From NCBI GenBank assembly GCA_910574865.1, contig CAJTDN010000008.1:1-64000 (forward strand): a stretch of DNA of 64,000 nt, written 5' to 3'. Positions 1 through 64,000 of the stretch are shown here, in pieces. The notes under the pieces were generated by a model that saw nothing but the letters and a program-made list of their open reading frames with translations, was not told the DNA's origin and ran no database searches. Within the stretch, counting starts at the first letter, position 1; each line of letters opens with the position of its first letter. This DNA comes from Lachnospiraceae bacterium. Lineage in GTDB: Bacteria; Bacillota; Clostridia; Lachnospirales; Lachnospiraceae. A program made the position numbers and the translations under genes.

Positions 1-72
1 AGCATAGTGTTCCAAAAGGCTGTTCTTTGATAATTGAATCATTGCCAGATATTGAATTTTCAAGGTGCATAG

Positions 73-525
73 CTAAAATCTATGTGCGAAGTTTGAGTTA
101 TTAATATATTGCTCTCCATACAACATCCAACCCGTTATTTGATCATAGAACACCCATTTATGATCTTTTTCAATATATTGAAATCCATATTGTACCGCTC
201 CCGTGTAAAAATCAAACAAGTACCAGTGCCCGTTGATATATTGCTCTCCATGCAACATCTGTCCATTTACTGGACTATAATACACCCACTTGTTCCCATT
301 TTCCAAAAAGACAAATCCGTTCACATATGTATCTGTTTGACAATCAATCAGATACCATTCGCCATCAATATGCCGTTCTATCCCAATTCCGCCCCCACTA
401 TCCGTAATATAATTAACCTCACTCCCCTCATCCGCCTCTACTTTAAGAGTGTTTACTCCCAGCAAAAAGCAGATGCAAGCTAACCACATCAATGACCCTA
501 TCCATTTTCCATTACTTTTTTTCAT
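73..525 (-). CDS. Truncated cell-wall-binding repeat protein
   Basis: A 150-residue secreted protein with a signal peptide (hydrophobic stretch about residues 8-25), followed only by aromatic-rich repeats of the choline-binding / putative cell wall binding type (core WYLFD...GWMLYGEQYI). No catalytic domain follows: the frame stops directly after a repeat begins, with a tail (NNSNFAHRF) unlike any repeat. The next gene upstream (617-1723) carries nearly the same repeats and then a CHAP-like amidase domain, so this looks like a duplicate that lost its C-terminal half. The start is supported by AGAGGTGG about 6 bases upstream. It is probably cotranscribed with the amidase gene. Binding to wall polymer is inferred from the family; it may be a pseudogene. 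Confidence 0.75.
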   Translation of the reverse strand: MKKSNGKWIGSLMWLACICFLLGVNTLKVEADEGSEVNYITDSGGGIGIERHIDGEWYLIDCQTDTYVNGFVFLENGNKWVYYSPVNGQMLHGEQYINGHWYLFDFYTGAVQYGFQYIEKDHKWVFYDQITGWMLYGEQYINNSNFAHRF

Positions 526-616
526 TTCATTCCACCTCTCGTATAATTTCCAAAATAGACATCAACAACATTTCGAAGTGACTTAAAGCACTACAAGAAA
601 CTTCTACCACCCCCCT

Positions 617-1723
617 TTAATCCCATGGATGCGCGAAACCAACGATATATGAATTGAAAATCGAATACCATCTTGGTCTTATCCCATCTTCCAACGCATC
701 CATTACCAATACAGAACTGCCCCTTACTCCCACCACCAATCCGGCATGGCTACATGACACATTCTCAATATTAGAAAAATACGGATATCGAAAGAAAACA
801 ATATCCCCCGCTCGAGGATTAAAATCCACCATCCCCTTACTTTTAAACCAATCATAATTTTCATGGGGCCATCCTGACTTCAGGCCATCAGCAAGATGTC
901 CAGATAGTCCTGATTGATAAAATGTCCACCAAACAAATCCCATACAAGAGCCGTAATGACAAACTTTGCCTCCATTAATCGCTAATATTCCTGAAGGATT
1001 TACAGTTTCAACCCTTTGCCCTGATACACTATATGCCATATTTACTATCTTGTCTATTTTATCTTGTCGACTATATACCTCACCTGTCAATTCATCAAAA
1101 TATTCCCATTTTCCATCTATATGTTGCTCACCATAAAGCATACGACCAGTAAAAGAATCATAATACACCCACTTATCACTTTCTGGAATCCATGCCCAGT
1201 CATAATCTACCGCACCGGTTCCCGGAGTCAGATAATACCATCCTCCATCTATATATTGCTCACCATACAACATCCAACCCATAACGCGGTCATAATATAC
1301 CCACTTGTTATCTTTTTCAATATATTGAAATCCATATTGTACCGCTCCCGTATAAGAATCAAATAAATACCAATGATTGTCAATATATTGTTCTCCATAC
1401 ATCATTTTTCCTTGAATATCATAATAACACCACTTCTCTTCCAAGGGAATATACGCCCACCCAACATTCATTTCCCCATCTTTCTCCGGGACAAAATAAT
1501 ACCAATGCCACTTTCCTGCCTCATCTTCTATATAACGCTCCCCTATTGCTTTTATCCCGTCCTCATAATAATAAATCTTACCCGCCTCATTATGAAATCC
1601 GCTTATTTCCACTACTGAATCACTCGCATAAACTAATACAGCATCTTGGATTAACATCATGGCTAAAAGAATCACCGAAATAATTCTTCTAACCATGATG
1701 TTCATTTCCTTTTTACATCTCAT
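617..1723 (-). CDS. Secreted CHAP-type amidase with cell-wall-binding repeats
   Basis: A 368-residue exported protein: signal peptide (about 10-33), five or six choline-binding-type repeats (about 45-215), then a C-terminal cysteine peptidase/amidase domain (about 220-368). The probable catalytic Cys lies in GSCMGFVWW and the His in CSHAGLVVGV, the usual Cys-His pair of CHAP/NlpC hydrolases. It probably cleaves peptidoglycan cross-links or the amide bond at the cell surface. The frame overlaps the end of the YfhO-like gene by 11 bases, which suggests translational coupling. An internal ATG at 1696 has AAGGAA 9 bases upstream and would give a signal peptide beginning MVRRIIS; both starts are plausible. 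Exact bond specificity cannot be read from the sequence. Confidence 0.85.
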   Translation of the reverse strand: MRCKKEMNIMVRRIISVILLAMMLIQDAVLVYASDSVVEISGFHNEAGKIYYYEDGIKAIGERYIEDEAGKWHWYYFVPEKDGEMNVGWAYIPLEEKWCYYDIQGKMMYGEQYIDNHWYLFDSYTGAVQYGFQYIEKDNKWVYYDRVMGWMLYGEQYIDGGWYYLTPGTGAVDYDWAWIPESDKWVYYDSFTGRMLYGEQHIDGKWEYFDELTGEVYSRQDKIDKIVNMAYSVSGQRVETVNPSGILAINGGKVCHYGSCMGFVWWTFYQSGLSGHLADGLKSGWPHENYDWFKSKGMVDFNPRAGDIVFFRYPYFSNIENVSCSHAGLVVGVRGSSVLVMDALEDGIRPRWYSIFNSYIVGFAHPWD

Positions 1724-3995
1724 TGCTTACCTTCTCTCTTCCTCTCGTAATCTTTCTTATTATAATGCACCACGCGACCAGAAACAACGTGGAAATGGCA
1801 CTGACCAGCACGCCGATTTTTAAATAAAGCGCCGTATAGCTAAAAACGATTTCGTTCTCCCCGCGTTCCGCCTTCACCGCCATCAGGCCATTAATGTTTA
1901 AAATCTCCGTACTTTTACCATTCACTTCCGCCTTCCACTGCGCGTCATATGGCACGCTGAAAAACACGAATTTTTCATCATCCAAGGTAATCCCTGCCCG
2001 AAACCCCAAGGTATCGCTCTCAAATTCTGAAATCATCTCTTTCCCGCGTTCCTCGACATATTCTTCTTTCTTGTCAACGCTGATTCTCTCGTCTTGCGCC
2101 ACGGCATGACGCAAGACTCCCTCCACTTTCTGTTCGTCCTCGTCCCTTACGACAAGACCGTGCAACATGCCACAAGCGCGGGCTTCCTGAGGCAACTCCA
2201 AGAATTCCGTCTGTGTCATATAGGAATCATATGCAAAACCTATGGGAAGGCTCTTCATATCGTAAACCCAGATTTGCTGGAATCCATTATGGTATGAAAT
2301 AACCTCTTCTAAATCTTTGTCCTCGTAATTCGCCACGTAATATCCCACTCCCAAAAGTTCATCCGTCCCATTCGGACCGTTCACCCCAATCGTGTGCCGA
2401 TGTTCTCCCAACATGTCATACAACTCGAAAATGGAAGAGGACACCGTCGACGAAAAGGAATTCCTTGTTGGTAGATAGGATGCCAATCCCCTATTATAAT
2501 AATTTTCCCAGAATTTATAGCGATACGGCAACACGTCGCGCTCCAAGTTTTCTCCCGTACCCGCCACGTCGTGATACGTGTCCTGACTGCTCCCATGCTC
2601 ATCGTTCTGGCGGTACGTATATACCGTCAGCCCCGTCGTGAACACCGCGACACACATGATGGACACCGTCAGTACCGGCAACATGTGCTTGTACAACCTT
2701 GTCGTGACCACGCATGTTACTATTACCCCGCCGATGGCGACCGCCACCATGATTCCAAAAATAACCGGCCTATATATGACATTTCCAATATTTTCCTTAT
2801 CCATGGAGCATAAAATAAGACATATGCCCTCTATCAATCCAAGGGAATAAATGCCACCCTGAACAATCGGATATTCTTTTCGATGTTCCAAAACCTCCTG
2901 GCTCGCCAACACTAACATCAAAACCATCATATAATACCACCTTCGATAAGGCTCCGATGTAAACAACACGAATGCATTATTAAATGCTGGAATAAACATC
3001 ATCGCGAAGCATGCCACTATCATCCGCTTCAGCCATGTCCCTTTACTCCTTATCAAATACGCCACTACCAGGACGACACCCACCAAGGGCAGGTAAGCGG
3101 ACACCGAGTACCAATTGAACTCGCTTAGCGTGGCCGCCTTCGCCATGTTTTCCGCCGGCAAAATCAATGCCTTGACATTGCGCAGATAGTCCTTCCAATC
3201 AAAAAGAACCAACCCCAGTCCGCTTATCTTTTCAGAAAAACGAGTATTGTTCAACACGCCCATACAAGATGGGACAAAAAGAGCTCCTGCCATTCCAGTA
3301 CCCAGAATCCCCTCCCACATGCATTGTGGAACACGTTTGACATTCTTCCATTCCTCGCAAAGAAAACGTACCACAAAGTACACGATTACAAAAATAACCT
3401 CTCCCACGAAAAAGAAGTAGTTTAAAAAGGCATTTGCGAATACCGCCAATGCAAAAACGCCTTTTCTCTTTTCCCGCATCATAATTTCCAGTCCCAATAA
3501 TAGCAACGGAAACAATGCCACCACGTCATGAAAATGATAAAACACGAGGTTGCAGCATTGGAACCCACAAAACGCATAGAGTAGTGAACAGCATACCGAT
3601 ATTCTCTTATTTTCAGAAAAACGTGCCAGAAATAAATACGAGGTCAGACCTGCCACCGCATATTTCAACATATAAACCCATCCCATAAGATATGGGATGG
3701 ATTTAACGGGAAACAAAAGCATGATCCAGAAAAAAGGGCTGCCTAAATTATAAAAACTAAATGTCGTGATAAAATCCGAACCCAAATCAATATTCCAGTT
3801 CCAGAATATTTCCCCGTTCTTGATTGCCTGACTGGCAAACATGTTAAATGACCACTCTTGCGCGTTATAGTCATTGGATAAGGAAAATATGCCACCGCCA
3901 AGAACGATAAATACTGCAAGTGACAAAAACGCGCAACAAAAGTTCAACAAAAATGCCGCTACCGCATGCTTATTTTTCCTTATCCAAGACCTCAT
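1713..3995 (-). CDS. YfhO-family multi-pass membrane protein
   Basis: A 760-residue membrane protein with about a dozen hydrophobic segments in the N-terminal two thirds, a large extracytoplasmic region (about 450-720) and a last membrane helix near the C terminus. The N-terminal pattern (YNAQEW, WNWNIDLGSDF, NLGSPFFWIMLLFP) is that of the YfhO family, GT-C-like proteins linked in other Firmicutes to glycosylation of teichoic acids or surface polymers. It lies between a GH25 muramidase gene (49-base gap) and a wall amidase gene (11-base overlap), and the glycosyltransferase upstream of the muramidase is of the type that charges a lipid carrier. A joint role in decorating a wall polymer is inference. 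Start supported by AAAGAGG 11 bases upstream. Confidence 0.85.
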   Translation of the reverse strand: MRSWIRKNKHAVAAFLLNFCCAFLSLAVFIVLGGGIFSLSNDYNAQEWSFNMFASQAIKNGEIFWNWNIDLGSDFITTFSFYNLGSPFFWIMLLFPVKSIPYLMGWVYMLKYAVAGLTSYLFLARFSENKRISVCCSLLYAFCGFQCCNLVFYHFHDVVALFPLLLLGLEIMMREKRKGVFALAVFANAFLNYFFFVGEVIFVIVYFVVRFLCEEWKNVKRVPQCMWEGILGTGMAGALFVPSCMGVLNNTRFSEKISGLGLVLFDWKDYLRNVKALILPAENMAKAATLSEFNWYSVSAYLPLVGVVLVVAYLIRSKGTWLKRMIVACFAMMFIPAFNNAFVLFTSEPYRRWYYMMVLMLVLASQEVLEHRKEYPIVQGGIYSLGLIEGICLILCSMDKENIGNVIYRPVIFGIMVAVAIGGVIVTCVVTTRLYKHMLPVLTVSIMCVAVFTTGLTVYTYRQNDEHGSSQDTYHDVAGTGENLERDVLPYRYKFWENYYNRGLASYLPTRNSFSSTVSSSIFELYDMLGEHRHTIGVNGPNGTDELLGVGYYVANYEDKDLEEVISYHNGFQQIWVYDMKSLPIGFAYDSYMTQTEFLELPQEARACGMLHGLVVRDEDEQKVEGVLRHAVAQDERISVDKKEEYVEERGKEMISEFESDTLGFRAGITLDDEKFVFFSVPYDAQWKAEVNGKSTEILNINGLMAVKAERGENEIVFSYTALYLKIGVLVSAISTLFLVAWCIIIRKITRGREKVSNEM

Positions 3996-4044
3996 GATAC
4001 CATATACCTCTTTCTTTAAAATCTTTCTTTAAAATCTTTCCTTA

Positions 4045-5829
4045 TTATTGCCGGATTCCCGTTATTTCATTAAAATAAAACAATCCCTCCGGCAACCATT
4101 GCCAACCTTTGAGCATTTCCCCGGTCGTCTTGTCAAAATAATAGGTTCCCGCAGCCGTCTGGTCCCAGCCTTTCACCATGGCACCTTCGGCATTATAACG
4201 AACCCACTTTTTTTCATTCGGAATATATACATCTTTGGAAACAGCAACCGAACCATCAGCATCAAACCATCTCCATCCATTATCAATGAACATCTCCTGA
4301 CTTTTTGCTGTTACCATAATACCCGTGATTTGATAAAAATATCGATACTTTCCATCTACTTTTACAACCCCTTTACTCATTCTCCCAGAATGTGGGTCAA
4401 AATAATATGTTCCATCTTCATTAGTATTCCATCCTTTAACCATATCTCCATTCGCATCATATCGTACCCACTTATTTTCAGCAGGAAGGTACACGTCCTT
4501 TGACACAGCCATGGTTCCGTCCGCGTCAAACCATTTCCACTGGTTGTTTACCACGGCTTCCTTGCTTCTCGCCATGACTCCATACTCATACAAATATGTT
4601 TTCCCGTTCTCCACCACCAACTGCAGGCCGTCCGTCTGTCTATTTGCAAAGGAAAAATCAAAATTAAGATCCACCGGACCCTCGATTCCGTCAACGGTTC
4701 CGGACGAAGTGGCCTGCCACATCGCATACTCTCCTTGATACGTACATACATGGTTATATTGCGCGACCCACTTGTCCCACTTTTCAAATCTGTTATCCGT
4801 AAGATAATTATTAAACCAGTATGTATTGGCATAAATGCCTACCGAATATCCCGCGTCAACTATCACATCGCAAAATGCCTCGGCGATATCCCCCCGTTCC
4901 TCTGCGGTAAGCGTCGTCTGGTCAAACGGGCTCTTTGAATTTTCCAAATCATAAAATACCGGATATTTCATGTCGGAAGGTTTGATTTTATTCTCCTCCA
5001 ATACGCGCAATACATGTTCCGCCTCGTCCACCGCCGCTTCCACGTCCATGGCATAGGAATACAAATAAACGCCAAACGGGATACTAAGACGCTTACATTC
5101 CTTTACGTTATACGCAAAATAACGGTCATCCTGACTCGGTGTGTTTTTCCCATAAGCGCAACGGAGGATTGCAAAATCAATGTCCGTCTTTCTCACCTTG
5201 TCCCAGTCAATTTCATACTGCCACTGGCTGACATCCATTCCTTTTGCAATGACACCCTCAATCGGTTTTCCTTTGTTGTTCATATACTTTCCATTTACTT
5301 TCTGCCACGCGAACTCATATTCATCCTCTGCCACCGCGCGTGCCCGCGACCTCGTTTGTCCGTTGGAAGAAGACGGCGGCGTCCACTCCCCCTCGGTATA
5401 TCGCCAGCTGTTTGCAATCTGCTCATCCTCTGACTGGCCAGATTCCCCTTGTTCTCCCGATGCCTCCGGTTGTCCCGGCATAGGTTCCACGGATTGTTCC
5501 GGTGCCGCCGACTGTTCTGGCACGGGTTCCACGGACTGTTCTGGCGCCTCCGGCTGGCCCGGCACGGGTTCCACGGACTGTTCCGGCACCTCCGGCTGGC
5601 TTGGCACGGGTTCCACGGATTGTTCCGGCGACGCTGACTGTTCCGGAGCAACTTCCTGACTCCCATCAAGCAATCCATCCATCAAATCCATTGAACTTTG
5701 TTCATGTCCCGTCTCGGCAGCGATTCCGGCACCATCTCCGACTTCTGTTGCTTTTACCGATATTCCCATTGTGCCCAATATCATTGTCAGACTGAGCATA
5801 ATTCCTATTAATCTTTTTGTTCTCCTCAT
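4045..5829 (-). CDS. GH25 muramidase with Pro-rich linker and cell-wall repeats
   Basis: A 594-residue exported lysozyme-like enzyme. Order: signal peptide (1-28), acidic Pro/Glu/Gln linker with four 14-residue repeats (68-123), GH25 catalytic domain (about 192-385), then five or six cell-wall-binding repeats (about 405-594). Catalytic signatures are KGMDVSQWQ with Asp199 and VFYDLE with Asp294 and Glu296, as in Cellosyl and Cpl-1 type muramidases that cut the N-acetylmuramyl linkage. The wall repeats differ in sequence from those of the two downstream proteins. The start ATG is preceded by AGAGGAG. It probably acts in wall remodelling on the cell surface; the linker may span the wall or be glycosylated (inference). 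Confidence 0.93.
   Translation of the reverse strand: MRRTKRLIGIMLSLTMILGTMGISVKATEVGDGAGIAAETGHEQSSMDLMDGLLDGSQEVAPEQSASPEQSVEPVPSQPEVPEQSVEPVPGQPEAPEQSVEPVPEQSAAPEQSVEPMPGQPEASGEQGESGQSEDEQIANSWRYTEGEWTPPSSSNGQTRSRARAVAEDEYEFAWQKVNGKYMNNKGKPIEGVIAKGMDVSQWQYEIDWDKVRKTDIDFAILRCAYGKNTPSQDDRYFAYNVKECKRLSIPFGVYLYSYAMDVEAAVDEAEHVLRVLEENKIKPSDMKYPVFYDLENSKSPFDQTTLTAEERGDIAEAFCDVIVDAGYSVGIYANTYWFNNYLTDNRFEKWDKWVAQYNHVCTYQGEYAMWQATSSGTVDGIEGPVDLNFDFSFANRQTDGLQLVVENGKTYLYEYGVMARSKEAVVNNQWKWFDADGTMAVSKDVYLPAENKWVRYDANGDMVKGWNTNEDGTYYFDPHSGRMSKGVVKVDGKYRYFYQITGIMVTAKSQEMFIDNGWRWFDADGSVAVSKDVYIPNEKKWVRYNAEGAMVKGWDQTAAGTYYFDKTTGEMLKGWQWLPEGLFYFNEITGIRQ
5461..5628 (-). repeat. Four 42-bp tandem repeats in the muramidase linker
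   Basis: Four in-frame units of 42 bases encode PEQSVEPVPGQPEA-like 14-mers (residues 68-123 of the muramidase). Units differ at a few positions (SQPEV, GQPEA, EQSAA, MPGQPEA). Such units can vary in number by slippage, so linker length may differ between strains. Confidence 0.85.
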
Positions 5830-5916
5830 TAATAATCTCCTCTCTTTTCGTAAAACTCACCCTTTTTACAGAAACATCCATTTCCGCAGCCTAAATTCTA
5901 TCCCCCTATTACCATT

Positions 5917-6939
5917 TTAATCCTCCATCGCCTCTTCACCGTTTTCCACCGTAACGTCCCTTCCACCTCCTTTTTCCCACGTTCTCTCACTTATAATATA
6001 ACGTGGCCTTTCTTTTGTCTCCATGTAAATTTTCCCAATATATTCCCCAAGTACTCCGAGGCAAAGCAAATTCATGCCGCTCAAAAAGCACTGGATACAA
6101 ATCATACTTGCCCATCCTGCCACGACATGTCCCATAAAGTAAGAGACCACGGCCCACAAGATGCCCAACACGCTTAACAAGGAAACGCCAACCCCTACCC
6201 CGGTTATGATACGAATCGGCTTTATGCTCAAACTGGTAATTCCCTCGAATGCCAAGCCGAGCATTTTAGAAAACGGGTAATGGCTCTCTCCCGCTATCCG
6301 TTCATGTCTCTCATAATATACGCTCGTACTTTTAAACCCAACCAAAGGAATCATTCCCCGAAGAAACAGATTCACTTCCTTGAAATTTGCCAATTCCCTT
6401 AATACCTTGCTTGACAGCAGCCGATAGTCCGCATGATTAAAAACCACCTCCGCTCCAAGCGCGTTTAATAATTTGTAAAACATTTCCGCCGTAAACCTTT
6501 TAAAAAACGTGTCCGTTTGACGCTTGCTACGCACGCCATATACAACGTCACAACCTCCCTGGTACTCTTCCACCATCTTGTCCATGGCATTGATATCATC
6601 TTGCCCGTCACAATCTATGGAAATCGTAATGTCACATTTCTCTTTTGCCTCCATCAGCCCTGCAAGCACCGCGTTCTGATGCCCCCGGTTACGACTTTGT
6701 GAAATTCCGATAAAATGTTCCTCCCCGTCGGCCAGTTCCTGGATGATGTCCCATGTCCGATCTTTACTCCCGTCATTCACAAAAAGGATTTTACTGCCTT
6801 CATGAATTTTATCTTCTTGAATAAGTTGTTGGATTTTATTCAAAAACAACTCGCTCGTAAGCGGCAAAACCTCTTGTTCATTATAGCAAGGAACCACGAT
6901 ATATAATATCGGCCTCTTCTTTTCGTTCATTTCATCCAT
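5917..6939 (-). CDS. GT2 glycosyltransferase, polyprenyl-phosphate sugar synthase type
   Basis: A family 2 glycosyltransferase of about 340 residues. The N-terminal domain has VVPCYNEQEVLP, FVNDGSKDRT and the metal-binding DCDGQDD; two membrane helices follow (about residues 240-315), the layout of GtrB / dolichol-phosphate-mannose synthase-like enzymes that move a sugar from a nucleotide sugar to a lipid phosphate at the cytoplasmic membrane face. The open frame can begin at a GTG (6969), but ATG at 6939 has AAGGTGG 5 bases upstream and is preferred. It lies downstream of an LCP gene and upstream of the GH25 and YfhO-like genes; it may supply a lipid-linked sugar to the YfhO-like protein (inference). 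Confidence 0.88.
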   Translation of the reverse strand: MDEMNEKKRPILYIVVPCYNEQEVLPLTSELFLNKIQQLIQEDKIHEGSKILFVNDGSKDRTWDIIQELADGEEHFIGISQSRNRGHQNAVLAGLMEAKEKCDITISIDCDGQDDINAMDKMVEEYQGGCDVVYGVRSKRQTDTFFKRFTAEMFYKLLNALGAEVVFNHADYRLLSSKVLRELANFKEVNLFLRGMIPLVGFKSTSVYYERHERIAGESHYPFSKMLGLAFEGITSLSIKPIRIITGVGVGVSLLSVLGILWAVVSYFMGHVVAGWASMICIQCFLSGMNLLCLGVLGEYIGKIYMETKERPRYIISERTWEKGGGRDVTVENGEEAMED

Positions 6940-7033
6940 TTCTTCCACCTTTTTCCCAACACTTTCCACGTATCAATTTCCAGCATCAATCCACCCAAAA
7001 AGTTTCCAACCATGGCACCTGCCCGCCATCCCC

Positions 7034-8575
7034 CTACTGCAGCGGCTGCGCCCCTTCCAGAATCCCGCCTTCTTCCACGACGTTTATCTCCCGGATGATT
7101 TCGCTTACCGACTCCTCGTCCGGCTCTATCACATTTACCAGTGTGTCCCCAAGCGAATAACAATATGCGTCCATTGGGGTTCCCTCGGCCGAAATCGACT
7201 TGATGGCCCACTTGGGATTGCTACCCAGTTGGTATTTGATCAGCCCGTTAATCTGCTGCTTGGTAAAGTTCGTCTCCGCGTTATCCCCTATGGTTTCCAT
7301 AACTCCATTCGCTTTCACGAGCATGGTCGGGGAAACCATTTTCTTGAGCATGGCGGTAATTACCGCCTGCTGGTTCCTTCCCCGCTGGAAATCGCCCTCC
7401 GCCAGGTTCTGCCGTTCACGGCTGAAAGCCAGTGCCTGCGCGCCGTTTAAGCGGTTATAGCCTTCCGTCACGGTAAAGGTGTCGTTACCGGAGGAATCCC
7501 ACCCGGTCGTGAACTCAAGTTCGGAATAAACGTCAATGCCCCCCAAGATGTCAACGATGTCAATCAACGCGTTAAAATTCATCCTGGCATAATAATTAAT
7601 TTCCGTCTCATAAAGTTCCTCCAGGGTCGCCATCGAGGCGTCAATCCCATATAGGCCCGCATGGGTCAGCTTATCCGGCTCACCGCCCGACACGCCTGGT
7701 ATGCTCACGTAATAGTCGCGCGGGGTCGTGACGAGGAGGATTTGCTGCGTCGTCGGGTTGACCACCGCGAGGATGTTCACATCGCTGCGCGCCTGTCCCG
7801 TCTCACCAGAACTGTTGACCGCCTCGCCCGTCCGGGAATCGACAAACACGTCAATCCCGCTGATATATACCGAGAACGGCTCCTTCGTGATGTTACTGTC
7901 CGAACCGCCAAAATCCATTTCTACCCGTACGGTCTCCCGGTATATCACGCGGATGGACTTCCCATATTCCCGTAGCACCCTCTCCACCTGGGAAAGATAC
8001 GCCTCATTATATATGATGGCGCCGACGTTTTCCACGCAAAGGGCTTCTGCTTGTTCCTCCACGGAATCCATGGCGATGGTCGCGATGTCCGCCCCCAGTT
8101 CTTTTTCCACGGCAAGCAATGCTTCCTCCATGCCGCCGCCTTCCTCCAAGTGCAAACCGAACGTATATCCCGCGGCGTCTTCAAGCGTTTGCGCGTCGTC
8201 GTCTTCAAGCACCGCAACCGCTATCATCTGCGTCTTATGGCCGCCACCCGCTATCATCCCTATCATGTCGTTTGTCTTGACCACGTAGTAACTGCCTACC
8301 GCCAAGGCGAAAGTCAGCATTAAAGACAACAGTTTCCCAAAGCCCCGCGTGACCCGATGGGCAATCTGCAAATTAAGGGCGAGACTCCATAACAAAATAA
8401 GGACGATTGCCAGCATCAACAGATATTTCATCGGGAATATGTCCAACAAAATAATCACACTGAAAAACACCAGGCTGGCCAAGGCTTGCAAAACCGCCAG
8501 AAAAAAGCTTCTGCGGGCTTGTTTTCCCTTTTTCCGCCTTACCCCTTGATAATCATTTCTTTTCCTTCCCGGCAT
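7034..8575 (-). CDS. LytR-CpsA-Psr (LCP) family protein
   Basis: A 513-residue membrane-anchored protein: three N-terminal hydrophobic segments (about 23-105), a variable extracytoplasmic region (about 110-240) and an LCP catalytic domain (about 250-460). Family features include RSDVNILAVVNP, TTPRDYYVSIPG, MNFNALIDIVDILGGIDVYS and ALAFSRERQNLAEGDFQRGRNQQ. LCP enzymes transfer lipid-linked glycopolymers to peptidoglycan. The start ATG has GGGGAG 9 bases upstream and lies just after the HPr stop codon, which suggests one transcript with HPr and cdaAR. The intervening domain before the LCP core is long. Which polymer it attaches is not visible. Confidence 0.92.
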   Translation of the reverse strand: MPGRKRNDYQGVRRKKGKQARRSFFLAVLQALASLVFFSVIILLDIFPMKYLLMLAIVLILLWSLALNLQIAHRVTRGFGKLLSLMLTFALAVGSYYVVKTNDMIGMIAGGGHKTQMIAVAVLEDDDAQTLEDAAGYTFGLHLEEGGGMEEALLAVEKELGADIATIAMDSVEEQAEALCVENVGAIIYNEAYLSQVERVLREYGKSIRVIYRETVRVEMDFGGSDSNITKEPFSVYISGIDVFVDSRTGEAVNSSGETGQARSDVNILAVVNPTTQQILLVTTPRDYYVSIPGVSGGEPDKLTHAGLYGIDASMATLEELYETEINYYARMNFNALIDIVDILGGIDVYSELEFTTGWDSSGNDTFTVTEGYNRLNGAQALAFSRERQNLAEGDFQRGRNQQAVITAMLKKMVSPTMLVKANGVMETIGDNAETNFTKQQINGLIKYQLGSNPKWAIKSISAEGTPMDAYCYSLGDTLVNVIEPDEESVSEIIREINVVEEGGILEGAQPLQ

Positions 8576-8581
8576 ACGATT

Positions 8582-8857
8582 TTACTCCCCTAAACCATCT
8601 TCCACGATTCGCACCATCTCCCTCAATGCTTCCTCTTCATCCTCGCCATCGCAGATTATCGTAATCTCATCCCCGCTCTTGATGCACGCTCCCAAAATGC
8701 TCAGCACGCTTTTCGCATTGGCAGATATCAGCTTGTTCTCTGATACCTTTTCGACCATCACCTTGCTGCCAAACCGTACGGCGGCGTCATAAAATTCCCC
8801 TGCCGGCCGTAAATGCAGTCCAGTGGGATTCTTGATTCTTACTTTTGCGCTTACCAT
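8582..8857 (-). CDS. HPr-family phosphocarrier protein
   Basis: A small HPr-like protein of 91 residues. Beginning at ATG 8857 (AGGGGA 7 bases upstream; another ATG two codons earlier is too close to it), the phosphorylatable His is His15 in NPTGLHLRPAG, the canonical position. A Lys-Ser pair (KSVLSILG, Ser50) aligns with the regulatory Ser46 region of Gram-positive HPr. Family role: phosphate relay from enzyme I to sugar EII components and, when Ser-phosphorylated, CcpA co-regulation. No ptsI or EII gene lies in the window; it sits tightly between cdaR (11-base gap) and the LCP gene, an unusual home for HPr. It may be a secondary HPr rather than the main one. Confidence 0.9.
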   Translation of the reverse strand: MVSAKVRIKNPTGLHLRPAGEFYDAAVRFGSKVMVEKVSENKLISANAKSVLSILGACIKSGDEITIICDGEDEEEALREMVRIVEDGLGE

Positions 8858-8868
8858 GCCCATGTCCC

Positions 8869-10140
8869 CTATTCATCACGTTTTTCTGTCAGAATCACGC
8901 GGATTTTCGGATTGTCGAGCAGCCTGACCGCAGACGCGGCCTCCTCGACATGAACCTCCACTTCATAGATTCCTTCTTTCGTATAACCGCTCAAATCAAT
9001 GGACGCCGCGTTGCGAATGTCCAATTTGTCCAGTTCTTCCTGCATTCCCGTGAAACGCAGTTCCAAAATACCATTTCCCCCGAAACTCACCTTCAAATCA
9101 TCAGCCAGGTTGTTGATGCTGATGGACTCCACCGGCAGTTCAATCGTCCTGACCCCGATTTCTTCAACGGTCACCGTAAGTAAGACGTTGCTCGCACTCT
9201 CATCCACCAACCGCACGCCCTCTGGTAAATAAGGTGAAATGTCCACCGTCACGTCCTGCTTGCTGTCCGCGCCCTCCAGTCCGATTACGTCAGGCGGAAC
9301 CCGAATCTCCGTCAAACCGGAAAGTGCCTCCTTCGTGCCACACACTTGTATACGTTCCGGCTCGAAACTCCACCCGGTGCATACATATCCTTCTGCCGGC
9401 GTCTCGGATGCCTCGAAGCTCAGCCTCACGTCCTTGCTACGGAGCATCTGCACGTTTACGCTGACGCCTTCGACGCCCAGGTTGTTGGACAACAAGCTGT
9501 CATCCATCACGTTACCGTTTCCATCATATAATAACAATTTCGCCGGCTTCACCTCATCTGTCGACATGCCACTGACGCTTACCGAGGCCACGACCCTCGC
9601 AATGCTGTTCACCTGCGACTCCGGGCCTCCAAAGCTGATTTTTTCCGGGTTGGTCGTCATCTCGCCCACGACAAAACCATCCCTCGGCGTGCCGGTCGTG
9701 CTGATTGAAATCGGAAAATCCTTTTTAATCCTGTCTTCAATCCTCACCTGCAAATTCTTCGGTGTCGTCTCAAACTCGGTAATAGAGGCCTTTTCCTGCT
9801 CACTCAAGCCTTGCAGGCTCACGCTGAGCGGAACCAGGAAGGTGTTCACCTCCATCTCGCTCAAATCCGCGGTCACGACCAGGTTGTCACTGTCAAGCTT
9901 GGAAATCACGGAACGTTTCCCGTATACCGTAACATTCACGCTCTGCACGCCATCCAAAATTTGATACGTCTTTCCCTTGTTCGTCACGACTTCCTCGTTC
10001 ACCACGACAATCGGGACGTTGCGCACTGTGGTGCTTTTTACCGGGTCATCCACATTGACCGCCAATATCCAGAGCACGACAGCAAAAACAAATGCCGTAA
10101 TCTTCAATCCCACGTTTTGCGTCCACTTATGCCTTATCAT
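8869..10140 (-). CDS. cdaR: YbbR-domain regulator of diadenylate cyclase (CdaR)
   Basis: A 423-residue protein with one N-terminal membrane helix (about 11-28) and four extracytoplasmic YbbR repeats, each of the form (V/I)xVxGxxxxLxxL (for example VTVYGKRSVISKLDSDNL, ISFGGPESQVNSI, IQVCGTKEALSGL). In Bacillus, Listeria and others the protein encoded next to cdaA binds and modulates the cyclase. Here it overlaps cdaA by 14 bases, which supports coupled translation. The usual third partner, glmM, is not downstream; an HPr gene takes that place. The assignment rests on repeats plus neighbourhood and is secure. Confidence 0.92.
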   Translation of the reverse strand: MIRHKWTQNVGLKITAFVFAVVLWILAVNVDDPVKSTTVRNVPIVVVNEEVVTNKGKTYQILDGVQSVNVTVYGKRSVISKLDSDNLVVTADLSEMEVNTFLVPLSVSLQGLSEQEKASITEFETTPKNLQVRIEDRIKKDFPISISTTGTPRDGFVVGEMTTNPEKISFGGPESQVNSIARVVASVSVSGMSTDEVKPAKLLLYDGNGNVMDDSLLSNNLGVEGVSVNVQMLRSKDVRLSFEASETPAEGYVCTGWSFEPERIQVCGTKEALSGLTEIRVPPDVIGLEGADSKQDVTVDISPYLPEGVRLVDESASNVLLTVTVEEIGVRTIELPVESISINNLADDLKVSFGGNGILELRFTGMQEELDKLDIRNAASIDLSGYTKEGIYEVEVHVEEAASAVRLLDNPKIRVILTEKRDE

Positions 10141-10999
10141 TTTTCCGCCATCCTTTCCATACAGAAAGCTTCTTAATCTCAGAAGTCCTATATTGAATCT
10201 GGCTCAGTTTCTTCTCCAGCACGTCCGGGGTGATGTCCCTGAAAAGTTCCCCACCCACGGCAAGCGAGACATACCCGGTCTCCTCTGACACGACGATTAT
10301 GAACGCGTCGCTAATCTCGCTCATGCCCAACGCCGCCCGATGCCTCGTCCCCAAGTCCTTGCTAATCCGCATGTTGTCCGACAACGGAAGGTAACACGTG
10401 GCCGAAGTAATCCTGTCCCCACGAATAATCACGGCCCCGTCATGCAGCGGTGTGTTGTGTTCGAATATGTTTAACAAAACCTGCCTTGACACCTTGCAGT
10501 CCAATTCGATTCCCGTCACCTCGTACTCCGTCAGGTGAATCGCCTGCTCGACGACGATTAGCGCGCCGGTCTTCACCTTTCCCATCTCGAAGCACGCGTT
10601 CACGATGCCGGACAACGTCTCGTCCGTGAAACGCCGGTTCTCATGCGTTCGGTCAAACAAACTGCCGGTCTTTAGCAAGTCCTTCTCGCCAAGTTTTTCC
10701 AACGCGCGGCGCAACTCCGGCTGGAACACGACCACGACGGCAATCGCCAGCACGTTAATCGACTCCTTCACCAGGAAAAGAATCGTGTGCATCTTGAGAA
10801 TTGCCGCCACCATGATGAACAACGCGAGGATAATCATTCCCCGCATGAGCATCCATGCCTTGGTGTTCTTTATCCACAGCATCACCTCATAAACGAAAAT
10901 CGTGATAATCAGAATCTCCAAAATGTCGATAAAGCCAATTGATGGAAAATAAAAGCCATTAATGAATTTTCCCAAAATGTTCTCCACCCATAAACTCAC
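10127..10999 (-). CDS. cdaA: Membrane diadenylate cyclase CdaA
   Basis: A 290-residue membrane-bound DisA-N domain enzyme making c-di-AMP from two ATP. Three N-terminal helices lie at about 25-45, 52-70 and 75-93; the cyclase domain spans about 95-260. Catalytic signatures are DGA at 187-189 and RHR at 219-221 (in LGTRHRAALGMSE). A GTG start at 10999 has AAGGAGGTGG upstream. The gene is the first of the overlapping cdaA-cdaR pair, with HPr and wall genes downstream. c-di-AMP controls turgor, potassium and wall homeostasis in Firmicutes, which fits the envelope genes in the same direction. Confidence 0.96.
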   Translation of the reverse strand: MSLWVENILGKFINGFYFPSIGFIDILEILIITIFVYEVMLWIKNTKAWMLMRGMIILALFIMVAAILKMHTILFLVKESINVLAIAVVVVFQPELRRALEKLGEKDLLKTGSLFDRTHENRRFTDETLSGIVNACFEMGKVKTGALIVVEQAIHLTEYEVTGIELDCKVSRQVLLNIFEHNTPLHDGAVIIRGDRITSATCYLPLSDNMRISKDLGTRHRAALGMSEISDAFIIVVSEETGYVSLAVGGELFRDITPDVLEKKLSQIQYRTSEIKKLSVWKGWRKNDKA

Positions 11000-11079
11000 C
11001 TTTCACCACCTCCTTGGATTTCTGATTTCTTTCAACACGCATCGTACCACTAAAAATTCGATGAAGCCAATGCACCAAA

Positions 11080-12165
11080 CTATTTCCCCTGCGGGTCATC
11101 CAACCCCAGTTCCTTACTCAAGCTTCTCGTCAGCAAAAGCGCGTCCGTGTGTTCTTCCAGCGTCATGTCGGATTCCCCCAACTCTTCCTCCTGCCTCGCG
11201 GACTTCCGCTTCGTCCTTCTTCCATCCTCCGCTTCTTCCTGGCGCCGCGTGATATGCTTTACGTTTTTCTCTGGCACCGCCACTCCGATTTTTGGAACCG
11301 CTTTCACGAAATAGTGATATTCGTCATCCTCGAACTCCACGTATTCCGTCCTCGTATAATCGACCGACAAAAACAATATTTCCGCCAGAAGTCCGAATCC
11401 GATTGCCAGTGCCGTACCGACAATCAACGAAACAAGCGAGAGATCCACGCTTAGGACGATGTTTCCCACAAGCCCGAGCACCAAGCCGGCCGCCGCGCCG
11501 ACCCCGGAGGCGATTTTCCACGCATGGTTGACCGAACGCGTGCGGATGCCGTACACCAGCAACGTGCACCCGACGATGACGGCCACCATCAGCCACATCT
11601 CTTTGTTTCCCAGCAGCTGCTTCGCCGTCGCGGTAACCACGTCAAGAATCTTTGACAACTCCTCGCTTTTGAAGGTGCCGGAAGACACCCTCACGGAATG
11701 TATCACGTAATAGGCCATCGTGCCGCAGACGATTGGAGCCAAGGAAGCAAATCCCCCCAAAAGTCCCACCGCCACCGGTATCACGAGCGGAATCTTTAAC
11801 GCGAACGCCACCGCCGTTATCAAAATCAGCCACGACTGCCTCGTAGAAAACTGCAAATAAAAGATGTACATCAGCACGAAAAGCACGGCCGATACCAGCG
11901 CGACCCCCATTGACAAGCCACAAAAATGAAGAAGCACCAAGCCGGCCGCCGCCAGCACCATCACGATTACCGGCAGGAAAGCGCACACGACCGTCAATCC
12001 TGCGGTACAAACGATGGAAGATACGGACTTCATGTATCCAATCTTGGAATTAATCAGGCCGAACACCAAGCCTCCCAGCAAAAGACGGGCCATGATGGTA
12101 ATATAGAGCGAATAATCTGCATACAGCTTTTGGACCTTTTCCCTCCAGACAAGTATCGTATTCAT
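11080..12165 (-). CDS. Conserved multi-pass membrane protein of unknown function
   Basis: A 361-residue protein with eight or nine hydrophobic segments over residues 20-265 and a charged cytoplasmic tail (about 270-361) rich in Glu, Arg and Lys. I do not recognise an established family from the sequence. It lies 80 bases upstream of cdaA and overlaps the end of the preceding small membrane protein by 4 bases, so the two are likely translated together. A role in c-di-AMP or envelope physiology would be guilt by association only. The tail ends with a Leu-rich segment (DALLLTRSLSKELGLDD) of unknown meaning. Confidence 0.8.
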   Translation of the reverse strand: MNTILVWREKVQKLYADYSLYITIMARLLLGGLVFGLINSKIGYMKSVSSIVCTAGLTVVCAFLPVIVMVLAAAGLVLLHFCGLSMGVALVSAVLFVLMYIFYLQFSTRQSWLILITAVAFALKIPLVIPVAVGLLGGFASLAPIVCGTMAYYVIHSVRVSSGTFKSEELSKILDVVTATAKQLLGNKEMWLMVAVIVGCTLLVYGIRTRSVNHAWKIASGVGAAAGLVLGLVGNIVLSVDLSLVSLIVGTALAIGFGLLAEILFLSVDYTRTEYVEFEDDEYHYFVKAVPKIGVAVPEKNVKHITRRQEEAEDGRRTKRKSARQEEELGESDMTLEEHTDALLLTRSLSKELGLDDPQGK

Positions 12166-12614
12166 AGTATATTCTCCTTCGCCCTTAATTTATCTCTCAT
12201 TTTTCGTCTTTTTTTGGAGGAGGGACGGGTATGTCCACCCATCCGTTCCAAAACCGTCAGGTTGTTATAAAATGTCTTTAAACGATGCCTGGCTTCCACA
12301 TGCTTCCTCTTGTAAAACACGCTGGCACAAATGCAAAAGACTATCAGCAAGACCAGATATCCTCCCACCGCGGCGCAAGCCAACACGATGAGTTTCTGCA
12401 CCGACATGTCATTTATCAGCAAGTCCAGGTTGCACAACACGAACAGTACCGCCACCATGGCATATCCCACCGTCGTCCACAATGCTCCTTTCAAAATCAT
12501 CAGACCCGCATAGTCTTCCTTATAGTAACCACTGACCTTCAAGTCTTCCTTGGCATCGGACTGCTCATATAACGCCAGTTTCGTCATCAATCGAATCCTT
12601 CTCTTATCTAACAT
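12162..12614 (-). CDS. Small membrane protein of unknown function
   Basis: About 150 residues when started at the ATG at 12614, which has GGGAGG 6 bases upstream (the frame is open up to 12656 but lacks a site there). Two hydrophobic segments (about 43-63 and 77-99) are flanked by basic, charged N- and C-terminal parts (KRKHVEARHRLK, SSKKRRKMRDK). No known domain recognised. It lies between comF and the larger membrane protein, overlapping the latter by 4 bases (ATGA-type junction), so it is part of the comF-cdaA transcription unit. Confidence 0.75.
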   Translation of the reverse strand: MLDKRRIRLMTKLALYEQSDAKEDLKVSGYYKEDYAGLMILKGALWTTVGYAMVAVLFVLCNLDLLINDMSVQKLIVLACAAVGGYLVLLIVFCICASVFYKRKHVEARHRLKTFYNNLTVLERMGGHTRPSSKKRRKMRDKLRAKENIL

Positions 12615-12656
12615 GGCCGCCCTCCCAAAAAACATTATTTTTATTATAGCATACAT

Positions 12657-13403
12657 CTATTTGTCTTGTCCAATGCTAATGGTCATAAAATATACTTTTT
12701 GTACGCCAGCCTTCTTCAACAAGCCCGCTATCCTATGTATGGTGCTCCCCGTCGTGTAAATGTCATCGACCAGCAGGACGCTTTTCGGGCAATTCCAACG
12801 TTTTGAAACCGCGAAGGCGCCTTTCAAGTTTTCCTGCCGCTCCCTTCCGTCCAGCTGTTTCTGTGGCCTCGTGTTGCGGATGCGGAAAACTGCTCTTGCG
12901 TAAACCGGAATTTGCATCCGCCTTCCCAGTTCACGGGCCAGCAGTTCCGCCTGGTTGAACCCTCGTTTCCTCCGCCTGGACGAATGCAGCGGAACCGGCA
13001 CGACGGCCTCGATCCCGCACCTGCCAATCCAGTCGCCATACAAGCGCACCATCTCTCCCGCGAACAACTTCGCGTGATAGCGCTTGTTATGGAATTTGAA
13101 CTGGTAAATCGCATGGGGCACGCTTCCCGTATGCGTCCACACGCTCCGCCCCTGGTCGTATCCGCGCCGCATGCGGGCACAATCACGGCAATATTCCTCA
13201 TCTTCCCTTTTTATCGGTTTCCCACACTTCATGCAACGCGGTTCCATTATATAAGGAAGGCTTTGACGGCATTGCCCGCAGATTCCCGCCTTGGTTAGAT
13301 TCCCGCAAAACGGGCAATGGGGAGGATATAGGACGTCCAACGCCTTCCAACCCAGAACGGCCAGCTTGTCCACCGCCGTTCGCGACCCGTTCGCGATTGC
13401 CAT
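12657..13403 (-). CDS. comF: ComF-family phosphoribosyltransferase-like protein
   Basis: A 248-residue ComF-type protein. The N terminus has a double zinc-ribbon-like Cys array (CPFCG, CGQC, CMKCG, CRDC, about residues 32-77), followed by a type I phosphoribosyltransferase fold with the PRPP loop VLLVDDIYTTGST (about 207-219) and VVPVPLHSSRRRKRGFNQ. The family takes part in DNA uptake or processing in competent bacteria, but its chemistry is not settled. It follows recD2 at a short distance (41 bases), a common clostridial arrangement, and precedes the membrane-protein/cdaA genes. Its presence does not show that this organism is naturally competent. Confidence 0.9.
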   Translation of the reverse strand: MAIANGSRTAVDKLAVLGWKALDVLYPPHCPFCGNLTKAGICGQCRQSLPYIMEPRCMKCGKPIKREDEEYCRDCARMRRGYDQGRSVWTHTGSVPHAIYQFKFHNKRYHAKLFAGEMVRLYGDWIGRCGIEAVVPVPLHSSRRRKRGFNQAELLARELGRRMQIPVYARAVFRIRNTRPQKQLDGRERQENLKGAFAVSKRWNCPKSVLLVDDIYTTGSTIHRIAGLLKKAGVQKVYFMTISIGQDK

Positions 13404-13444
13404 ATGCCGCTTTGCCAGTCCACCCGCTCCCCCTGCGGCCGCTT

Positions 13445-15655
13445 TTAAAATTCCCGTATGCGCGCCGCCAGGCTGGTGTAACGCCCTTGTTCGCTTTTGT
13501 TTTGTATCATTTCCTGAAATACGCTCTCACTCCCCACAATCGTAAGGCACCGCTTCGCCCTCGTCACCGCCGTATAAAGAAGGTTCCGATTATACAAGAG
13601 GCGCGGTCCCGGAAGCAACGGAATAATGACCGCAGGGTATTCGCTCCCCTGCGATTTATGTATGGTAATGGCATAGGCCAATTCCAACTCTTCCACCGTC
13701 TCGAACGGATATTTCACCTTACGGTGCTCGTCATATTCCACTTCCAACGTTTCATTATATTTGTCAATCGCCGTCACGATTCCCATGTCACCGTTAAAAA
13801 TTCCCGTCCCCTTGTCCACGGTCATGCCGTACTTGGTACAGACTTCCCATTCCAGCTGGTAGTTGTTCTTTACCTGCATCACCTTGTCGCCCACGCGGAA
13901 TGTCCTTCCGCCTATTTCCTCCTCGTCCCTTCCCGCCCGCGGCGGGTTCAAATAACGCTGCAGGACCGTGTTCAGTCGTTCCACGCCCAGAAGGCCTTTG
14001 CGTGTCGGCGTCATCACCTGGATCTCGCTTTGCGGGGCGTTCACGTACTTCGGCAACTTCTTCTGTATCAGCGTCAGCATCACGCTGATGATGACGTCCG
14101 CCTCCTGCCGCCTGAGGAAAAAGAAGTCCCGGCTTTTGTTGTCCACCACGACAAGTTCACCCGCATTAATCTTGTGCGCGTTGACCACGATGTCGCTCTC
14201 CCCGGCCTGGCGGAAAATCGTGGTCAGTGTCACCACCGAAAACCTTTCGGAGGCGATAACGTCCTTCAGCACGCTCCCCGCGCCAACCGACGGAAGCTGG
14301 TTGACGTCTCCCACCAATACCAGCCGGGTTCCCGGCACGATGGCCGACAGTAACGCGTGCATCAGGGACAAGTCCACCATGGACATCTCGTCAATGATGA
14401 CCACGTCCGCCTCCAACGGGTTTTCCCGGTTGCGCAAAAATCCGTTGACGTTTCCCTCTTCTTCCGGATTTCCGCTCACCTCCAACAAACGGTGAATCGT
14501 CTGCGCCGCATACCCCGTAGCCTCCGTCATGCGCTTCGCCGCCCGCCCGGTCGGTGCCGCCAAGAAAATGCTCATGCCCTCGCTTTCAAAAAACCGGATC
14601 ATCGTGTTAATCGTGGTCGTCTTTCCGGTTCCGGGCCCCCCGGTCAGCACGAGCAGGCCGTGCTTGATGGACTCGATGACCGCCCGGTGCTGCATGGCAT
14701 CGAGCGTGACCCGTTCCCGCTCCTCCACTTTGCGCAGGCGCCTCTCCATCAGTTCTTCCGGCACCTCGCAGTCAATGTCCAAGTCATGCAACATTTTGGC
14801 GGTATTTAGTTCCAAATAATAAAAATGTGACGGATAGATGCGGATTTCGCCTTCCTCCTCTTTCCTCACGATTTTACGGTCTATGCAGAGATCCATGATA
14901 TACTTTTCCGCCTCGTCAATCCTGACACCCAAAATCTGCGTGGCACGATGTACCAGCACCGGCTGCGGCAAATAGACGTGTCCCTCGGAAACCGCCTGCT
15001 GGAGTACGTAAAAAAGCCCGCTGCGAATCCGAAACTCGGAATCGGGATGTATCCCAATCCTCGTGGCAATCTCGTCCGCGGTCCGAAAGCCCACCCCCTC
15101 GATGTTGTCCGCGAGCTGATAGGGGTTCTCTTCCAAAACCTGGTAGAGCTTCACGCCGTAATGCTTGAATATCTTCACGGACAAAGCCGTAGAAATGCCA
15201 TACTTCTGCAAATAAATCATCGCCGCGCGCATATCCTTCTTCTCTTCCACCTGCACGGCAATTTCCCGCGCCTTGCGTTCGCTGATACCCTTAATTTCCG
15301 CCAGCCGCTCCGGCTCCTCCTCGATGATACGGAACGTGTCCTTCTTAAACCTGCGCACGATGCGGGCGGCCAGGGCTGCACCCACGCCCTTGACCGCACC
15401 AGATCCAAGATACTTCTCAATGGATACCAAATCTTCCGGCTCTTTCAAGGTGTGCGAGCTGACCTTCAGTTGCATGCCATAAACGTTGTGGTTGACATAC
15501 TCGCCCTCCAGTTCCAGCAATTCCCCCTCATTAATATAATGAAAGATTCCCACGCAGGTCACTTCCCCGTCGCCATTTTCCAATTGAAATACCGTATATC
15601 CGTTCTCCTGGTTGCGGAACACGATATGCTCCACGTAACCGGTTATTTTCTCCAA
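13445..15655 (-). CDS. recD2: RecD2-type 5'-3' DNA helicase
   Basis: About 736 residues from a TTG start at 15655, preceded by GAGGGAAGGG 8 bases upstream; this places the family's usual first motif (EKITGYVEHIVFRN) at the N terminus. The open frame continues upstream to 15784, but those residues look non-native. Layout: N-terminal OB-like region, helix-hairpin-helix segments (about 85-230), SF1 helicase core with Walker A GGPGTGKTT (339-347), DEMSMVD and QLPSVGAG, and a C-terminal VTRAKR motif. RecD2 acts in DNA repair and recombination outside RecBCD in Gram-positives. comF lies directly downstream. Confidence 0.94.
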   Translation of the reverse strand: MEKITGYVEHIVFRNQENGYTVFQLENGDGEVTCVGIFHYINEGELLELEGEYVNHNVYGMQLKVSSHTLKEPEDLVSIEKYLGSGAVKGVGAALAARIVRRFKKDTFRIIEEEPERLAEIKGISERKAREIAVQVEEKKDMRAAMIYLQKYGISTALSVKIFKHYGVKLYQVLEENPYQLADNIEGVGFRTADEIATRIGIHPDSEFRIRSGLFYVLQQAVSEGHVYLPQPVLVHRATQILGVRIDEAEKYIMDLCIDRKIVRKEEEGEIRIYPSHFYYLELNTAKMLHDLDIDCEVPEELMERRLRKVEERERVTLDAMQHRAVIESIKHGLLVLTGGPGTGKTTTINTMIRFFESEGMSIFLAAPTGRAAKRMTEATGYAAQTIHRLLEVSGNPEEEGNVNGFLRNRENPLEADVVIIDEMSMVDLSLMHALLSAIVPGTRLVLVGDVNQLPSVGAGSVLKDVIASERFSVVTLTTIFRQAGESDIVVNAHKINAGELVVVDNKSRDFFFLRRQEADVIISVMLTLIQKKLPKYVNAPQSEIQVMTPTRKGLLGVERLNTVLQRYLNPPRAGRDEEEIGGRTFRVGDKVMQVKNNYQLEWEVCTKYGMTVDKGTGIFNGDMGIVTAIDKYNETLEVEYDEHRKVKYPFETVEELELAYAITIHKSQGSEYPAVIIPLLPGPRLLYNRNLLYTAVTRAKRCLTIVGSESVFQEMIQNKSEQGRYTSLAARIREF

Positions 15656-15765
15656 ACCGCAAACCCTTCCCTCGTTTATATGATACCGCTCCGACATTTT
15701 GCACCACACCATTCCACGCCCGCCATCGGCTTGGCGTACTGGCACCGCTCCCATGGCTTCATAAA

Positions 15766-15804
15766 CCAAACAAAAGACAGCCACGCAAAAAAGGAAGCTG
15801 TCTT
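15766..15804 (-). terminator. Rho-independent terminator after the mreB-like gene
   Basis: On the minus strand AAGACAGC pairs with GCTGTCTT across a 15-base loop and is followed by TTGTTT. It lies about 80 bases past the stop of the MreB homologue and about 110 bases before the preferred recD2 start, so it probably separates the two transcripts. Confidence 0.6.
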
Positions 15805-15883
15805 ACAGACGTTACCATTCACGACAAGTGCGCATGTGTGGTGAAATGGCCGTGAATCGTATCTACTGGATTCCCATTCAAGA

Positions 15884-16873
15884 TTACATGCCCTTATTGC
15901 TGCTCATGAATTCCACGAACTGCCCCGTACCGACGGCCACCGCTTTCAACGGGTCTTCCGCCGTCATCGTGTTGATGCCGGTGCGTTCCGCAATCATCTC
16001 TTCCAGGCCGCGAAGCATCGCGCCGCCACCCGTCAGGACGATTCCCCTGTCCAGCACGTCCGCCGACAGCTCCGGCGGGGTCTGTTCGAGAATCGTGATT
16101 ACGGCTTCCACAATCTGTCCCGTCGCCTCCTGCAATGCGGCTTCCGTCTCGGTCGAGGTCACGGTCACGGTCTTGGGAAGCCCCGTCAAAAGATTACGCC
16201 CCCGCACCTCCATCGACTCCTCCTCCGGAATCGGGTAGGTCGTCCCTATCTGGATCTTGATTTCCTCCGCCGTGCGCTCCCCAATCAAAAGATTGTGCTT
16301 CTTCTTCATGTAACGTACGATGGCCTCGTCAAAGTCATCACCGGCAATCTTAATCGAGGTGTGCACGACCGTGCCGCCCAATGAAATCACGGCGATGTCG
16401 GAAGTGCCGCCGCCAACGTCCACGATCATGTTGCCGCATGGCTTGGAAATGTCGATTCCCGCGCCGATGGCCGCCGCAACCGGCTCCTCGATCAGGTGCA
16501 CCTCACGTGCACCTGCCGCGAAGGTGGCTTCCTCCACCGCCTTCTTTTCCACTTCCGTCACACCGCTCGGCACGCAGATGCTGATGCGGGGCTTCTTGAG
16601 CGTCCTTCTTCCCAATGCTTTGCGCACGAAATACTTAATCATCTTTTCCGTCACGGTGTAATCCGAAATCACGCCCTGGCGCAGGGGGCGTACCGCCACG
16701 ATGTTGCCCGGGGTCCGGCCAAGCATCAGCCTGGCCTCCTCGCCAATCGCCCGAATCGACTTCGTGTCACGGTCAATCGCCACCACGGACGGCTCCTTGA
16801 GCACGACGCCCTTTCCATTCACATAAACAAGCACGCTGGCCGTTCCCAAATCAATCCCGATATCCACAGACAT
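15884..16873 (-). CDS. mreB: MreB/Mbl-like actin homologue
   Basis: A 329-residue bacterial actin. Phosphate-1 motif DIGIDLGTASVLVYV (4-18), phosphate-2 VDVGGGTSDIAVISLGG (about 155-171) and the adenosine motif VLTGGGAMLRGLEEM are all present. MreB-family filaments organise lateral wall synthesis in rods. No mreC or mreD genes are nearby; monocistronic mbl- or mreBH-type paralogues are common in Firmicutes, so this may be Mbl rather than the mreBCD copy. The ATG has GGGAG about 11 bases upstream and a good sigma-A promoter, with a terminator downstream, which suggests a single-gene transcript. Confidence 0.93.
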   Translation of the reverse strand: MSVDIGIDLGTASVLVYVNGKGVVLKEPSVVAIDRDTKSIRAIGEEARLMLGRTPGNIVAVRPLRQGVISDYTVTEKMIKYFVRKALGRRTLKKPRISICVPSGVTEVEKKAVEEATFAAGAREVHLIEEPVAAAIGAGIDISKPCGNMIVDVGGGTSDIAVISLGGTVVHTSIKIAGDDFDEAIVRYMKKKHNLLIGERTAEEIKIQIGTTYPIPEEESMEVRGRNLLTGLPKTVTVTSTETEAALQEATGQIVEAVITILEQTPPELSADVLDRGIVLTGGGAMLRGLEEMIAERTGINTMTAEDPLKAVAVGTGQFVEFMSSNKGM

Positions 16874-16907
16874 AAAAACAAATGCTCCCTTCTACGCTGC
16901 AAAAACA

Positions 16908-16936
16908 AGTATAATCAATTTCAGGGAAAATGAAAA
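16908..16936 (-). promoter_or_regulatory. Sigma-A-type promoter of the mreB-like gene
   Basis: Minus-strand -35 TTTTCA (16931-16936) and -10 TATACT (16908-16913) are separated by 17 bases. The start codon lies 35 bases downstream of the -10, with GGGAG in between. Confidence 0.6.
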
Positions 16937-16975
16937 CCCTTTTTACACTTTTTTTACATTTTTCCGCTCTATCGG

Positions 16976-19822
16976 TTAGTTTTTCTTCAATGCCGCCGCA
17001 ATATACTTGCCCGTGTAAGATTTTTTATTTTTTATAATTTCCTCCGGCGTGCCTCTCGCCACCACCGTGCCACCCTTGTCGCCCCCTTCGGGGCCAATGT
17101 CGATGATATAGTCCGCGCACTTTATCACGTCCAGGTTATGCTCGATGACGATGACCGTGTTTCCCTCGTCGGCCAGGCGGCGCAAGATTTCCGTCAGCTT
17201 ATGCACGTCCGCGAAATGCAGGCCGGTCGTCGGTTCGTCCAGGATGTAGACCGTTTTCCCCGTGCTCCGCTTGCTTAGCTCCGTCGCCAGCTTGATCCGC
17301 TGCGCCTCGCCGCCGGACAGCTCGGTGGACGGCTGCCCCAGCTTGACATAGGACAAACCTACGTCATAAAGCGTCTGCATCTTTCTCTGGATACTGGGAA
17401 CGTTTTCGAAAAACGTCACGGCCTCTTCTACCGTCATGTCCAGTACGTCGAAAATATTTTTCCCCTTGTAATGCACGTCCAACGTTTCCCGATTATACCG
17501 CTTCCCGCCACAAACCTCGCACGGCACGTACACGTCCGGCAAAAAGTGCATCTCGATTTTGATGATGCCGTCCCCCGAACAGGCCTCGCACCGCCCGCCC
17601 TTGACATTGAAGCTGAAACGCCCCTTCTTGTACCCTTTCGCCTTGGCCTCGGGGGTGGCTGCGAACAAGTCCCGAATCAAATCGAACACGCCCGTATACG
17701 TCGCCGGATTGGACCGCGGCGTGCGCCCGATTGGGGACTGGTCGATGTCAATCACCTTGTCCAGCAAATCCATGCCCTCCACCCTCCTATGTTTTCCGGG
17801 AATCGTGCGGGCGCGGTTCAATTCCTTCGCCAGCCTTTTGTAGAGAATCTCGTTCACGAGGGAACTTTTGCCGGAACCTGACACGCCGGTCACGCACGTC
17901 ATCACGCCCAGGGGGAATTCCACGTCGATGTTTTTCAGGTTGTTCTCCTGCGCACCCACCACTTTCAACCAGCCAGCCGGCTCCTTCCGGGCGGCCGGAA
18001 CCGGTATCTTTTTGCGCCCGCTCAAATAATCCCCGGTAATGGACTCCTTGCAGGCCATGATTTCCTCCGCCGTGCCGACGGCCACCACCTCGCCGCCATG
18101 GGAACCCGCCCCCGGCCCGATGTCGACGATACAGTCGGCCTCCAACATGGTGTCTTCGTCATGCTCCACCACGATCAAGGAATTCCCCAAGTCCCGTAAA
18201 CGTTTCAACGTCGCCAGCAGCTTGTCGTTGTCCCGCTGGTGCAGCCCGATGCTTGGCTCGTCCAAAATGTAGGCCACCCCCACCAGGCCGGATCCAATCT
18301 GCGTCGCCAACCGAATCCGCTGCGCCTCGCCGCCGGACAAGGAACCGGTCGCCCGCGCCAGCGTCAGGTAATCCAGTCCCACGTCCATCAAGAAACGGAT
18401 GCGCGCCCGGATTTCTTTCAATATCTGGTCACCAATCAAATGTTGTGTCTTGGAAAGTTCCAGTTCCTGCATAAACCGCTGCAGCTTGTCAATCGACAAA
18501 TCCGTGACCTCCGCAATATTTTTCCCACCCACGGTCACTGCCAATGCTCCCGCTTTCAAACGCTGGCCCTTGCAGGCCGAACAAGGGGTGATGTTCATGA
18601 ACGTCTCGTATTCTGCCTTACTCGCCTCCGAGTGCGTCTCCCGGTAACGCCGATCCACGTTGGCAAGCAGGCCTTCGAATGTCACGTCATAAACGCCCTC
18701 GCCCCGCTGTCCCTTATAATGCACCTTCACGGACTTCCCCTGCGTGCCGTGAATCAACACGTCATGGATTTTCTGCGGATACTGCTCGAACGGGGTGTCC
18801 AAGTCGAACCCGTACTCCTCACACAAAGCAACCAAAATCGCGTTGGTAAAACTACCCTTGTCCGAGCAGGACTGCCAGCCCATGACGGCGATGGCTCCCT
18901 CGTTGATGGACAAGGAAGGATCCGGTATTATCAGTTCCTCCGAAAACTCCATCTTGAATCCCAATCCGAAACAAGAAGGACATGCACCAAACGGATTGTT
19001 GAAGGAAAAGCTGCGCGGCTCGATTTCTTCCACGCTGATGCCGCAGTCCGGGCAGGAAAAGCTCTGGCTGAAATTCAACGGCTCCCCGCCGACGACGTCC
19101 ACCACCAAAAGCCCTTCCGCCAAGTTCAGGACACTTTCGATGGAATCCGTCAAACGCCGCTCCACCCCCGGACGGATAATCAGACGGTCCACGATGATTT
19201 CGACCGTGTGCCGGATGTTTTTCTCTAACGTGATTTCCTCCGACAATTCGTAGAGGCTACCGTCAATCCTGACACGCACGTAACCGCTCCTCTTAGCCCG
19301 CTCCAACAGTTTGGCGTGCGTCCCCTTCTTTCCCCGCACCACCGGCGCAAGCAGCTGGACGCGGGTATTCTCCGGCAGTTCCATAATCTGGTCGGTCATC
19401 TCGTCCACGGATTGTTTCTTAATCTCCTTCCCGCACTTCGGACAGTGTGGGATGCCCACCCTCGCGTACAAGAGCCGGAAATAGTCATAAATCTCCGTCA
19501 CCGTGCCCACGGTGGAACGCGGGTTGTGGTTGGTCGATTTCTGGTCAATGGAAATAGCAGGGGACAAGCCCTCGATGCTCTCCACGTCGGGCTTCTCCAT
19601 CTGCCCCAAGAACTGCCTCGCGTAAGAGGAAAGCGACTCCATGTACCTGCGCTGCCCCTCCGCGTAAATCGTGTCAAATGCCAACGAGGACTTTCCCGAC
19701 CCGCTCAAGCCGGTCAGCACGACCAGCTCGTTGCGGGGAATATCCACGTCAATGTTCTTCAAGTTGTTTTCATTCGCGCCACGGATTCGGATATACTGCC
19801 GCGCGTCCATCTTCGTACCCAT
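16976..19822 (-). CDS. uvrA: Excinuclease ABC subunit A
   Basis: About 948 residues from ATG 19822, which has AAGGAG 10 bases upstream (the frame is open to 19861). Two ABC ATPase modules are present: Walker [14 protein letters not shown] near the N terminus and [13 protein letters not shown] near residue 640, each with its own LSGGEAQRI signature. Zinc modules include CPKCG, CPDCG, CSACKG and CEACSGDG...CEVCGG. UvrA finds bulky lesions with UvrB in nucleotide excision repair. It follows uvrB in the same direction (115-base gap), so the SOS site upstream of uvrB may control both. Confidence 0.97.
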
Positions 19823-19937
19823 TGTCTCGTATCTCCTTTGTTTCTTGTTGACGTTCCTCAATCCGGCTTACACCAAGCTACGGCCTCAACATGCCGTCAA
19901 CGTCTAAATTATCATGCCCACCAGCTTGGCGGCTTAT

Positions 19938-21923
19938 TTATTCAAGGTCGTTCAAATACTTCTTCACTTCAACCAGCTTGTCACGCAACTCCGCCGCCGC
20001 CTCAAAGTTCAGTTCCGCCGCCGCCTTCTTCATCCTCTTCGTCAATTCTTTCGCCGTCTTTTCCAATTCCTCGCGGCTCATCGACTCCAAGTCCTTCTCC
20101 AACCGCATCTCTTCCGCGTCCACCTTCTTGGAAATGCTGATGAGGTCGCGCACCGCCTTCTTGATTGTCTGCGGCGTGATGCCGTGCTCCTCGTTATACC
20201 GCATCTGGATCTTGCGCCGCCGCTCGGTCTCATCCATGGCCTTCTGCATCGAATCCGTCATCGTGTCGGCATACATGATGACGTGTCCGTCCACATTACG
20301 CGCGGCCCGCCCTATCGTCTGGATTAACGAAGTTTCCGAACGCAGGAACCCCTCCTTGTCCGCGTCGAGGATGGCAATCAAGGTAATCTCCGGGATGTCC
20401 AGGCCCTCGCGCAGCAAGTTGATGCCCACCAGCACGTCAAACACGTCCATCCGCATGTCCCGGATGATTTCCGTCCGCTCCAACGTGTCGATGTCGGAAT
20501 GGAGGTACTTTACCCGGATGCCGACCTCGCGCATGTAGTCGGTCAAGTCCTCCGCCATCCGCTTCGTCAGGGTCGTCACCAGAATCTTGTTCTTCTTTTC
20601 GATTTCCTTCCGCACCTCGCCAATCAGGTCGTCCACCTGCCCCTCCACCGGCCGCACCTCCACCTGCGGATCCAAAAGGCCGGTCGGACGGATTACCTGC
20701 TCGGTTCTAAAAAGCTCGTGCTCCGCCTCGTACTTGCCCGGGGTCGCCGAGACGAACAAGGCCTGGTTAATCTTACTCTCGAATTCTTCAAAATTCAAAG
20801 GGCGGTTGTCCTTCGCCGACGGCAGGCGGAACCCGTAATCCACCAGCGTCGACTTGCGCGACTGGTCGCCGTTGTACATGCCGCCCACCTGCGGAATCGT
20901 CATGTGGGACTCGTCAATCATCAAAATGAAGTCATCCGGGAAATAATCTATCAGCGTATACGGTGCCTGCCCCGGGGCCAGCCCCGCCAGGTGCCTGGAA
21001 TAATTCTCGATACCCGAGCAAAAGCCGGTCTCCTTGAGCATCTCGATGTCAAAGTTCGTCCGCTCGGCGATGCGCTGCGCCTCCAAAAGCTTGTCCTCCC
21101 GCTTGAACTCTTTCACGCGCGAATCCAGCTCCTCCTCGATGGCCACGATGGCCCGCTTCATGTTCTCCTTGTCCACCACGTAATGGGAGGCCGGGAAAAT
21201 GGCGGCATGCTTCAGTTCGTCCCTGACCTCGCCGGTGAGGACGTCAATCTTCGTGATACGGTCAATCTCGTCCCCAAAAAACTCGACGCGTATTGCCGTG
21301 TCCTCCATGTCGGCCGGAATGACCTCCAGTACGTCGCCGCGCACCCGAAACGTCCCACGATGAAAGTCCATGTCGTTGCGGTCATACTGGATGTCCACCA
21401 GCCTCCGCATCAATTCGTCCCTGTCCTTCTGCATCCCCGGACGCAAGGAAATCACCATGCTCTGGTAATCGACCGGGCTGCCCAGGCCATAGATGCAGGA
21501 CACGCTGGCCACGATGACGACGTCACGCCGCTCGGTCAGGGCCATCGTGGCCGACAAGCGCAGCTTGTCAATCTCGTCATTGATGGAAGAGTCCTTGGCA
21601 ATATAAGTGTCGGACGAAGGAACGTAAGCCTCCGGCTGGTAATAATCATAATAGGAAACAAAATACTCCACCGCGTTATTCGGAAAAAACTCCTTGAACT
21701 CGCCGTATAACTGCGCCGCCAAGGTCTTGTTGTGGGCAAGCACCAGGGTCGGCTTGTTCAACTGCTGGATGATGTTCGCCATCGTGAAAGTCTTGCCGGA
21801 ACCCGTGACGCCGAGAAGCGTCTGGAACTGGTTGCCCTCCTTGAACCCCTTGACCAGGGCCTCGATGGCCTGCGGCTGGTCGCCGGTGGGCACATATTCC
21901 GATATTAATTCAAAATGATCCAT
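19938..21923 (-). CDS. uvrB: Excinuclease ABC subunit B
   Basis: A 661-residue helicase-like damage verifier. Visible are Walker [15 protein letters not shown] (about 38-51), the beta-hairpin [18 protein letters not shown], the [14 protein letters not shown] box, QTIGRAARN and a C-terminal UVR motif (about 620-655) for UvrC contact. Length is normal for the family. GGGGG lies 7 bases before the ATG. Upstream at 22042-22053 there is a LexA-type operator. The gene order uvrB-uvrA is typical of Firmicutes. Confidence 0.97.
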
Positions 21924-22041
21924 CTGGGAACCCCCATTCTATTCCAAATGACAGTTTGCCCGGACAAACCTCTTAATATAGGCAAACATTCGTTTCTCCG
22001 ACTATATTATCACATATCCCACTATAAAGCAACCATTTTTT

Positions 22042-22053
22042 GAACATACGTTC
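22042..22053. promoter_or_regulatory. LexA (SOS) operator upstream of uvrB
   Basis: GAACATACGTTC is an exact match to the Gram-positive LexA/DinR core GAAC-N4-GTTC. It lies about 120 bases upstream of the uvrB start, just before a candidate minus-strand promoter (TTGCTT, 17 bases, TAATAT). DNA damage induction of uvrBA through LexA is well established in Firmicutes; the exact promoter here is not resolved. Confidence 0.75.
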
Positions 22054-22084
22054 TTCTCGCGTCAAAACGTCGCTTTTCAACACT

Positions 22085-22155
22085 CGGCCAATCACCACGC
22101 TGATTGGCCGGGATAATGCACGTAAATTATAACGGGCAGCCTCATGGCTGCCCGT
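22085..22155 (-). terminator. Two stem-loops ending the kinase operon
   Basis: Two perfect or near-perfect stems follow the stop of the DegV-fusion kinase on the minus strand: 22132-22155 (ACGGGCAGCC, loop TCAT, GGCTGCCCGT, followed by TATAATTT) and 22085-22110 (CGGCCAATCA/TGATTGGCCG). They separate the kinase operon from the uvrB promoter region. U-tracts are weak, so termination strength is uncertain. Confidence 0.5.
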
Positions 22156-22181
22156 CATGGCACGTCATTTACAAACCACCC

Positions 22182-24875
22182 TTACACGTCCGTTTTCGAC
22201 ATCTGTGAAAAGGAAATGACCGCCTCATTTTTTTTCATGAACAATAACCCGAACGACCTCGGGCCGCAATTACTGGCAATCGCGGAAGAGGCCTTCTGCA
22301 GGTAAACCCGTTCAAACGGGCAGTACTGCCGCACCAGGTTCTGGATGTAGAGAAGGCTTTTCTCGTCCATACCCGCGTACGTGATAAACAACACGCGCTT
22401 GTCGATGTTCCCCGCGTCCCGAAGCACCGATCGGACATAACTTTTCGCCACATGTGCAAAATTTCCCATCCTCATGCCGGCGACCGCCATCTTGCTCTTG
22501 CGCAACTCGATGACGGGATGCAACAATAATGATTCGCAAAGGACGTGTATCCTTTTGGATATCCTTCCCGACTGGCACATCATTTGCGTGTTGTCTATGA
22601 TAAACGCAGAAGAAATATAATTCCTCAACCTTTTCACGTTTCTCACGACATCCGCCTTCGAGGCATGATGTTCCACCATGGAAGCGGCGTATAACACTAT
22701 CAGCCCCATGCTGCTGGAAAGGTGCCCGGAATCCAGCACCGTGACGTTCTCAAACGACTTTGCCGCCTCCAGGGCATTATAATATCCCTGGCTGGCATAT
22801 TTTGCCATCGTAATATGTATCACGTTCTGCGACTCAGTCAGCTTTTCCGCGAAAAACCTTTCATAATCTTCCACGTCGGGCGGCTGCGAACAGCCAGTTT
22901 GCCCTTCCGACATGTGGAACAGCAATTCGTCCGCGCTCAGCTCCACCTCGTCCAAAAACCGTCCCTGTTCCGTACGGACATAATATGGGCAAACGGAGAT
23001 GCCAAACTCTTGCCTCAAGGATTCTGGAAGGTCGCACACGCTGTCCGTCGTAACCACGAGCGACAACCTCTGCGTCTGCTCGAAAATCAGGATATCCTTT
23101 CCAATCTCGAACTGCTCGGTTTCCTCACTCAACTTCACCAATTCCTTTGGCAGGACACTCAGCACGGCCGCCTCAAGCAACGCCCCGCTGACCGGCTTCG
23201 CCAGGTAGCCGCTGAATCCCTCTTTCCGATAAAGGAGCTGGTTGTCGCTTCCCGCGTTTGCGGTCAGCGCGATTACGGGCACGTCCTGGCACAATCCCAC
23301 CGGCTGCGTGCGTAATGCGTGAAGGCACTGTATCCCGTCCATCTCCGGCATCAGGTGATCCATCAGGATAACGTCATAATGTTGTTCCTGCGTCAGTTCC
23401 AGGCACTCGGCGCCACTCGATGCCGTGTCTATTTGAATCTTCGTCTCGGCGAGCAGCTTGCGCACCACCATCAGGTTCATGTCATTGTCATCCACCACCA
23501 GTATGTGGGCATCCGGCGCCTCAAAGCTTTGTCTATATTGCTCCTTGTCATGGCTCCTGACGCGGGAAGCCAACGTAAACGTCCCAAGTTCCCTTTCATC
23601 AACGATGTCCTGCTCCAACATGACGATGAACTGCGACCCCTTGGTATAGACGCTATTGATGCTGATTTCCCCTTCCATCAGTTCCACCAGCTGTTGAACG
23701 ATGCTAAGCCCCAGCCCGGTGCCTTCGATATGGCGGTTCTTCTCCTCGTCCACCCTCTTGAACGCGTTAAAGATGTAAGGGATGTTTTCCTTTTTCACCC
23801 CCAGCCCGGTATCCTCCACGGTATACCAGACGCGCACCTTGTTAAGCGTCAGGCGTTCGCAACGGACAGAAAGGGTGACGGATCCCTCGCTCGTGTATTT
23901 CACGGCATTGTTCAACAAATTAATCAAAATCTGCTTGATGCGTACCTCGTCGCCACAAAGCATGCTTGGAATCGAAGAGTCCACGTGCAGCTTGAATTCC
24001 AGTCCCTTCTGCTTCGCCTTAATCCATATCATGTTGACGATTTCCGAAAAAAAGCTCCCCGTCTCGTAGGAAACATTGACGATTTCCATTTTCCCCGACT
24101 CAATCTTGGACAAATCCAAAATGTCATTAATCAACGTAAGCAGCATTTTGCTGGCACCCTGGATGTTCCTCGCGTTCTCGGCAACTTCCTCTGGAATGTC
24201 ACCCCGCAGGATGATTTCGTTTAGACCGATAATCGTGTTGATGGGCGTGCGAATTTCATGGCTCATGCTGGAAAAGAAATGGTTCTCCGCCTTGTTCAAT
24301 TCCTCGATTTCCCTTTTCTGACGCTTCGTGATTTCGTTTTCCTCTTCATACATCCGATTCAAAAACATAAGTATTATGCTGGTCAAAAATCCCACCATGA
24401 TGACGGAAATTGCCGAGGTAAGAAAAGACTGTTCCGGAGTCTTCGCCGCGGCCAATTCCGGATAATAAAGGGCAATCCAATAACAAACCAGCGTCTCCAC
24501 CGCACAGAGCAGGAAAAACACGTATTTCCGCTTTCCCTCCAAGGTAATGCTGATATAGATGAAACAGAGCACGAACCACTCGGGCATCCCGCTATAAAAT
24601 CCACCCGCCGTGAAAAAAGTTTCCGGGAATAGCAGGAGAAGCAAAACCACGATGGCGGTGGCTCCCGTATTGATACATTCTTTTTGAATGCTGACTTTCA
24701 CGATGAATGCCATGATAACGAGGCTCACCAGTAACAAGCACAAATTTAATACGCTCTTGCCCATGGGCATCGTGCATATCAACGCAATCATGCAAATGCT
24801 CGTAATCAGGCGAAACAAACGCTCCCGCAAACTGATTTTATGATTCGAGATGATTTCAAACCATTTTTCTAACAC
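22182..24875 (-). CDS. Hybrid histidine kinase-receiver fused to a DegV domain
   Basis: About 897 residues from a GTG at 24875 (GGGAGG 9 bases upstream; an in-frame TTG lies at 24899). Order: about six membrane helices (20-172), HisKA with His206 in SHEIRTPINTI, HATPase (307-424; NNAVKYT, DTGLG, GTGLGLS), receiver with Asp506 (ILMDHLMPEMDG) and Lys560, then a full DegV/EDD domain (605-889). DegV landmarks: TTDSVCDLP, GCSQPPDVEDY, VLDSGHLSSSMGL, CQSGRIS, HPVIELRKSKMAVAG and CGPRSFGLLF. Stand-alone DegV/FakB proteins bind a fatty acid. Here the SSxLSGT-type stretch and the conserved His (Asn869 instead) are altered, so the ligand may differ. No DNA-binding output is present. Last gene of a three-gene operon. 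Confidence 0.9.
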   Translation of the reverse strand: MLEKWFEIISNHKISLRERLFRLITSICMIALICTMPMGKSVLNLCLLLVSLVIMAFIVKVSIQKECINTGATAIVVLLLLLFPETFFTAGGFYSGMPEWFVLCFIYISITLEGKRKYVFFLLCAVETLVCYWIALYYPELAAAKTPEQSFLTSAISVIMVGFLTSIILMFLNRMYEEENEITKRQKREIEELNKAENHFFSSMSHEIRTPINTIIGLNEIILRGDIPEEVAENARNIQGASKMLLTLINDILDLSKIESGKMEIVNVSYETGSFFSEIVNMIWIKAKQKGLEFKLHVDSSIPSMLCGDEVRIKQILINLLNNAVKYTSEGSVTLSVRCERLTLNKVRVWYTVEDTGLGVKKENIPYIFNAFKRVDEEKNRHIEGTGLGLSIVQQLVELMEGEISINSVYTKGSQFIVMLEQDIVDERELGTFTLASRVRSHDKEQYRQSFEAPDAHILVVDDNDMNLMVVRKLLAETKIQIDTASSGAECLELTQEQHYDVILMDHLMPEMDGIQCLHALRTQPVGLCQDVPVIALTANAGSDNQLLYRKEGFSGYLAKPVSGALLEAAVLSVLPKELVKLSEETEQFEIGKDILIFEQTQRLSLVVTTDSVCDLPESLRQEFGISVCPYYVRTEQGRFLDEVELSADELLFHMSEGQTGCSQPPDVEDYERFFAEKLTESQNVIHITMAKYASQGYYNALEAAKSFENVTVLDSGHLSSSMGLIVLYAASMVEHHASKADVVRNVKRLRNYISSAFIIDNTQMMCQSGRISKRIHVLCESLLLHPVIELRKSKMAVAGMRMGNFAHVAKSYVRSVLRDAGNIDKRVLFITYAGMDEKSLLYIQNLVRQYCPFERVYLQKASSAIASNCGPRSFGLLFMKKNEAVISFSQMSKTDV

Positions 24876-24931
24876 ACGATGTATCCTCCCTTCACTCAAA
24901 ACTTAAACATTCTCAAAATCATTATAAAAGC

Positions 24932-27526
24932 CTACAATGCGGCAATGCTCTCACATACTTCCTCGTACGACCGCAACAACGCGGGATGGTTCCGCCGGAC
25001 ATATTCCACGTCCCCGCTCTTCCCCGCCTGCTCCAATGCCTTTGCCTGCTCAGAAAGCCGCTCAGCCCCAATGGTCAGCGACGTGCTCTTTAAGGCATGA
25101 ACCTTGATTGCGTAATCCGTCCAATTTTCCGCCTCGTACAAGGCAACAATTTCCGCTTTCTTTTCCGCGCCCTGGGAATGGAACGTCTGCAACATCTCCA
25201 AATAAAAGTCTTCCTCCCCACAACAATAATCCAGACCCATCTTCACGTTGATTCCGACCTGTACGAGCGACGCGTACGGCAAAGAGGATTCCGCAACCGG
25301 TTCCGCCCCTCCAGGTTCAGGCACGTTCAAAGTCACAAGGGCTTCCTGCCGGCCATCCCCATCCTCTGGTGCTTTTGCATCAAGTGGGGAACCCCCGCCT
25401 TCTGGCGCTTTTGCATCAAGTGGGGAACCCTTGCCTTCTGGTGCTTCAGTAGCAACCTCGCGCCCCATACCATACCGTATGCAATGGCCGGGCAAGACCC
25501 TGCGCAACACCCTCTCCAAAACGGCACGATCTATTGGTTTCGGTACAAATTCCGTAAATCCCTCGTTCTTAAACATTTCCCTCGCCCCGCTGATCGTGTT
25601 GGCAGTCAAGGCGATTATCGGCGAGTCCTGATATGCCCCATTATTAATTTCACGGATACGTTTCAGCGTTTGCACACCATCAAAGCCTGGCATCATGTGA
25701 TCCAGAAAAACGATGTCATACGTGATGTCCGCACACCGTTCCACCGCCGCCTTCCCATTAAGGCAAGTGTCCACCTGCATCCCATAACTGCCCAGGACTC
25801 CCTTGGCGACCACGAGGTTCATTTCCTCATCGTCAACCACCAAGACGCGGACTCCCACGCAGGAAAACGGCTTGCGCCCCGCGGCCTGTGCTTCTTCGAA
25901 ACCATTTTCCCTTACCTCCCCGTTTAACAAGTTCACGACCGAAAGGGCAAAAAACGGCTTGCGAATCACGAGCAGCCTGCTGTCCTCGTCCAGTATGAAA
26001 TTCTGATCCGCGATTACCACCACCTGGAGCGTGTTTGCCAACTCCTCATAATAGGAGCGCTTCTCTTCATACTGGGCTTGCGCGATAAACACATGGGTAA
26101 GTTGGTAAGTGCGTTGCAATTTGAGCAACCCTTCGAAATTGTGAGCCTGGTATCCCTCAAGCCCGAGTCCCTCCACCAGGTGCAAAATCAACTTGTCATA
26201 ATATTCCCGAACCTCGTCACCGCTATATTTCTCAGGCCTGAAATAGCACGCGATGCAAAGCCGCTCCGGGTCGGAAACGGCCATGCTTGGCATGTCATCC
26301 GCCACGCCCTGGGGAATGATGATATGGGCATGCAATCCTTGTTGTTCTTCGCTCTCGAAACGAATGAACCCGCCCATGGCGTGAAGGAGCCCCCGCGCAA
26401 TGGGAAGACCGAGTCCCAGCCCGCCCGCAAACCGGCTGCTGCCGGAATCCGCCTGGTAAAAATCGTCGTACATCTGCAAAAGTTGGGAATCCGTCATGCC
26501 GATGCCGGTATCATGGATGTCAATGACCAGGTTGATTCCATAATCCTCCCGCCGGAATTCAATACAGACGTTTATCCCGCCCTCTTCCGTAAACTTAATG
26601 GAATTCTCCAGCAAGATTTTAAGTACGTGGGAAATCTTTTCCGCGTCCCCGATAAGTACTGCCGGGATCTCCGGATTAATGTCAAACACCATTTCCAGTT
26701 GAGACTTGCCACTCTGCAACGCCGTCGTGGCAATCACGTCATTGAGCACCGAGGTAATCATGTACTCTTCCTTGACCGGGGTCAGCGTTCCCTCCACTAT
26801 TTCCGTGTAGTCAAGCATATTGCTAATCTGGCTGGACAAACGCTTGCCCGCCATCTGTATGGACTGCAGGTCGGCCCGGATTTCAGGGGAAATGTCCTTT
26901 TCCAACACGACCTCGCTGATTCCAAGCACCATGTTTATGGGAGTACGAAGCTCATGGGAAACGTTTGACAAAAAAACGGCATTCTGCCGCCCGGCCGTTT
27001 CCAACTGCACGAACGCGTCGGTGAATGTCTCCCTTGCCTCCTGCCTCTTGCCAATCTTGTACCTCGTAATCTGGGTCGCGCCCGCCACCGCCACTATGCC
27101 GAGTACCAAGTGTACCATGTCTTCTCTCTCCATGGTATGGGTGATGGTATGCAGGCACAAGAAATGATACAAAAGCCCAAACACGTACAAGGCGGCTGTC
27201 ATGTACAACAGCCGCTTTCGATCCAACACGGAAAGTACAATTAGAATGATACAGGCCACGATGGCCATGTCATAAAGGCTGATCCTATGTACGCCAAAGA
27301 AAAAAAACTCGCCCATCAACAATCCGGCACATATATTCTCATAAAGCACTTCGGAACCAATCCTCGTGATATGAACCATCCACACGACGAAACAACCGAT
27401 AAAAATCAGCGGAACCATCCATGATTCCCACGACATGGCTATCGTAATCAAAATCAACAGGGCACTAAACACGCTGACGACGCTGGCAAAAAGCAAATAC
27501 ATGCCCGTACGCCTTTCCTCGTTCAT
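24932..27526 (-). CDS. Hybrid sensor histidine kinase with receiver and HPt domains
   Basis: An 864-residue membrane kinase: about six N-terminal helices (10-150), HisKA with His191 (NVSHELRTPINMVLG), HATPase (about 293-405; DTGIGM, GGLGLGLPI), a degenerate receiver-like segment (about 420-540), a true receiver (559-680, phospho-acceptor Asp609 in IVFLDHMMPGFDG), a Pro/Gly linker with two 11-residue repeats, and a C-terminal HPt domain with His810 (VHALKSTS). This is a complete His-Asp-His phosphorelay in one chain. Its ATG overlaps the stop of the lone receiver gene (4 bases), and the DegV-fusion kinase follows after about 56 bases. The signal is unknown; the sensor region has no recognisable extracellular ligand domain. 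Confidence 0.93.
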   Translation of the reverse strand: MNEERRTGMYLLFASVVSVFSALLILITIAMSWESWMVPLIFIGCFVVWMVHITRIGSEVLYENICAGLLMGEFFFFGVHRISLYDMAIVACIILIVLSVLDRKRLLYMTAALYVFGLLYHFLCLHTITHTMEREDMVHLVLGIVAVAGATQITRYKIGKRQEARETFTDAFVQLETAGRQNAVFLSNVSHELRTPINMVLGISEVVLEKDISPEIRADLQSIQMAGKRLSSQISNMLDYTEIVEGTLTPVKEEYMITSVLNDVIATTALQSGKSQLEMVFDINPEIPAVLIGDAEKISHVLKILLENSIKFTEEGGINVCIEFRREDYGINLVIDIHDTGIGMTDSQLLQMYDDFYQADSGSSRFAGGLGLGLPIARGLLHAMGGFIRFESEEQQGLHAHIIIPQGVADDMPSMAVSDPERLCIACYFRPEKYSGDEVREYYDKLILHLVEGLGLEGYQAHNFEGLLKLQRTYQLTHVFIAQAQYEEKRSYYEELANTLQVVVIADQNFILDEDSRLLVIRKPFFALSVVNLLNGEVRENGFEEAQAAGRKPFSCVGVRVLVVDDEEMNLVVAKGVLGSYGMQVDTCLNGKAAVERCADITYDIVFLDHMMPGFDGVQTLKRIREINNGAYQDSPIIALTANTISGAREMFKNEGFTEFVPKPIDRAVLERVLRRVLPGHCIRYGMGREVATEAPEGKGSPLDAKAPEGGGSPLDAKAPEDGDGRQEALVTLNVPEPGGAEPVAESSLPYASLVQVGINVKMGLDYCCGEEDFYLEMLQTFHSQGAEKKAEIVALYEAENWTDYAIKVHALKSTSLTIGAERLSEQAKALEQAGKSGDVEYVRRNHPALLRSYEEVCESIAAL
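25364..25441 (-). repeat. 33-bp tandem repeat in the receiver-HPt linker
   Basis: Two near-identical 33-base units plus a partial third encode GSPLDAKAPEG-like 11-mers between the receiver and HPt domains of the upstream hybrid kinase (residues about 696-721). A repeat of this kind is prone to copy-number change and would alter the reach of the HPt domain. Confidence 0.8.
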
Positions 27527-27885
27527 CTCTCTTCAAGCTCCTTTGCGACCCGTTTCACCAGTTCATTCGGATAAAACGGCTTTTTGAGGTAATTCACCGC
27601 ACCTAGTTTAATCGCGCTCCGCACGTCGTCCTCGTAGCCCGACGCCGTCAAAAAGATTACCGGTATGTCAAGATTATCCGCTTTCATGCGCTCAAACGTC
27701 TCCATGCCATTCATCTTCGGCATAGCGATGTCCAGGAGCACCAGGTCCACCCTCTCGTCCTTCAGCTTCTCAAGGGCTTCCACTCCCGATTCCGCCAGAA
27801 GCACGTCGTAATAATCCTTCAAAATCATTCTCGTCCTTTTCAAATTCATCGTGTCGTCATCCACGACTAAAATACGTTTCTGCAT
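27523..27885 (-). CDS. Stand-alone response regulator receiver domain
   Basis: A 120-residue CheY-like receiver and nothing else: acidic pocket VVDDD (8-11), phospho-acceptor Asp52 in VLLDIAMPKMNG, conserved Thr in FLTAS and Lys in YLKKPF. With no output domain it probably acts by protein contact, for example as a phosphate acceptor or carrier for the HPt domain of the kinase it overlaps by 4 bases (ATGA junction). GGGAGG precedes the ATG, and a strong sigma-A promoter lies upstream, so this is the first gene of the signalling operon. Confidence 0.92.
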   Translation of the reverse strand: MQKRILVVDDDTMNLKRTRMILKDYYDVLLAESGVEALEKLKDERVDLVLLDIAMPKMNGMETFERMKADNLDIPVIFLTASGYEDDVRSAIKLGAVNYLKKPFYPNELVKRVAKELEER

Positions 27886-27940
27886 GATATGGCCGCCTCC
27901 CTATTCACTCTCGGAGATTTTTCAAATCCCGGTGAAACAT

Positions 27941-27969
27941 ATTTTAAAGCAAAATAACGACAAAGTCAA
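27941..27969 (-). promoter_or_regulatory. Sigma-A-type promoter of the receiver-kinase operon
   Basis: Minus-strand -35 TTGACT (27964-27969) and -10 TAAAAT (27941-27946) with exact 17-base spacing, about 55 bases before the receiver gene start. Confidence 0.75.
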
Positions 27970-28004
27970 CAGTCTTATTGAAAACAAGTTCCTGAACCGC
28001 CGCT

Positions 28005-28050
28005 AAAAAAGGCCATTACCCAAATGACTAAACATCCCCCGGTAATGGCC
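28005..28050 (-). terminator. Terminator after the siroheme reductase gene
   Basis: On the minus strand GGCCATTACC pairs with GGTAATGGCC and is followed by TTTTTT (complement of 28005-28010), just past the reductase stop codon. The loop is 20 bases. Confidence 0.85.
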
Positions 28051-28061
28051 CTTTATTCTTC

Positions 28062-29711
28062 TCAATGCAAATATTTCCCCGCGATTTCCCTAAGCCGCCG
28101 CGGGTTTTCCTCCATCCACGTCTCGAACGTCGTCCCGGACGCGGAAATTTCCCGCCCCAGTTCCACGAAAAAGTCCGGGATTTCCTCCTCCAGCATGGAG
28201 CCCCACTGCTCCCCGAAGCGTTCCTCCCCCTGCTCCTCGCGCCCGTTCACGTGGAACGTGTAGGCCGGCTTCGTCACACCGTCCACCCGCTTCACGCCGC
28301 CATGGAAGCCTAAACGGCCAATCTGGTGCGTACCGCAGGAGGACGTGCAGCCGGAAATGTGGATGCGCGGCAACACGCCGTCGGCAAAATGTTCCCCGGA
28401 AACCGCCTCAATGATGTTACGAAGTAACCCCTGCGAATCCCGAAGCCCCACCTGGCAGACGGACGCGCCGACGCAGGAAACGGATGATTCAAGCAGGCTG
28501 TTCGCCCCGTCCTCCGTCACCGCCAACACCCGTTCCGCTTCCGAACCATTGAGGTTTATGATATAAATCGTCTCGTCCGGCGCGATGCGTATCTCCACTT
28601 CCTCCATGTCCTTGATGCAGTCATACAATTCGGCGAACTTCGTCACCAGTGGCAGTCCGCCAATCGGATGGTAGCTCACCGCGTACAATCCGGGCTGCTT
28701 CTGCGCGATGACCCGCGGGCCGCTTATGCGCACCCCGGCATCTGCCTTCGTAACCGCATTCGCTTCCACGTCCAGCATCAGACTCGCGCGCCTTCCATTC
28801 TGCACCGACCCGGCGACTTTCGTAATTCCCCCATGCTTCACGGTTCCGGCGATTCCCGAATCTCCCGCCGTCCCGGCAACATCCACGTTTTTCTCATTCT
28901 CCCGCACCCGCGCCAGTTTTTCCAGGTAAGCCGCACGGAAAGCCTCCTCCCCGCCCAGCGCCTCCACCATATAGCGCGTCCTGGCCTTGCCGCGGTTTTC
29001 ATAATTTCCATATGCGCAGAACGTGTCAATCATCGCCTGCACATAATACAGCACCTCGTTCGGAGCGACCCCTTGCGCCACCTTCACGCCCATGCGCGGA
29101 TTATTTCCCAGCCCGCCCGCGCCGTACACGTCGAACAAGCCGTCCAATCGGGCGGTAAAGCCCAAGTCGCGAAATGTCGCATGGGGCGCGTTGGCCGGGG
29201 AATTGGAAAAACAAACTTTCAACTTCCGGGGCATTTTCACGGTCTTGATTTTTCCCAGCAGGAAATCCGAAACCGCTTCCACGTACGGCATCACGTCAAA
29301 ATATTCCCCCGTTTCCACGCCCGAAAGCGGGGACACCATGACGTTGCGCGGGAAATCCCCGCCGCCCCCGCGGGTAATGATGCCGGCCTCTAACGCCTTT
29401 TCCATTATTTCACAGACCGTTTCCGCGCTCAAGTCATGCAGCTGGATGGTCTGGCAAGTCGTAAAGTGCGCCTTGTCTATCTGGTACTTTTCAATCACCT
29501 CCGCCACGAATTTCAGCTTTTCCTTCGGAAGCCGTCCGCCGGGAAGGCGCAGCCGCAACATGCTGGCATCTCCGCCGCGTTGGGCGTAACTGCCGAACCC
29601 GCCGGAAAATCCTTTATATGTCTTCACGTTTACCTCTTTGGCGTAAAACTTGTCCGTCATCTCCCGAAACTCTTCCAAATCCTCCTTGAATTCGCTTAAC
29701 AACGCTTCCAT
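28062..29711 (-). CDS. Siroheme [4Fe-4S] nitrite/sulfite reductase family protein
   Basis: About 549 residues from ATG 29711 (GGAGG 7 bases upstream; the frame is open to 29732). Two ferredoxin-like half-domains and two siroheme/FeS half-domains are recognisable (FTTCQTIQLHDL, GGGGDFPRNVMVSP, NNPRMGVKVAQGV). Cluster ligands are in SCVGASVCQVG and SGCTSSCGTH, giving Cys413, 419, 455 and 459 (C-x5-C ... C-x3-C). It reduces sulfite or nitrite by six electrons; sequence alone does not choose. A Gly/Val/Thr-rich insert (VAGTAGDSGIAGTVKHGG region, about 278-304) between the halves is unusual. No partner flavoprotein or transporter is adjacent; a terminator follows. Confidence 0.88.
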   Translation of the reverse strand: MEALLSEFKEDLEEFREMTDKFYAKEVNVKTYKGFSGGFGSYAQRGGDASMLRLRLPGGRLPKEKLKFVAEVIEKYQIDKAHFTTCQTIQLHDLSAETVCEIMEKALEAGIITRGGGGDFPRNVMVSPLSGVETGEYFDVMPYVEAVSDFLLGKIKTVKMPRKLKVCFSNSPANAPHATFRDLGFTARLDGLFDVYGAGGLGNNPRMGVKVAQGVAPNEVLYYVQAMIDTFCAYGNYENRGKARTRYMVEALGGEEAFRAAYLEKLARVRENEKNVDVAGTAGDSGIAGTVKHGGITKVAGSVQNGRRASLMLDVEANAVTKADAGVRISGPRVIAQKQPGLYAVSYHPIGGLPLVTKFAELYDCIKDMEEVEIRIAPDETIYIINLNGSEAERVLAVTEDGANSLLESSVSCVGASVCQVGLRDSQGLLRNIIEAVSGEHFADGVLPRIHISGCTSSCGTHQIGRLGFHGGVKRVDGVTKPAYTFHVNGREEQGEERFGEQWGSMLEEEIPDFFVELGREISASGTTFETWMEENPRRLREIAGKYLH

Positions 29712-29868
29712 ACCATAACCTCCAACTTCCATATTTCAGCTTATATTTTTAACAGATTTTTTCAACATTCCCCTTCAAGCACCATGCGGCCATCCACCCG
29801 CGTCCACATTTGAACAGCACGTCTCCAGCGTTCCCCGCCCGGCCGCCATTGACGCCACACGGCCGGCG

Positions 29869-30999
29869 TCACTTGGGCGATAAGCCGCGCAATCCCATGA
29901 TTCCATCCGCCAAAACCTTCACGTCATCCAAGATGTAGTCAAACGCCCCCGCCTTGTACATGTTTATCACCACCATGCCAAGTGGCACGGCCAAAATCAT
30001 CCCTATGACACTCGAAACCTTGTAGCCGATATAGAGGAAAACCAAAGTCAAAAGCGGGTTTAACCCCACGCTGTCGGCCACCATCTTCGGCTCCAAAGCC
30101 CGATGGCAAATCTGCGTGATTGCATAAAGGGCGAGCAAAAACAACACCATCTTGTATTGTCCCGTGAACACCTCGTAAACCGCCCACGGGATAAGGGCCG
30201 TGCCGGTTCCGAAAAACGGCAGGAAATCCAAAAAGGCCACCAAAAACGCCACCAACGCGTAATAGCGTACCTTGAGCAAGCCAAACCCGACCAAGAGGAT
30301 GAGGAAGACGACCCCCATGATCTTGAACTGGGCCTTGAAATACCCGCCCACGGCGTAACGCAGGTTGTCCATCACCATCGCCATCCGCTTCGCGACGGCC
30401 GGCGGGGCGACCTTCCTGCACCAGTTCAGCACTTCATCCCGTTGCACGGTGAAAAAATATGCCGACAACAGCACCATGATAAAGGCAATCAGTACGGACG
30501 GCAGACGCATCGCAAAGCTGCCGGCCGCCTCCATCGTCGGCTCGCTGATGCCGGCAATCAATTCCCCGATATATTGGTCCAAATTGTTGAATGCCGTGTT
30601 CCACGCGTTCTGCACGCCCTCAGGCAAGTTGGCGAACATGCCTGAAAACGTGCCGCCAATCTGGCGCAGGCCACCCTCGATCCGCTCATAATTTTCCGGC
30701 AGGTCACGAATGAACGCCACGACTTCCTTTACCGCGTAGCTCACCGCAAAATACAGCACCGCCACGATGGCGGCGATGACAAGAACGACAACCAACGCCG
30801 TTCCGAGTTTTTTCACCACGCTGAAACGCCGTTCCAGCCAGTTGACCACCGGCGTGGCAATGGACGAGAGAATCCATCCCACCACGAACGGCATGAAAAA
30901 CACGATTGCCTTGTATCCTATGATGACAAACGCGAAGGTCGCGAACAAGCTAAACAACAAGCTCACGGCCACCATCCAATACGGTCGCTTTCTTTCCAT
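29869..30999 (-). CDS. AI-2E family transporter (YdiK/PerM type)
   Basis: A 376-residue protein with about eight membrane segments, the layout of the AI-2E/PerM family: two early helices (about 10-40), one at 66-88, a periplasmic amphipathic region (about 95-150), then five more to about 350. The conserved stretch FLPFFGTGTALIPWAVYE and the region around GLNPLLTLVFLYIGYKVSSVIGMILAVPLGM match the family. Members export small molecules such as autoinducer-2 or act as sodium/proton antiporters; substrate is not predictable. It lies between the engB and reductase genes without obvious link to either. Confidence 0.88.
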   Translation of the reverse strand: MERKRPYWMVAVSLLFSLFATFAFVIIGYKAIVFFMPFVVGWILSSIATPVVNWLERRFSVVKKLGTALVVVLVIAAIVAVLYFAVSYAVKEVVAFIRDLPENYERIEGGLRQIGGTFSGMFANLPEGVQNAWNTAFNNLDQYIGELIAGISEPTMEAAGSFAMRLPSVLIAFIMVLLSAYFFTVQRDEVLNWCRKVAPPAVAKRMAMVMDNLRYAVGGYFKAQFKIMGVVFLILLVGFGLLKVRYYALVAFLVAFLDFLPFFGTGTALIPWAVYEVFTGQYKMVLFLLALYAITQICHRALEPKMVADSVGLNPLLTLVFLYIGYKVSSVIGMILAVPLGMVVINMYKAGAFDYILDDVKVLADGIMGLRGLSPK

Positions 31000-31060
31000 A
31001 TCACATCAATCTCCTTGACAAAAGTAACCAGTTCCCCTCCACGCAATTCCCCCAAACGCC

Positions 31061-31657
31061 TTATTCCACCCGCAGCCGGCAACGTTCCTCGATCAGTTCC
31101 CATATTTCGTCCCGTCCCTGCTTCGTCTCGGCGGAAAACGGGATTATGGTCGTATCATTTGAAAGGCCAAACCCTTCCCGCAACATTTTCAAGTGCTTCG
31201 GCACCTGGCTACGCTTGATTTTGTCCAGTTTGGTGGCAATGATGACCGGTGAAAACCCTTGGGCCACCACCCAGTCGTACATGATCCTATCATTCTCCGG
31301 CGGCGCATGGCGGATGTCGGTCAGCAAAAAAACCGCCCTCAGCTGCTTGGAGCCGTGAAGGTAACGCTCAATCATCCTGCCCCATTTCTGCTTTTCCGAC
31401 TCCGTCACCTTCGCGTAGCCATATCCCGGCAAATCGACCAGGTACAGTCCATCATTGACATTATAAAAATTAATCGTCTGCGTCTTGCCCGGGGTGGCCG
31501 AAGTCCTGGCAAGGGACTTACGGTTCATCAGGGCGTTAATGAGCGAGGACTTCCCCACGTTCGACTTCCCCGCGAAAGCGACCTCCGGTTTTTCGTTTTC
31601 CGGCAGCGTGCTCGTGATCCCACAGACCGTTTCCAAATTCACGTTCTTGATTATCAT
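31061..31657 (-). CDS. engB: Ribosome biogenesis GTPase YsxC/EngB
   Basis: A 198-residue TRAFAC GTPase: G1 GKSNVGKSS (30-38), G2 Thr in ARTSATPGKTQTINF, G3 DLPGYG, G4 TKLDK, G5 near PFSAETKQG. EngB is needed for late assembly of the large ribosomal subunit. Its ATG abuts the lon stop codon (TGA-ATG), so it is translated from the lon transcript. The lon-ysxC pair is the standard arrangement in Bacilli and Clostridia, which confirms the assignment. Confidence 0.96.
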   Translation of the reverse strand: MIIKNVNLETVCGITSTLPENEKPEVAFAGKSNVGKSSLINALMNRKSLARTSATPGKTQTINFYNVNDGLYLVDLPGYGYAKVTESEKQKWGRMIERYLHGSKQLRAVFLLTDIRHAPPENDRIMYDWVVAQGFSPVIIATKLDKIKRSQVPKHLKMLREGFGLSNDTTIIPFSAETKQGRDEIWELIEERCRLRVE

Positions 31658-34057
31658 TCAAATTTCTCCCTTTTTCCTGGCGCCGCCCGCGCCCTTTGCC
31701 AGCTTCCTTGCCGCGCTCCCTGCGGCTTTCTTCGGTTCCTCCTTGACGAGCGCGAGCTTCAAGACCTCGTCCATGTTCTCCACGGGAATGGTTTCCAGTC
31801 CCTTCGTGATTTCCACCGCCAACTCGTCCACGTCCACCTTGTTCTCCTTCGGCACGAGCACGGTTTTCATCCCGGCATTCTTCGCCGCCAGCAGTTTCTC
31901 CTTCAAGCCGCCAATCGGCAGAACCCGGCCACGCAGCGTCACCTCCCCGGTCATGGCCACGTCGGCCCGCACCTTTTTCTGCGTGATTGCCGAAAATATC
32001 GCCGTCGCCATCGTGATTCCCGCCGACGGCCCGTCCTTTGGCACGGCCCCCTCGGGAATGTGCACGTGAATGTCATGTTTCTCAAAAAAATCCGCCGCGA
32101 TTTTATGCTGCTCACCAATGGAACGGATGTAACTGATACCCGTCTCTGCAGATTCCTTCATCACGTCGCCAAGTTGTCCCGTCAGGATGACCTCGCCCTT
32201 TCCCGGCATCACGTTCACCTCAATCTGCAACGTGTCGCCGCCCACGCTGGTCCAGGCCAGCCCGCGCACGATGCCCACCTCGTCCGCAGCGTTCGCCATC
32301 TGGTAAGAATATTTCTCCTTTCCCAGATACGTGGAAAGGTTCCTTTCCGTAATCGTGACCCGTTTCTTTTCCGTCGTCAATATTTCCTTGGCAGTCTTGC
32401 GGCAAATGTTTCCAATCGCCCGCTCCAGCTGCCGCACGCCGGCCTCCTTCGTATAATTCCCGGCCATCTTCCAAATGGCCCTTTTGCTGAACGAAAGCAT
32501 CTGCACGTCCAACCCGTGCCGCTCCAGCTGCTTGGGAACCAAGTGTTCCATGGCGATGTGCAACTTTTCATTTTCCGTGTAACTGCCAATCTCGATGACC
32601 TCCATCCGATCCAAAAGCGGCCTCGGAATCGTCTGCAAGGTGTTGGCAGTCGTGATGAACAGCACTTCCGACAAATCCAGCGGCACCTCCAGGTAATGGT
32701 CGCGGAACTTCTTGTTTTGCTCGCCGTCCAGCACCTCCAGCAGCGCGGAAAACGTGTCGCCCTTATAGTCTGTGCTGACTTTGTCAATTTCATCCAGAAG
32801 CATGACCGGATTTTTCACTCCTGCCGTGCGGATTCCGTTGGCAATGCGTCCAGGCATGGCTCCCACGTAAGTCTTCCGATGCCCGCGTATTTCCGCCTCG
32901 TCGCGCACGCCGCCCAACGAGATGCGCACGTAGGACTTTTTCAACGCCCTTGCCAAAGATTTCGCGATGGAAGTCTTGCCGGTTCCCGGCGGTCCCACCA
33001 GGCAGAGAATCGGGCTCTCCCCCTTTTTCGTCAACGTGCGCACCGCCAGAAATTCCAACACGCGCTCCTTGACGTTCTTGAGACCGTAATGATCCTCCTC
33101 AAGCACCTGCTTCGCATATTCCAGGTCGTCATTGTCCTTCGACGCATGGTTCCACGGCATCTCCAGCAATGTCTCGATATACGTGCGGATGACCCCGTTT
33201 TCTGCCGGACTGTTCAAGTTGTTCTTGAACCGGCGGATTTCCTTTTTTAATTTCTCCTTCACCTCTTTGGGAGCTTTCAGCTTCTGTGCTGCCTGGGCAA
33301 ATTCCTCCGCGTCGGAAAGCGTGGTATCGTCCCCCAGTTCCTCCCGAATCAGCTTCAGCTGCTCGCGCAGGATGTATTCCCGCTGGTGCTTGTCCACGCG
33401 CTCCTTGACCTTCTCGCGAATATTTTCTTTAATGCCCATGATTTCCACTTCGTTCACCAGGCGGAAGGCCAACGTGTCATAACGCTCCCCAAAGTCAACC
33501 TTTGAAAGGATTTCCTGCTGCTCCGTATAATGGAGCGGGATGCCGGCCGCAATTTCGTCCACGAGCCTGCGCAGGTCGTGGATTTCCAGAATCTGCGCCA
33601 CCGACTCCTTCGACATCTTTCCGCTCTTGGCGGCATATTCCACGAACATGTCCTTCAGTGCGCGCTCCATGGCCTTCTCATCCAATTCGTCCGAAATGGC
33701 CAAATCCGACTCGTCAAAAATTTCCACCCGCGCGCGCAGGTAAGCGTCGCCTTCCTCCACCTCCTGCAAGACGGCGCGCGCCTCACCCGCCACCAGGACG
33801 CGCAAGACATGCCTCGGCATTTTCAAGACCTGGCGCACCATGCCGACACATCCCACCTCGTACACGTCCTCCTGGCCGGGCAGTTCCGTGTCACGCGCCT
33901 TCTGCGTCACCATGAAAATCCGCTGCCCTTCCAACATGGACTGCTGCACCGCCGCTATCGAACGCTCCCTGCTGACGTCGAAATGGACCACCATCTCCGG
34001 CATGACCGTCATGCCGCGCAACGTCAGCAACGGGAGACTCGCTATTTCTCTCTCCAT
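31658..34057 (-). CDS. lon: ATP-dependent protease Lon (LonA type)
   Basis: A 799-residue LonA: N-terminal substrate-binding domain (about 1-300), AAA+ module with Walker A GPPGTGKTS (355-363) and Walker B VMLLDEIDK, and C-terminal Ser/Lys protease domain with Ser678 in PKDGPSAGITMATA and Lys721 in GGLKEKLLAA. A basic Ala/Gly/Lys tail of about 25 residues follows the protease domain and is not part of the core fold. It degrades damaged and regulatory proteins in the cytoplasm. Located between clpX and engB, as in many Firmicutes. Confidence 0.97.
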   Translation of the reverse strand: MEREIASLPLLTLRGMTVMPEMVVHFDVSRERSIAAVQQSMLEGQRIFMVTQKARDTELPGQEDVYEVGCVGMVRQVLKMPRHVLRVLVAGEARAVLQEVEEGDAYLRARVEIFDESDLAISDELDEKAMERALKDMFVEYAAKSGKMSKESVAQILEIHDLRRLVDEIAAGIPLHYTEQQEILSKVDFGERYDTLAFRLVNEVEIMGIKENIREKVKERVDKHQREYILREQLKLIREELGDDTTLSDAEEFAQAAQKLKAPKEVKEKLKKEIRRFKNNLNSPAENGVIRTYIETLLEMPWNHASKDNDDLEYAKQVLEEDHYGLKNVKERVLEFLAVRTLTKKGESPILCLVGPPGTGKTSIAKSLARALKKSYVRISLGGVRDEAEIRGHRKTYVGAMPGRIANGIRTAGVKNPVMLLDEIDKVSTDYKGDTFSALLEVLDGEQNKKFRDHYLEVPLDLSEVLFITTANTLQTIPRPLLDRMEVIEIGSYTENEKLHIAMEHLVPKQLERHGLDVQMLSFSKRAIWKMAGNYTKEAGVRQLERAIGNICRKTAKEILTTEKKRVTITERNLSTYLGKEKYSYQMANAADEVGIVRGLAWTSVGGDTLQIEVNVMPGKGEVILTGQLGDVMKESAETGISYIRSIGEQHKIAADFFEKHDIHVHIPEGAVPKDGPSAGITMATAIFSAITQKKVRADVAMTGEVTLRGRVLPIGGLKEKLLAAKNAGMKTVLVPKENKVDVDELAVEITKGLETIPVENMDEVLKLALVKEEPKKAAGSAARKLAKGAGGARKKGEI

Positions 34058-34198
34058 CTGTCCCTATCCCTCCAGTGGTATAGTCAAAGGGCGGCACTTC
34101 ACATTACATAAAGTCCCGCCCCATATTGTTCGCACGAGATTCTCCCTCCCGTCCGATTATGCACGCATCGACATCAGGAACGAAACGTCCTCCTTCCA

Positions 34199-35470
34199 TC
34201 ACGCGCTCACCGACGTCAAGAACGAAAGCCGCTCTTCCCCGTCACGTTCATACATGGGTTTCCCCGTCCCTTTCACGACATCCTTCGTGATACGGCATTC
34301 CTTGATTGTCTCATCCGACGGCACGATGAACATCGTGTCCATCATGATGTTCTCCATGATGGCCCGAAGTCCCCTCGCACCGGTCTTCCTCGCCAACGTC
34401 GTCTCCGCGACTTCCGTGAGCGCGTCCCTGTCAAACTTCAGCTTGACGCCGTCCAGTTCCAAAAGCTTCTGGTACTGCTTCACGATGGCGCTCTTCGGCT
34501 CCGTCAGAATACGCACCAACGCCTTCTTATCCAACATTTCCAACGAGACCGTCACCGGCAGGCGCCCCACCAGCTCCGGAATGATGCCGAACTTTACCAA
34601 GTCCTGCGGCAACACCTGCTTGAGCAGCACGTCCTTGTTATGCTCGTGCTGCAGGGCGATTTCGGAATTGAACCCGATGGACTTCTTGTCCAGGCGAGTC
34701 TCTATCAACTTCTCGATTCCCTCGAACGCGCCCCCGCAGATGAAAAGGATGTTGGTCGTGTTAATCTGTATTAGTTCTTGTTGCGGGTGCTTTCTCCCAC
34801 CCTGCGGCGGAACGGAAGCAACCGTGCCCTCTATAATCTTTAGCAAGGCCTGCTGCACGCCCTCGCCCGACACGTCTCGCGTGATGGACGGATTCTCGGA
34901 CTTCCTCGTAATCTTGTCAATCTCGTCGATATAAATGATGCCATGCTCGGCACGCTCAATATCCCCGTCCGCGGCTTGGATGACCTTCAACAAGATGTTT
35001 TCCACGTCCTCTCCCACGTATCCCGCCTCCGTAAGCGCCGTGGCGTCCGCGATGGCGAAAGGGACGTTCAACACCTTGGCCAGTGTCTGAGCCAACAAGG
35101 TCTTGCCGCATCCGGTCGGCCCCAGCATCAGGATGTTGCTTTTCTGCAGTTCCACTCCCAGGTCGCGTTCCGCCAGAATCCTCTTGTAATGGTTGTACAC
35201 GGCCACGGAAAGCACCTTCTTGGCCTCGTCCTGCCCAATCACGTAATCATCCAGAAACGCCTTCAGTTCTTCCGGCGTCAGGAGGTTGATGTCATCAAAC
35301 CGGGTTCTCTCCTCGTATTCGTACTCTTCCTCCAATATCTCCGAGCATACGTCGATACACTCGTCACAAATAAACGCGCCGTTCGGCCCGGAAATCATCT
35401 TCCGCACCTGGTTCTGCGTCTTGTTGCAGAAAGAACATCTCACCAGATCCTCACCCATTTTAATTGCCAT
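34199..35470 (-). CDS. clpX: ClpX unfoldase subunit of ClpXP
   Basis: About 423 residues from ATG 35470 (GGAG 8-10 bases upstream; the frame is open to 35521). N-terminal zinc-binding domain with Cys12, 15, 35 and 38 (CSFC...CDEC), AAA+ core with Walker [14 protein letters not shown], the DEIDKITRK Walker B region and the sensor-2 motif [10 protein letters not shown]. It unfolds tagged substrates and feeds ClpP, whose gene is directly upstream. The IGF-type ClpP-docking loop is seen as KSIGFNSE. Confidence 0.97.
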
Positions 35471-35535
35471 GTTACCTTCTCCTCGACTTTTATTCATGGT
35501 AATGTTTGCGCCAGCAAACATATACGTTTCATTCC

Positions 35536-36117
35536 TTAATGCTTCGCGATGACCTCGTCAATCAGCCCGTATTCCTTCGCTTCCTGCGCCGGCATGAAGT
35601 TGTCACGCTCCGTGTCACGCTCGATGACTTCAAGCGGCTGCCCAGTATTGGCTGCCAAAATCTCATTTAACTTTTTCCGCGTGCGCAAAATATGCTCCGC
35701 CGCAATCTTAATCTCGGTCGCCTGTCCCTGCGCGCCGCCTGACGGCTGGTGAATCATGATTTCCGCGTTAGGCAGGGCAAACCTCTTGCCCTTGGTGCCG
35801 CCGGAGAGCAAAAACGCCCCCATGCTGGCGGCCATTCCGATGCACACGGTGGACACGTCGCACTTGATGTACTGCATGGTGTCATAAATGGCCATCCCCG
35901 CGGTCACGGAACCACCCGGGCTGTTGATATAAAGCTGGATGTCCTTGTTCGGGTCGTCCGCCTCCAGGAAAAGAAGCTGCGCGACCACGATGTTGGCGGA
36001 CACGTCGTTCACTTCCTCACCCAGAAATATAATCCTATCCTTTAATAATCTTGAATAAATGTCGTAAGAACGTTCCCCGCGATTTGTCTGTTCAATGACA
36101 TAAGGCACTAAACTCAT
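35536..36117 (-). CDS. clpP: ClpP protease subunit
   Basis: A 193-residue serine peptidase of normal length. The catalytic triad is Ser98 ([11 protein letters not shown]), His123 (MIHQPSGG) and Asp172 ([10 protein letters not shown]). It forms the proteolytic chamber used by ClpX, encoded 66 bases downstream. The order tig-clpP-clpX-lon-engB in one direction suggests one or a few linked transcripts. No clear CtsR or CIRCE operator was found in the short spacers. Confidence 0.97.
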
Positions 36118-36199
36118 GTGAAAGTCATCCTCCTATCTTTCCTGCCGTCACAACGGCATCCTCGTTCTCTCCCTCACCCAGACCTCGGACGTTTCTTCC

Positions 36200-37486
36200 T
36201 TACTCTTCCACCGCCGAACCGGCCAGCAACGTCACCGCGTCCTGCACGGCAATGTCCTTTCGAATCTGGTCTTTCTCGCCGTCGCCCATGAACTCCTTCA
36301 GCTTGTCAATCTCCATCTGGTAGGCTTCTGCCATCTTCGTAAGTTCCTCGTCCAGGCGCTCGTCGGACACCTCGATGTTCTCCGCCTTGACAATCTCCTC
36401 AAGCACCAGCCTGGTCTTGATACGCTTCTCCGCCTGCGGACGCAAGTCCGCCATCATGCGCTCCGATGTCATGCCCGTAAGCTGGAAGTACTGCTCCATG
36501 CTAAGCCCCTGCTGCTGCATGCGGCGTCCAAAATCCTCCGCCATCTGCCGTACCTGCAAGTCGAGCATCGGCGTGGGGATTTCCATCTGCGCGTTCTCAA
36601 TCGCCTTGTCCACCGCCTGGTCTTCCTTCTTCTGCTTCGCCTCGCTTTCCTTGCGCTCTTTGATTTTATTCTCCACTTCTACTTTATATTCCTCCAACGT
36701 GTCACATTCGGACACCTCGGACGCGAACTCATCATCCAGCTCCGGCAGCTCCTTCGCCTTGATGGCGTGTACCGTACATTTGAACACGGCATCCTTGCCC
36801 GCCAAATCCGCCGCCTGGTAATCGGTCGGGAACGTCACGTTCACGTCCAATTCCTTGTCAATCTCCGCGCCAACCAACTGTTCCTCGAAGCCCGGAATGA
36901 ACGCGCCGGAACCAATCGTCAACGGGTAGTCCGTGCCTTTTCCGCCCTCGAACGCCTCGCCGTCGACAAAGCCCTCGAAATCCAGCGTCACCATGTCCTT
37001 GTCCGCCACGGCCCTGTCCGTCACCTCGATTGTCCTCGCGTTGCGCTCGCGCTCCGCCTCGATTTCCTTGTCCACTTCCTCGGCCGTCACCTCTATAGAA
37101 GTCTTGTCCACTTTCAGCCCTTTATATTCACCCAACGTCACTTCCGGCCGAATTGCCACTTCCGCCGTGAAGATGAATGGCTTGCCCTTCTCCATCTGCA
37201 CGACGTCAATCTCCGGCTGGGACGAAATCTCCAATTCACACTCGTCGTACGCGCTCGCATAAGCGTCGGAAACCATGCGGTTTGCCGCCTCTTCATAGAA
37301 CACTTCCGGTCCATACATCTTCTCAATCATCTGGCGCGGCACCTTGCCCTTGCGGAATCCCGGAATGCCAATCTGGGCGCGTTGCTTCAAATAAGCCGCC
37401 TGCAAAGCCTTCTCCACGTCCTCGGCGGCCACCTCGATGGTCAGCTTCGCCATATTATGCTCTAATTTTTCTACTTGTAAACTCAT
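36200..37486 (-). CDS. tig: Trigger factor chaperone
   Basis: About 428 residues from ATG 37486, which has AGGAGG 9 bases upstream (the frame is open to 37543). Layout: ribosome-binding domain with the signature GFRKGKVPR (about 40-48), FKBP-type PPIase domain (about 150-240; VTLDFEGFVDGEAFEGG) and the C-terminal substrate arm (about 245-428). It binds nascent chains at the exit tunnel. A promoter lies just upstream, so tig probably starts the clp-lon transcript. Confidence 0.96.
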   Translation of the reverse strand: MSLQVEKLEHNMAKLTIEVAAEDVEKALQAAYLKQRAQIGIPGFRKGKVPRQMIEKMYGPEVFYEEAANRMVSDAYASAYDECELEISSQPEIDVVQMEKGKPFIFTAEVAIRPEVTLGEYKGLKVDKTSIEVTAEEVDKEIEAERERNARTIEVTDRAVADKDMVTLDFEGFVDGEAFEGGKGTDYPLTIGSGAFIPGFEEQLVGAEIDKELDVNVTFPTDYQAADLAGKDAVFKCTVHAIKAKELPELDDEFASEVSECDTLEEYKVEVENKIKERKESEAKQKKEDQAVDKAIENAQMEIPTPMLDLQVRQMAEDFGRRMQQQGLSMEQYFQLTGMTSERMMADLRPQAEKRIKTRLVLEEIVKAENIEVSDERLDEELTKMAEAYQMEIDKLKEFMGDGEKDQIRKDIAVQDAVTLLAGSAVEE

Positions 37487-37517
37487 TTTTGTTTTCCTCC
37501 TAACGATATCGCAGTCA

Positions 37518-37553
37518 TTGACACAGTATAGCACAAATGTCAAACGATTTCCA
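37518..37553 (-). promoter_or_regulatory. Promoter of tig with an inverted repeat around the -10
   Basis: Minus-strand -35 TGGAAA (37548-37553) and -10 TATACT (37525-37530), 17-base spacing. TTGACA and TGTCAA (37538-37543 and 37518-37523) form an inverted repeat that straddles the -10, as an operator would. No regulator is known to me for this exact repeat. Confidence 0.5.
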
Positions 37554-37561
37554 GTGTTTTT

Positions 37562-38110
37562 TTACGCAAAAAGTATGGATTCTTTGATTTGCTCCGCTTT
37601 TTCGCTTCCCACGAGCACTTCCACGAGCTTCAGGGCGAACGGAACCGCCGTCCCCATTCCCCGTCCGGTCACGACGTGGCCATCCACGACCGCGGGTTCT
37701 TCCACCACCTCGGCCCCCGTCAAGGATTCCTCGAATGAAGGGTAGCAACAAGCCTTCCGCCCTTTCAGCACGCCCAGCCCGCCAAGGACGCTCGGTGCCG
37801 CACAAATGGCCGCAAGCCACTTCCCTTCCTCGTCCTGCGCGCGAAGCAATTCTGCCAGCCCGCGATGTTTCTGCAAATTCTTCGTCCCCGGCATGCCGCC
37901 CGGCAACACCAGCATGTCCGCCCTGGCGCACGACGTTTCCTCGAACACCTTGTCCGCCTTCACGTTAATCCAGTGTGCGCCTTGTACCATCTCACTTCCA
38001 CCCATGGACACCGTGTCCACGCGCACGCCTGCCCGGCGCAACACGTCCACCACGGTCAACGCCTCGATTTCCTCAAAACCATCCGCCAAAAACACACATA
38101 CATACTTCAT
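37562..38110 (-). CDS. DJ-1/PfpI family protein (YajL/DJ-1 type)
   Basis: A 182-residue single-domain protein of the DJ-1 superfamily. The nucleophile is Cys103 in the elbow AAICAAPSVLG, paired with Glu16 (DGFEEIEAL), as in DJ-1/YajL/ThiJ-like proteins. LVLPGGMPGTKNL and the C-terminal VTGRGMGTAVPFALKLVEVL stretch are typical. Members are proposed glyoxalases, deglycases or redox chaperones; function is not settled. It lies upstream of tig in the same direction, 75 bases from the tig start, and the tig promoter falls in that spacer. Confidence 0.92.
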   Translation of the reverse strand: MKYVCVFLADGFEEIEALTVVDVLRRAGVRVDTVSMGGSEMVQGAHWINVKADKVFEETSCARADMLVLPGGMPGTKNLQKHRGLAELLRAQDEEGKWLAAICAAPSVLGGLGVLKGRKACCYPSFEESLTGAEVVEEPAVVDGHVVTGRGMGTAVPFALKLVEVLVGSEKAEQIKESILFA

Positions 38111-38127
38111 CTTATATCCTCCTCGTC

Positions 38128-38157
38128 AGCGTCGGTGTAGGGATGGCGTTACGCCTC
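38128..38157. repeat. Degenerate end of the 55.4-kb cruciform element
   Basis: This 30-base stretch shares GCGTCGGTGTA and ACGCCTC, at the same spacing, with the left terminal repeat of the element at 55442-55720. No matching right end was found nearby, so it would be a relic. Similarity judged by eye. Confidence 0.35.
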
Positions 38158-38323
38158 CCGGCCCGCGGCCGTAAGCGTAACCGGACGGCAACATGTCCCC
38201 CGCATGCCAAACTCGTGCATCGACTCATTTTTTCCATTTAATACTACCAAAATCCGTGGCCAAACGCAATGCAAATCACGGATTTCTATTTACTTTTTTC
38301 GCGCATACTATTATTATTTTAAG

Positions 38324-38357
38324 ATGTTGGGGTCAAAATACATTTTGCCCCCAACAT
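38324..38357. repeat. Solo hairpin matching the end of the 250-bp repeat
   Basis: ATGTTGGGG and CCCCAACAT plus CAAAA and TTTTG form a 15-base-pair stem with one mismatch and a 4-base loop. The left arm (AAGATGTTGGGGTCAAAA) is identical to one end of the 250-bp elements at 48117-48369 and 55048-55297. It stands about 50 bases upstream of the CYTH gene start, and no T-run follows. Confidence 0.65.
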
Positions 38358-38406
38358 GTTTTCAGAATGCATCAGCCAATTATTCAACACGGAAAAGGAG
38401 AACCCC

Positions 38407-38946
38407 ATGGAAATCGAACGCAAATATTTGATACAAAAAGAACAAATCCCCCTCAACCCGTCGGACTACCCCTGCCGCCACATCGAGCAGGGATATCTGT
38501 GCACCCGGCCCGTCGTGCGCGTCCGGCGCGACAACGACAACTATTACCTCACCTATAAGTCGAAAGGGCTAATGGTACGGGAAGAATACAACCTCCCGCT
38601 GGACGCGGCCGCCTACGGGCATTTGAAAACCAAAATTGACGGCCGGCTGATTATAAAGGAACGCTACGTGATTCCGCTCGATGATACAGTGGAAACCAGT
38701 CCCTCCCGCGAGGAGGCGTACATGCAAGGCTTCCAAACGGCTTCGCCAAATTCACCAACCCTTCCGACAAATGCGGGTCTCTCCATCGAGCTCGACTTCT
38801 TCAAGGGGGATTACGAAGGGCTCATCCTGGCCGAGGTCGAGTTTCCCGACGAGGCAAGCGCGAACGCCTTTTGCCCGCCCGCATGGTTTGGCGAGGATGT
38901 CACTTATTCCACCAAATACCACAATAGCACGATGAGCCGTAAATAG
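38407..38946 (+). CDS. CYTH domain protein (triphosphate tunnel metalloenzyme)
   Basis: About 179 residues from ATG 38407 (AAGGAG 6 bases upstream; the frame is open to 38356). It begins MEIERKYLI, the EXEXK signature of CYTH enzymes, and continues with charged strands RVRRDNDNYYLTYKSKG, KIDGRLIIKERYVI, IELDFFKGDYEGLILAEVEFPDE and a C-terminal TYSTKYHN. CYTH proteins act on tripolyphosphate, thiamine triphosphate or as adenylate cyclases; small stand-alone forms are usually inorganic triphosphatases. It is one of the few plus-strand genes in the window, facing hom convergently. Confidence 0.92.
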   Translation: MEIERKYLIQKEQIPLNPSDYPCRHIEQGYLCTRPVVRVRRDNDNYYLTYKSKGLMVREEYNLPLDAAAYGHLKTKIDGRLIIKERYVIPLDDTVETSPSREEAYMQGFQTASPNSPTLPTNAGLSIELDFFKGDYEGLILAEVEFPDEASANAFCPPAWFGEDVTYSTKYHNSTMSRK

Positions 38947-39106
38947 GGAATGGTGTCACAAGCCGCGGGGGTATCGCACCCTCGCGGCAGTCGCACCCTC
39001 ATCATTGCTTTGCCATTACCGCCTCGACTTGTGATGCAGCCTTACCCACTACCGGGCGGATTCCAGACTTTCACTGGTTAGAAACGTGCGCCGCCGGGCG
39101 CACATC
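38947..39106. other. Short gene-free spacer between CYTH and hom genes
   Basis: No open frame of interest. It contains a compact stem GTGCGCC/GCGCAC at 39086-39103 and a stretch (about 39000-39085) that reads like conserved non-coding sequence such as the flank of an old mobile element. I could not assign it. Confidence 0.3.
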
Positions 39107-39133
39107 AAAAAGGGGCGGGTCATCGACCCGCCC
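39107..39133 (-). terminator. Terminator after hom
   Basis: Minus-strand GGGCGGGT pairs with ACCCGCCC across a 5-base loop and is followed by CTTTTTG, ten bases past the hom stop codon. Confidence 0.8.
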
Positions 39134-39142
39134 TTGAACGCT

Positions 39143-40360
39143 TTATCCCTCTATCCGCAGCCTATGCAAAATCTCTGGGAACCTTTCGGCACATTTCGCG
39201 TACTCGCCCTCCGTCATCTCTTCCGACAGGAACCCGAACTCGCCGTCAAGGCCTTCCACCTCCACGAGCGTGACCGAGCCAAACGACTCCTTCACGGCCG
39301 GAAGCTTCTCCCGCGCGTCGCCCGGCATCCGAACAAAAAACCTCCTGCTGATCGCGTCTGGCGGAAGCAGTTCTTCCTTCTCCTCCGACCACGCCCCCAT
39401 CATACTAATGGACGGGTTCTTCGCCGCCTCGACGACATCCGCCACCACCGCGCTGGCCGTCGGCAGCTTTCCGGCGCCGCTGCCATAAAACATGGCGTCG
39501 CCCAACATGTTCCCGCGCACGAAGACCGCGTTGAAAACGTCGTCCACCGCATATAACGGATGCTCCCGCCCCATCATCACCGGGGCAACCATGACGCACA
39601 TCTTGTCCCCGTGGCGCTTGGCCGAGGCAAGCAGCTTGACATGCATTCCCAGACTCCTCGCGTAGGCCATGTCCTCCTTGCTCACCTTCGTGATGCCTTC
39701 CGTGTAAATGTCCTCGAAATCGACCTTCTTCCCGGTGACCAGGGAACAAAGGATGGCAATCTTACGGCCGGTGTCATACCCTTCCACGTCCGCCTCCGGG
39801 TTGCGCTCCGCGTATCCTTTGTCCTGCGCCTCCTTCAAAACGATGTCATAATCCACGCCCTTGTCATACATCTTGGTCAGCATGTAGTTGGTCGTCCCGT
39901 TCAAAATGCCGCCGATCTCCTCTATCACGTCCGCCGTCAGCGAAGTCTTAAGCGGGCGCAGAATCGGGATGCCGCCGCCCACGCTGGCCTCGAAGAGGAA
40001 ATTGAGATTTTTCTCCCTGGCAATGGCAAGCAGCTCGGTTCCCCGCTTCTCCACCAGCGCCTTGTTCGACGTGGCCACGCTCTTGCCCGCCAGAAGGCTT
40101 CGCTTCACGAACGTGTAAGCCGGCTCGATGCCGCCCATCGTCTCCACGACGATGGCGACCTCCGAATCATTTACCACGATTTCGAAATCATGTACCACCT
40201 TCTCCTGCACCGGGTCGCCCGGAAAGTCGCGCAAGTCCAACACGTACTTCACGCAAACCTCCTCTCCCACCCTCTTCGCGATCACGTCCTTGTTCTTCTC
40301 AAGCACTTCCACCACGCCGGAGCCGACCGTGCCATATCCCATAACTGCTACGTTTATCAT
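39143..40360 (-). CDS. hom: Homoserine dehydrogenase
   Basis: A 405-residue NAD(P)-dependent enzyme of the aspartate family pathway, reducing aspartate semialdehyde to homoserine. N-terminal Rossmann motif GYGTVGSGVVEVL (8-20), catalytic core with GGGIPILRPLKTSL and GILNGTTNYMLTKM, DVEGYDTGRKIAILCSL (Asp and Lys of the active site) and a C-terminal ACT-like region (about 330-405). Length is slightly below the common 430 residues. thrB, thrC and aspartokinase genes are not adjacent, but dapB, from the same pathway, lies about 8 kb to the right. Confidence 0.95.
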   Translation of the reverse strand: MINVAVMGYGTVGSGVVEVLEKNKDVIAKRVGEEVCVKYVLDLRDFPGDPVQEKVVHDFEIVVNDSEVAIVVETMGGIEPAYTFVKRSLLAGKSVATSNKALVEKRGTELLAIAREKNLNFLFEASVGGGIPILRPLKTSLTADVIEEIGGILNGTTNYMLTKMYDKGVDYDIVLKEAQDKGYAERNPEADVEGYDTGRKIAILCSLVTGKKVDFEDIYTEGITKVSKEDMAYARSLGMHVKLLASAKRHGDKMCVMVAPVMMGREHPLYAVDDVFNAVFVRGNMLGDAMFYGSGAGKLPTASAVVADVVEAAKNPSISMMGAWSEEKEELLPPDAISRRFFVRMPGDAREKLPAVKESFGSVTLVEVEGLDGEFGFLSEEMTEGEYAKCAERFPEILHRLRIEG

Positions 40361-40505
40361 CTCTTATTCATCCTTTTCTCGTATTTAGGGTATCGTCCAG
40401 GATCGTGAATATGCCTCTAAACAAGGCAACGCCCCGTTCCCGTCACGTTTTCACCCGGTCGCGCGGTAAAACGCGCGAACCTGCCCGAACCGCCATGAAA
40501 CATCC

Positions 40506-41604
40506 TTACTTCGCGCTCAGGAAAGCGTTGATAAACGGGTCGATATTGCCGTCCATCACGCCGTTCACGTTGCTGACCTCCGTGTTCGTCCGATGATCCT
40601 TCACCATCGTGTAGGGCTGCATCACGTAGGAACGGATCTGGCTGCCGAAATTGATGTCGCGGACCTCCCCGCGGATGCCCGACATCTTGTCGGCCTGCTC
40701 TTGTTGTTTGAGCAAATATAGCCTGGCTTTCAACATCTGCATCGCCTTGTCCTTGTTCTGGTGCTGGGAACGCTCGTTCTGGCACTGCACCACGATGCCC
40801 GTCGGCAAGTGCGTGATTCGAATGGCGGACGAAGTCTTGTTGATATGCTGTCCGCCCGCCCCGCTTGAACGGTACGTGTCAATGCGCAGGTCGTCGTCGT
40901 TGATTTCCACTTCCACGTCGTCCTCGATGTCCGGTATCACGTCGCAGGAAGCGAACGAAGTCTGCCGTTTTCCCGCCGCATTAAACGGGGAAATGCGCAC
41001 CAGACGGTGCACGCCTTTCTCGGCACGCAGGTATCCATAGGCGTTCTCGCCCTCCACTTCAAACGTCACGCCCTTGATGCCTGCCACGTCGCCTTCCAAA
41101 AAGTCCAGCACTTCCAGCTTGAAACCCTTCTTCTCCGCCCAGCGGCTATACATCCGATAAAGCATGCCGGTCCAGTCGTTGGCTTCGGTGCCGCCGGCCC
41201 CCGAGTGGAGCGTGACAATCGCGTTGCACTTGTCGTACTCACCGGTCAGCATCGTCTGGATACGCTGCTCCTCGACCTCCTCCGAAAACCTGGCCAAATC
41301 CGCCTCGATTTCGGCGATGGTGTCCTCGTCCGGCTCCTCCTCGCTCATCTCGATGAGAAGCTGCAAGTCCTCATAGTCGGTAAACATCTGCTGGATCCGC
41401 TTGACCGCGTCCTGCAGGCCGCTCAACTCCTTCATCGTCTGCTGCGACTCTTCCGGGCTGTCCCAGAAGCCCGGCTCCTGCGTCCTTCTCTCAAGTTCTT
41501 CAATCCTTGCTTTCTTCGCTGCAGGGTTAAAGTGAATCCCTCAAATCTTTCAGCGGTTCCTCGTAAGCAAGCAATTTCTGCTTCAATTCATCCAACAAAA
41601 CCAC
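40506..41604 (-). CDS. prfB: Peptide chain release factor 2, with programmed +1 frameshift
   Basis: RF2 encoded in two frames. The first runs from GTG 41604 (AGAGGTGA upstream) for 25 codons to an in-frame TAA at 41527-41529; a +1 shift on CTT (41530-41532) enters the main frame at AAC (Asn-Pro-Ala-Ala), which ends at 40506. The combined product has about 365 residues, the normal RF2 length. The shift site is AGG-GAT-TCA-CTT-TAA-C, with the SD-like AGGG placed exactly as in E. coli prfB. RF2 hallmarks are ISPF (SPF codon-recognition motif) and [11 protein letters not shown] (GGQ). The slip stop is UAA instead of the usual UGA. It follows secA, as in many Firmicutes. Confidence 0.95.
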
Positions 41605-41724
41605 CTTAATCACCTCTTTCTTTATTTTAAAATTAATATGGCACGTTTCTGCCGCCATCCAAGAGCCATAGACCCCGCCGTACGAATCGTGACGCCATGC
41701 GCGCCCCTGGCGATTGTGAAATCT

Positions 41725-44301
41725 TTACACGACCTTCCGTCCGCAGCACTGCTTGTACTTCTTGCCGCTGCCGCACGGGCACGGGTCATTCGGGTAAACC
41801 TTTTTCTCCACCCGCTTCTTCGGCGCGCGCACGGTGCTTTCATCCTTGTTCGTGCCGGTCACCTTGGCCACCTGCTCGCGCTCCACCTTCTGTTCCACGC
41901 GGACGTGGAACAACGTGCGCACGACCATCTGGGCAATGCCGTTCGTCATCTCTCCGAACATGTCATATCCCATCATCTTGTACTCCACGAGCGGGTCGCG
42001 CTGCCCGTAGGCCTGAAGCCCGATTCCCTGACGCAACTGGTCCATGTCGTCAATATGATCCATCCATTTCGCATCGATGACCTTCAAGAGCACGACTCGC
42101 TCCAACTCACGGATATGTTCGGCTTCCGGAAACTCCGCCTCCTTCGCCTCGTACGCCTTGACGGCCTGCTCCTTCAACATGTGGCCCAACTGCTTCTTCT
42201 GCATGCCAGAAAGCTCTTCCCCGGTCGGCAACACAAGTTGCGGAATTACGTCGTGCAACGCGACGTCCAGCGCCGCCACGTCCCACTCCGCCGAATCCAT
42301 GTCCTCGGGAACCAACCGATCCACGATATGCTCCACGCATTCCGTAATCATGTTGTAGACGGTGTCGCGCATGCTCTCACCGTCGAGCACGCGCCGCCTC
42401 TCGGCGTAAATGATTTCCCGCTGCTCGTTCATCACCTGGTCATACTCCAGCAGGTTCTTGCGGATGCCAAAGTTGTTGCTCTCAATCTTCTTCTGCGCCG
42501 TCTCAATCGCGCTCGACAACATCTTGTGCTCTATCTGGTCGCCGTCCTCCACGCCCAGCGCGTTGAACATGTTCATCAGCCGCTCCGATCCGAACAAGCG
42601 CATCAGGTCGTCTTCCAGTGAAATGTAGAACCTGGATTCGCCCGGGTCACCCTGCCGTCCCGAACGGCCGCGCAGCTGGTTGTCGATTCGTCTCGACTCG
42701 TGACGCTCCGTGCCGATAATCTTCAAGCCGCCGGCCGCCTTGGCCGCCTCGTCCAGCTTGATGTCCGTACCGCGCCCGGCCATGTTGGTGGCAATCGTGA
42801 CCGCCCCGTGCAGGCCGGCATCGGCAACAATCTGCGCCTCCATCTCGTGGAACTTGGCGTTCAGCACGTTGTGCGGGATGCCTTCCTTCTTCAACATCTT
42901 GCTAAGTAACTCCGACACCTCGATGGTAATCGTGCCCACCAGCACCGGCTGCCCCTTGGCATGCGCCTCCTTCACCTGCTCCACGACCGCCTTGTATTTC
43001 TCGCGCTTCGTCTTGTAAACCGCGTCGTTCAAGTCCTCCCTCCGTACCGGGACGTTGGTCGGAATCTCGATGACGTCCATGCTGTAAATGTCGCGGAACT
43101 CCTTCTCCTCGGTCAGGGCCGTGCCGGTCATGCCGCTCTTCTTCTCGTACTTGTTAAACAAGTTCTGGAACGTAATCGTGGCCAGCGTCTTGCTCTCACG
43201 GCGCACCTTCACGTGCTCCTTCGCCTCGATGGCCTGGTGCAGCCCGTCCGAATACCGCCGTCCCGGCATGATGCGCCCGGTGAACTCGTCCACGATCATG
43301 ACCTCGCCCTCGGGAGTCACCACGTAGTCCTGGTCCTTGAACATCAGGTTATGCGCCCGCAGAGCCAAAATGATGTTGTGCTGGATTTCCAAATTCTCCG
43401 GGTCGGCCAGGTTATCAATATGGAAAAACTGCTCCACTTTCTTCACGCCGTCCTCGGTAAGGTTGACCGACTTCTCCTTCTCGCTGACGATGAAGTCGCC
43501 CGTCTCCTCGATGTCCTCGCCCATGAGGGCGTTCATCTTGGAAAATTCGCCGCTCGCCTCGCCGCGCTCCATCTGGCGTGCAAGGATGTCGCAGGCCTCG
43601 TACAGCTTGGTGGACTTGCCGCTCTGGCCGGAAATGATGAGCGGCGTTCTGGCCTCGTCAATCAGGACCGAGTCCACCTCGTCGATGATGGCAAAATGTA
43701 ACCCGCGCTGCACCAACTGTTCCTTATAAATCACCATGTTATCGCGCAGGTAATCGAATCCCAGCTCGTTGTTCGTCACGTACGTGATGTCGCAGCCGTA
43801 TGCCGCGCGCCGTTCGCCGTTCTCCATGCCGTTTAGCACCACGCCGACCGTCAGACCGAGAAATTCATGTACCTGCCCCATCCACTCCGCGTCACGCTTG
43901 GCCAGGTAATCGTTGACCGTGACGATGTGGACGCCCTTTCCTTCCAGCGCATTCAAATATGCCGGCAACGTCGAAACCAGCGTCTTACCTTCACCGGTCT
44001 TCATCTCGGAAATACGTCCCTGGTGGAGGATGATGCCGCCAATCAACTGCACACGGTAATGACGCATGCCGAGGGTCCGAACCGCCGCCTCCCGCACCGC
44101 CGCGAACGCTTCCGGCAAAATGTCGTCAAGCGTCTCGCCGCCGGCCAGGCGTTTTTTGAACTCCGTCGTCCTCTCCCGAAGCTCCGCGTCGGACAAAGCA
44201 TGCATCTGCGGCTCAAGTTCCTCAATCCTGTCCACGGTCGCGTAAATCCGCTTCAGCTCGTGCTCGCTGTGCGTCCCAAATATCTTCTCAAAAAAGCCCA
44301 T
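41725..44301 (-). CDS. secA: Preprotein translocase ATPase SecA
   Basis: An 858-residue SecA: NBD1 with Walker [15 protein letters not shown] (about 97-110), preprotein cross-linking domain, NBD2 with [12 protein letters not shown] and [20 protein letters not shown], helical scaffold, and a C-terminal zinc motif [13 protein letters not shown] near 842-854. It drives Sec export. The ATG follows AAGGAG, and a good sigma-A promoter is present. Only one SecA is in the window; whether a SecA2 exists elsewhere is unknown. prfB follows in the same direction. Confidence 0.97.
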
Positions 44302-44408
44302 GATCCATAGTTTCTCCTTACATTTTTACACGCCTTTGCCACTTTTGAGGGAAACCACGCACGTCCCCGCGTGATACCACCAAATCCAAAGTGATAAAGT
44401 CTTTTCCC

Positions 44409-44437
44409 ATTTTAGCACTAACCGGACGGAAATTCAA
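44409..44437 (-). promoter_or_regulatory. Sigma-A-type promoter of secA
   Basis: Minus-strand -35 TTGAAT (44432-44437) and -10 TAAAAT (44409-44414) with 17-base spacing, about 110 bases before the secA start. Confidence 0.65.
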
Positions 44438-44536
44438 CCAATTCCTGACATTGACAAAAAATAATGGAAATCCGGGTTACTTTTCACAGGGCGTGGAAAG
44501 AAACAAATCCACCACGACGGAGGAAGAATCGGGCAT

Positions 44537-45307
44537 TCATCGGAACCCGCACAACCATTGATACGGTATGGGCCCCCCGAACAAATCCAGGGCACTTCCA
44601 ACCGTGAAATCCAGCCTGCCGCCGCAAAGTTCTTGAAAACGCGAAAGTTCCCCCATGCTCCCGATTCCGCCCGCATATGTAACCGGCGCCCCATCCCATG
44701 CCCCAAGCATTTTAACGAGCACTTCCTCCACGCCGGACGATTTCCCCTCCACGTCCACGCCGTGCACGAGGAACTCGTCACATTGCCTGGAAAGCCCGTC
44801 CAAAACCTTGCAAGTCAATTTCAGTTCGGTAAACTTCTGCCAACGGTCGGTGACAATGAAATAATCCCCGCCGCGCCTGCGGCAGCTTACGTCCAACACG
44901 ACGTGATCCCTGCCCACGGCCGACAGCAGCTTGTCCAGGTTACCCTGGTCGAACCTCCCGTCTCGAAACACGTAGGAGGTCACGATGACGTGGCTGGCTC
45001 CCGCCTCCAGATACTCGGCCGCGTTTTCGGCGGTGATGCCGCCGCCGACCTGCAGTCCGCCCGGATACGCACGCAAGGCGGCAAACGCCTGCGCCTTCGT
45101 GGCCTCGTAATGTTTTGAATCCTTCGAATTCAACAAGATGACGTGCCCGCCCTTTAGCCCGTCTTCCTTGTACATCCCCGCATAAACCGCCGCGCCTTGA
45201 CCCGACGAGAAATTTGTCACCGCCCGGTCGCCCTCGTCACTCAAGGAACCTCCCACGATTTGCTTTACCTTTCCATTATGTATGTCGATACATGGTCGAA
45301 ATTTCAT
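44537..45307 (-). CDS. hisA: Eukaryotic-type HisA (ProFAR isomerase)
   Basis: A 256-residue TIM-barrel protein that resembles the yeast HIS6 / plant form of phosphoribosylformimino-AICAR-phosphate isomerase more than the standard bacterial HisA. Matching landmarks are CIDIHNGKVKQIVGG near the N terminus, LQVGGGI, SHVIVTSYVFRDG, LDVSCRRRGGDYFIVTDRWQ, DEFLVHGVDVEGKSSGVEEVLV and DFTVGSALDLFGG. The enzyme performs step four of histidine synthesis. It stands alone between secA and a lipoprotein gene, with no other his gene in view. AAGGCGG precedes the ATG. A split-off paralogue with another sugar-phosphate substrate is possible but less likely. Confidence 0.9.
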   Translation of the reverse strand: MKFRPCIDIHNGKVKQIVGGSLSDEGDRAVTNFSSGQGAAVYAGMYKEDGLKGGHVILLNSKDSKHYEATKAQAFAALRAYPGGLQVGGGITAENAAEYLEAGASHVIVTSYVFRDGRFDQGNLDKLLSAVGRDHVVLDVSCRRRGGDYFIVTDRWQKFTELKLTCKVLDGLSRQCDEFLVHGVDVEGKSSGVEEVLVKMLGAWDGAPVTYAGGIGSMGELSRFQELCGGRLDFTVGSALDLFGGPIPYQWLCGFR

Positions 45308-45497
45308 ATATCCGCCTTTCCATGTTGGTCACGATACACGCCCACGCCGGAGTCGAATAACATATAACCATAATGACACCCCGGCCAGGGCAGAACCGCT
45401 ACGGCGATACGCGGCCATGTCAACCGCGACCGCGCACCGCCAGATTCCTTCCGCCATGCGCTTTCGCGCACGCAATCTCGTCACTTCTTAAATCCCG

Positions 45498-45899
45498 TCA
45501 CGGGTTTCCCGCGTTTTGTCCGGCGTTGTTCACTCCGGCACCGTCCCTGGTCACCCCGTCGGTCACGTCGTCCACGCCGTCCGTCACTCCGTCCATCACG
45601 TCGTCCACGCCGTCCGTCACTCCGTCCACCATGTCGTCGATGCCATTTGTAGCACCGTCCACGGCATCGTCAAGCAAACCATTGTCGTCCTTGCGATCCT
45701 TGGTATCGCCGCCAGTCACCGCTCCATTCTTGCCATCATTGTTTTTATCCGTCCCTGCCGTCGCGCCATTGACATTGCCATTGTTCGACGTTCCCTGGTC
45801 GGCGCCGTTAGTCTTGTCGTTTTTGTTCCCGCAAGCCGTCATGCTTCCAATCATCCCGACGCATAGGACGAGCAAAATCATTTTCTTCAAATTTTTCAT
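45498..45899 (-). CDS. Small acidic lipoprotein with DGVTDGVDDV repeats
   Basis: About 133 residues from ATG 45899 (GGGAG 7 bases upstream). A lipoprotein signal peptide ends in a lipobox with Cys (GSMTACGNK), followed by an Asn/Gly/Thr/Asp-rich low-complexity region and a tract of DGV(T/D/M) tetrapeptide and DGVTDGVDDV decapeptide repeats. No catalytic domain. The repeats are highly acidic and might bind calcium or simply act as a spacer; function unknown. A -10-like TATAAT (45932-45937) lies upstream, but its -35 is poor. Confidence 0.75.
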   Translation of the reverse strand: MKNLKKMILLVLCVGMIGSMTACGNKNDKTNGADQGTSNNGNVNGATAGTDKNNDGKNGAVTGGDTKDRKDDNGLLDDAVDGATNGIDDMVDGVTDGVDDVMDGVTDGVDDVTDGVTRDGAGVNNAGQNAGNP

Positions 45900-46076
45900 G
45901 TCAACTCTCCCTTTCCATAAATCATTTTTCAATTATAATGTTTACAGAAGCGGATTTTTTATGCATGGAAAAAAATGTGAATCACGCGCCTTTTCATGAA
46001 TTCCAGCCGCACAGCCGGATTTTTTACACTTCCTCCACGTTCTCGCCGCTTTGCCGTGCCGCGGGATGTCATTTTT

Positions 46077-48029
46077 TTACAATCGTTCCTTAATCTCGCC
46101 GCTCCGATACGCCGCCAACAGCCGCTCTAAATCAGCTATCCGCTCGCGAAGCTCCACGCCGGCATCCGTATCGCCCACCAAATGCCGGTTTCTCAAACGA
46201 CTTACAATCATGCTCTCCGAATGGATGTCACTCTCCCTCTCGATTGCCGCCTCGGTGGACTCGAACGGCTCGTGGGCAATCAAAAGCAGGCCGTAGGAGT
46301 TATAAATCAGCGTGTACCCGGCGATTCCCGTCTCCTTTTGGTACGCCTTGGAAAACCCGCCGTCAATGATCATCAACTTGCCATTGCATTTGACCGGGCT
46401 CTCGCCGTTCTTTCGCTTCACCGGCACATGGCCGTTGATGATGTGCGACTCTTCCGGGTCGAGGCCAAACTCCCGCATGATGGAATAAATCACGTCCTTG
46501 TCTTCCAACAACTGGTAATACGGGTTCTTCTTCTCCGTGTGCGTCTCCTTCTCCGCCAGGAAATACCGCTCGAACGTCGCCATGCGGTCCTTGCCGAACA
46601 GCGGGGAATTCGGACTCAGCCAAATGTACCACATGATGTCCTTGCCGTCCTGCCGCTCCTTTTCATCAAGGGCAAAGAACCCTTTGCGCACGTAACGGTC
46701 CAACGCGTCATAAAGCGACTTCCCCTTGAACGTCTTCCCGAACAATGACACCTCACGAAGCGACCCGTCCTCATTGAGCGGCACGCATCCATGATAGAGG
46801 AGGTTTCCATTGTGCACCTTGTAAAGGCCGCCCTTTGACAAAAGGAAGCGCGTGTGCTCCTGCAGTTTGTCGCAACCCAAAAACGCCTTCTCCAGACGCT
46901 CCATCACCTCTTCTTCCTCCGGGGTCAGCGCGTACGGATCCGCCGGGTCGATGGTCGGGAAATTCTGGTCCAGCAAATTATACTCGATTCCATATAAAGT
47001 AATCGTGCCCCTCCCATAATCAATACGGTCGAACAGCATCCGATCTTCCATGCCGAAGCCCGGCTGGCGGCGAATCGTCCTTCCCTCCTCTTTCAACTGC
47101 AAAATCGTGATGGCCTTGTGCATCTGCTCGTTCATCTGCACTTCCGTGGACGTAAGCCGCTCCTGGCCCTTGAGCCGAAAACAAGTGCACGCATCGTCCG
47201 CGTAAGTGTGCATGGCGAACGTGGCCAGCGGAAGCAAATTGATCCCGTACCCGTCCTCCAAAATGTCCAGGTTGCCATAACGGGCGCACACGCGGATGAC
47301 GTTGGCGATGCAGGCGCGCTGTCCCGCCGCCGCCCCCATCCACACGACGTCGTGGTTACCCCACTGCACGTCCACGGAATGATAATTCATCAGCTTATCC
47401 ATGATGATGTGCGGCCCCGGCCCCCGGTCGTAAATGTCCCCGACGATGTGCAGGTGGTCAACGACAAGGCGTTGTATCAGCCGGGAAATGGCGGCGATGA
47501 AATGCTCCGCCCTGCCAATACGGATGATGGTATAAATAATTTCATTATAATAAGACTCCTTGTCGCTGATTTCCGCCTTCTCGGTAATCAGCTCCTCTAT
47601 CACGTAGGAAAAATCCGGCGGCAGCATCTTGCGCACCTTCGAGCGGGTATACTTGCTGGCCGCCCGCTTGCTCACCTCGATCAGCCGGTAGAGGTTGACC
47701 TTGTACCAGTCCTCCATGTTTTGCTCGGTCTTCTTAATCTCCTCCATCTTCTCCCGCGGATAATAAATCAACGTCGCCAATGAACGCTTGTCACGCTCGC
47801 TCAACGTGTTGCCAAACACGTCGTTGATTTTCCGCTTCACGGAACCGGAACCGTTTTTCAACACGTGGGAAAACGCCTCGTACTCTCCGTGGATGTCCGT
47901 GATGAAATGCTCCGTCCCTTTCGGAAGGTTCAAAATCGCCTGCATGTTGATGATTTCCGTGGAAGCCCTGGCTATCGACGGATACAAGTCCGACAGTCGC
48001 TCCAAATACCTGGTTTCTAACTCTTTCAA
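46077..48029 (-). CDS. fbp: Fructose-1,6-bisphosphatase, class III
   Basis: About 650 residues from a TTG at 48029 with AGGAGG 8 bases upstream (an ATG at 48062 lacks a site). Class III FBPases are Firmicute-type gluconeogenic enzymes with a calcineurin-like metallophosphatase fold. Metal-binding motifs are FITDIHGEYEAF, GDIYDRGPGPH and WGNHDVVWMG; INGHVPVK and IIDGGFSKAY near the C terminus are family-conserved. It removes the C1 phosphate of fructose 1,6-bisphosphate. The gene is followed by a lipoprotein gene and preceded by an intergenic repeat element that extends to the dapB stop. Confidence 0.96.
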   Translation of the reverse strand: MKELETRYLERLSDLYPSIARASTEIINMQAILNLPKGTEHFITDIHGEYEAFSHVLKNGSGSVKRKINDVFGNTLSERDKRSLATLIYYPREKMEEIKKTEQNMEDWYKVNLYRLIEVSKRAASKYTRSKVRKMLPPDFSYVIEELITEKAEISDKESYYNEIIYTIIRIGRAEHFIAAISRLIQRLVVDHLHIVGDIYDRGPGPHIIMDKLMNYHSVDVQWGNHDVVWMGAAAGQRACIANVIRVCARYGNLDILEDGYGINLLPLATFAMHTYADDACTCFRLKGQERLTSTEVQMNEQMHKAITILQLKEEGRTIRRQPGFGMEDRMLFDRIDYGRGTITLYGIEYNLLDQNFPTIDPADPYALTPEEEEVMERLEKAFLGCDKLQEHTRFLLSKGGLYKVHNGNLLYHGCVPLNEDGSLREVSLFGKTFKGKSLYDALDRYVRKGFFALDEKERQDGKDIMWYIWLSPNSPLFGKDRMATFERYFLAEKETHTEKKNPYYQLLEDKDVIYSIMREFGLDPEESHIINGHVPVKRKNGESPVKCNGKLMIIDGGFSKAYQKETGIAGYTLIYNSYGLLLIAHEPFESTEAAIERESDIHSESMIVSRLRNRHLVGDTDAGVELRERIADLERLLAAYRSGEIKERL

Positions 48030-48116
48030 ATCTCTTTCCTCCTGCCATGTGTGCCTCCCCATAAAATCAAGTGCTTTTTTATTGATTTTACAAGTTTTTT
48101 ATGATACCCCTATTTC

Positions 48117-48369
48117 AAGATGTTGGGGTCAAAACAAGTTTTGCCCCATGATACCCACGGATTACTCCGCACTACGTGCTCTCGTTGTCTCCGCTCCGCT
48201 ACGGTCGGCACTAAACGAACGTCCACTGGACGTTCGTTTAGTGCCCTAAAACACCTCAAATCCGCTCATTTTCCTACGGAAAATGGCTACTTTTCGGTGT
48301 TTTGCGCACTTCCAAAGTCATGCTTTTCCATGCAAGCATGGAACACATGACCTTTTGACCCTGGTATCA
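48117..48369. repeat. 250-bp structured intergenic repeat, copy A
   Basis: This element is nearly identical, in inverted orientation, to 55048-55297. It contains several stems: GGGTCAAAA/TTTTGCCCC at one end, AACGTCCACTGGACGTT in the middle, CATTTTCC/GGAAAATG and TTCCATGC/GCATGGAA. GGTATCA/TGATACC and GGGTCAAAA/TTTTGACCC also pair across its length. It fills the whole gap between fbp and dapB and ends 2 bases before the dapB stop codon. No open frame of note. A non-autonomous mobile element or a conserved structured RNA are both possible. Confidence 0.9.
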
Positions 48370-48371
48370 TT

Positions 48372-49130
48372 TCAAAACCGAATCACGTCCCCCATGTCGT
48401 ACATTCCGGCCGGCTTTCCCGCCAGAAACTTCGCCGCCTCCACGGCGCCCTTCCCGAACACGCCACGCGAATATGCCGTATGCTTGAACTCGATCACCTC
48501 GTCCGTGCCGGCAAAAATGACCTCGTGCTCTCCCACGATGGTGCCGCCGCGCACCGCCGAAATCCCGATTTCCTTGCCGTCCCGCTTCTGCCGCACCTGG
48601 CTTCTGTCATATACGTAGGTATATTCCCCGCCCAACGCCTCGTTGACGGAATCCGCCAGTGCCAACGCGGTGCCGCTCGGCGCGTCCAGCTTCTGGTTGT
48701 GATGACGCTCCACCAACTCGACGTCATACCCGGCCGGCCCCAGGACGCCCGCCGCGTTCTTAAGAAGCTTTAAGAGCAGGTTGATTCCCAGCGACATGTT
48801 GGCCGACTTCAAGATGGCCGTCTCCTTCGCCGCTTCCCTTATCTTGTCCAGCTGCCCCGGCGAATATCCGGTGGAACAAAGCACTGCCGGCACCTTCTTC
48901 CGCGCGCAATACACGAGAATCTCCTCCAATGCGCCCGCGTTGGAAAAATCAATCACCACGTCGGCCTCCACGTCACAGTCCCCGATGCGCGTAAAGACCG
49001 GATATTCATTGGCAATCCCGGTATACGTGTCCACGCCCGCCGCGATTTCCACCTGCGCGTCGTCTTTCGCGAGCCCGGTAATCATCCGCCCCATCTTCCC
49101 GTTACACCCGTTCAACAATATTTTAACCAT
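48372..49130 (-). CDS. dapB: 4-hydroxy-tetrahydrodipicolinate reductase
   Basis: A 252-residue enzyme of lysine and meso-diaminopimelate synthesis. NAD(P)-binding motif GCNGKMGRMI near residue 8, and the signature ELVERHHNQKLDAPSGTALALAD with catalytic His-His and Lys. C-terminal family motif FKHTAYSRGVFGKGAVEAAKFL. It supplies diaminopimelate for peptidoglycan. No other dap gene is adjacent. A 250-bp repeat begins immediately downstream of the stop, so its transcript runs into that element. Confidence 0.96.
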   Translation of the reverse strand: MVKILLNGCNGKMGRMITGLAKDDAQVEIAAGVDTYTGIANEYPVFTRIGDCDVEADVVIDFSNAGALEEILVYCARKKVPAVLCSTGYSPGQLDKIREAAKETAILKSANMSLGINLLLKLLKNAAGVLGPAGYDVELVERHHNQKLDAPSGTALALADSVNEALGGEYTYVYDRSQVRQKRDGKEIGISAVRGGTIVGEHEVIFAGTDEVIEFKHTAYSRGVFGKGAVEAAKFLAGKPAGMYDMGDVIRF

Positions 49131-49164
49131 GCCCTATTCCATCCTTTCCATTTTTGGCTAACAT

Positions 49165-49213
49165 AAAAAGGATACCACATTTGAGCGAAATCCTCAACCA
49201 ATGATATCCTTTT
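49165..49213 (-). terminator. Candidate terminator between the OB-fold gene and dapB
   Basis: Minus-strand AAAAGGATA pairs with TATCCTTTTT around an inner TTGAG/CTCAA stem and ends in five T. It is placed downstream of the OB-fold gene and about 35 bases before the dapB start, so it could also act as an attenuator for dapB. Confidence 0.5.
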
Positions 49214-49273
49214 AACAAAATTATTTTTCACGTTGCCCGCGAAACATAATCATTTTACTAATGGCACGCCAAA

Positions 49274-49903
49274 TTATCCTTCCAAGCACTCCAACTTGGA
49301 AACCGAAACTTCGTATGCGGTACGCGTCTCCGTCTCCAACTCCGATATCTTTTTCACATAATCCCTGCTCTGGATGCGCCCCAGCACCTGCACGTGCTCC
49401 CCGACCTCGAAGCCGGAAGCGTAACGGGCGTTCCTCCCCCAACAAATGCACGGGATGTAGTCGGATTTTCCGTAAGGGCGGTTGACCGCCAGCAGAAGAT
49501 CCGCGATTTCCCTCCCCAGCGGGGTCTTGCGATAGACGGGCTGCTTGCATATGTAGCCTTCCAACAGAATATAATTGGTCTTGGCCCCGTCCAGTTCCTC
49601 CTCGATAAATTCCAGTTCCCGCACGAACACGGACAGTACCAGGCGGTTCCGCTGCTCCTCATGGCGGTTGTACGAGCGGAACTGCCCCGAAACCATGATG
49701 AATTCTCCCGTGTAGTCCTGCGTCACGTCAATCAGCCTTTCCGAAACCGTAAGCGGGATACGGTCCTTGGAATTGCTCAGACGCCTTACCAAGACGTCCA
49801 TCACGTAGAACCCCTCCCCGAACACTTCATGGCTGTATGTAAGCGGTGACGCCACTTCTCCCATGATGGTTACCTGATTGTTCTCAATTACCTTATCTGA
49901 CAT
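49274..49903 (-). CDS. Single-stranded DNA-binding-like protein with two OB folds
   Basis: A 209-residue protein of two consecutive SSB-like OB domains (about 8-105 and 108-205). The second has the SSB-type pattern YICKQPVYRKTPLGREIADLLLAVNR...YIPCICWGRNARYASGFEVGEHVQVLGRIQSRDY; the first is more diverged (VTIMGEVASPLTYSHEVFGEGFYVMDVLVRRLS). No acidic C-terminal tip (DDDIPF type) is present, unlike replicative SSB. It is therefore a paralogue, perhaps acting in recombination or competence. GGGAG precedes the ATG. Confidence 0.82.
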   Translation of the reverse strand: MSDKVIENNQVTIMGEVASPLTYSHEVFGEGFYVMDVLVRRLSNSKDRIPLTVSERLIDVTQDYTGEFIMVSGQFRSYNRHEEQRNRLVLSVFVRELEFIEEELDGAKTNYILLEGYICKQPVYRKTPLGREIADLLLAVNRPYGKSDYIPCICWGRNARYASGFEVGEHVQVLGRIQSRDYVKKISELETETRTAYEVSVSKLECLEG

Positions 49904-50095
49904 GATTTGTTAACTCCCTTCTCTGCGTGGTATTTTTTGAGTCATTAGTAATTGTATGTATTATATAACCACCATAGAACCAATTTCACCAAAAACCGTT
50001 CGACATAATTTGCGCTCGGGATTTTATAATGCGGCATTTTGTCGAAAAAAAGACCAATCAGATGGTAAAAACCAACCCGACCGGCCTTTCAAAAA

Positions 50096-50356
50096 TTACA
50101 GAAGGGAAAACAACTCCTCACGCTCCCTCTTCGGAACTCCCATCGCATCCATGGACTGTTCCGCCGTCAATCCCATGCTATCCATGAGATTTTTTAGTGT
50201 CTCCAACAATGTATTGACCCATTCCTCCTTGCTTTTCTCCACCTTCAATCTCGCTCCCACGCATGCGTTCAACACGTCCGCCCTCTTCTGGTTGACCGCC
50301 TTTTTCGCCGCCCGCTCCGTCGTCTTGCCCATCATCTTTTGTAATCTTTCTCGCAC
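50096..50356 (-). CDS. Small protein of unknown function
   Basis: An 86-residue soluble, helix-rich protein. The C terminus (MDSMGLTAEQSMDAMGVPKREREELFSLL region) resembles tails seen on Rpn-type recombination-promoting nuclease families in Clostridia, but the nuclease core is absent. It may be a remnant of such a gene or an unrelated small protein. No clear operon partner. I cannot assign a role. Confidence 0.5.
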   Translation of the reverse strand: MRERLQKMMGKTTERAAKKAVNQKRADVLNACVGARLKVEKSKEEWVNTLLETLKNLMDSMGLTAEQSMDAMGVPKREREELFSLL

Positions 50357-50381
50357 GCCTGGCCCCTCCCGCCCTTTTATT

Positions 50382-50669
50382 TCACGCTTTCTTTTTTAAA
50401 ACCGTCATTATAAAATAATACACCACCGCTCCCGGAACCGTCCACATAATCAGTATCGCCTGGGGGAAAACGAAACGTAACACGCAAAACACCTTTTTCA
50501 AAAACATTTCTATCGGAGTATTCACGGTAAGGCAAATCTCCAGCAGCGCGACGCTCACGATTTGCACCACGACTAACACGATGCAAAAACATACGACACC
50601 CACTAGCAGGAATCCAGCTTCCGCACGCCCGCCCCTTCTTTCTGGCGAAACCTTTTTCCCGTTTATCAT
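50382..50669 (-). CDS. Possible small membrane protein
   Basis: A 95-residue frame with two or three hydrophobic segments (about 19-45 and 58-90), a plausible small membrane protein. No Shine-Dalgarno site precedes the ATG, and a promoter-like TTGTGA-N18-TATGAT overlaps it, so the real start may be internal or the gene may not be expressed. A second open frame over the same bases (50377-50685) looks like a shadow. Unknown function. Confidence 0.4.
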   Translation of the reverse strand: MINGKKVSPERRGGRAEAGFLLVGVVCFCIVLVVVQIVSVALLEICLTVNTPIEMFLKKVFCVLRFVFPQAILIMWTVPGAVVYYFIMTVLKKKA

Positions 50670-50699
50670 AGCATATTTTTTTCATTTGTCACAAGATGA

Positions 50700-50940
50700 C
50701 TCTCAACTCAACGATTTTGACCCTCAACTGTTACAATTCACGGCCTAACCGGCCGTGATTGTAACGACATCCAGCCATTCATAATTGCCTACGGCAATGG
50801 GCTGGATGCCCCATCGACCCCATTGCTTTATCGGACGGTGGCCGTGCGACGGTGCCGTGTGCCGGTGGCACACGTTTGGCACGGACCGGAGCGGGAGCGT
50901 AGAAGCGCACAGCCCCGTGAATAGTAACCCTCAACTGTCA
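50700..50940. repeat. Structured intergenic element with three hairpins
   Basis: Three strong stems stand in a row: 50730-50765 (GTTACAAT...CACGGCC with GGCCGTG...ATTGTAAC), 50768-50808 (CATCCAGCC/GGCTGGATG enclosing ATTGCC/GGCAAT) and 50853-50882 (GTGCC...GTGTGCC with GGCACAC...GGCAC). CCCTCAACTGT occurs as a direct repeat at 50721-50731 and 50928-50938, bracketing the stems, and a variant occurs at 50700. No gene. It looks like a small mobile or structured RNA element. Confidence 0.6.
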
Positions 50941-50955
50941 TTTTTCGTATTCTCT

Positions 50956-51546
50956 CTACTGCTCGTCCATCTGGAAAAGCCCCCTATATTCGTAAAACAG
51001 CTCCACGAGTTCGTCATGACTCAAATCCTCCCTGGATGCCATGTATGCGAAAAAGACATCGGACGCATCCGCTTCGGGATCCGATGCCTGCTTTTCAAAA
51101 TCATACACCATTCCCTGCACCGCCACCGCCATGTTGCCACAGGAATCATCCCATATGAAATTCCCCGTATAAATCGTCATAAAAGGCATCTCACCCGTGG
51201 TTTTATCAATCGTGCGCCTTTCTCCGTTAACAAGAGCCATATAGGTGTTCCCTGACAAGGATTGCGCGGTTCCCGCGTCCAATTTCAAGTCACAAATTTC
51301 CTCGCCCGTGGCATTGTCGTATATCTTTACCGAGCCTACCGGGAAATATCCCGCGTCCTTCCCATAACGGAAAAATAGAGGCTTGAAATGTACGAACCGC
51401 GCCTTCACCGTCACGTCCACCTTTTGCCCGTCCGTATCGCGAACCGTGGTAAAATCGGCAAAATGCGGCACCGGCATCGGGGCGAACATAACAAGGACGA
51501 CAACCACCGCCGCAACGCCCGCCAAAATCCATTTCTTCTTTCTCAT
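50956..51546 (-). CDS. Membrane-anchored or secreted protein of unknown function
   Basis: A 196-residue protein with a basic N terminus and one hydrophobic helix (6-25), then a mainly beta-rich extracytoplasmic domain and an acidic C-terminal helix (FFAYMASREDLSHDELVELFYEY). I recognise no family. AGGAGG lies 8 bases upstream of the ATG, and a perfect hairpin lies just before that. No conserved neighbours give a hint. Confidence 0.65.
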   Translation of the reverse strand: MRKKKWILAGVAAVVVVLVMFAPMPVPHFADFTTVRDTDGQKVDVTVKARFVHFKPLFFRYGKDAGYFPVGSVKIYDNATGEEICDLKLDAGTAQSLSGNTYMALVNGERRTIDKTTGEMPFMTIYTGNFIWDDSCGNMAVAVQGMVYDFEKQASDPEADASDVFFAYMASREDLSHDELVELFYEYRGLFQMDEQ

Positions 51547-51569
51547 AAATCATCCTCCTCGCAAACTAT

Positions 51570-51597
51570 CCCGGTGCCCACAAAAGTGGGCACCGGG
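51570..51597 (-). terminator. Perfect hairpin between two secreted-protein genes
   Basis: CCCGGTGCCCAC and GTGGGCACCGGG form a 12-base-pair stem with a 4-base loop, about 35 bases past the stop of the 51634-52656 gene and just before the Shine-Dalgarno site of the next gene. There is no U-tract on either side, so it may be a weak terminator, an mRNA-stabilising stem or a translational control element. Confidence 0.45.
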
Positions 51598-51633
51598 CAC
51601 TGCGGATACCATCACACGAAAACATCAAGTATC

Positions 51634-52656
51634 TCAGAAATTCTCTGAATGCGTGATTTTGACCGATCCACCATACGAATACTTTACAGCACCTACTGTA
51701 TCATATTGCGCGAAAGAATTCAAGAACCCTACTATAGCATATTGATTTTGCCATGTAGTATTTGAATAATTTCTAGAATATGACGTTTGGGAAGATTGTC
51801 TCTGTGGCACGCTCTTCATAGAATTTGTCGCCGAATCATAATAAGTCCCTGCCATAAAAGATGTGGATCTCACATACTCAACCGAAGAACCGTTAAACCA
51901 TCTTTGGTCATAACTATTCCAAACTTGCGTATACACTCTGGTCCAGTTTGTCGCTCCATGCAGATTTAACGTGGACGATTGCGCACTTCCAAAATTCGCG
52001 ACATTCAGACCACATATAGCCGCAACCGTCCCCAAATGCAACGGTCCGCTCAGAAAGTCAATATATGCATATATCGCAGTGTTCAAACAATTGTTAATCA
52101 GATTTCTCGATGCTGATTGCAATACATTTACAGAGGAAGATTTTGCCATCCTTCCATCATCTGCCGCAGTGACTGTAAGCCGCCTCAAACTATACGTCGT
52201 ACCGTTATATGTATAGTTGAATGAAGAGCCCGCGCTGGAGCGCGTCTGTGCATTTCCGCTCCCCTCTCCATTGGCATCTACAATAATGATGTAGGAATAT
52301 GCCGGATCCAGTCCAAGCTCTGTCAAATCCGTGTCAAGAGCACTCTGTACCGACTCGAATGTATTGCTGTTCACGCTATACGCCTCAAATCCCTCATCAT
52401 TTAACAAGGCAACCGTCTCGTCCTGGATGGATACCTTGTCCTCGTCAACCGATGCGGTAGATAACTGGAATTCTTGCGCGTTCACCGCGTCATGATAGTT
52501 ATCCAGGATTTCTTCCATACGTTGCTCCCGCTCACTCAATTGCACGGCCGCTGAAGCGTCCTCCGATGCTCGCGCATTTGCAACCATCCCCGTTGACAGT
52601 AACATCGCCGCTGATAAAACATAAGACAACAACCTTACATTTCTTTTTACCTTCAT
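51634..52656 (-). CDS. Secreted protein of unknown function
   Basis: A 340-residue exported protein: signal peptide (1-31, cleavage near ANARASE), an N-terminal helical region (about 35-110) with LSEREQRMEEILDNYHDAVN, and a long Ser/Asn/Thr/Tyr-rich beta-type region (about 130-340). No Cys-based or hydrolase motif identified. The gene lies in the accessory 50-55 kb region and is divergent from another secreted protein gene at 53303. It could be a surface protein or secreted effector, but nothing in the sequence proves that. Confidence 0.7.
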   Translation of the reverse strand: MKVKRNVRLLSYVLSAAMLLSTGMVANARASEDASAAVQLSEREQRMEEILDNYHDAVNAQEFQLSTASVDEDKVSIQDETVALLNDEGFEAYSVNSNTFESVQSALDTDLTELGLDPAYSYIIIVDANGEGSGNAQTRSSAGSSFNYTYNGTTYSLRRLTVTAADDGRMAKSSSVNVLQSASRNLINNCLNTAIYAYIDFLSGPLHLGTVAAICGLNVANFGSAQSSTLNLHGATNWTRVYTQVWNSYDQRWFNGSSVEYVRSTSFMAGTYYDSATNSMKSVPQRQSSQTSYSRNYSNTTWQNQYAIVGFLNSFAQYDTVGAVKYSYGGSVKITHSENF

Positions 52657-53302
52657 AATCGCTTTCTCCTTTTCTTTTTTGATTTGATTTCATCCTGAAC
52701 CGCTCCTAAATTTCCACAAGATCTCCGAAACCTCTCCAACGTGACTTTCACATTTCAACATTCTTGACCAAATGAACACTTGCGCCAAAACATCTGTCCC
52801 CATTCTTGTACCTTTTCGGATTCAACTTTCGCATGTCCGCTCCTCCCTTTCGGCAGAACCTTCTTCCTCGTCACCTACAAGTCATGTTCCTTCCTCGTTC
52901 TGGAAATGACTTCCGTCTTGTCGTTCCTGCCTTGCACCCCGACCATACCTCACCTTTCCCAAAAAGTCTAGCAACCAGACTTGGATTTTTATCCCGAATC
53001 ATGTTACACACCCCTATTTTAAGCCAATGTAACACAATCTGGGATAAAAATCCCAATCTGGTTGCTTTCCATTTTCCATGTCACGAGGTATAATCTACAC
53101 ATGCCAAGCGGATACAGGGAAGTGCAAGATGACCAAATCACTTGTAACTATGCATCTTACAGCCATGACCGCCTGGCATGGTACATGATGAAAGCGTCAA
53201 GAGGTCATGTCTTTCACTTTTGCAACACGAAGTCCATGGCAGGCATGACCTTCCGCGCTTTCTAACTTTCTTATTATTAAGAAGAGAGAGGAGAACATTC
53301 AA
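52657..53302. other. Divergent intergenic region with a long inverted repeat
   Basis: No convincing gene in 646 bases between two divergent secreted-protein genes. It holds an imperfect 39-base inverted repeat (arms 52970-53008 and 53028-53066). Further right, 53180-53265 contains AGGTCATG and CATGACC in inverted order, reminiscent of a stem in the 250-bp repeat. Small open frames across the inverted repeat are not supported by ribosome sites. Confidence 0.5.
52970..53066. repeat. Imperfect 39-bp inverted repeat
   Basis: AGCAACCAGA at 52970 pairs with TCTGGTTGCT at 53066, and GGATTTTTATCCC with GGGATAAAAATCC, ending in GTTACA/TGTAAC next to a 19-base centre. About ten of 39 positions mismatch. 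Each arm also contains a short palindrome. No T-run follows, and no gene crosses it. Confidence 0.7.
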
Positions 53303-53797
53303 ATGAAACAAATGAACCTGAGAAACCACGTAAGAAAAGTAGCGGCTCTTCTGGCTTGCACGACACTCATCCTTGTGCAGGCACTGCCCGTATCCGCCGC
53401 CGACCAGCAGAAGTCCCCGGAGTACGCCTCCTATGACATGGGCATCGGCGGAACCCAGACCTTCCATATTATAGACGAGGACGGGGAAGAGTCCGTCATC
53501 ACGGTGACCGAACTACCATCCACCAGCCGGGTGGCCAATGGGGCATATCAAATCGAACACACGAAACGCAACTTTTGGACAGCCGGGTTTAAAATCTCCG
53601 TATCGAACAACTGCATTACCTCCGCGTATGGGAAATACTATACAACACTCGGCGGGTCAATCAGTAACGATACACTTCAATTAGATAGTAATAAACAAGC
53701 TTCCTATAAATTCATTCAGCTCCTTAACGGGTTTCCTACAAACACCGGACTACGTTGTGTTATCACAAACGGAAAAATTAACATCTATACTCTTTGA
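53303..53797 (+). CDS. Secreted protein, possibly DUF5626-like
   Basis: A 164-residue exported protein with a signal peptide (about 1-33, cleavage after VSAA). The mature part begins with a GGTQTFHIIDEDGEES pattern followed by VITVTELPSTSRVANGAYQIEHTKRNFWTAGFKISVSNNCITSAYG-type strands, which resembles the DUF5626 family of small secreted clostridial proteins as I remember it; a profile search is needed to confirm. GAGGAG lies 9 bases before the ATG. A clear terminator follows. Its neighbours are a divergent secreted-protein gene and a convergent HTH gene. Confidence 0.72.
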   Translation: MKQMNLRNHVRKVAALLACTTLILVQALPVSAADQQKSPEYASYDMGIGGTQTFHIIDEDGEESVITVTELPSTSRVANGAYQIEHTKRNFWTAGFKISVSNNCITSAYGKYYTTLGGSISNDTLQLDSNKQASYKFIQLLNGFPTNTGLRCVITNGKINIYTL

Positions 53798-53806
53798 TTA
53801 CATAAA

Positions 53807-53857
53807 GGGCGTAAGTATTACAAGTTCATTTTCTCATAATACTTATGCCCTCTTTTT
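53807..53857 (+). terminator. Terminator of the 53303-53797 gene
   Basis: GGGCGTAAGTATTA pairs with TAATACTTATGCCC (one mismatch pair) across a 16-base loop and is followed by TCTTTTT, starting ten bases past the stop codon. Confidence 0.85.
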
Positions 53858-53863
53858 GCAAAA

Positions 53864-54352
53864 TCAAATCATCCAACTGTAAATCCGAACACATATGCCA
53901 TATATATCCATCAACATGCCAAAAATAATAACTCCATCAAGCCATATCGAATTCATCTTCCATTTTCGGCTAAAGATAAGTCCGCATATGCACACTCCAA
54001 TCCCGAATACCGGCATATACGCCCATAGCATTCCCATCACCGCCACCACAATCGCACTGGACAGCAAAATCTTGCGCAGTTTTCTTTCGTCATCCCAGAC
54101 TTTCGGTTTCTCTTCCGGCTCCTCATCTCCCCCCTCCAGCCCGAGCAAATACGCCATCGTGATATCATATTCTCTGCAAATCTCTATAAGATTTGCAAGC
54201 TCCGGCACCACCTTTTCTTTTTCCCACCTTGAAACCGTCTGGCGGGACACGCCTAATGAAGCACCGAACTTGTCTTGTGTAAGCTGATACTTTTCCCTTA
54301 TGGCCTTTATCCTCTGCCCGAATGTCTCCTCCGGGTTTTCCGTCCCGCCCAT
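53864..54352 (-). CDS. XRE-type HTH protein with C-terminal membrane segments
   Basis: A 162-residue protein: an N-terminal Cro/C1-type helix-turn-helix (about 11-68; LTQDKFGASLGVSRQTVSRWEKEKVVP), an acidic linker and two or three membrane helices (about 93-160). It is paralogous in layout to the gene upstream (54367-54981): both share the HTH, the linker and a FSRKW/LSRKWE stretch before the last helices. A membrane-tethered DNA-binding protein could sense envelope state. The two genes are 14 bases apart and probably form an operon. Confidence 0.85.
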   Translation of the reverse strand: MGGTENPEETFGQRIKAIREKYQLTQDKFGASLGVSRQTVSRWEKEKVVPELANLIEICREYDITMAYLLGLEGGDEEPEEKPKVWDDERKLRKILLSSAIVVAVMGMLWAYMPVFGIGVCICGLIFSRKWKMNSIWLDGVIIFGMLMDIYGICVRIYSWMI

Positions 54353-54366
54353 CTCTCATCCCCCCT

Positions 54367-54981
54367 TTATAAAGGTGTAACCTCGCTGTAGCCAAAGTCA
54401 AACACGAACATGTTCAACAACATCCAGATACCATGCACGTTCGCCAGGACACAGAGAAGGATGACGATGTTCAGCCATGCGACATCCAGTTCCCATTTCC
54501 TGCTAAGGAAAAACGTGCTGACGCATATCACCAACCCGAAGGGCGGAATTGCCGTGCAGGCGATGACTACCGCCGCTAGGGCGAGCCTCAACACCAGTTT
54601 CCGCAACGTGACATCCTTCTTCCACCTTGCCCGCCATTCTTCCAGCATCCCCGCACCTAGCGGCTTGCCTTCCTCCAGACCGATTAGCTGGTCGACCGAA
54701 ACTTCGTAAAGTTTGCTCAATTCCCTCAAACTGCCGATGTCCGGCACGGTCTTGTCCTTCTCCCAGTTCGACACAATCTTGGCATCCACGCATAATTTCC
54801 TGCCGAGTTCCCCTTGGGAATAACCGAACTGCTTGCGGAACCACTGAAGCCTTTCTCCCAGAGGGAGCATGGCACCCACCACGATTTTCTGCGATTCCTC
54901 ATCTGCCCCGGCCTTCCCCGCCGTGGTTTTCCCTTCCTCCTTCGCGGATTCCGATTTTGCTTTCGTTTCTGATTCCTTCAT
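54367..54981 (-). CDS. XRE-type HTH protein with C-terminal membrane segments, paralogue
   Basis: A 204-residue protein: a charged Lys/Glu/Ala-rich N-terminal segment (1-35), a Cro/C1-type helix-turn-helix (about 42-100; YSQGELGRKLCVDAKIVSNWEKDKTVPD), a linker and three hydrophobic segments (about 128-200). It is homologous to the downstream gene in the same operon, though the N-terminal extension is unique. Target genes are unknown; the divergent and convergent secreted-protein genes nearby are candidates by position only. Confidence 0.83.
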   Translation of the reverse strand: MKESETKAKSESAKEEGKTTAGKAGADEESQKIVVGAMLPLGERLQWFRKQFGYSQGELGRKLCVDAKIVSNWEKDKTVPDIGSLRELSKLYEVSVDQLIGLEEGKPLGAGMLEEWRARWKKDVTLRKLVLRLALAAVVIACTAIPPFGLVICVSTFFLSRKWELDVAWLNIVILLCVLANVHGIWMLLNMFVFDFGYSEVTPL

Positions 54982-55047
54982 CCTATTTTTCTCCTCGTCT
55001 TTGCCGGATTATATTCCTGCCACTTATAGGAAGCGTCATTATTTTTC

Positions 55048-55297
55048 TGATACCAGGTTCAAAAGGTCATGTGTTCCATGCTTGCATGGAAAAGCATGAC
55101 TTTGGAAGTGCGCAAAACACCGAAAAATAGCCATTTTCCGTAGGAAAATGAGCGGATTTGAGATGTTTTAGGGCACTGAACGTCCAGTGGACGTTCGTTT
55201 AGTGCCGACCGTAGCGGAGCGGAGACAACAAGAGCACGTAGTGCGGAGTAATCCGTGGGTATCATGGGGGCAAAACTTGTTTTGACCCCAACATCTT
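55048..55297. repeat. 250-bp structured intergenic repeat, copy B
   Basis: Inverted copy of 48117-48369, with only scattered differences visible by eye (for example one GGTTC for GGGTC near the left end). It carries the same internal stems and the same outer pairs. It lies between the HTH gene pair and the mgl operon. No open reading frame is conserved between the two copies in a way that suggests coding. Confidence 0.9.
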
Positions 55298-55387
55298 TTT
55301 CTTATTCTAGCATACATCCGGCCTGGACGCAACTTTGCATTTTTCAATCGCTCTTCATCATAAATCCTAAAATGATACTTTCACGCC

Positions 55388-55419
55388 AAAAGAGCCAGCG
55401 TTTGTGCCGGCTCTTTTTC
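55388..55419 (-). terminator. Terminator of the mgl operon (also works on the plus strand)
   Basis: AAAAGAGCC and GGCTCTTTT form a stem with T-runs on both strands. It lies about 320 bases past the mglC stop codon, on the far side of the cruciform element, so the mgl transcript would read through that element before it ends. Confidence 0.75.
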
Positions 55420-55441
55420 TTCTATTTCTATTTAGGAACTG

Positions 55442-55720
55442 TAGCGTCGGTGTACGGAGGGCAACACGCCTCAGCCCATGTGATTTCAAGGGTTTTCAGC
55501 GTCATCTTCAATCGGCGTACGTCCTTGTACGCCTCATTCATCTTCCTTGAAAACCCTTGAAATCCCTATGGGTGAGGTCGCAGAGTCGTGAAGAGGCATA
55601 TTTCCCCCCTTTCAAGGCACTTGAGCGACGCGTACAAGGACGTACGCGGAGTGAAAGTAACGACGAAAGGGGGGAAATATGCCCTTCATCGACCGTGTTG
55701 CCTTCTGTACACCGACGCTA
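55442..55720. mobile_element. 279-bp cruciform element with 27-bp terminal inverted repeats
   Basis: Terminal repeats TAGCGTCGGTGTAC... (55442-55468) and its complement (55694-55720) match at 25 of 27 positions. Inside are two long hairpins: arms 55469-55498 with 55548-55577 (about 26 of 30 pairs), and arms 55595-55613 with 55665-55683 (19 of 19). The loops carry GCGTACGTCCTTGTACGC and its exact complement GCGTACAAGGACGTACGC, so they can pair with each other. The ends are TA, consistent with MITE-like insertion at TA. It stands 22 bases after the mglC stop. No coding frame. It may be a MITE, or an RNA with a three-way junction. Confidence 0.85.
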
Positions 55721-55741
55721 ACGTTATTTTTTCACAATTCC

Positions 55742-57292
55742 TTACTTCTTCTGCACGTATTTCAGGCAGTCCAGCGTCACCGCCACCAGTATGATGATTC
55801 CCGAGAAAACAAACTGCAGGTTCGTGTCGATGCCCAGTATCGTCAGGGAATACGTCAGGGCGGTGAAAATGAACACGCCCACCACCACGCCGGAGATTTT
55901 ACCGATGCCGCCGGTGAAGGAGACACCGCCGACCACGCAGGCCGCGATGGCATCCATCTCCCAGCCCTGCCCGTAGGCCGCGGAGCCGGAACCGACCATC
56001 CGCGCGCACTCCAGCCAGGAACCGAAACCGTAAAGGATGCCGGCCAGGACAAACGCGCCCACCGTCACGCCGAACACGGAGATGCCCGACACCGCCGCCG
56101 CTTCCGGGTTGCCCCCGACCGCGTAAAGGTTTTTCCCGAACGTCGTCTTGTTCCAGATGAACCACACGATGGCGACCGCGACCGCCGCCCAGAGGATGAT
56201 GGTCGGAAACCCGTTGATTTTCGGAATGACCATGGCCGGTATCGACGGCTCGATGGCACCGAACGACACGCCCTTCGTGGCGTACGTGACAAGCCCGAAT
56301 ATGACCAGCATGTTCGCCATCGTGGAAATGAACGGGTGCATCTTGAATTTCGCGGTAAAGAATCCCGCCACCGTCGTAAAAAACGTGCACAAAAGGACGC
56401 ACATGAACAGCGCGAACACCATCCGCACGCCGATTGGCATCCCCGTGAAGTCAAATATATACCCGAACACCGAGCCCGTGTTGATTCCCTGGTGCATGAT
56501 AATCGTCGCGGTCGTCATACCCATACCGACCATACGCCCGATGGAAAGATCCGTGCCAGTCAGGAGGATCAGCCCGGCCACGCCCAATGCCAGGAACATG
56601 CGCGGGGAAGCCTGCTGCAGGATGTTCAGCACGTTATTGTACGTGAGCAGCGGCGTGTTCTTCACAACTGGCGTGATGGCGCAAAGCGCGATAAAAATCA
56701 GCAGGATGGCGATGTAGAGGCCGTTTTGCAGAAGGAACGCCCGGCGGTTGAACGTGTACCGGTAATTTTCCCATTTCCGCTCCCCCGTCTCCCTGAGCGT
56801 GAATTTCGACATCCGCAGCAGGTCGAGCAGGTGGTATTTGTGGTTGAACGCCGCATGCCTTCGGTCCTTGATCCGCTGGAGCTCCTTTTCCAGCTCGGCG
56901 CTCCCTTTCGGGTAACGTTCCCTTGCCGCCGCCTTTTCCCGCTCGCAGCTTTCCCTGACCGGCTGGTAATATTCCTTGTCATAATGGGCCGCAAGGTACT
57001 CCTGCGCCTCCACGATTAATCTGGAAACCGCGTCCTTGTTCTTTGCCTCGGTTTCCCGCGCCCGTTCCAACTCCGCCCGGGCTTTCGCGATTCTTGACAC
57101 CCTCTCCCCTTTCGTCAGGGAACGGTCCCTTTTTATCCCGTCGATCTCGTTTTGCAGGGAGAGCGCCCGGTCCGTCCCGTCCGCACGGAGCGCGTCAACC
57201 TCCGCCTGGATTTTTCCCACGTACTCCTCGATTGGCCGAAGCAGCTCCCGCTCCTCCGCGGCCGTGAGGATTTTCCCATTTACATTCGCCAT
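55742..57292 (-). CDS. mglC: Galactose-type ABC transporter permease MglC with coiled-coil extension
   Basis: A 516-residue permease. Residues about 195-516 are a standard MglC/RbsC-family membrane domain with ten or so helices (LFLALGVAGLILLTGTDLSIGR-type segment, KMHPFISTMANMLVIFGL, GNPEAAAVSGISVFG). The first about 185 residues are a charged, helical, coiled-coil-like extension (KARAELERARETEAKNKDAVS, ELEKELQRIKDRRH) not found in the about 336-residue E. coli protein. GGGAGATG precedes the ATG. Third gene of mglB-mglA-mglC, separated from mglA by a hairpin-rich 158-base spacer. Confidence 0.92.
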   Translation of the reverse strand: MANVNGKILTAAEERELLRPIEEYVGKIQAEVDALRADGTDRALSLQNEIDGIKRDRSLTKGERVSRIAKARAELERARETEAKNKDAVSRLIVEAQEYLAAHYDKEYYQPVRESCEREKAAARERYPKGSAELEKELQRIKDRRHAAFNHKYHLLDLLRMSKFTLRETGERKWENYRYTFNRRAFLLQNGLYIAILLIFIALCAITPVVKNTPLLTYNNVLNILQQASPRMFLALGVAGLILLTGTDLSIGRMVGMGMTTATIIMHQGINTGSVFGYIFDFTGMPIGVRMVFALFMCVLLCTFFTTVAGFFTAKFKMHPFISTMANMLVIFGLVTYATKGVSFGAIEPSIPAMVIPKINGFPTIILWAAVAVAIVWFIWNKTTFGKNLYAVGGNPEAAAVSGISVFGVTVGAFVLAGILYGFGSWLECARMVGSGSAAYGQGWEMDAIAACVVGGVSFTGGIGKISGVVVGVFIFTALTYSLTILGIDTNLQFVFSGIIILVAVTLDCLKYVQKK

Positions 57293-57317
57293 ACCATCAT
57301 CTCCCTCGTTATATAGT

Positions 57318-57455
57318 GAACGGCAAAAACTCTTGTTTTTGTCGTTCGCTGCGCCGATTTTTGCTGCGCTAAAGCGCAGTATTTACCATATAAAAATCGT
57401 GCGCATCCCCCGGAGGGGATATAGTCAACGACAAAGTGATTTGTCGTTGACTATA
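57318..57455. repeat. Hairpin cluster between mglA and mglC
   Basis: Four stems in a row: 57318-57347 (GAACG-CAAAAAC with GTTTTTG-CGTTC, loop 4), 57354-57399 (CGATTTTT/AAAAATCG enclosing CTGCGC/GCGCAG), 57405-57420 (ATCCCC/GGGGAT) and 57420-57455 (a perfect 16-pair stem, loop GTGA). The last includes the mglA stop codon (57451-57453). The first and last stems share TATAGT-AACG-CAAA, so they may be copies of one unit. Likely REP-like or RNA-processing stems that set the mglA/mglC ratio (inference). Confidence 0.7.
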
Positions 57456-58959
57456 GATATTTCGCGCTAAGGCGCAGCAATTCTTCCTGGCTCGTCTCCT
57501 TCGTCTCCACGATTCCTGAAAGCCGCCCGTTCGACATGACACCGATACGGTTCGTGATTCCCAATATTTCCGGCATTTCGGAGGACACCACGATGACCGT
57601 CTTCCCCTGCTTCGCCATGCGGATAATCAGTTCGTAAATCTCATATTTCACACCCACGTCGATACCCCGCGTCGGCTCGTCCATCATGAACACCCGGGGC
57701 CTTCGCTCCAGCCATTTTCCAAAAATGACCTTCTGCTGGTTCCCGCCCGACAAACTCGCGACCATGTCCGCCGGTCCCATGCATTTCGTGCGCATGACCT
57801 TGATTTCATTAGCGGTCGCCTTGACCATCCTCGGCTGGGAAAGCGCGCCCCGCAGGCGGTATTGCCGCAGGTTGGCAATCGTCGTGTTGAACGTGAGGTC
57901 GCCCTTCAAAAAGAGCCCGTTCGCCTTCCGCTCCTCCGTGATGAGGGCGAAACCGTGCTCCATGGCCTCCCTCGCGCTGGTAAAATCCATCAGGCGGCCG
58001 TCAAGGTACACGTGTCCCGCCGCCCTCGTGCGCACGCCGAACATCGTTTCCAAAAGCTCCGTGCGCCCCGCCCCGACCAGCCCATATAGGCCGAAGATTT
58101 CCCCCTCCCGCACATCAAAGGTAATATCTTGCAGGCGGGGTTCGAATTTCGTGGACAAATGCCGCACGGACAGGACGGCCTTTCCTGGCACGTTGTCGAC
58201 CGGCGGGAAGCGGTTGTCCAGGGAACGCCCGACCATGGCCGCGATTAACTCGTCCATGTCCGTTTCTGCCGCCTCTTTCGTCATGACCAGCTTCCCGTCT
58301 CGCAACACCGAAATCTCGTCGCATATTTCAAAAATCTCGTCCATTTTATGTGAAATATAAATCAGGGAGATTCCCCTCTCCTTCAGCATCCGCACCATCT
58401 CGAACAGCCTGTCCACCTCCTGCACCGTCAAAGACGAGGTCGGCTCGTCGAGGACAATCACTTCGGAATTGTAGGAAATCGCCTTGGCAATCTCGCACAT
58501 CTGCCGTTGCGACACCGACATGGCGCGCATCGGACGCGACAGGTCGACCGTCATGCCAAGCTGCCTGAAAAGCTCCGAGGCCTCCTTCTTCATCCTGCCC
58601 TCGTCGACGATTCCCATGGACGCCTTCGGGTACCGCCCGAGGAAAAGGTTGTCCACCACGTTCCGGTCGAGACACTGGTTCAGCTCCTGATGCACCATCG
58701 CGATACCGTTTTCCAGGGCATCCTTGGGGCCGGAAAAATTGACCTTGCGCCCCCCGAGGAAGATTTCTCCCTCGTCCCTCTGGTAGGTGCCGAAAAGGCA
58801 CTTCATCATGGTGGACTTCCCGGCCCCGTTCTCGCCCATGAGCCCCATCACCGTCCCCCGCCTCACGTCCAGGTCGATGTGGTCAAGGACGCGGTTCCTG
58901 CCAAAGGACTTGCTCATGCCGCATATTGATAAGATGACGTCATCCTTCTTGTCTGCCAT
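57451..58959 (-). CDS. mglA: Sugar ABC transporter ATPase MglA
   Basis: A 502-residue tandem ABC ATPase of the MglA/RbsA type, powering the MglC permease. The first module has Walker A GENGAGKSTMMK (about 42-53), a VSQRQM-type signature and VIVLDEPTSSL; the second has a degenerate Walker A (GLVGAGRTEL), LSGGNQQKV and FMMDEPTRGIDVG. This asymmetry is normal for sugar importers. It follows mglB after 100 bases. Confidence 0.95.
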   Translation of the reverse strand: MADKKDDVILSICGMSKSFGRNRVLDHIDLDVRRGTVMGLMGENGAGKSTMMKCLFGTYQRDEGEIFLGGRKVNFSGPKDALENGIAMVHQELNQCLDRNVVDNLFLGRYPKASMGIVDEGRMKKEASELFRQLGMTVDLSRPMRAMSVSQRQMCEIAKAISYNSEVIVLDEPTSSLTVQEVDRLFEMVRMLKERGISLIYISHKMDEIFEICDEISVLRDGKLVMTKEAAETDMDELIAAMVGRSLDNRFPPVDNVPGKAVLSVRHLSTKFEPRLQDITFDVREGEIFGLYGLVGAGRTELLETMFGVRTRAAGHVYLDGRLMDFTSAREAMEHGFALITEERKANGLFLKGDLTFNTTIANLRQYRLRGALSQPRMVKATANEIKVMRTKCMGPADMVASLSGGNQQKVIFGKWLERRPRVFMMDEPTRGIDVGVKYEIYELIIRMAKQGKTVIVVSSEMPEILGITNRIGVMSNGRLSGIVETKETSQEELLRLSAKYL

Positions 58960-59062
58960 TTCGCTTACTCCTTGTCTGTATGATCCGTTACCATCTCATG
59001 GCGCGCGAAAAAACACCACCGCATGCTCCTTGTTCCCCGCGCGCCCGCGGTTTTCTCATCCG

Positions 59063-60358
59063 TTATTGGCTAAGCAGCGACGTGTAGGAGGCCGCGTTGT
59101 CTGTCTTCACCATGTTGATGGCGTACGCGTCATACTGTCCCGGGTTTCCCAGACGGTTCGTGATGTTGGACTCCGTCTGCCCGTCACCGCCGATATAGTC
59201 CACGTCAAGATTTAAGAGGTCGTCGTAATTTTGCAGAAGCGGCTGGTACGTCGAACTGAGGAAATTATCCGACGCGTTGTAAATGTCCAGCCACACCTTC
59301 TTCGTGGCATGCTTTCCTTCGTCAAGCTTTGCCGACACGGGGCCGTACACCTTCGTGGAATCCAGGTAATCCTCATAATTTTCCGCCGTCACCGCCACAT
59401 TGAGCGCGTAGTAGGAACGCTCGTCGGCCTTGTAGACATACACGTCGTCGCTTAGCACGTTGCCCGCCTCGTCCTCCTTGCCGATGCCGGTGTCAATGTC
59501 CACGCCGTCGAGCGCGTTCCGGAGCACGCGCAGCGTCAGATAGGCCTGCACGTCCGCGTGCTGGCTGATGGTCCCGCCATACCCTTCGGCAATGGCCGCC
59601 ACCGCGTCGTTGTTCGCGTCATAACCGAACGTCGGCACCTTGTTGTCTTTCGACCACGCGTTGAACATCGACATGCCCATCCCGTCGTTGTTCGAGATGA
59701 CCACGTCAATCGCGTCGCCGAACGAGGATGACCATGTCCCGATGGCGTTCCCGGCCGTGGCCGCGTCCCATGTCGCGCCCGCCGAGTTCTTCATTTCCTG
59801 GGAAGCAAGCTCCCGCACCACGTAATTTTTCCCGCCGATTTCCATGTTCCCGTCCTTTACCATGTTGGAAGACCCGTCCGTGTTCGTCCCGACCGGGTCG
59901 CTGTTTATGCCGCCGTCCTTCTCGACCCCGGTGCCCAGCGCCATGCGGATGCCCCGCGTGCGGGCGATGGAATCGTTGTGGCCGATGTCACCGATGGCCA
60001 GCACGTAGCCGATGACCCCGTCGCCGTTGCGGTCAATCTTGTCAATGTTCGCCTCGATGTACTCCTTCACCATCGTTCCCTGCAACTGTGCACCCTGGTT
60101 CGCGTCAAACCCCACGTAATACGTGTCATCGTTAAAGCTCAAGGCGGCCATGTCCAGTTCCCCGGTGGAACTGTTGGACGGCTGGCGGTTGAACCACACC
60201 AGCGGCTTGTCCTTGTTCGCCACGTTCATGGAAGCACTTCCCGATTCCTGCTTCGAGTCCTTTCCCACGTCGTCCGGCGTGTTTCCTTTTCCTCCACATG
60301 CGACAAGCGAGAACGCCATCAGTCCCGCCATCACAAAACAAACGATTTTATTCTTCAT
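59063..60358 (-). CDS. mglB: Galactose/glucose-binding lipoprotein MglB
   Basis: A 431-residue substrate-binding lipoprotein: lipobox LVAC at Cys21, a short linker, then a periplasmic-binding-protein type 1 fold of the galactose/glucose-binding kind. Recognisable segments are KPLVWFNRQPS, YVGFDANQGAQLQGTMVKEY, DRNGDGVIGYVLAIGD and DVVISNNDGMGMSMFNAWS; DRNGDG is similar to the calcium loop of GGBP. It delivers galactose or glucose to MglAC at the outer face of the membrane. First gene of the operon, with a structured leader upstream. Confidence 0.94.
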   Translation of the reverse strand: MKNKIVCFVMAGLMAFSLVACGGKGNTPDDVGKDSKQESGSASMNVANKDKPLVWFNRQPSNSSTGELDMAALSFNDDTYYVGFDANQGAQLQGTMVKEYIEANIDKIDRNGDGVIGYVLAIGDIGHNDSIARTRGIRMALGTGVEKDGGINSDPVGTNTDGSSNMVKDGNMEIGGKNYVVRELASQEMKNSAGATWDAATAGNAIGTWSSSFGDAIDVVISNNDGMGMSMFNAWSKDNKVPTFGYDANNDAVAAIAEGYGGTISQHADVQAYLTLRVLRNALDGVDIDTGIGKEDEAGNVLSDDVYVYKADERSYYALNVAVTAENYEDYLDSTKVYGPVSAKLDEGKHATKKVWLDIYNASDNFLSSTYQPLLQNYDDLLNLDVDYIGGDGQTESNITNRLGNPGQYDAYAINMVKTDNAASYTSLLSQ

Positions 60359-60747
60359 GATTCATTCGCTCCCTTCCATGTTTGTTGGTTCGCACACGTT
60401 TCGGTGCCGCCACATTGTTATGTGTTACGGTTCAGCCACGCCCATTCGCAAAACGCGTCCGCTGACGCTTTCCGCTGCATCCGCAGCTCTTTTTGCTCAT
60501 GAACGGGCGCTCCCTTAAGACCGCCGGACAGTCCGCCAAATCCATGCAAGCATGATTTGCCGTCCTTTTGCGGTCTGGCTGAACTATAGTATGTCCCATA
60601 TCGGAAAAAACATAGGAGAATTCCACATATTTTCAAAAAAATTCCTTCCAGACCCCGGATTCTTTTGCCCCTGGATTCGGAATCCCCGCAAAAAGGGCTT
60701 GCAAATCTCTTTTTTTGTGATAAAATGAGCGGTGGCAAAGAAAAAAG
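60359..60747. other. mglB-typA divergent intergenic region
   Basis: This 389-base spacer between divergent genes carries a stem-loop at 60518-60576 on the mglB side (AGACCGC/GCGGTCT enclosing GGAC/GTCC and an inner AAATC/GATTT stem), a -10-like TATAGT at 60584-60589 on the minus strand with poor -35, and the typA promoter at its right end. An apparent frame at 60418-60834 is not supported. The stem-loop would lie in the mglB leader if that promoter is used. Confidence 0.45.
60699..60726 (+). promoter_or_regulatory. Sigma-A-type promoter of typA
   Basis: -35 TTGCAA (60699-60704) and -10 TAAAAT (60721-60726), 16-base spacing, with an A/T-rich spacer. It lies 21 bases before the first ATG of typA, so if it is used the start may be the later ATG at 60778. 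Confidence 0.65.
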
Positions 60748-62607
60748 ATGGAATTGAAAGAGAGCGTGAATGATTTTATGAAAACAAAACGAGAAGACGT
60801 AAGGAACATTGCCATTATCGCCCACGTCGACCATGGCAAGACGACCCTGGTGGACGAGTTGTTAAAGCAGAGCGGCGTGTTTCGGGAAAACCAGGAAGTG
60901 GCCGAGCGGGTCATGGACTCGAACGACATCGAGCGCGAACGCGGCATCACCATCCTCTCCAAAAACACCGCGGTCTTTTATAAAGGAACCAAGATTAACA
61001 TTATCGACACCCCGGGACACGCGGACTTCGGCGGCGAGGTGGAGCGGGTGCTCAAGATGGTCAACGGGGTCATCCTGGTGGTGGACGCGTTCGAGGGCGC
61101 GATGCCGCAGACCAAGTTCGTGCTGAGGAAAGCGTTGGAACTCAGCCTCCCCGTCATTGTCTGCATCAACAAGATCGACCGTCCCGAGGCGCGCCCCGAC
61201 GAAGTAATCGACGAAGTGCTGGAGCTGTTCATGGACCTGGACGCTTCCGACGAGCAGCTGGACTGCCCCTTCGTCTACGCTTCCGCCAAGGCGGGCGTGG
61301 CCGTACTGGACTTGACCGACGAAGAAAAGAACATGGAACCGCTGTTCGAGACGATTCTTGGCTACATTCCAGCCCCGGAAGGCGACCCGGAAGCTCCCAC
61401 GCAAGTGTTGGTCAGCACCATCGATTATAACGAATACGTGGGCCGCATCGGGGTCGGCAAGGTGGACAACGGCAAAATCGCCGTCAACCAGGAAGTGCTG
61501 ATGGTCAACCACCACGACCCGGACAAGCAGAAAAAGGTGAAGATTAGCAAACTCTATGAATTTGACGGATTAAATAAGGTAGAAGTGCGCGAGGCGACCA
61601 TCGGCTCCATCGTGGCCATCTCCGGCATCTCGGACATCGCCATCGGCGACACGCTGTGCTCCGTCGATGACCCGAAACCGATTCCGTTCCAGAAGATTTC
61701 CGAACCGACGATTTCCATGCAGTTCATCGTCAACGACAGCCCGTTTGCCGGCCAGGAGGGCAAATACGTGACCTCCCGCCACATCCGCGGCCGGCTGCTG
61801 CGCGAGCTGAACACCGACGTCAGCCTGCGCGTGGAGGAGACGGAAGACACCGACAGCTTCAAGGTTTCCGGACGCGGCGAACTGCATCTGTCCGTCCTGA
61901 TTGAGAACATGCGACGCGAGGGCTATGAGTTCGCGGTCAGCAAGGCGGAGGTTCTTTACAAGACGGACGAAAACGGCAAGAAATTAGAGCCGATGGAACT
62001 GGCCTACATCGACGTGCCGGAAGAGTTTTCCGGGGTCGTCATTGAGAAACTGAGCCAGCGCAAGGGCGAACTGCGAAACATCGGCACGGCCAGCGGCGGA
62101 TATTCCCGCCTGGAATTTTCCATTCCCTCCCGCGGCTTGATCGGCTACCGCGGGGACTTTTTGACCGACACCAAGGGAAACGGCGTCATCAACACCATTT
62201 TTGACGGCTACCAGCCTTACAAGGGCGACATCCAGTACCGCAGGCAGGGTTCCCTAATCGCGTTCGAGACCGGGGAATCCGTCACCTACGGTTTATATGG
62301 CGCGCAAGAACGCGGAACGTTGTTCATCGGCCCGGGCGAGCGGGTCTACTCCGGCATGGTCATCGGCGAGAACGGCAAGACCGAGGACATCGAGCTGAAC
62401 GTCTGCAAGACGAAGCATTTGACGAACACCCGCTCCTCCTCCGCCGACGAGGCGCTGCGGCTGACTCCGCCGCGCGTGTTGAGCCTGGAACAGGCACTCG
62501 ACTTCATTGACACCGACGAGCTTTTGGAAGTCACGCCGAAGTCGCTGCGCATCCGCAAGAAGATACTGGACTCCAGGATGCGCAAGCGGAGTTCGATGAA
62601 AAACTGA
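60748..62607 (+). CDS. typA: Translational GTPase TypA/BipA
   Basis: A 619-residue EF-G-like GTPase. G1 [13 protein letters not shown] (near residue 25), G2/G3 region RERGITIL and [16 protein letters not shown]4 NKIDRPEA, followed by domains II, III, V and the TypA-specific C-terminal domain ([22 protein letters not shown]). It binds ribosomes and aids assembly and stress or cold growth. The start is uncertain: ATG 60748 has a weak upstream site, and ATG 60778 gives [12 protein letters not shown], closer to other TypA N termini. hpf follows about 120 bases on, with its own promoter. Confidence 0.95.
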
Positions 62608-62632
62608 TTATACTTTTTTTATAGATTCGAAC

Positions 62633-62661
62633 TATACATTCGCTCCTTTTCATGTTATAAT
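62633..62661 (+). promoter_or_regulatory. Sigma-A-type promoter of hpf
   Basis: -35 TATACA (62633-62638) and perfect -10 TATAAT (62656-62661) with 17-base spacing, 67 bases before the hpf start. Confidence 0.7.
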
Positions 62662-62728
62662 CTGAATATAAGCACGGACGAAAAAACATGTTTTTCTGTG
62701 CAATTTGAACAAAAAGGAGTTGAACAGT

Positions 62729-63286
62729 ATGAATTTTATCATCAGTGGAAAGAACATCGAAGTAACAACCGGACTACGCAACGCGGTCGAGCAGAAGCTT
62801 GGGAAACTGGAACGTTATTTCACTCCTGAAACGGAAATCATCGTGACCTTGAGCGTGGAGAAGGAGCGGCAGAAAATCGAGGTAACCATCCCGGTCAAGG
62901 GCAACATCATCCGCTCCGAACAGACAAGCAGCGACATGTACGTCTCCATCGACCTCGTGGAGGAAGTGATCGAGCGACAGCTTCGCAAATACAAGAACAA
63001 ACTGATTGCCAAGAGCCAAGGGCACCCGACGGCATCGGGTTCCGGCAACAGCTTCAAGAAAGAATTTTTCGAGTCGGAAGAAGAATCCGTCGAGGACGAC
63101 GAGGTCAGCATCGTGCGTACCAAGCGTTTCGGCATCAAGCCGATGTTCCCCGAGGACGCCTGCGTGCAGATGGATCTTTTGGGACACAACTTCTTCGTCT
63201 TCTGCAACGCGGAGACGGACGAAGTGAATGTCGTATATAAGAGGAAGGACGGCTCCTTCGGGCTGATTGAACCGGAGTTCGGCTAA
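62729..63286 (+). CDS. hpf: Long-form ribosome hibernation promoting factor
   Basis: About 185 residues from ATG 62729 (AAGGAG 9 bases upstream). N-terminal S30AE domain (1-100; MNFIISGKNIEVTTGLRNAVEQKLGKLERYF start) that binds the decoding centre, a variable linker (about 100-125) and a C-terminal dimerisation domain (about 126-185; VRTKRFGIKPMFPEDACVQMDLLGHNFFVF) that joins two ribosomes into 100S dimers. This two-domain form is the one found in Firmicutes. It has its own promoter and two terminators. Confidence 0.95.
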   Translation: MNFIISGKNIEVTTGLRNAVEQKLGKLERYFTPETEIIVTLSVEKERQKIEVTIPVKGNIIRSEQTSSDMYVSIDLVEEVIERQLRKYKNKLIAKSQGHPTASGSGNSFKKEFFESEEESVEDDEVSIVRTKRFGIKPMFPEDACVQMDLLGHNFFVFCNAETDEVNVVYKRKDGSFGLIEPEFG

Positions 63287-63315
63287 CCATGTCATTCTGC
63301 TAACCATGCCATTCT

Positions 63316-63355
63316 GCCAACCGTGCGGTTGCAACCGCACGGTTGGCAATTTTTT
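63316..63355 (+). terminator. First terminator of hpf
   Basis: A perfect palindrome (GCCAACCGTGCGGTT and its complement, 63316-63349) followed by TTTTTT. Just before it, two tandem copies of a 17-base unit (GCTAACCATGTCATTCT) sit between the stop codon and the stem. Confidence 0.9.
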
Positions 63356-63364
63356 CGAGTGGAC

Positions 63365-63395
63365 GGGGAGACGTTTTAAACGGCTCCCCTTTTTT
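63365..63395 (+). terminator. Second terminator of hpf
   Basis: GGGGAG-CGTTT pairs with AAACG-CTCCCC (one mismatch) and is followed by TTTTTT, 20 bases beyond the first terminator: a tandem arrangement. Confidence 0.75.
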
Positions 63396-63489
63396 GTCTT
63401 TCTTCAGCCAAAAGCCGCCCCTGCGGCCTCGCGCTGTAAGCCGCGCCTTTCACCGCTCTATCCTCACGCCACGAGACTCCGTTTCTTTT

Positions 63490-64000
63490 TCACCCCAGTA
63501 CTTTCCGTCCCCCGTCAATCTCGGCAAAGAAACACTCGCGCACACGTGTCATTTTTGCCTGCGCGCTCGTCGCCTCCGTGATTTCTTTCCGAAGCCTCCC
63601 CTCTTCCTCCTCCGAAACCAGCACGTCCAATTCCACCGTTTCCGTATAACGGGAGTCCGTCGGGAGAATTCCCCTTTGCCCAAGCAGGTATTGGATTTTC
63701 CCCAATCCCGTATAATCCGTCGTGATATTCAACAAAAACCCGCGTTCCCTGCAAATCACGGTGCTCGCCAAGATTGCTTCCTTGGCGGCCCGAGAATACG
63801 CCCGCACCAACCCGCCGGTTCCCAAGAGCGTCCCGCCAAAATAGCGTATGACGATGACCATCACGCCATGCAGCCCCTGCCCCCGTATCACCTCGAGGAT
63901 TGGCTTGCCCGCCGTACCCGAAGGTTCCCCGTCGTCACTGAAACGCTCCTGCACCTGCCCTTCGCCCATGCTATATGCCCAGCAATGATGCCTGGCGTCC
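63490..64000 (-). CDS. IMPACT/YigZ family protein (5' end beyond the window)
   Basis: Partial gene read from the right edge: the frame is open through 64000. The part seen is 170 residues and begins within DARHHCWAYSMGEGQVQERFSDDGEPSGTAGKPIL-type sequence, the signature of the UPF0029/IMPACT domain (DGEPSGTAGKP and VIRYFGGTLLGTGGLVRAY). The C-terminal half matches the YigZ ferredoxin-like domain. The ATG at 63967 is internal. E. coli YigZ and yeast Yih1/IMPACT bind nucleic acid or GCN1; the bacterial role is unclear. Convergent with hpf. Confidence 0.92.
   Translation of the reverse strand, partial: DARHHCWAYSMGEGQVQERFSDDGEPSGTAGKPILEVIRGQGLHGVMVIVIRYFGGTLLGTGGLVRAYSRAAKEAILASTVICRERGFLLNITTDYTGLGKIQYLLGQRGILPTDSRYTETVELDVLVSEEEEGRLRKEITEATSAQAKMTRVRECFFAEIDGGRKVLG

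Follow-up and report, generated by a model that had tools for sequence, protein, structure and literature searches.

What does a DegV domain, the domain type of the fatty-acid-binding FakB proteins, do when it is fused to a membrane-bound histidine kinase? The question is raised by one gene in a contig of a Lachnospiraceae bacterium, of which we analyzed 64,000 nucleotides (the window). The first-pass annotation had read the encoded protein as six membrane helices followed by HisKA, HATPase, receiver and DegV domains, with His206 and Asp506 as phosphosites, and had suggested signalling coupled to lipids and a ligand that may be new. The gene, abbreviated HK-REC-DegV, has the following features:

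22182..24899, minus strand: HK-REC-DegV gene, 905-aa frame starting from TTG
24360..24830, minus strand: six membrane helices (AlphaFold2 model, mean pLDDT 89.1)
24093..24284, minus strand: HisKA, residues 206-269 (Pfam E 2e-17)
24258-24260, minus strand: codon of the phospho-His 214 of HisKA (His206 in the 897-aa form)
23610..23954, minus strand: HATPase_c, residues 316-430 (Pfam E 2e-25), N and G1 boxes intact
23163..23504, minus strand: receiver (Response_reg), residues 466-579 (Pfam E 2e-24)
23358-23360, minus strand: codon of the receiver Asp514 (Asp506 in the 897-aa form)
22233..23060, minus strand: DegV (EDD) domain, residues 614-889 (Pfam E 9e-39)

HK-REC-DegV is a single intact frame in which all claimed domains are present. 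The likelier start codon is a GTG at 24875, eight codons downstream of the TTG and preceded by GGGAGG, which gives a protein of 897 aa. Residues are numbered here according to the 905-aa form; the earlier numbers referred to the 897-aa form and are lower by 8. Pfam and an AlphaFold2 model bore out the proposed domain order, and both phosphosites were recovered as His214 and Asp514. The DegV domain scored 133.9 bits against PF02645 (cut-off 27), covering profile positions 2-279 of 280, and 143.6 bits against the NCBIfam model TIGR00762 (cut-off 99.7), so its full-length identity is upheld. Its predicted structure (pLDDT 92.6, pTM 0.90) has the two-lobed EDD fold, and the top fold matches were solved DegV/FakB proteins. 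Relatives also have the frame uninterrupted. Of 147 aligned HK-REC-DegV(-HPt) rows, 143 were at least 880 aa long, and the HisKA phospho-His was found in 146, the remaining row having a gap.

Within the lineage of the window protein, mean identity to it was 0.90 for the kinase core, 0.88 for the receiver, 0.75 for the DegV domain and 0.61 for the membrane part. Comparison of the DegV domain with its nearest relative gave a dN of 0.062 and a dS of 0.79; in the other five pairs tried, dS exceeded 2 or was not computable. By these substitution rates, purifying selection acts on the DegV domain. The genome contains seven DegV genes, HK-REC-DegV and six stand-alone ones, and one FakA gene over the family cut-off (TIGR03599). 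Thus, an ordinary fatty-acid kinase system is present separately from HK-REC-DegV.

In the AlphaFold2 model the sixth membrane helix continues without break into the phosphoacceptor helix. Neither a periplasmic nor a HAMP domain was found in HK-REC-DegV, and the six-helix membrane domain had no Pfam match. Class III adenylyl cyclases with their six-helix domains and the Vibrio quorum-sensing receptor (eLife 2024 RP101483; eLife 2016 e13098) are candidates for comparison. The model resembles class III adenylyl cyclase membrane domains, weakly and at fold level only.

HK-REC-DegV is the third gene in the order REC / HK-REC-HPt / HK-REC-DegV, the first two being:

27523..27885, minus strand: stand-alone receiver protein, 120 aa, Asp52
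24932..27526, minus strand: partner kinase HK-REC-HPt, 864 aa, directly upstream of HK-REC-DegV
24962..25198, minus strand: HPt domain of the partner kinase, sole HPt of the two kinases

The stand-alone receiver gene shares 4 bases with the partner kinase gene. Phosphosites of the partner kinase are His191, Asp609 and the HPt His810, so that with the HisKA His, the HATPase boxes, the receiver Asp and the HPt on the partner all parts of a phosphorelay are present. The segment 410-558 of the partner, between HK and REC, had no Pfam match; that it is a pseudo-receiver was left unsupported by hhalign, which compared 44 such segments with the receivers of the same proteins and returned a probability of 3.7. 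At most relative loci the partner kinase likewise lies immediately upstream, and the flanking genes differ.

The distribution of the fusion was studied with a REC-DegV profile, counting matches that span both domains. A first search detected REC-DegV in 11 of 61 genomes; of the 12 genomes from the genus, counting the window genome itself, 6 had it. In larger draws it occurred in at least 68 of 397 genomes of the family (90 matches), in 26 of 392 of the order (two outside the family; a tally of 27 contains one DegV-only match), in 9 of 391 of the class (three outside the family) and in 3 of 398 of the phylum (none outside the family); the four draws are overlapping samples, with up to four candidates scored per genome. 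REC-DegV fusions thus appear, from these profile matches, to be recurrent in Lachnospiraceae and rare outside. The same DegV type was found with 72-88% identity in the best 80 of 551 loci from named genomes, a selection biased toward the window lineage, and HK-DegV frames were read at the named-genome loci. The relatives among these best 80 of 551 are chiefly Lachnospiraceae/Clostridia, with a few Oscillospiraceae, Peptostreptococcaceae and Anaerotruncus, and include Schaedlerella arabinosiphila, Sporofaciens musculi, Acetatifactor muris and Mediterraneibacter agrestimuris. The named kin of the window bacterium include mouse-gut species. An assembly or annotation artefact producing a chimeric frame is rejected by the identity and the HK-DegV frames at the named-genome loci and by the family count; no point in its favour was found and its probability is negligible.

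To describe the architectures, small local domain models were used, which also underlie the counts of HPt domains and of c-di-GMP regulators below; Pfam covered 11 of the fused proteins plus a number of neighbouring ones. Among the window and 164 loci, KIN-REC-DegV was the commonest form (134), followed by KIN-REC-DegV-HPt (21) and REC-DegV (2), with DegV-KIN-REC (2), KIN-DegV (2), DegV-KIN-HPt (1) and DegV-HPt (1) as rarer forms. After 14 loci had been added and identical proteins removed, 160 distinct proteins comprised 130 KIN-REC-DegV, 21 KIN-REC-DegV-HPt and two each of REC-DegV, DegV-KIN-REC and KIN-DegV, as well as single DegV-KIN-HPt, DegV-HPt and DegV-KIN-REC-HPt frames. The last of these (L255) continues a cut gene (L176), the two loci being parts of one gene. 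Pfam found DegV in 11/11 fused proteins and HPt in both KIN-REC-DegV-HPt proteins given to it, and confirmed the N-terminal DegV forms L176, L177, L178 and L181. The neighbourhoods were taken for a part of the spanning matches of the family, order and class draws (60 regions, plus some from other searches).

When HPt domains were counted for 158 distinct proteins (two cut REC-DegV frames of the 160 were omitted), exactly one was present in 138 of the 141 kinase pairs readable on both sides, among which four partners were cut and a few were in pieces. This one HPt sits on the partner in 116 pairs and on the DegV protein in 22. The exceptions were L046, where the HPt is a separate neighbouring gene, L128 with a shortened partner and L193, which follows another DegV kinase in tandem. 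Not counted were 17 proteins: 13 with no same-strand gene upstream in view, two that were themselves cut and two with another upstream gene (L045, L194). L045 lies on a short contig and has a receiver gene upstream and no partner kinase, and the two KIN-DegV forms had no same-strand gene upstream. The picture was the same after clustering at 60% DegV identity, with one HPt in 47 of 48 readable pairs (exception L046; six of the 54 clusters were not countable). One HPt per pair, on either the partner or the DegV protein, is what a single shared phosphorelay predicts.

The pocket was compared with that of S. aureus FakB1. According to the available portions of PMC8892158 and PMC9136124, the fatty-acid carboxylate is held there by a Thr62-Ser95-Ser171-His270 network, Arg173 is required for phosphoryl transfer, Arg205 contacts FakA and the membrane, and helix alpha8' with Trp180 enters the bilayer; FakB is further treated in parts of PMC11617999 and PMC10138225. 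The comparison was made between 54 fused and 15 stand-alone clusters (60% identity), one of the latter (L184) being the DegV part of a split fusion. The residues of the window protein and the cluster counts are:

Ser671, position of FakB1 Thr62: Ser/Thr in 43/54 fused vs 15/15 stand-alone clusters
Ser703, position of FakB1 Ser95: Ser in 28/54 fused vs 15/15 stand-alone clusters
Arg779, position of FakB1 Arg173: Arg in 21/54 fused vs 14/15 stand-alone clusters
Met811, position of FakB1 Arg205: Arg in 2/54 fused vs 13/15 stand-alone clusters
Asn877, position of FakB1 His270: Asn in 49/54 fused vs 1/15 stand-alone clusters

The headgroup network of the window protein thus reads Ser, Ser, Ser, Asn (the Ser at the Thr62 position being taken from profile and MAFFT alignments): two headgroup hydroxyls are kept and the headgroup His is replaced by Asn. 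The replacement of the conserved His by Asn869 in an NCGPRS motif, as first annotated, holds and corresponds to Asn877. The claim that the SSxLSGT stretch is lost was half right, the pocket serine (FakB1 Ser95) being retained as Ser703. L184 is the source of the lone Asn among stand-alone clusters; in the 14 clusters without it, Arg occupied the Arg173 position in 14 and the Arg205 position in 13, and Asn the His270 position in none, which sharpens the contrast. All 75 further proteins of the window lineage carry Ser where FakB1 has Thr62 and Ser95, and Asn where it has His270 (75/75 each); the Arg173 position was Arg in 37/75 and the Arg205 position never Arg.

Positions facing the chain and the membrane differed as well. 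The Trp180 position was hydrophobic in 9/54 fused vs 14/15 stand-alone clusters, and tunnel position A158 (with Cys counted as hydrophobic) in 13/54 vs 11/15; A158 was Thr, Ser or Cys in 50/54 fused clusters. The loop glycines are largely conserved, FakB1 G272 in 54/54 and G274 in 48/54 fused clusters, the window protein having Arg at G274. Compared with characterized DegV/FakB proteins (PF02645; S. aureus FakB1, T. thermophilus 2dt8), the window DegV differs in being part of a phosphorelay, and its clade differs from FakB in the absence of Arg205, the His270 to Asn change, a variable Arg173 position and, in most clusters, the loss of the membrane-inserting residues. Since the clade is devoid of the features for docking to FakA and the membrane, it is not FakB in the functional sense. 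Our reading of these alignments is that the cleft has been retained and would no longer serve FakA or membrane loading. The polar A158 and the non-hydrophobic W180 position suggest that the ligand may be something other than a long-chain membrane fatty acid; a putative ligand may be shorter or more polar, or absent.

DegV domains encoded by separate genes helped to place the fusion. Five stand-alone DegV genes (L248-L252) scored best with the fused profile, the split gene L184 being set apart. All five lie immediately downstream of a KIN-REC-HPt gene, at a distance of -13 to +9 bases, and this kinase matches the partner type with 573-654 bits, against 243-258 bits for the DegV-kinase type; in 3/5 a REC-GGDEF gene then comes after DegV. 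L253 and L254, next in score, have no kinase beside them. In a tree rooted by taking the stand-alone DegV genes as outgroup, the relay DegVs were grouped in one clade, with the stand-alone DegVs outside it (100/99). Within this clade the five separate genes branched ahead of the fused ones, which were monophyletic (100/99), and the window DegV clustered with the N-terminal and DegV-HPt forms (99/91). The branching order of separate and fused DegVs was unchanged after long rows had been taken out, in a repeat tree that omits both L184 rows, four long rows and FakB1. The basal position of the separate genes shows, under this rooting, that DegV entered the relay as a subunit and was fused later, and together with their location next to partner-type kinases it indicates that DegV is part of the relay even without a kinase of its own. 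Because all five have Asn at the His270 position and are devoid of Arg205, these changes arose at entry into the relay and not at fusion.

We also analyzed which response regulators accompany the relay, considering same-strand genes up to three genes upstream or two downstream. A c-di-GMP response regulator was near 24 of the 54 clusters (13 REC-HD-GYP, 8 REC-GGDEF, 3 both), and the remaining 30 had a bare receiver (11) or none (19). Of 20 control hybrid kinases, two had a c-di-GMP regulator, six a bare receiver and 12 none (24/54 vs 2/20, Fisher p 0.006); these controls, from genomes G013, G015, G020, G022, G028 and G033, are hybrid kinases with similar receivers and not a random sample. At the window locus there is no REC-HD-GYP beside HK-REC-DegV and a bare receiver instead. 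As this is the last known protein of the relay in the window, no c-di-GMP output can be claimed for the window genome; the bare receiver might act like CheY or as a phosphate sink, both being possible.

Taken together, we propose that the three genes would constitute one multi-step phosphorelay, in which the DegV domain would be a ligand-responsive sensor or regulator derived from a FakB-like acyl carrier; we consider the chances for and against this role to be about equal. Phosphate would pass from His214 to Asp514 of the DegV kinase, then to the HPt His810 of the partner and finally to Asp52 of the stand-alone receiver. A ligand in the DegV cleft would cause a shape change and thereby shift the two kinases between kinase and phosphatase activity or alter their phosphotransfer. 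The relay of relatives would often end in a REC-HD-GYP or REC-GGDEF protein, i.e. c-di-GMP turnover. Our data show the domain content, the intact phosphosites, the gene cluster, the one HPt per pair, the separate DegV genes next to the partner kinase and the lost docking to FakA and membrane; ligand binding, an acyl-like ligand, the way in which control runs and the route of the phosphate are all points that we infer. Counting for the proposal are the intact domains and phosphosites, the two-lobed DegV fold, the fixed Ser/Ser/Asn of the lineage and the dN and dS values, as well as the adjacent partner kinase, the one HPt per pair, the c-di-GMP neighbours, the separate DegVs and the N-terminal and DegV-HPt fusions. 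Counting against it are the polar A158, the seldom hydrophobic W180 position and a Ser at the Ser95 position in only 28/54 clusters, the lower conservation of DegV than of kinase core and receiver, its location after the receiver, the usual place of an output, the bare receiver as last known protein in the window, the 30/54 clusters without c-di-GMP regulator, and the two KIN-DegV forms and L045 without partner.

Alternatively, the DegV domain could be a ligand-free docking or scaffold element which ties the DegV kinase to the partner or its HPt, the cleft being a relic. The adjacency of DegV to the partner kinase and the one HPt per pair fit this explanation, as do the lost FakA- and membrane-docking residues, the variation of pocket residues at 60% clustering and the modest conservation of DegV relative to kinase and receiver. 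However, Ser, Ser and Asn at the pocket mouth are fixed in 75/75 members of the lineage and Asn prevails in 49/54 clusters, the loop glycines are kept in most clusters (with the Arg at G274 of the window protein as a deviation) and the model retains the full two-lobed fold, and we regard a pure scaffold as unlikely. If DegV were instead an output, opened or closed by receiver phosphorylation so as to govern how an acyl ligand is taken up, stored or handed over, its position after the receiver in the commonest forms (130 plus 21 of 160 proteins) would be the usual one. Against this, DegV is also found N-terminal to the kinase, as a DegV-HPt protein and as separate genes, followed in 3/5 by REC-GGDEF, and Arg205 and the membrane-inserting residues needed for passing on acyl groups are lost in most clusters; an output role is about as unlikely as a scaffold. 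That DegV occurs N-terminally, fused to HPt or separately beside the partner kinase favours a role as sensor or regulator over one as output. Very improbable is a tethered FakB from which membrane-located FakA would receive its fatty acid, the kinase having a regulatory part only: the genome has a FakA over the family cut-off and Arg779 retains the Arg173 position, but Met replaces Arg205 (Arg in 2/54 fused vs 13/15 stand-alone clusters), the Arg173 position is Arg in just 21/54 clusters and 37/75 of the lineage, His270 is Asn, and the genome already has six stand-alone DegV genes.

The first-pass interpretation is partly supported: lipid-coupled signalling with a perhaps new ligand survives the tests, and the C-terminal output role is now less favoured. 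The conserved phosphorelay context, the other DegV placements and the lost FakA and membrane docking of the clade were missing from it.

DhaQ has a Dha-sensing role. DhaQ and DhaK are EDD-fold relatives, and DhaQ, titled a co-activator, is a precedent for this fold in regulation. A link between fatty acids and two-component systems is known from SaeRS of a Firmicute, where the fatty-acid level feeds the kinase system; the difference is that FakAB acts indirectly there, by lowering the fatty-acid pool (available sections of PMC5539427). In Xanthomonas, RpfC/RpfG senses the fatty acid DSF, RpfC through a 22-residue N-terminal region (PMC5391125, in part). The likeness lies in a hybrid kinase that crosses the membrane several times and carries REC and HPt, in a REC-HD-GYP near 16 of the 54 relative clusters and in a fatty-acid-type cue, the latter being a working idea for the window relay. 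Unlike the window protein, RpfC is described without a DegV domain in the available sections of PMC5391125, and the window locus has a bare receiver only. The window relay is not an RpfC/RpfG member, as its HK-REC-HPt has no REC-HD-GYP beside it; RpfC/RpfG is nonetheless the closest working analogue of the DegV relay known to us. No description of a fusion between DegV and a histidine kinase or receiver was found in the open-access literature searched; in the accessible parts of PMC12688256, PMC9912610, PMC3533761 and PMC12782446, DegV appears in lists as an ordinary gene. A further-reaching idea, possible and yet doubtful, is that one kinase would receive two lipid inputs, by a six-helix membrane receptor resembling those of cyclases or quorum sensing and by a cytosolic FakB-like pocket, and would signal via the partner HK-REC-HPt. 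The signal would reach c-di-GMP enzymes in relatives but a CheY-like receiver in the window lineage, and the relay would be what RpfC/RpfG is in Xanthomonas, in a Gram-positive version responding to acyl signals or to fat from host or diet.

The known job of DegV/FakB proteins is that of carriers in lipid synthesis. The clade described here has given it up as a whole, with the docking residues gone in most members, and now belongs permanently to phosphorelays of a single bacterial family, the path from separate subunit to fusion being traceable. If the pocket binds an acyl ligand, the relay would give a direct handle on the sensing of fatty acids or acyl signals by these bacteria, tied to c-di-GMP in relatives. 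If it does not, a lipid carrier would have been turned into a signalling scaffold.

In the loop NCGPRS of the window protein's DegV domain, an alignment of the window lineage placed an arginine at a position that is occupied by Gly in 63 of the 75 other lineage members and by Arg in 4 of them.

22257-22259, minus strand: Arg881 of the window DegV domain

The gene directly upstream encodes the partner kinase (HK-REC-HPt, 864 aa), in which the Pfam search gave no match over a segment of about 150 residues. By eye this segment was suspected to be a decayed receiver; hhalign, run with the matching segment from 44 partner proteins, did not support this (probability 3.7).

25853-26299, minus strand: partner kinase segment between HATPase and REC, residues about 410-558

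Elsewhere in the window, one choline-binding-repeat protein was found to carry CHAP and the other a GH25 lysozyme domain.

617-5829, minus strand: two choline-binding-repeat proteins on either side of a YfhO-type membrane protein

Among relative loci with DegV-containing genes, two encode kinase-DegV proteins that possibly represent a degenerate branch. As to their missing HisKA and REC matches, the Pfam search covered the L179 protein only. Downstream of both genes lie two more, the first with GGDEF (weak) and dCache matches and the second encoding a GGDEF protein.

L179:1790-4378 and L180:1951-4563: kinase-DegV proteins in which neither HisKA nor REC was matched

At L193 (genome G419) one HK-REC-HPt partner is apparently common to two tandem HK-REC-DegV genes, and at L184 (G309) the gene is split, with the kinase-receiver and DegV parts in two overlapping frames. 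When four candidates per genome were scored, at least four profile matches spanning receiver and DegV domains were obtained in each of G709, G364 and G342, and these genomes may hold further matches beyond four.
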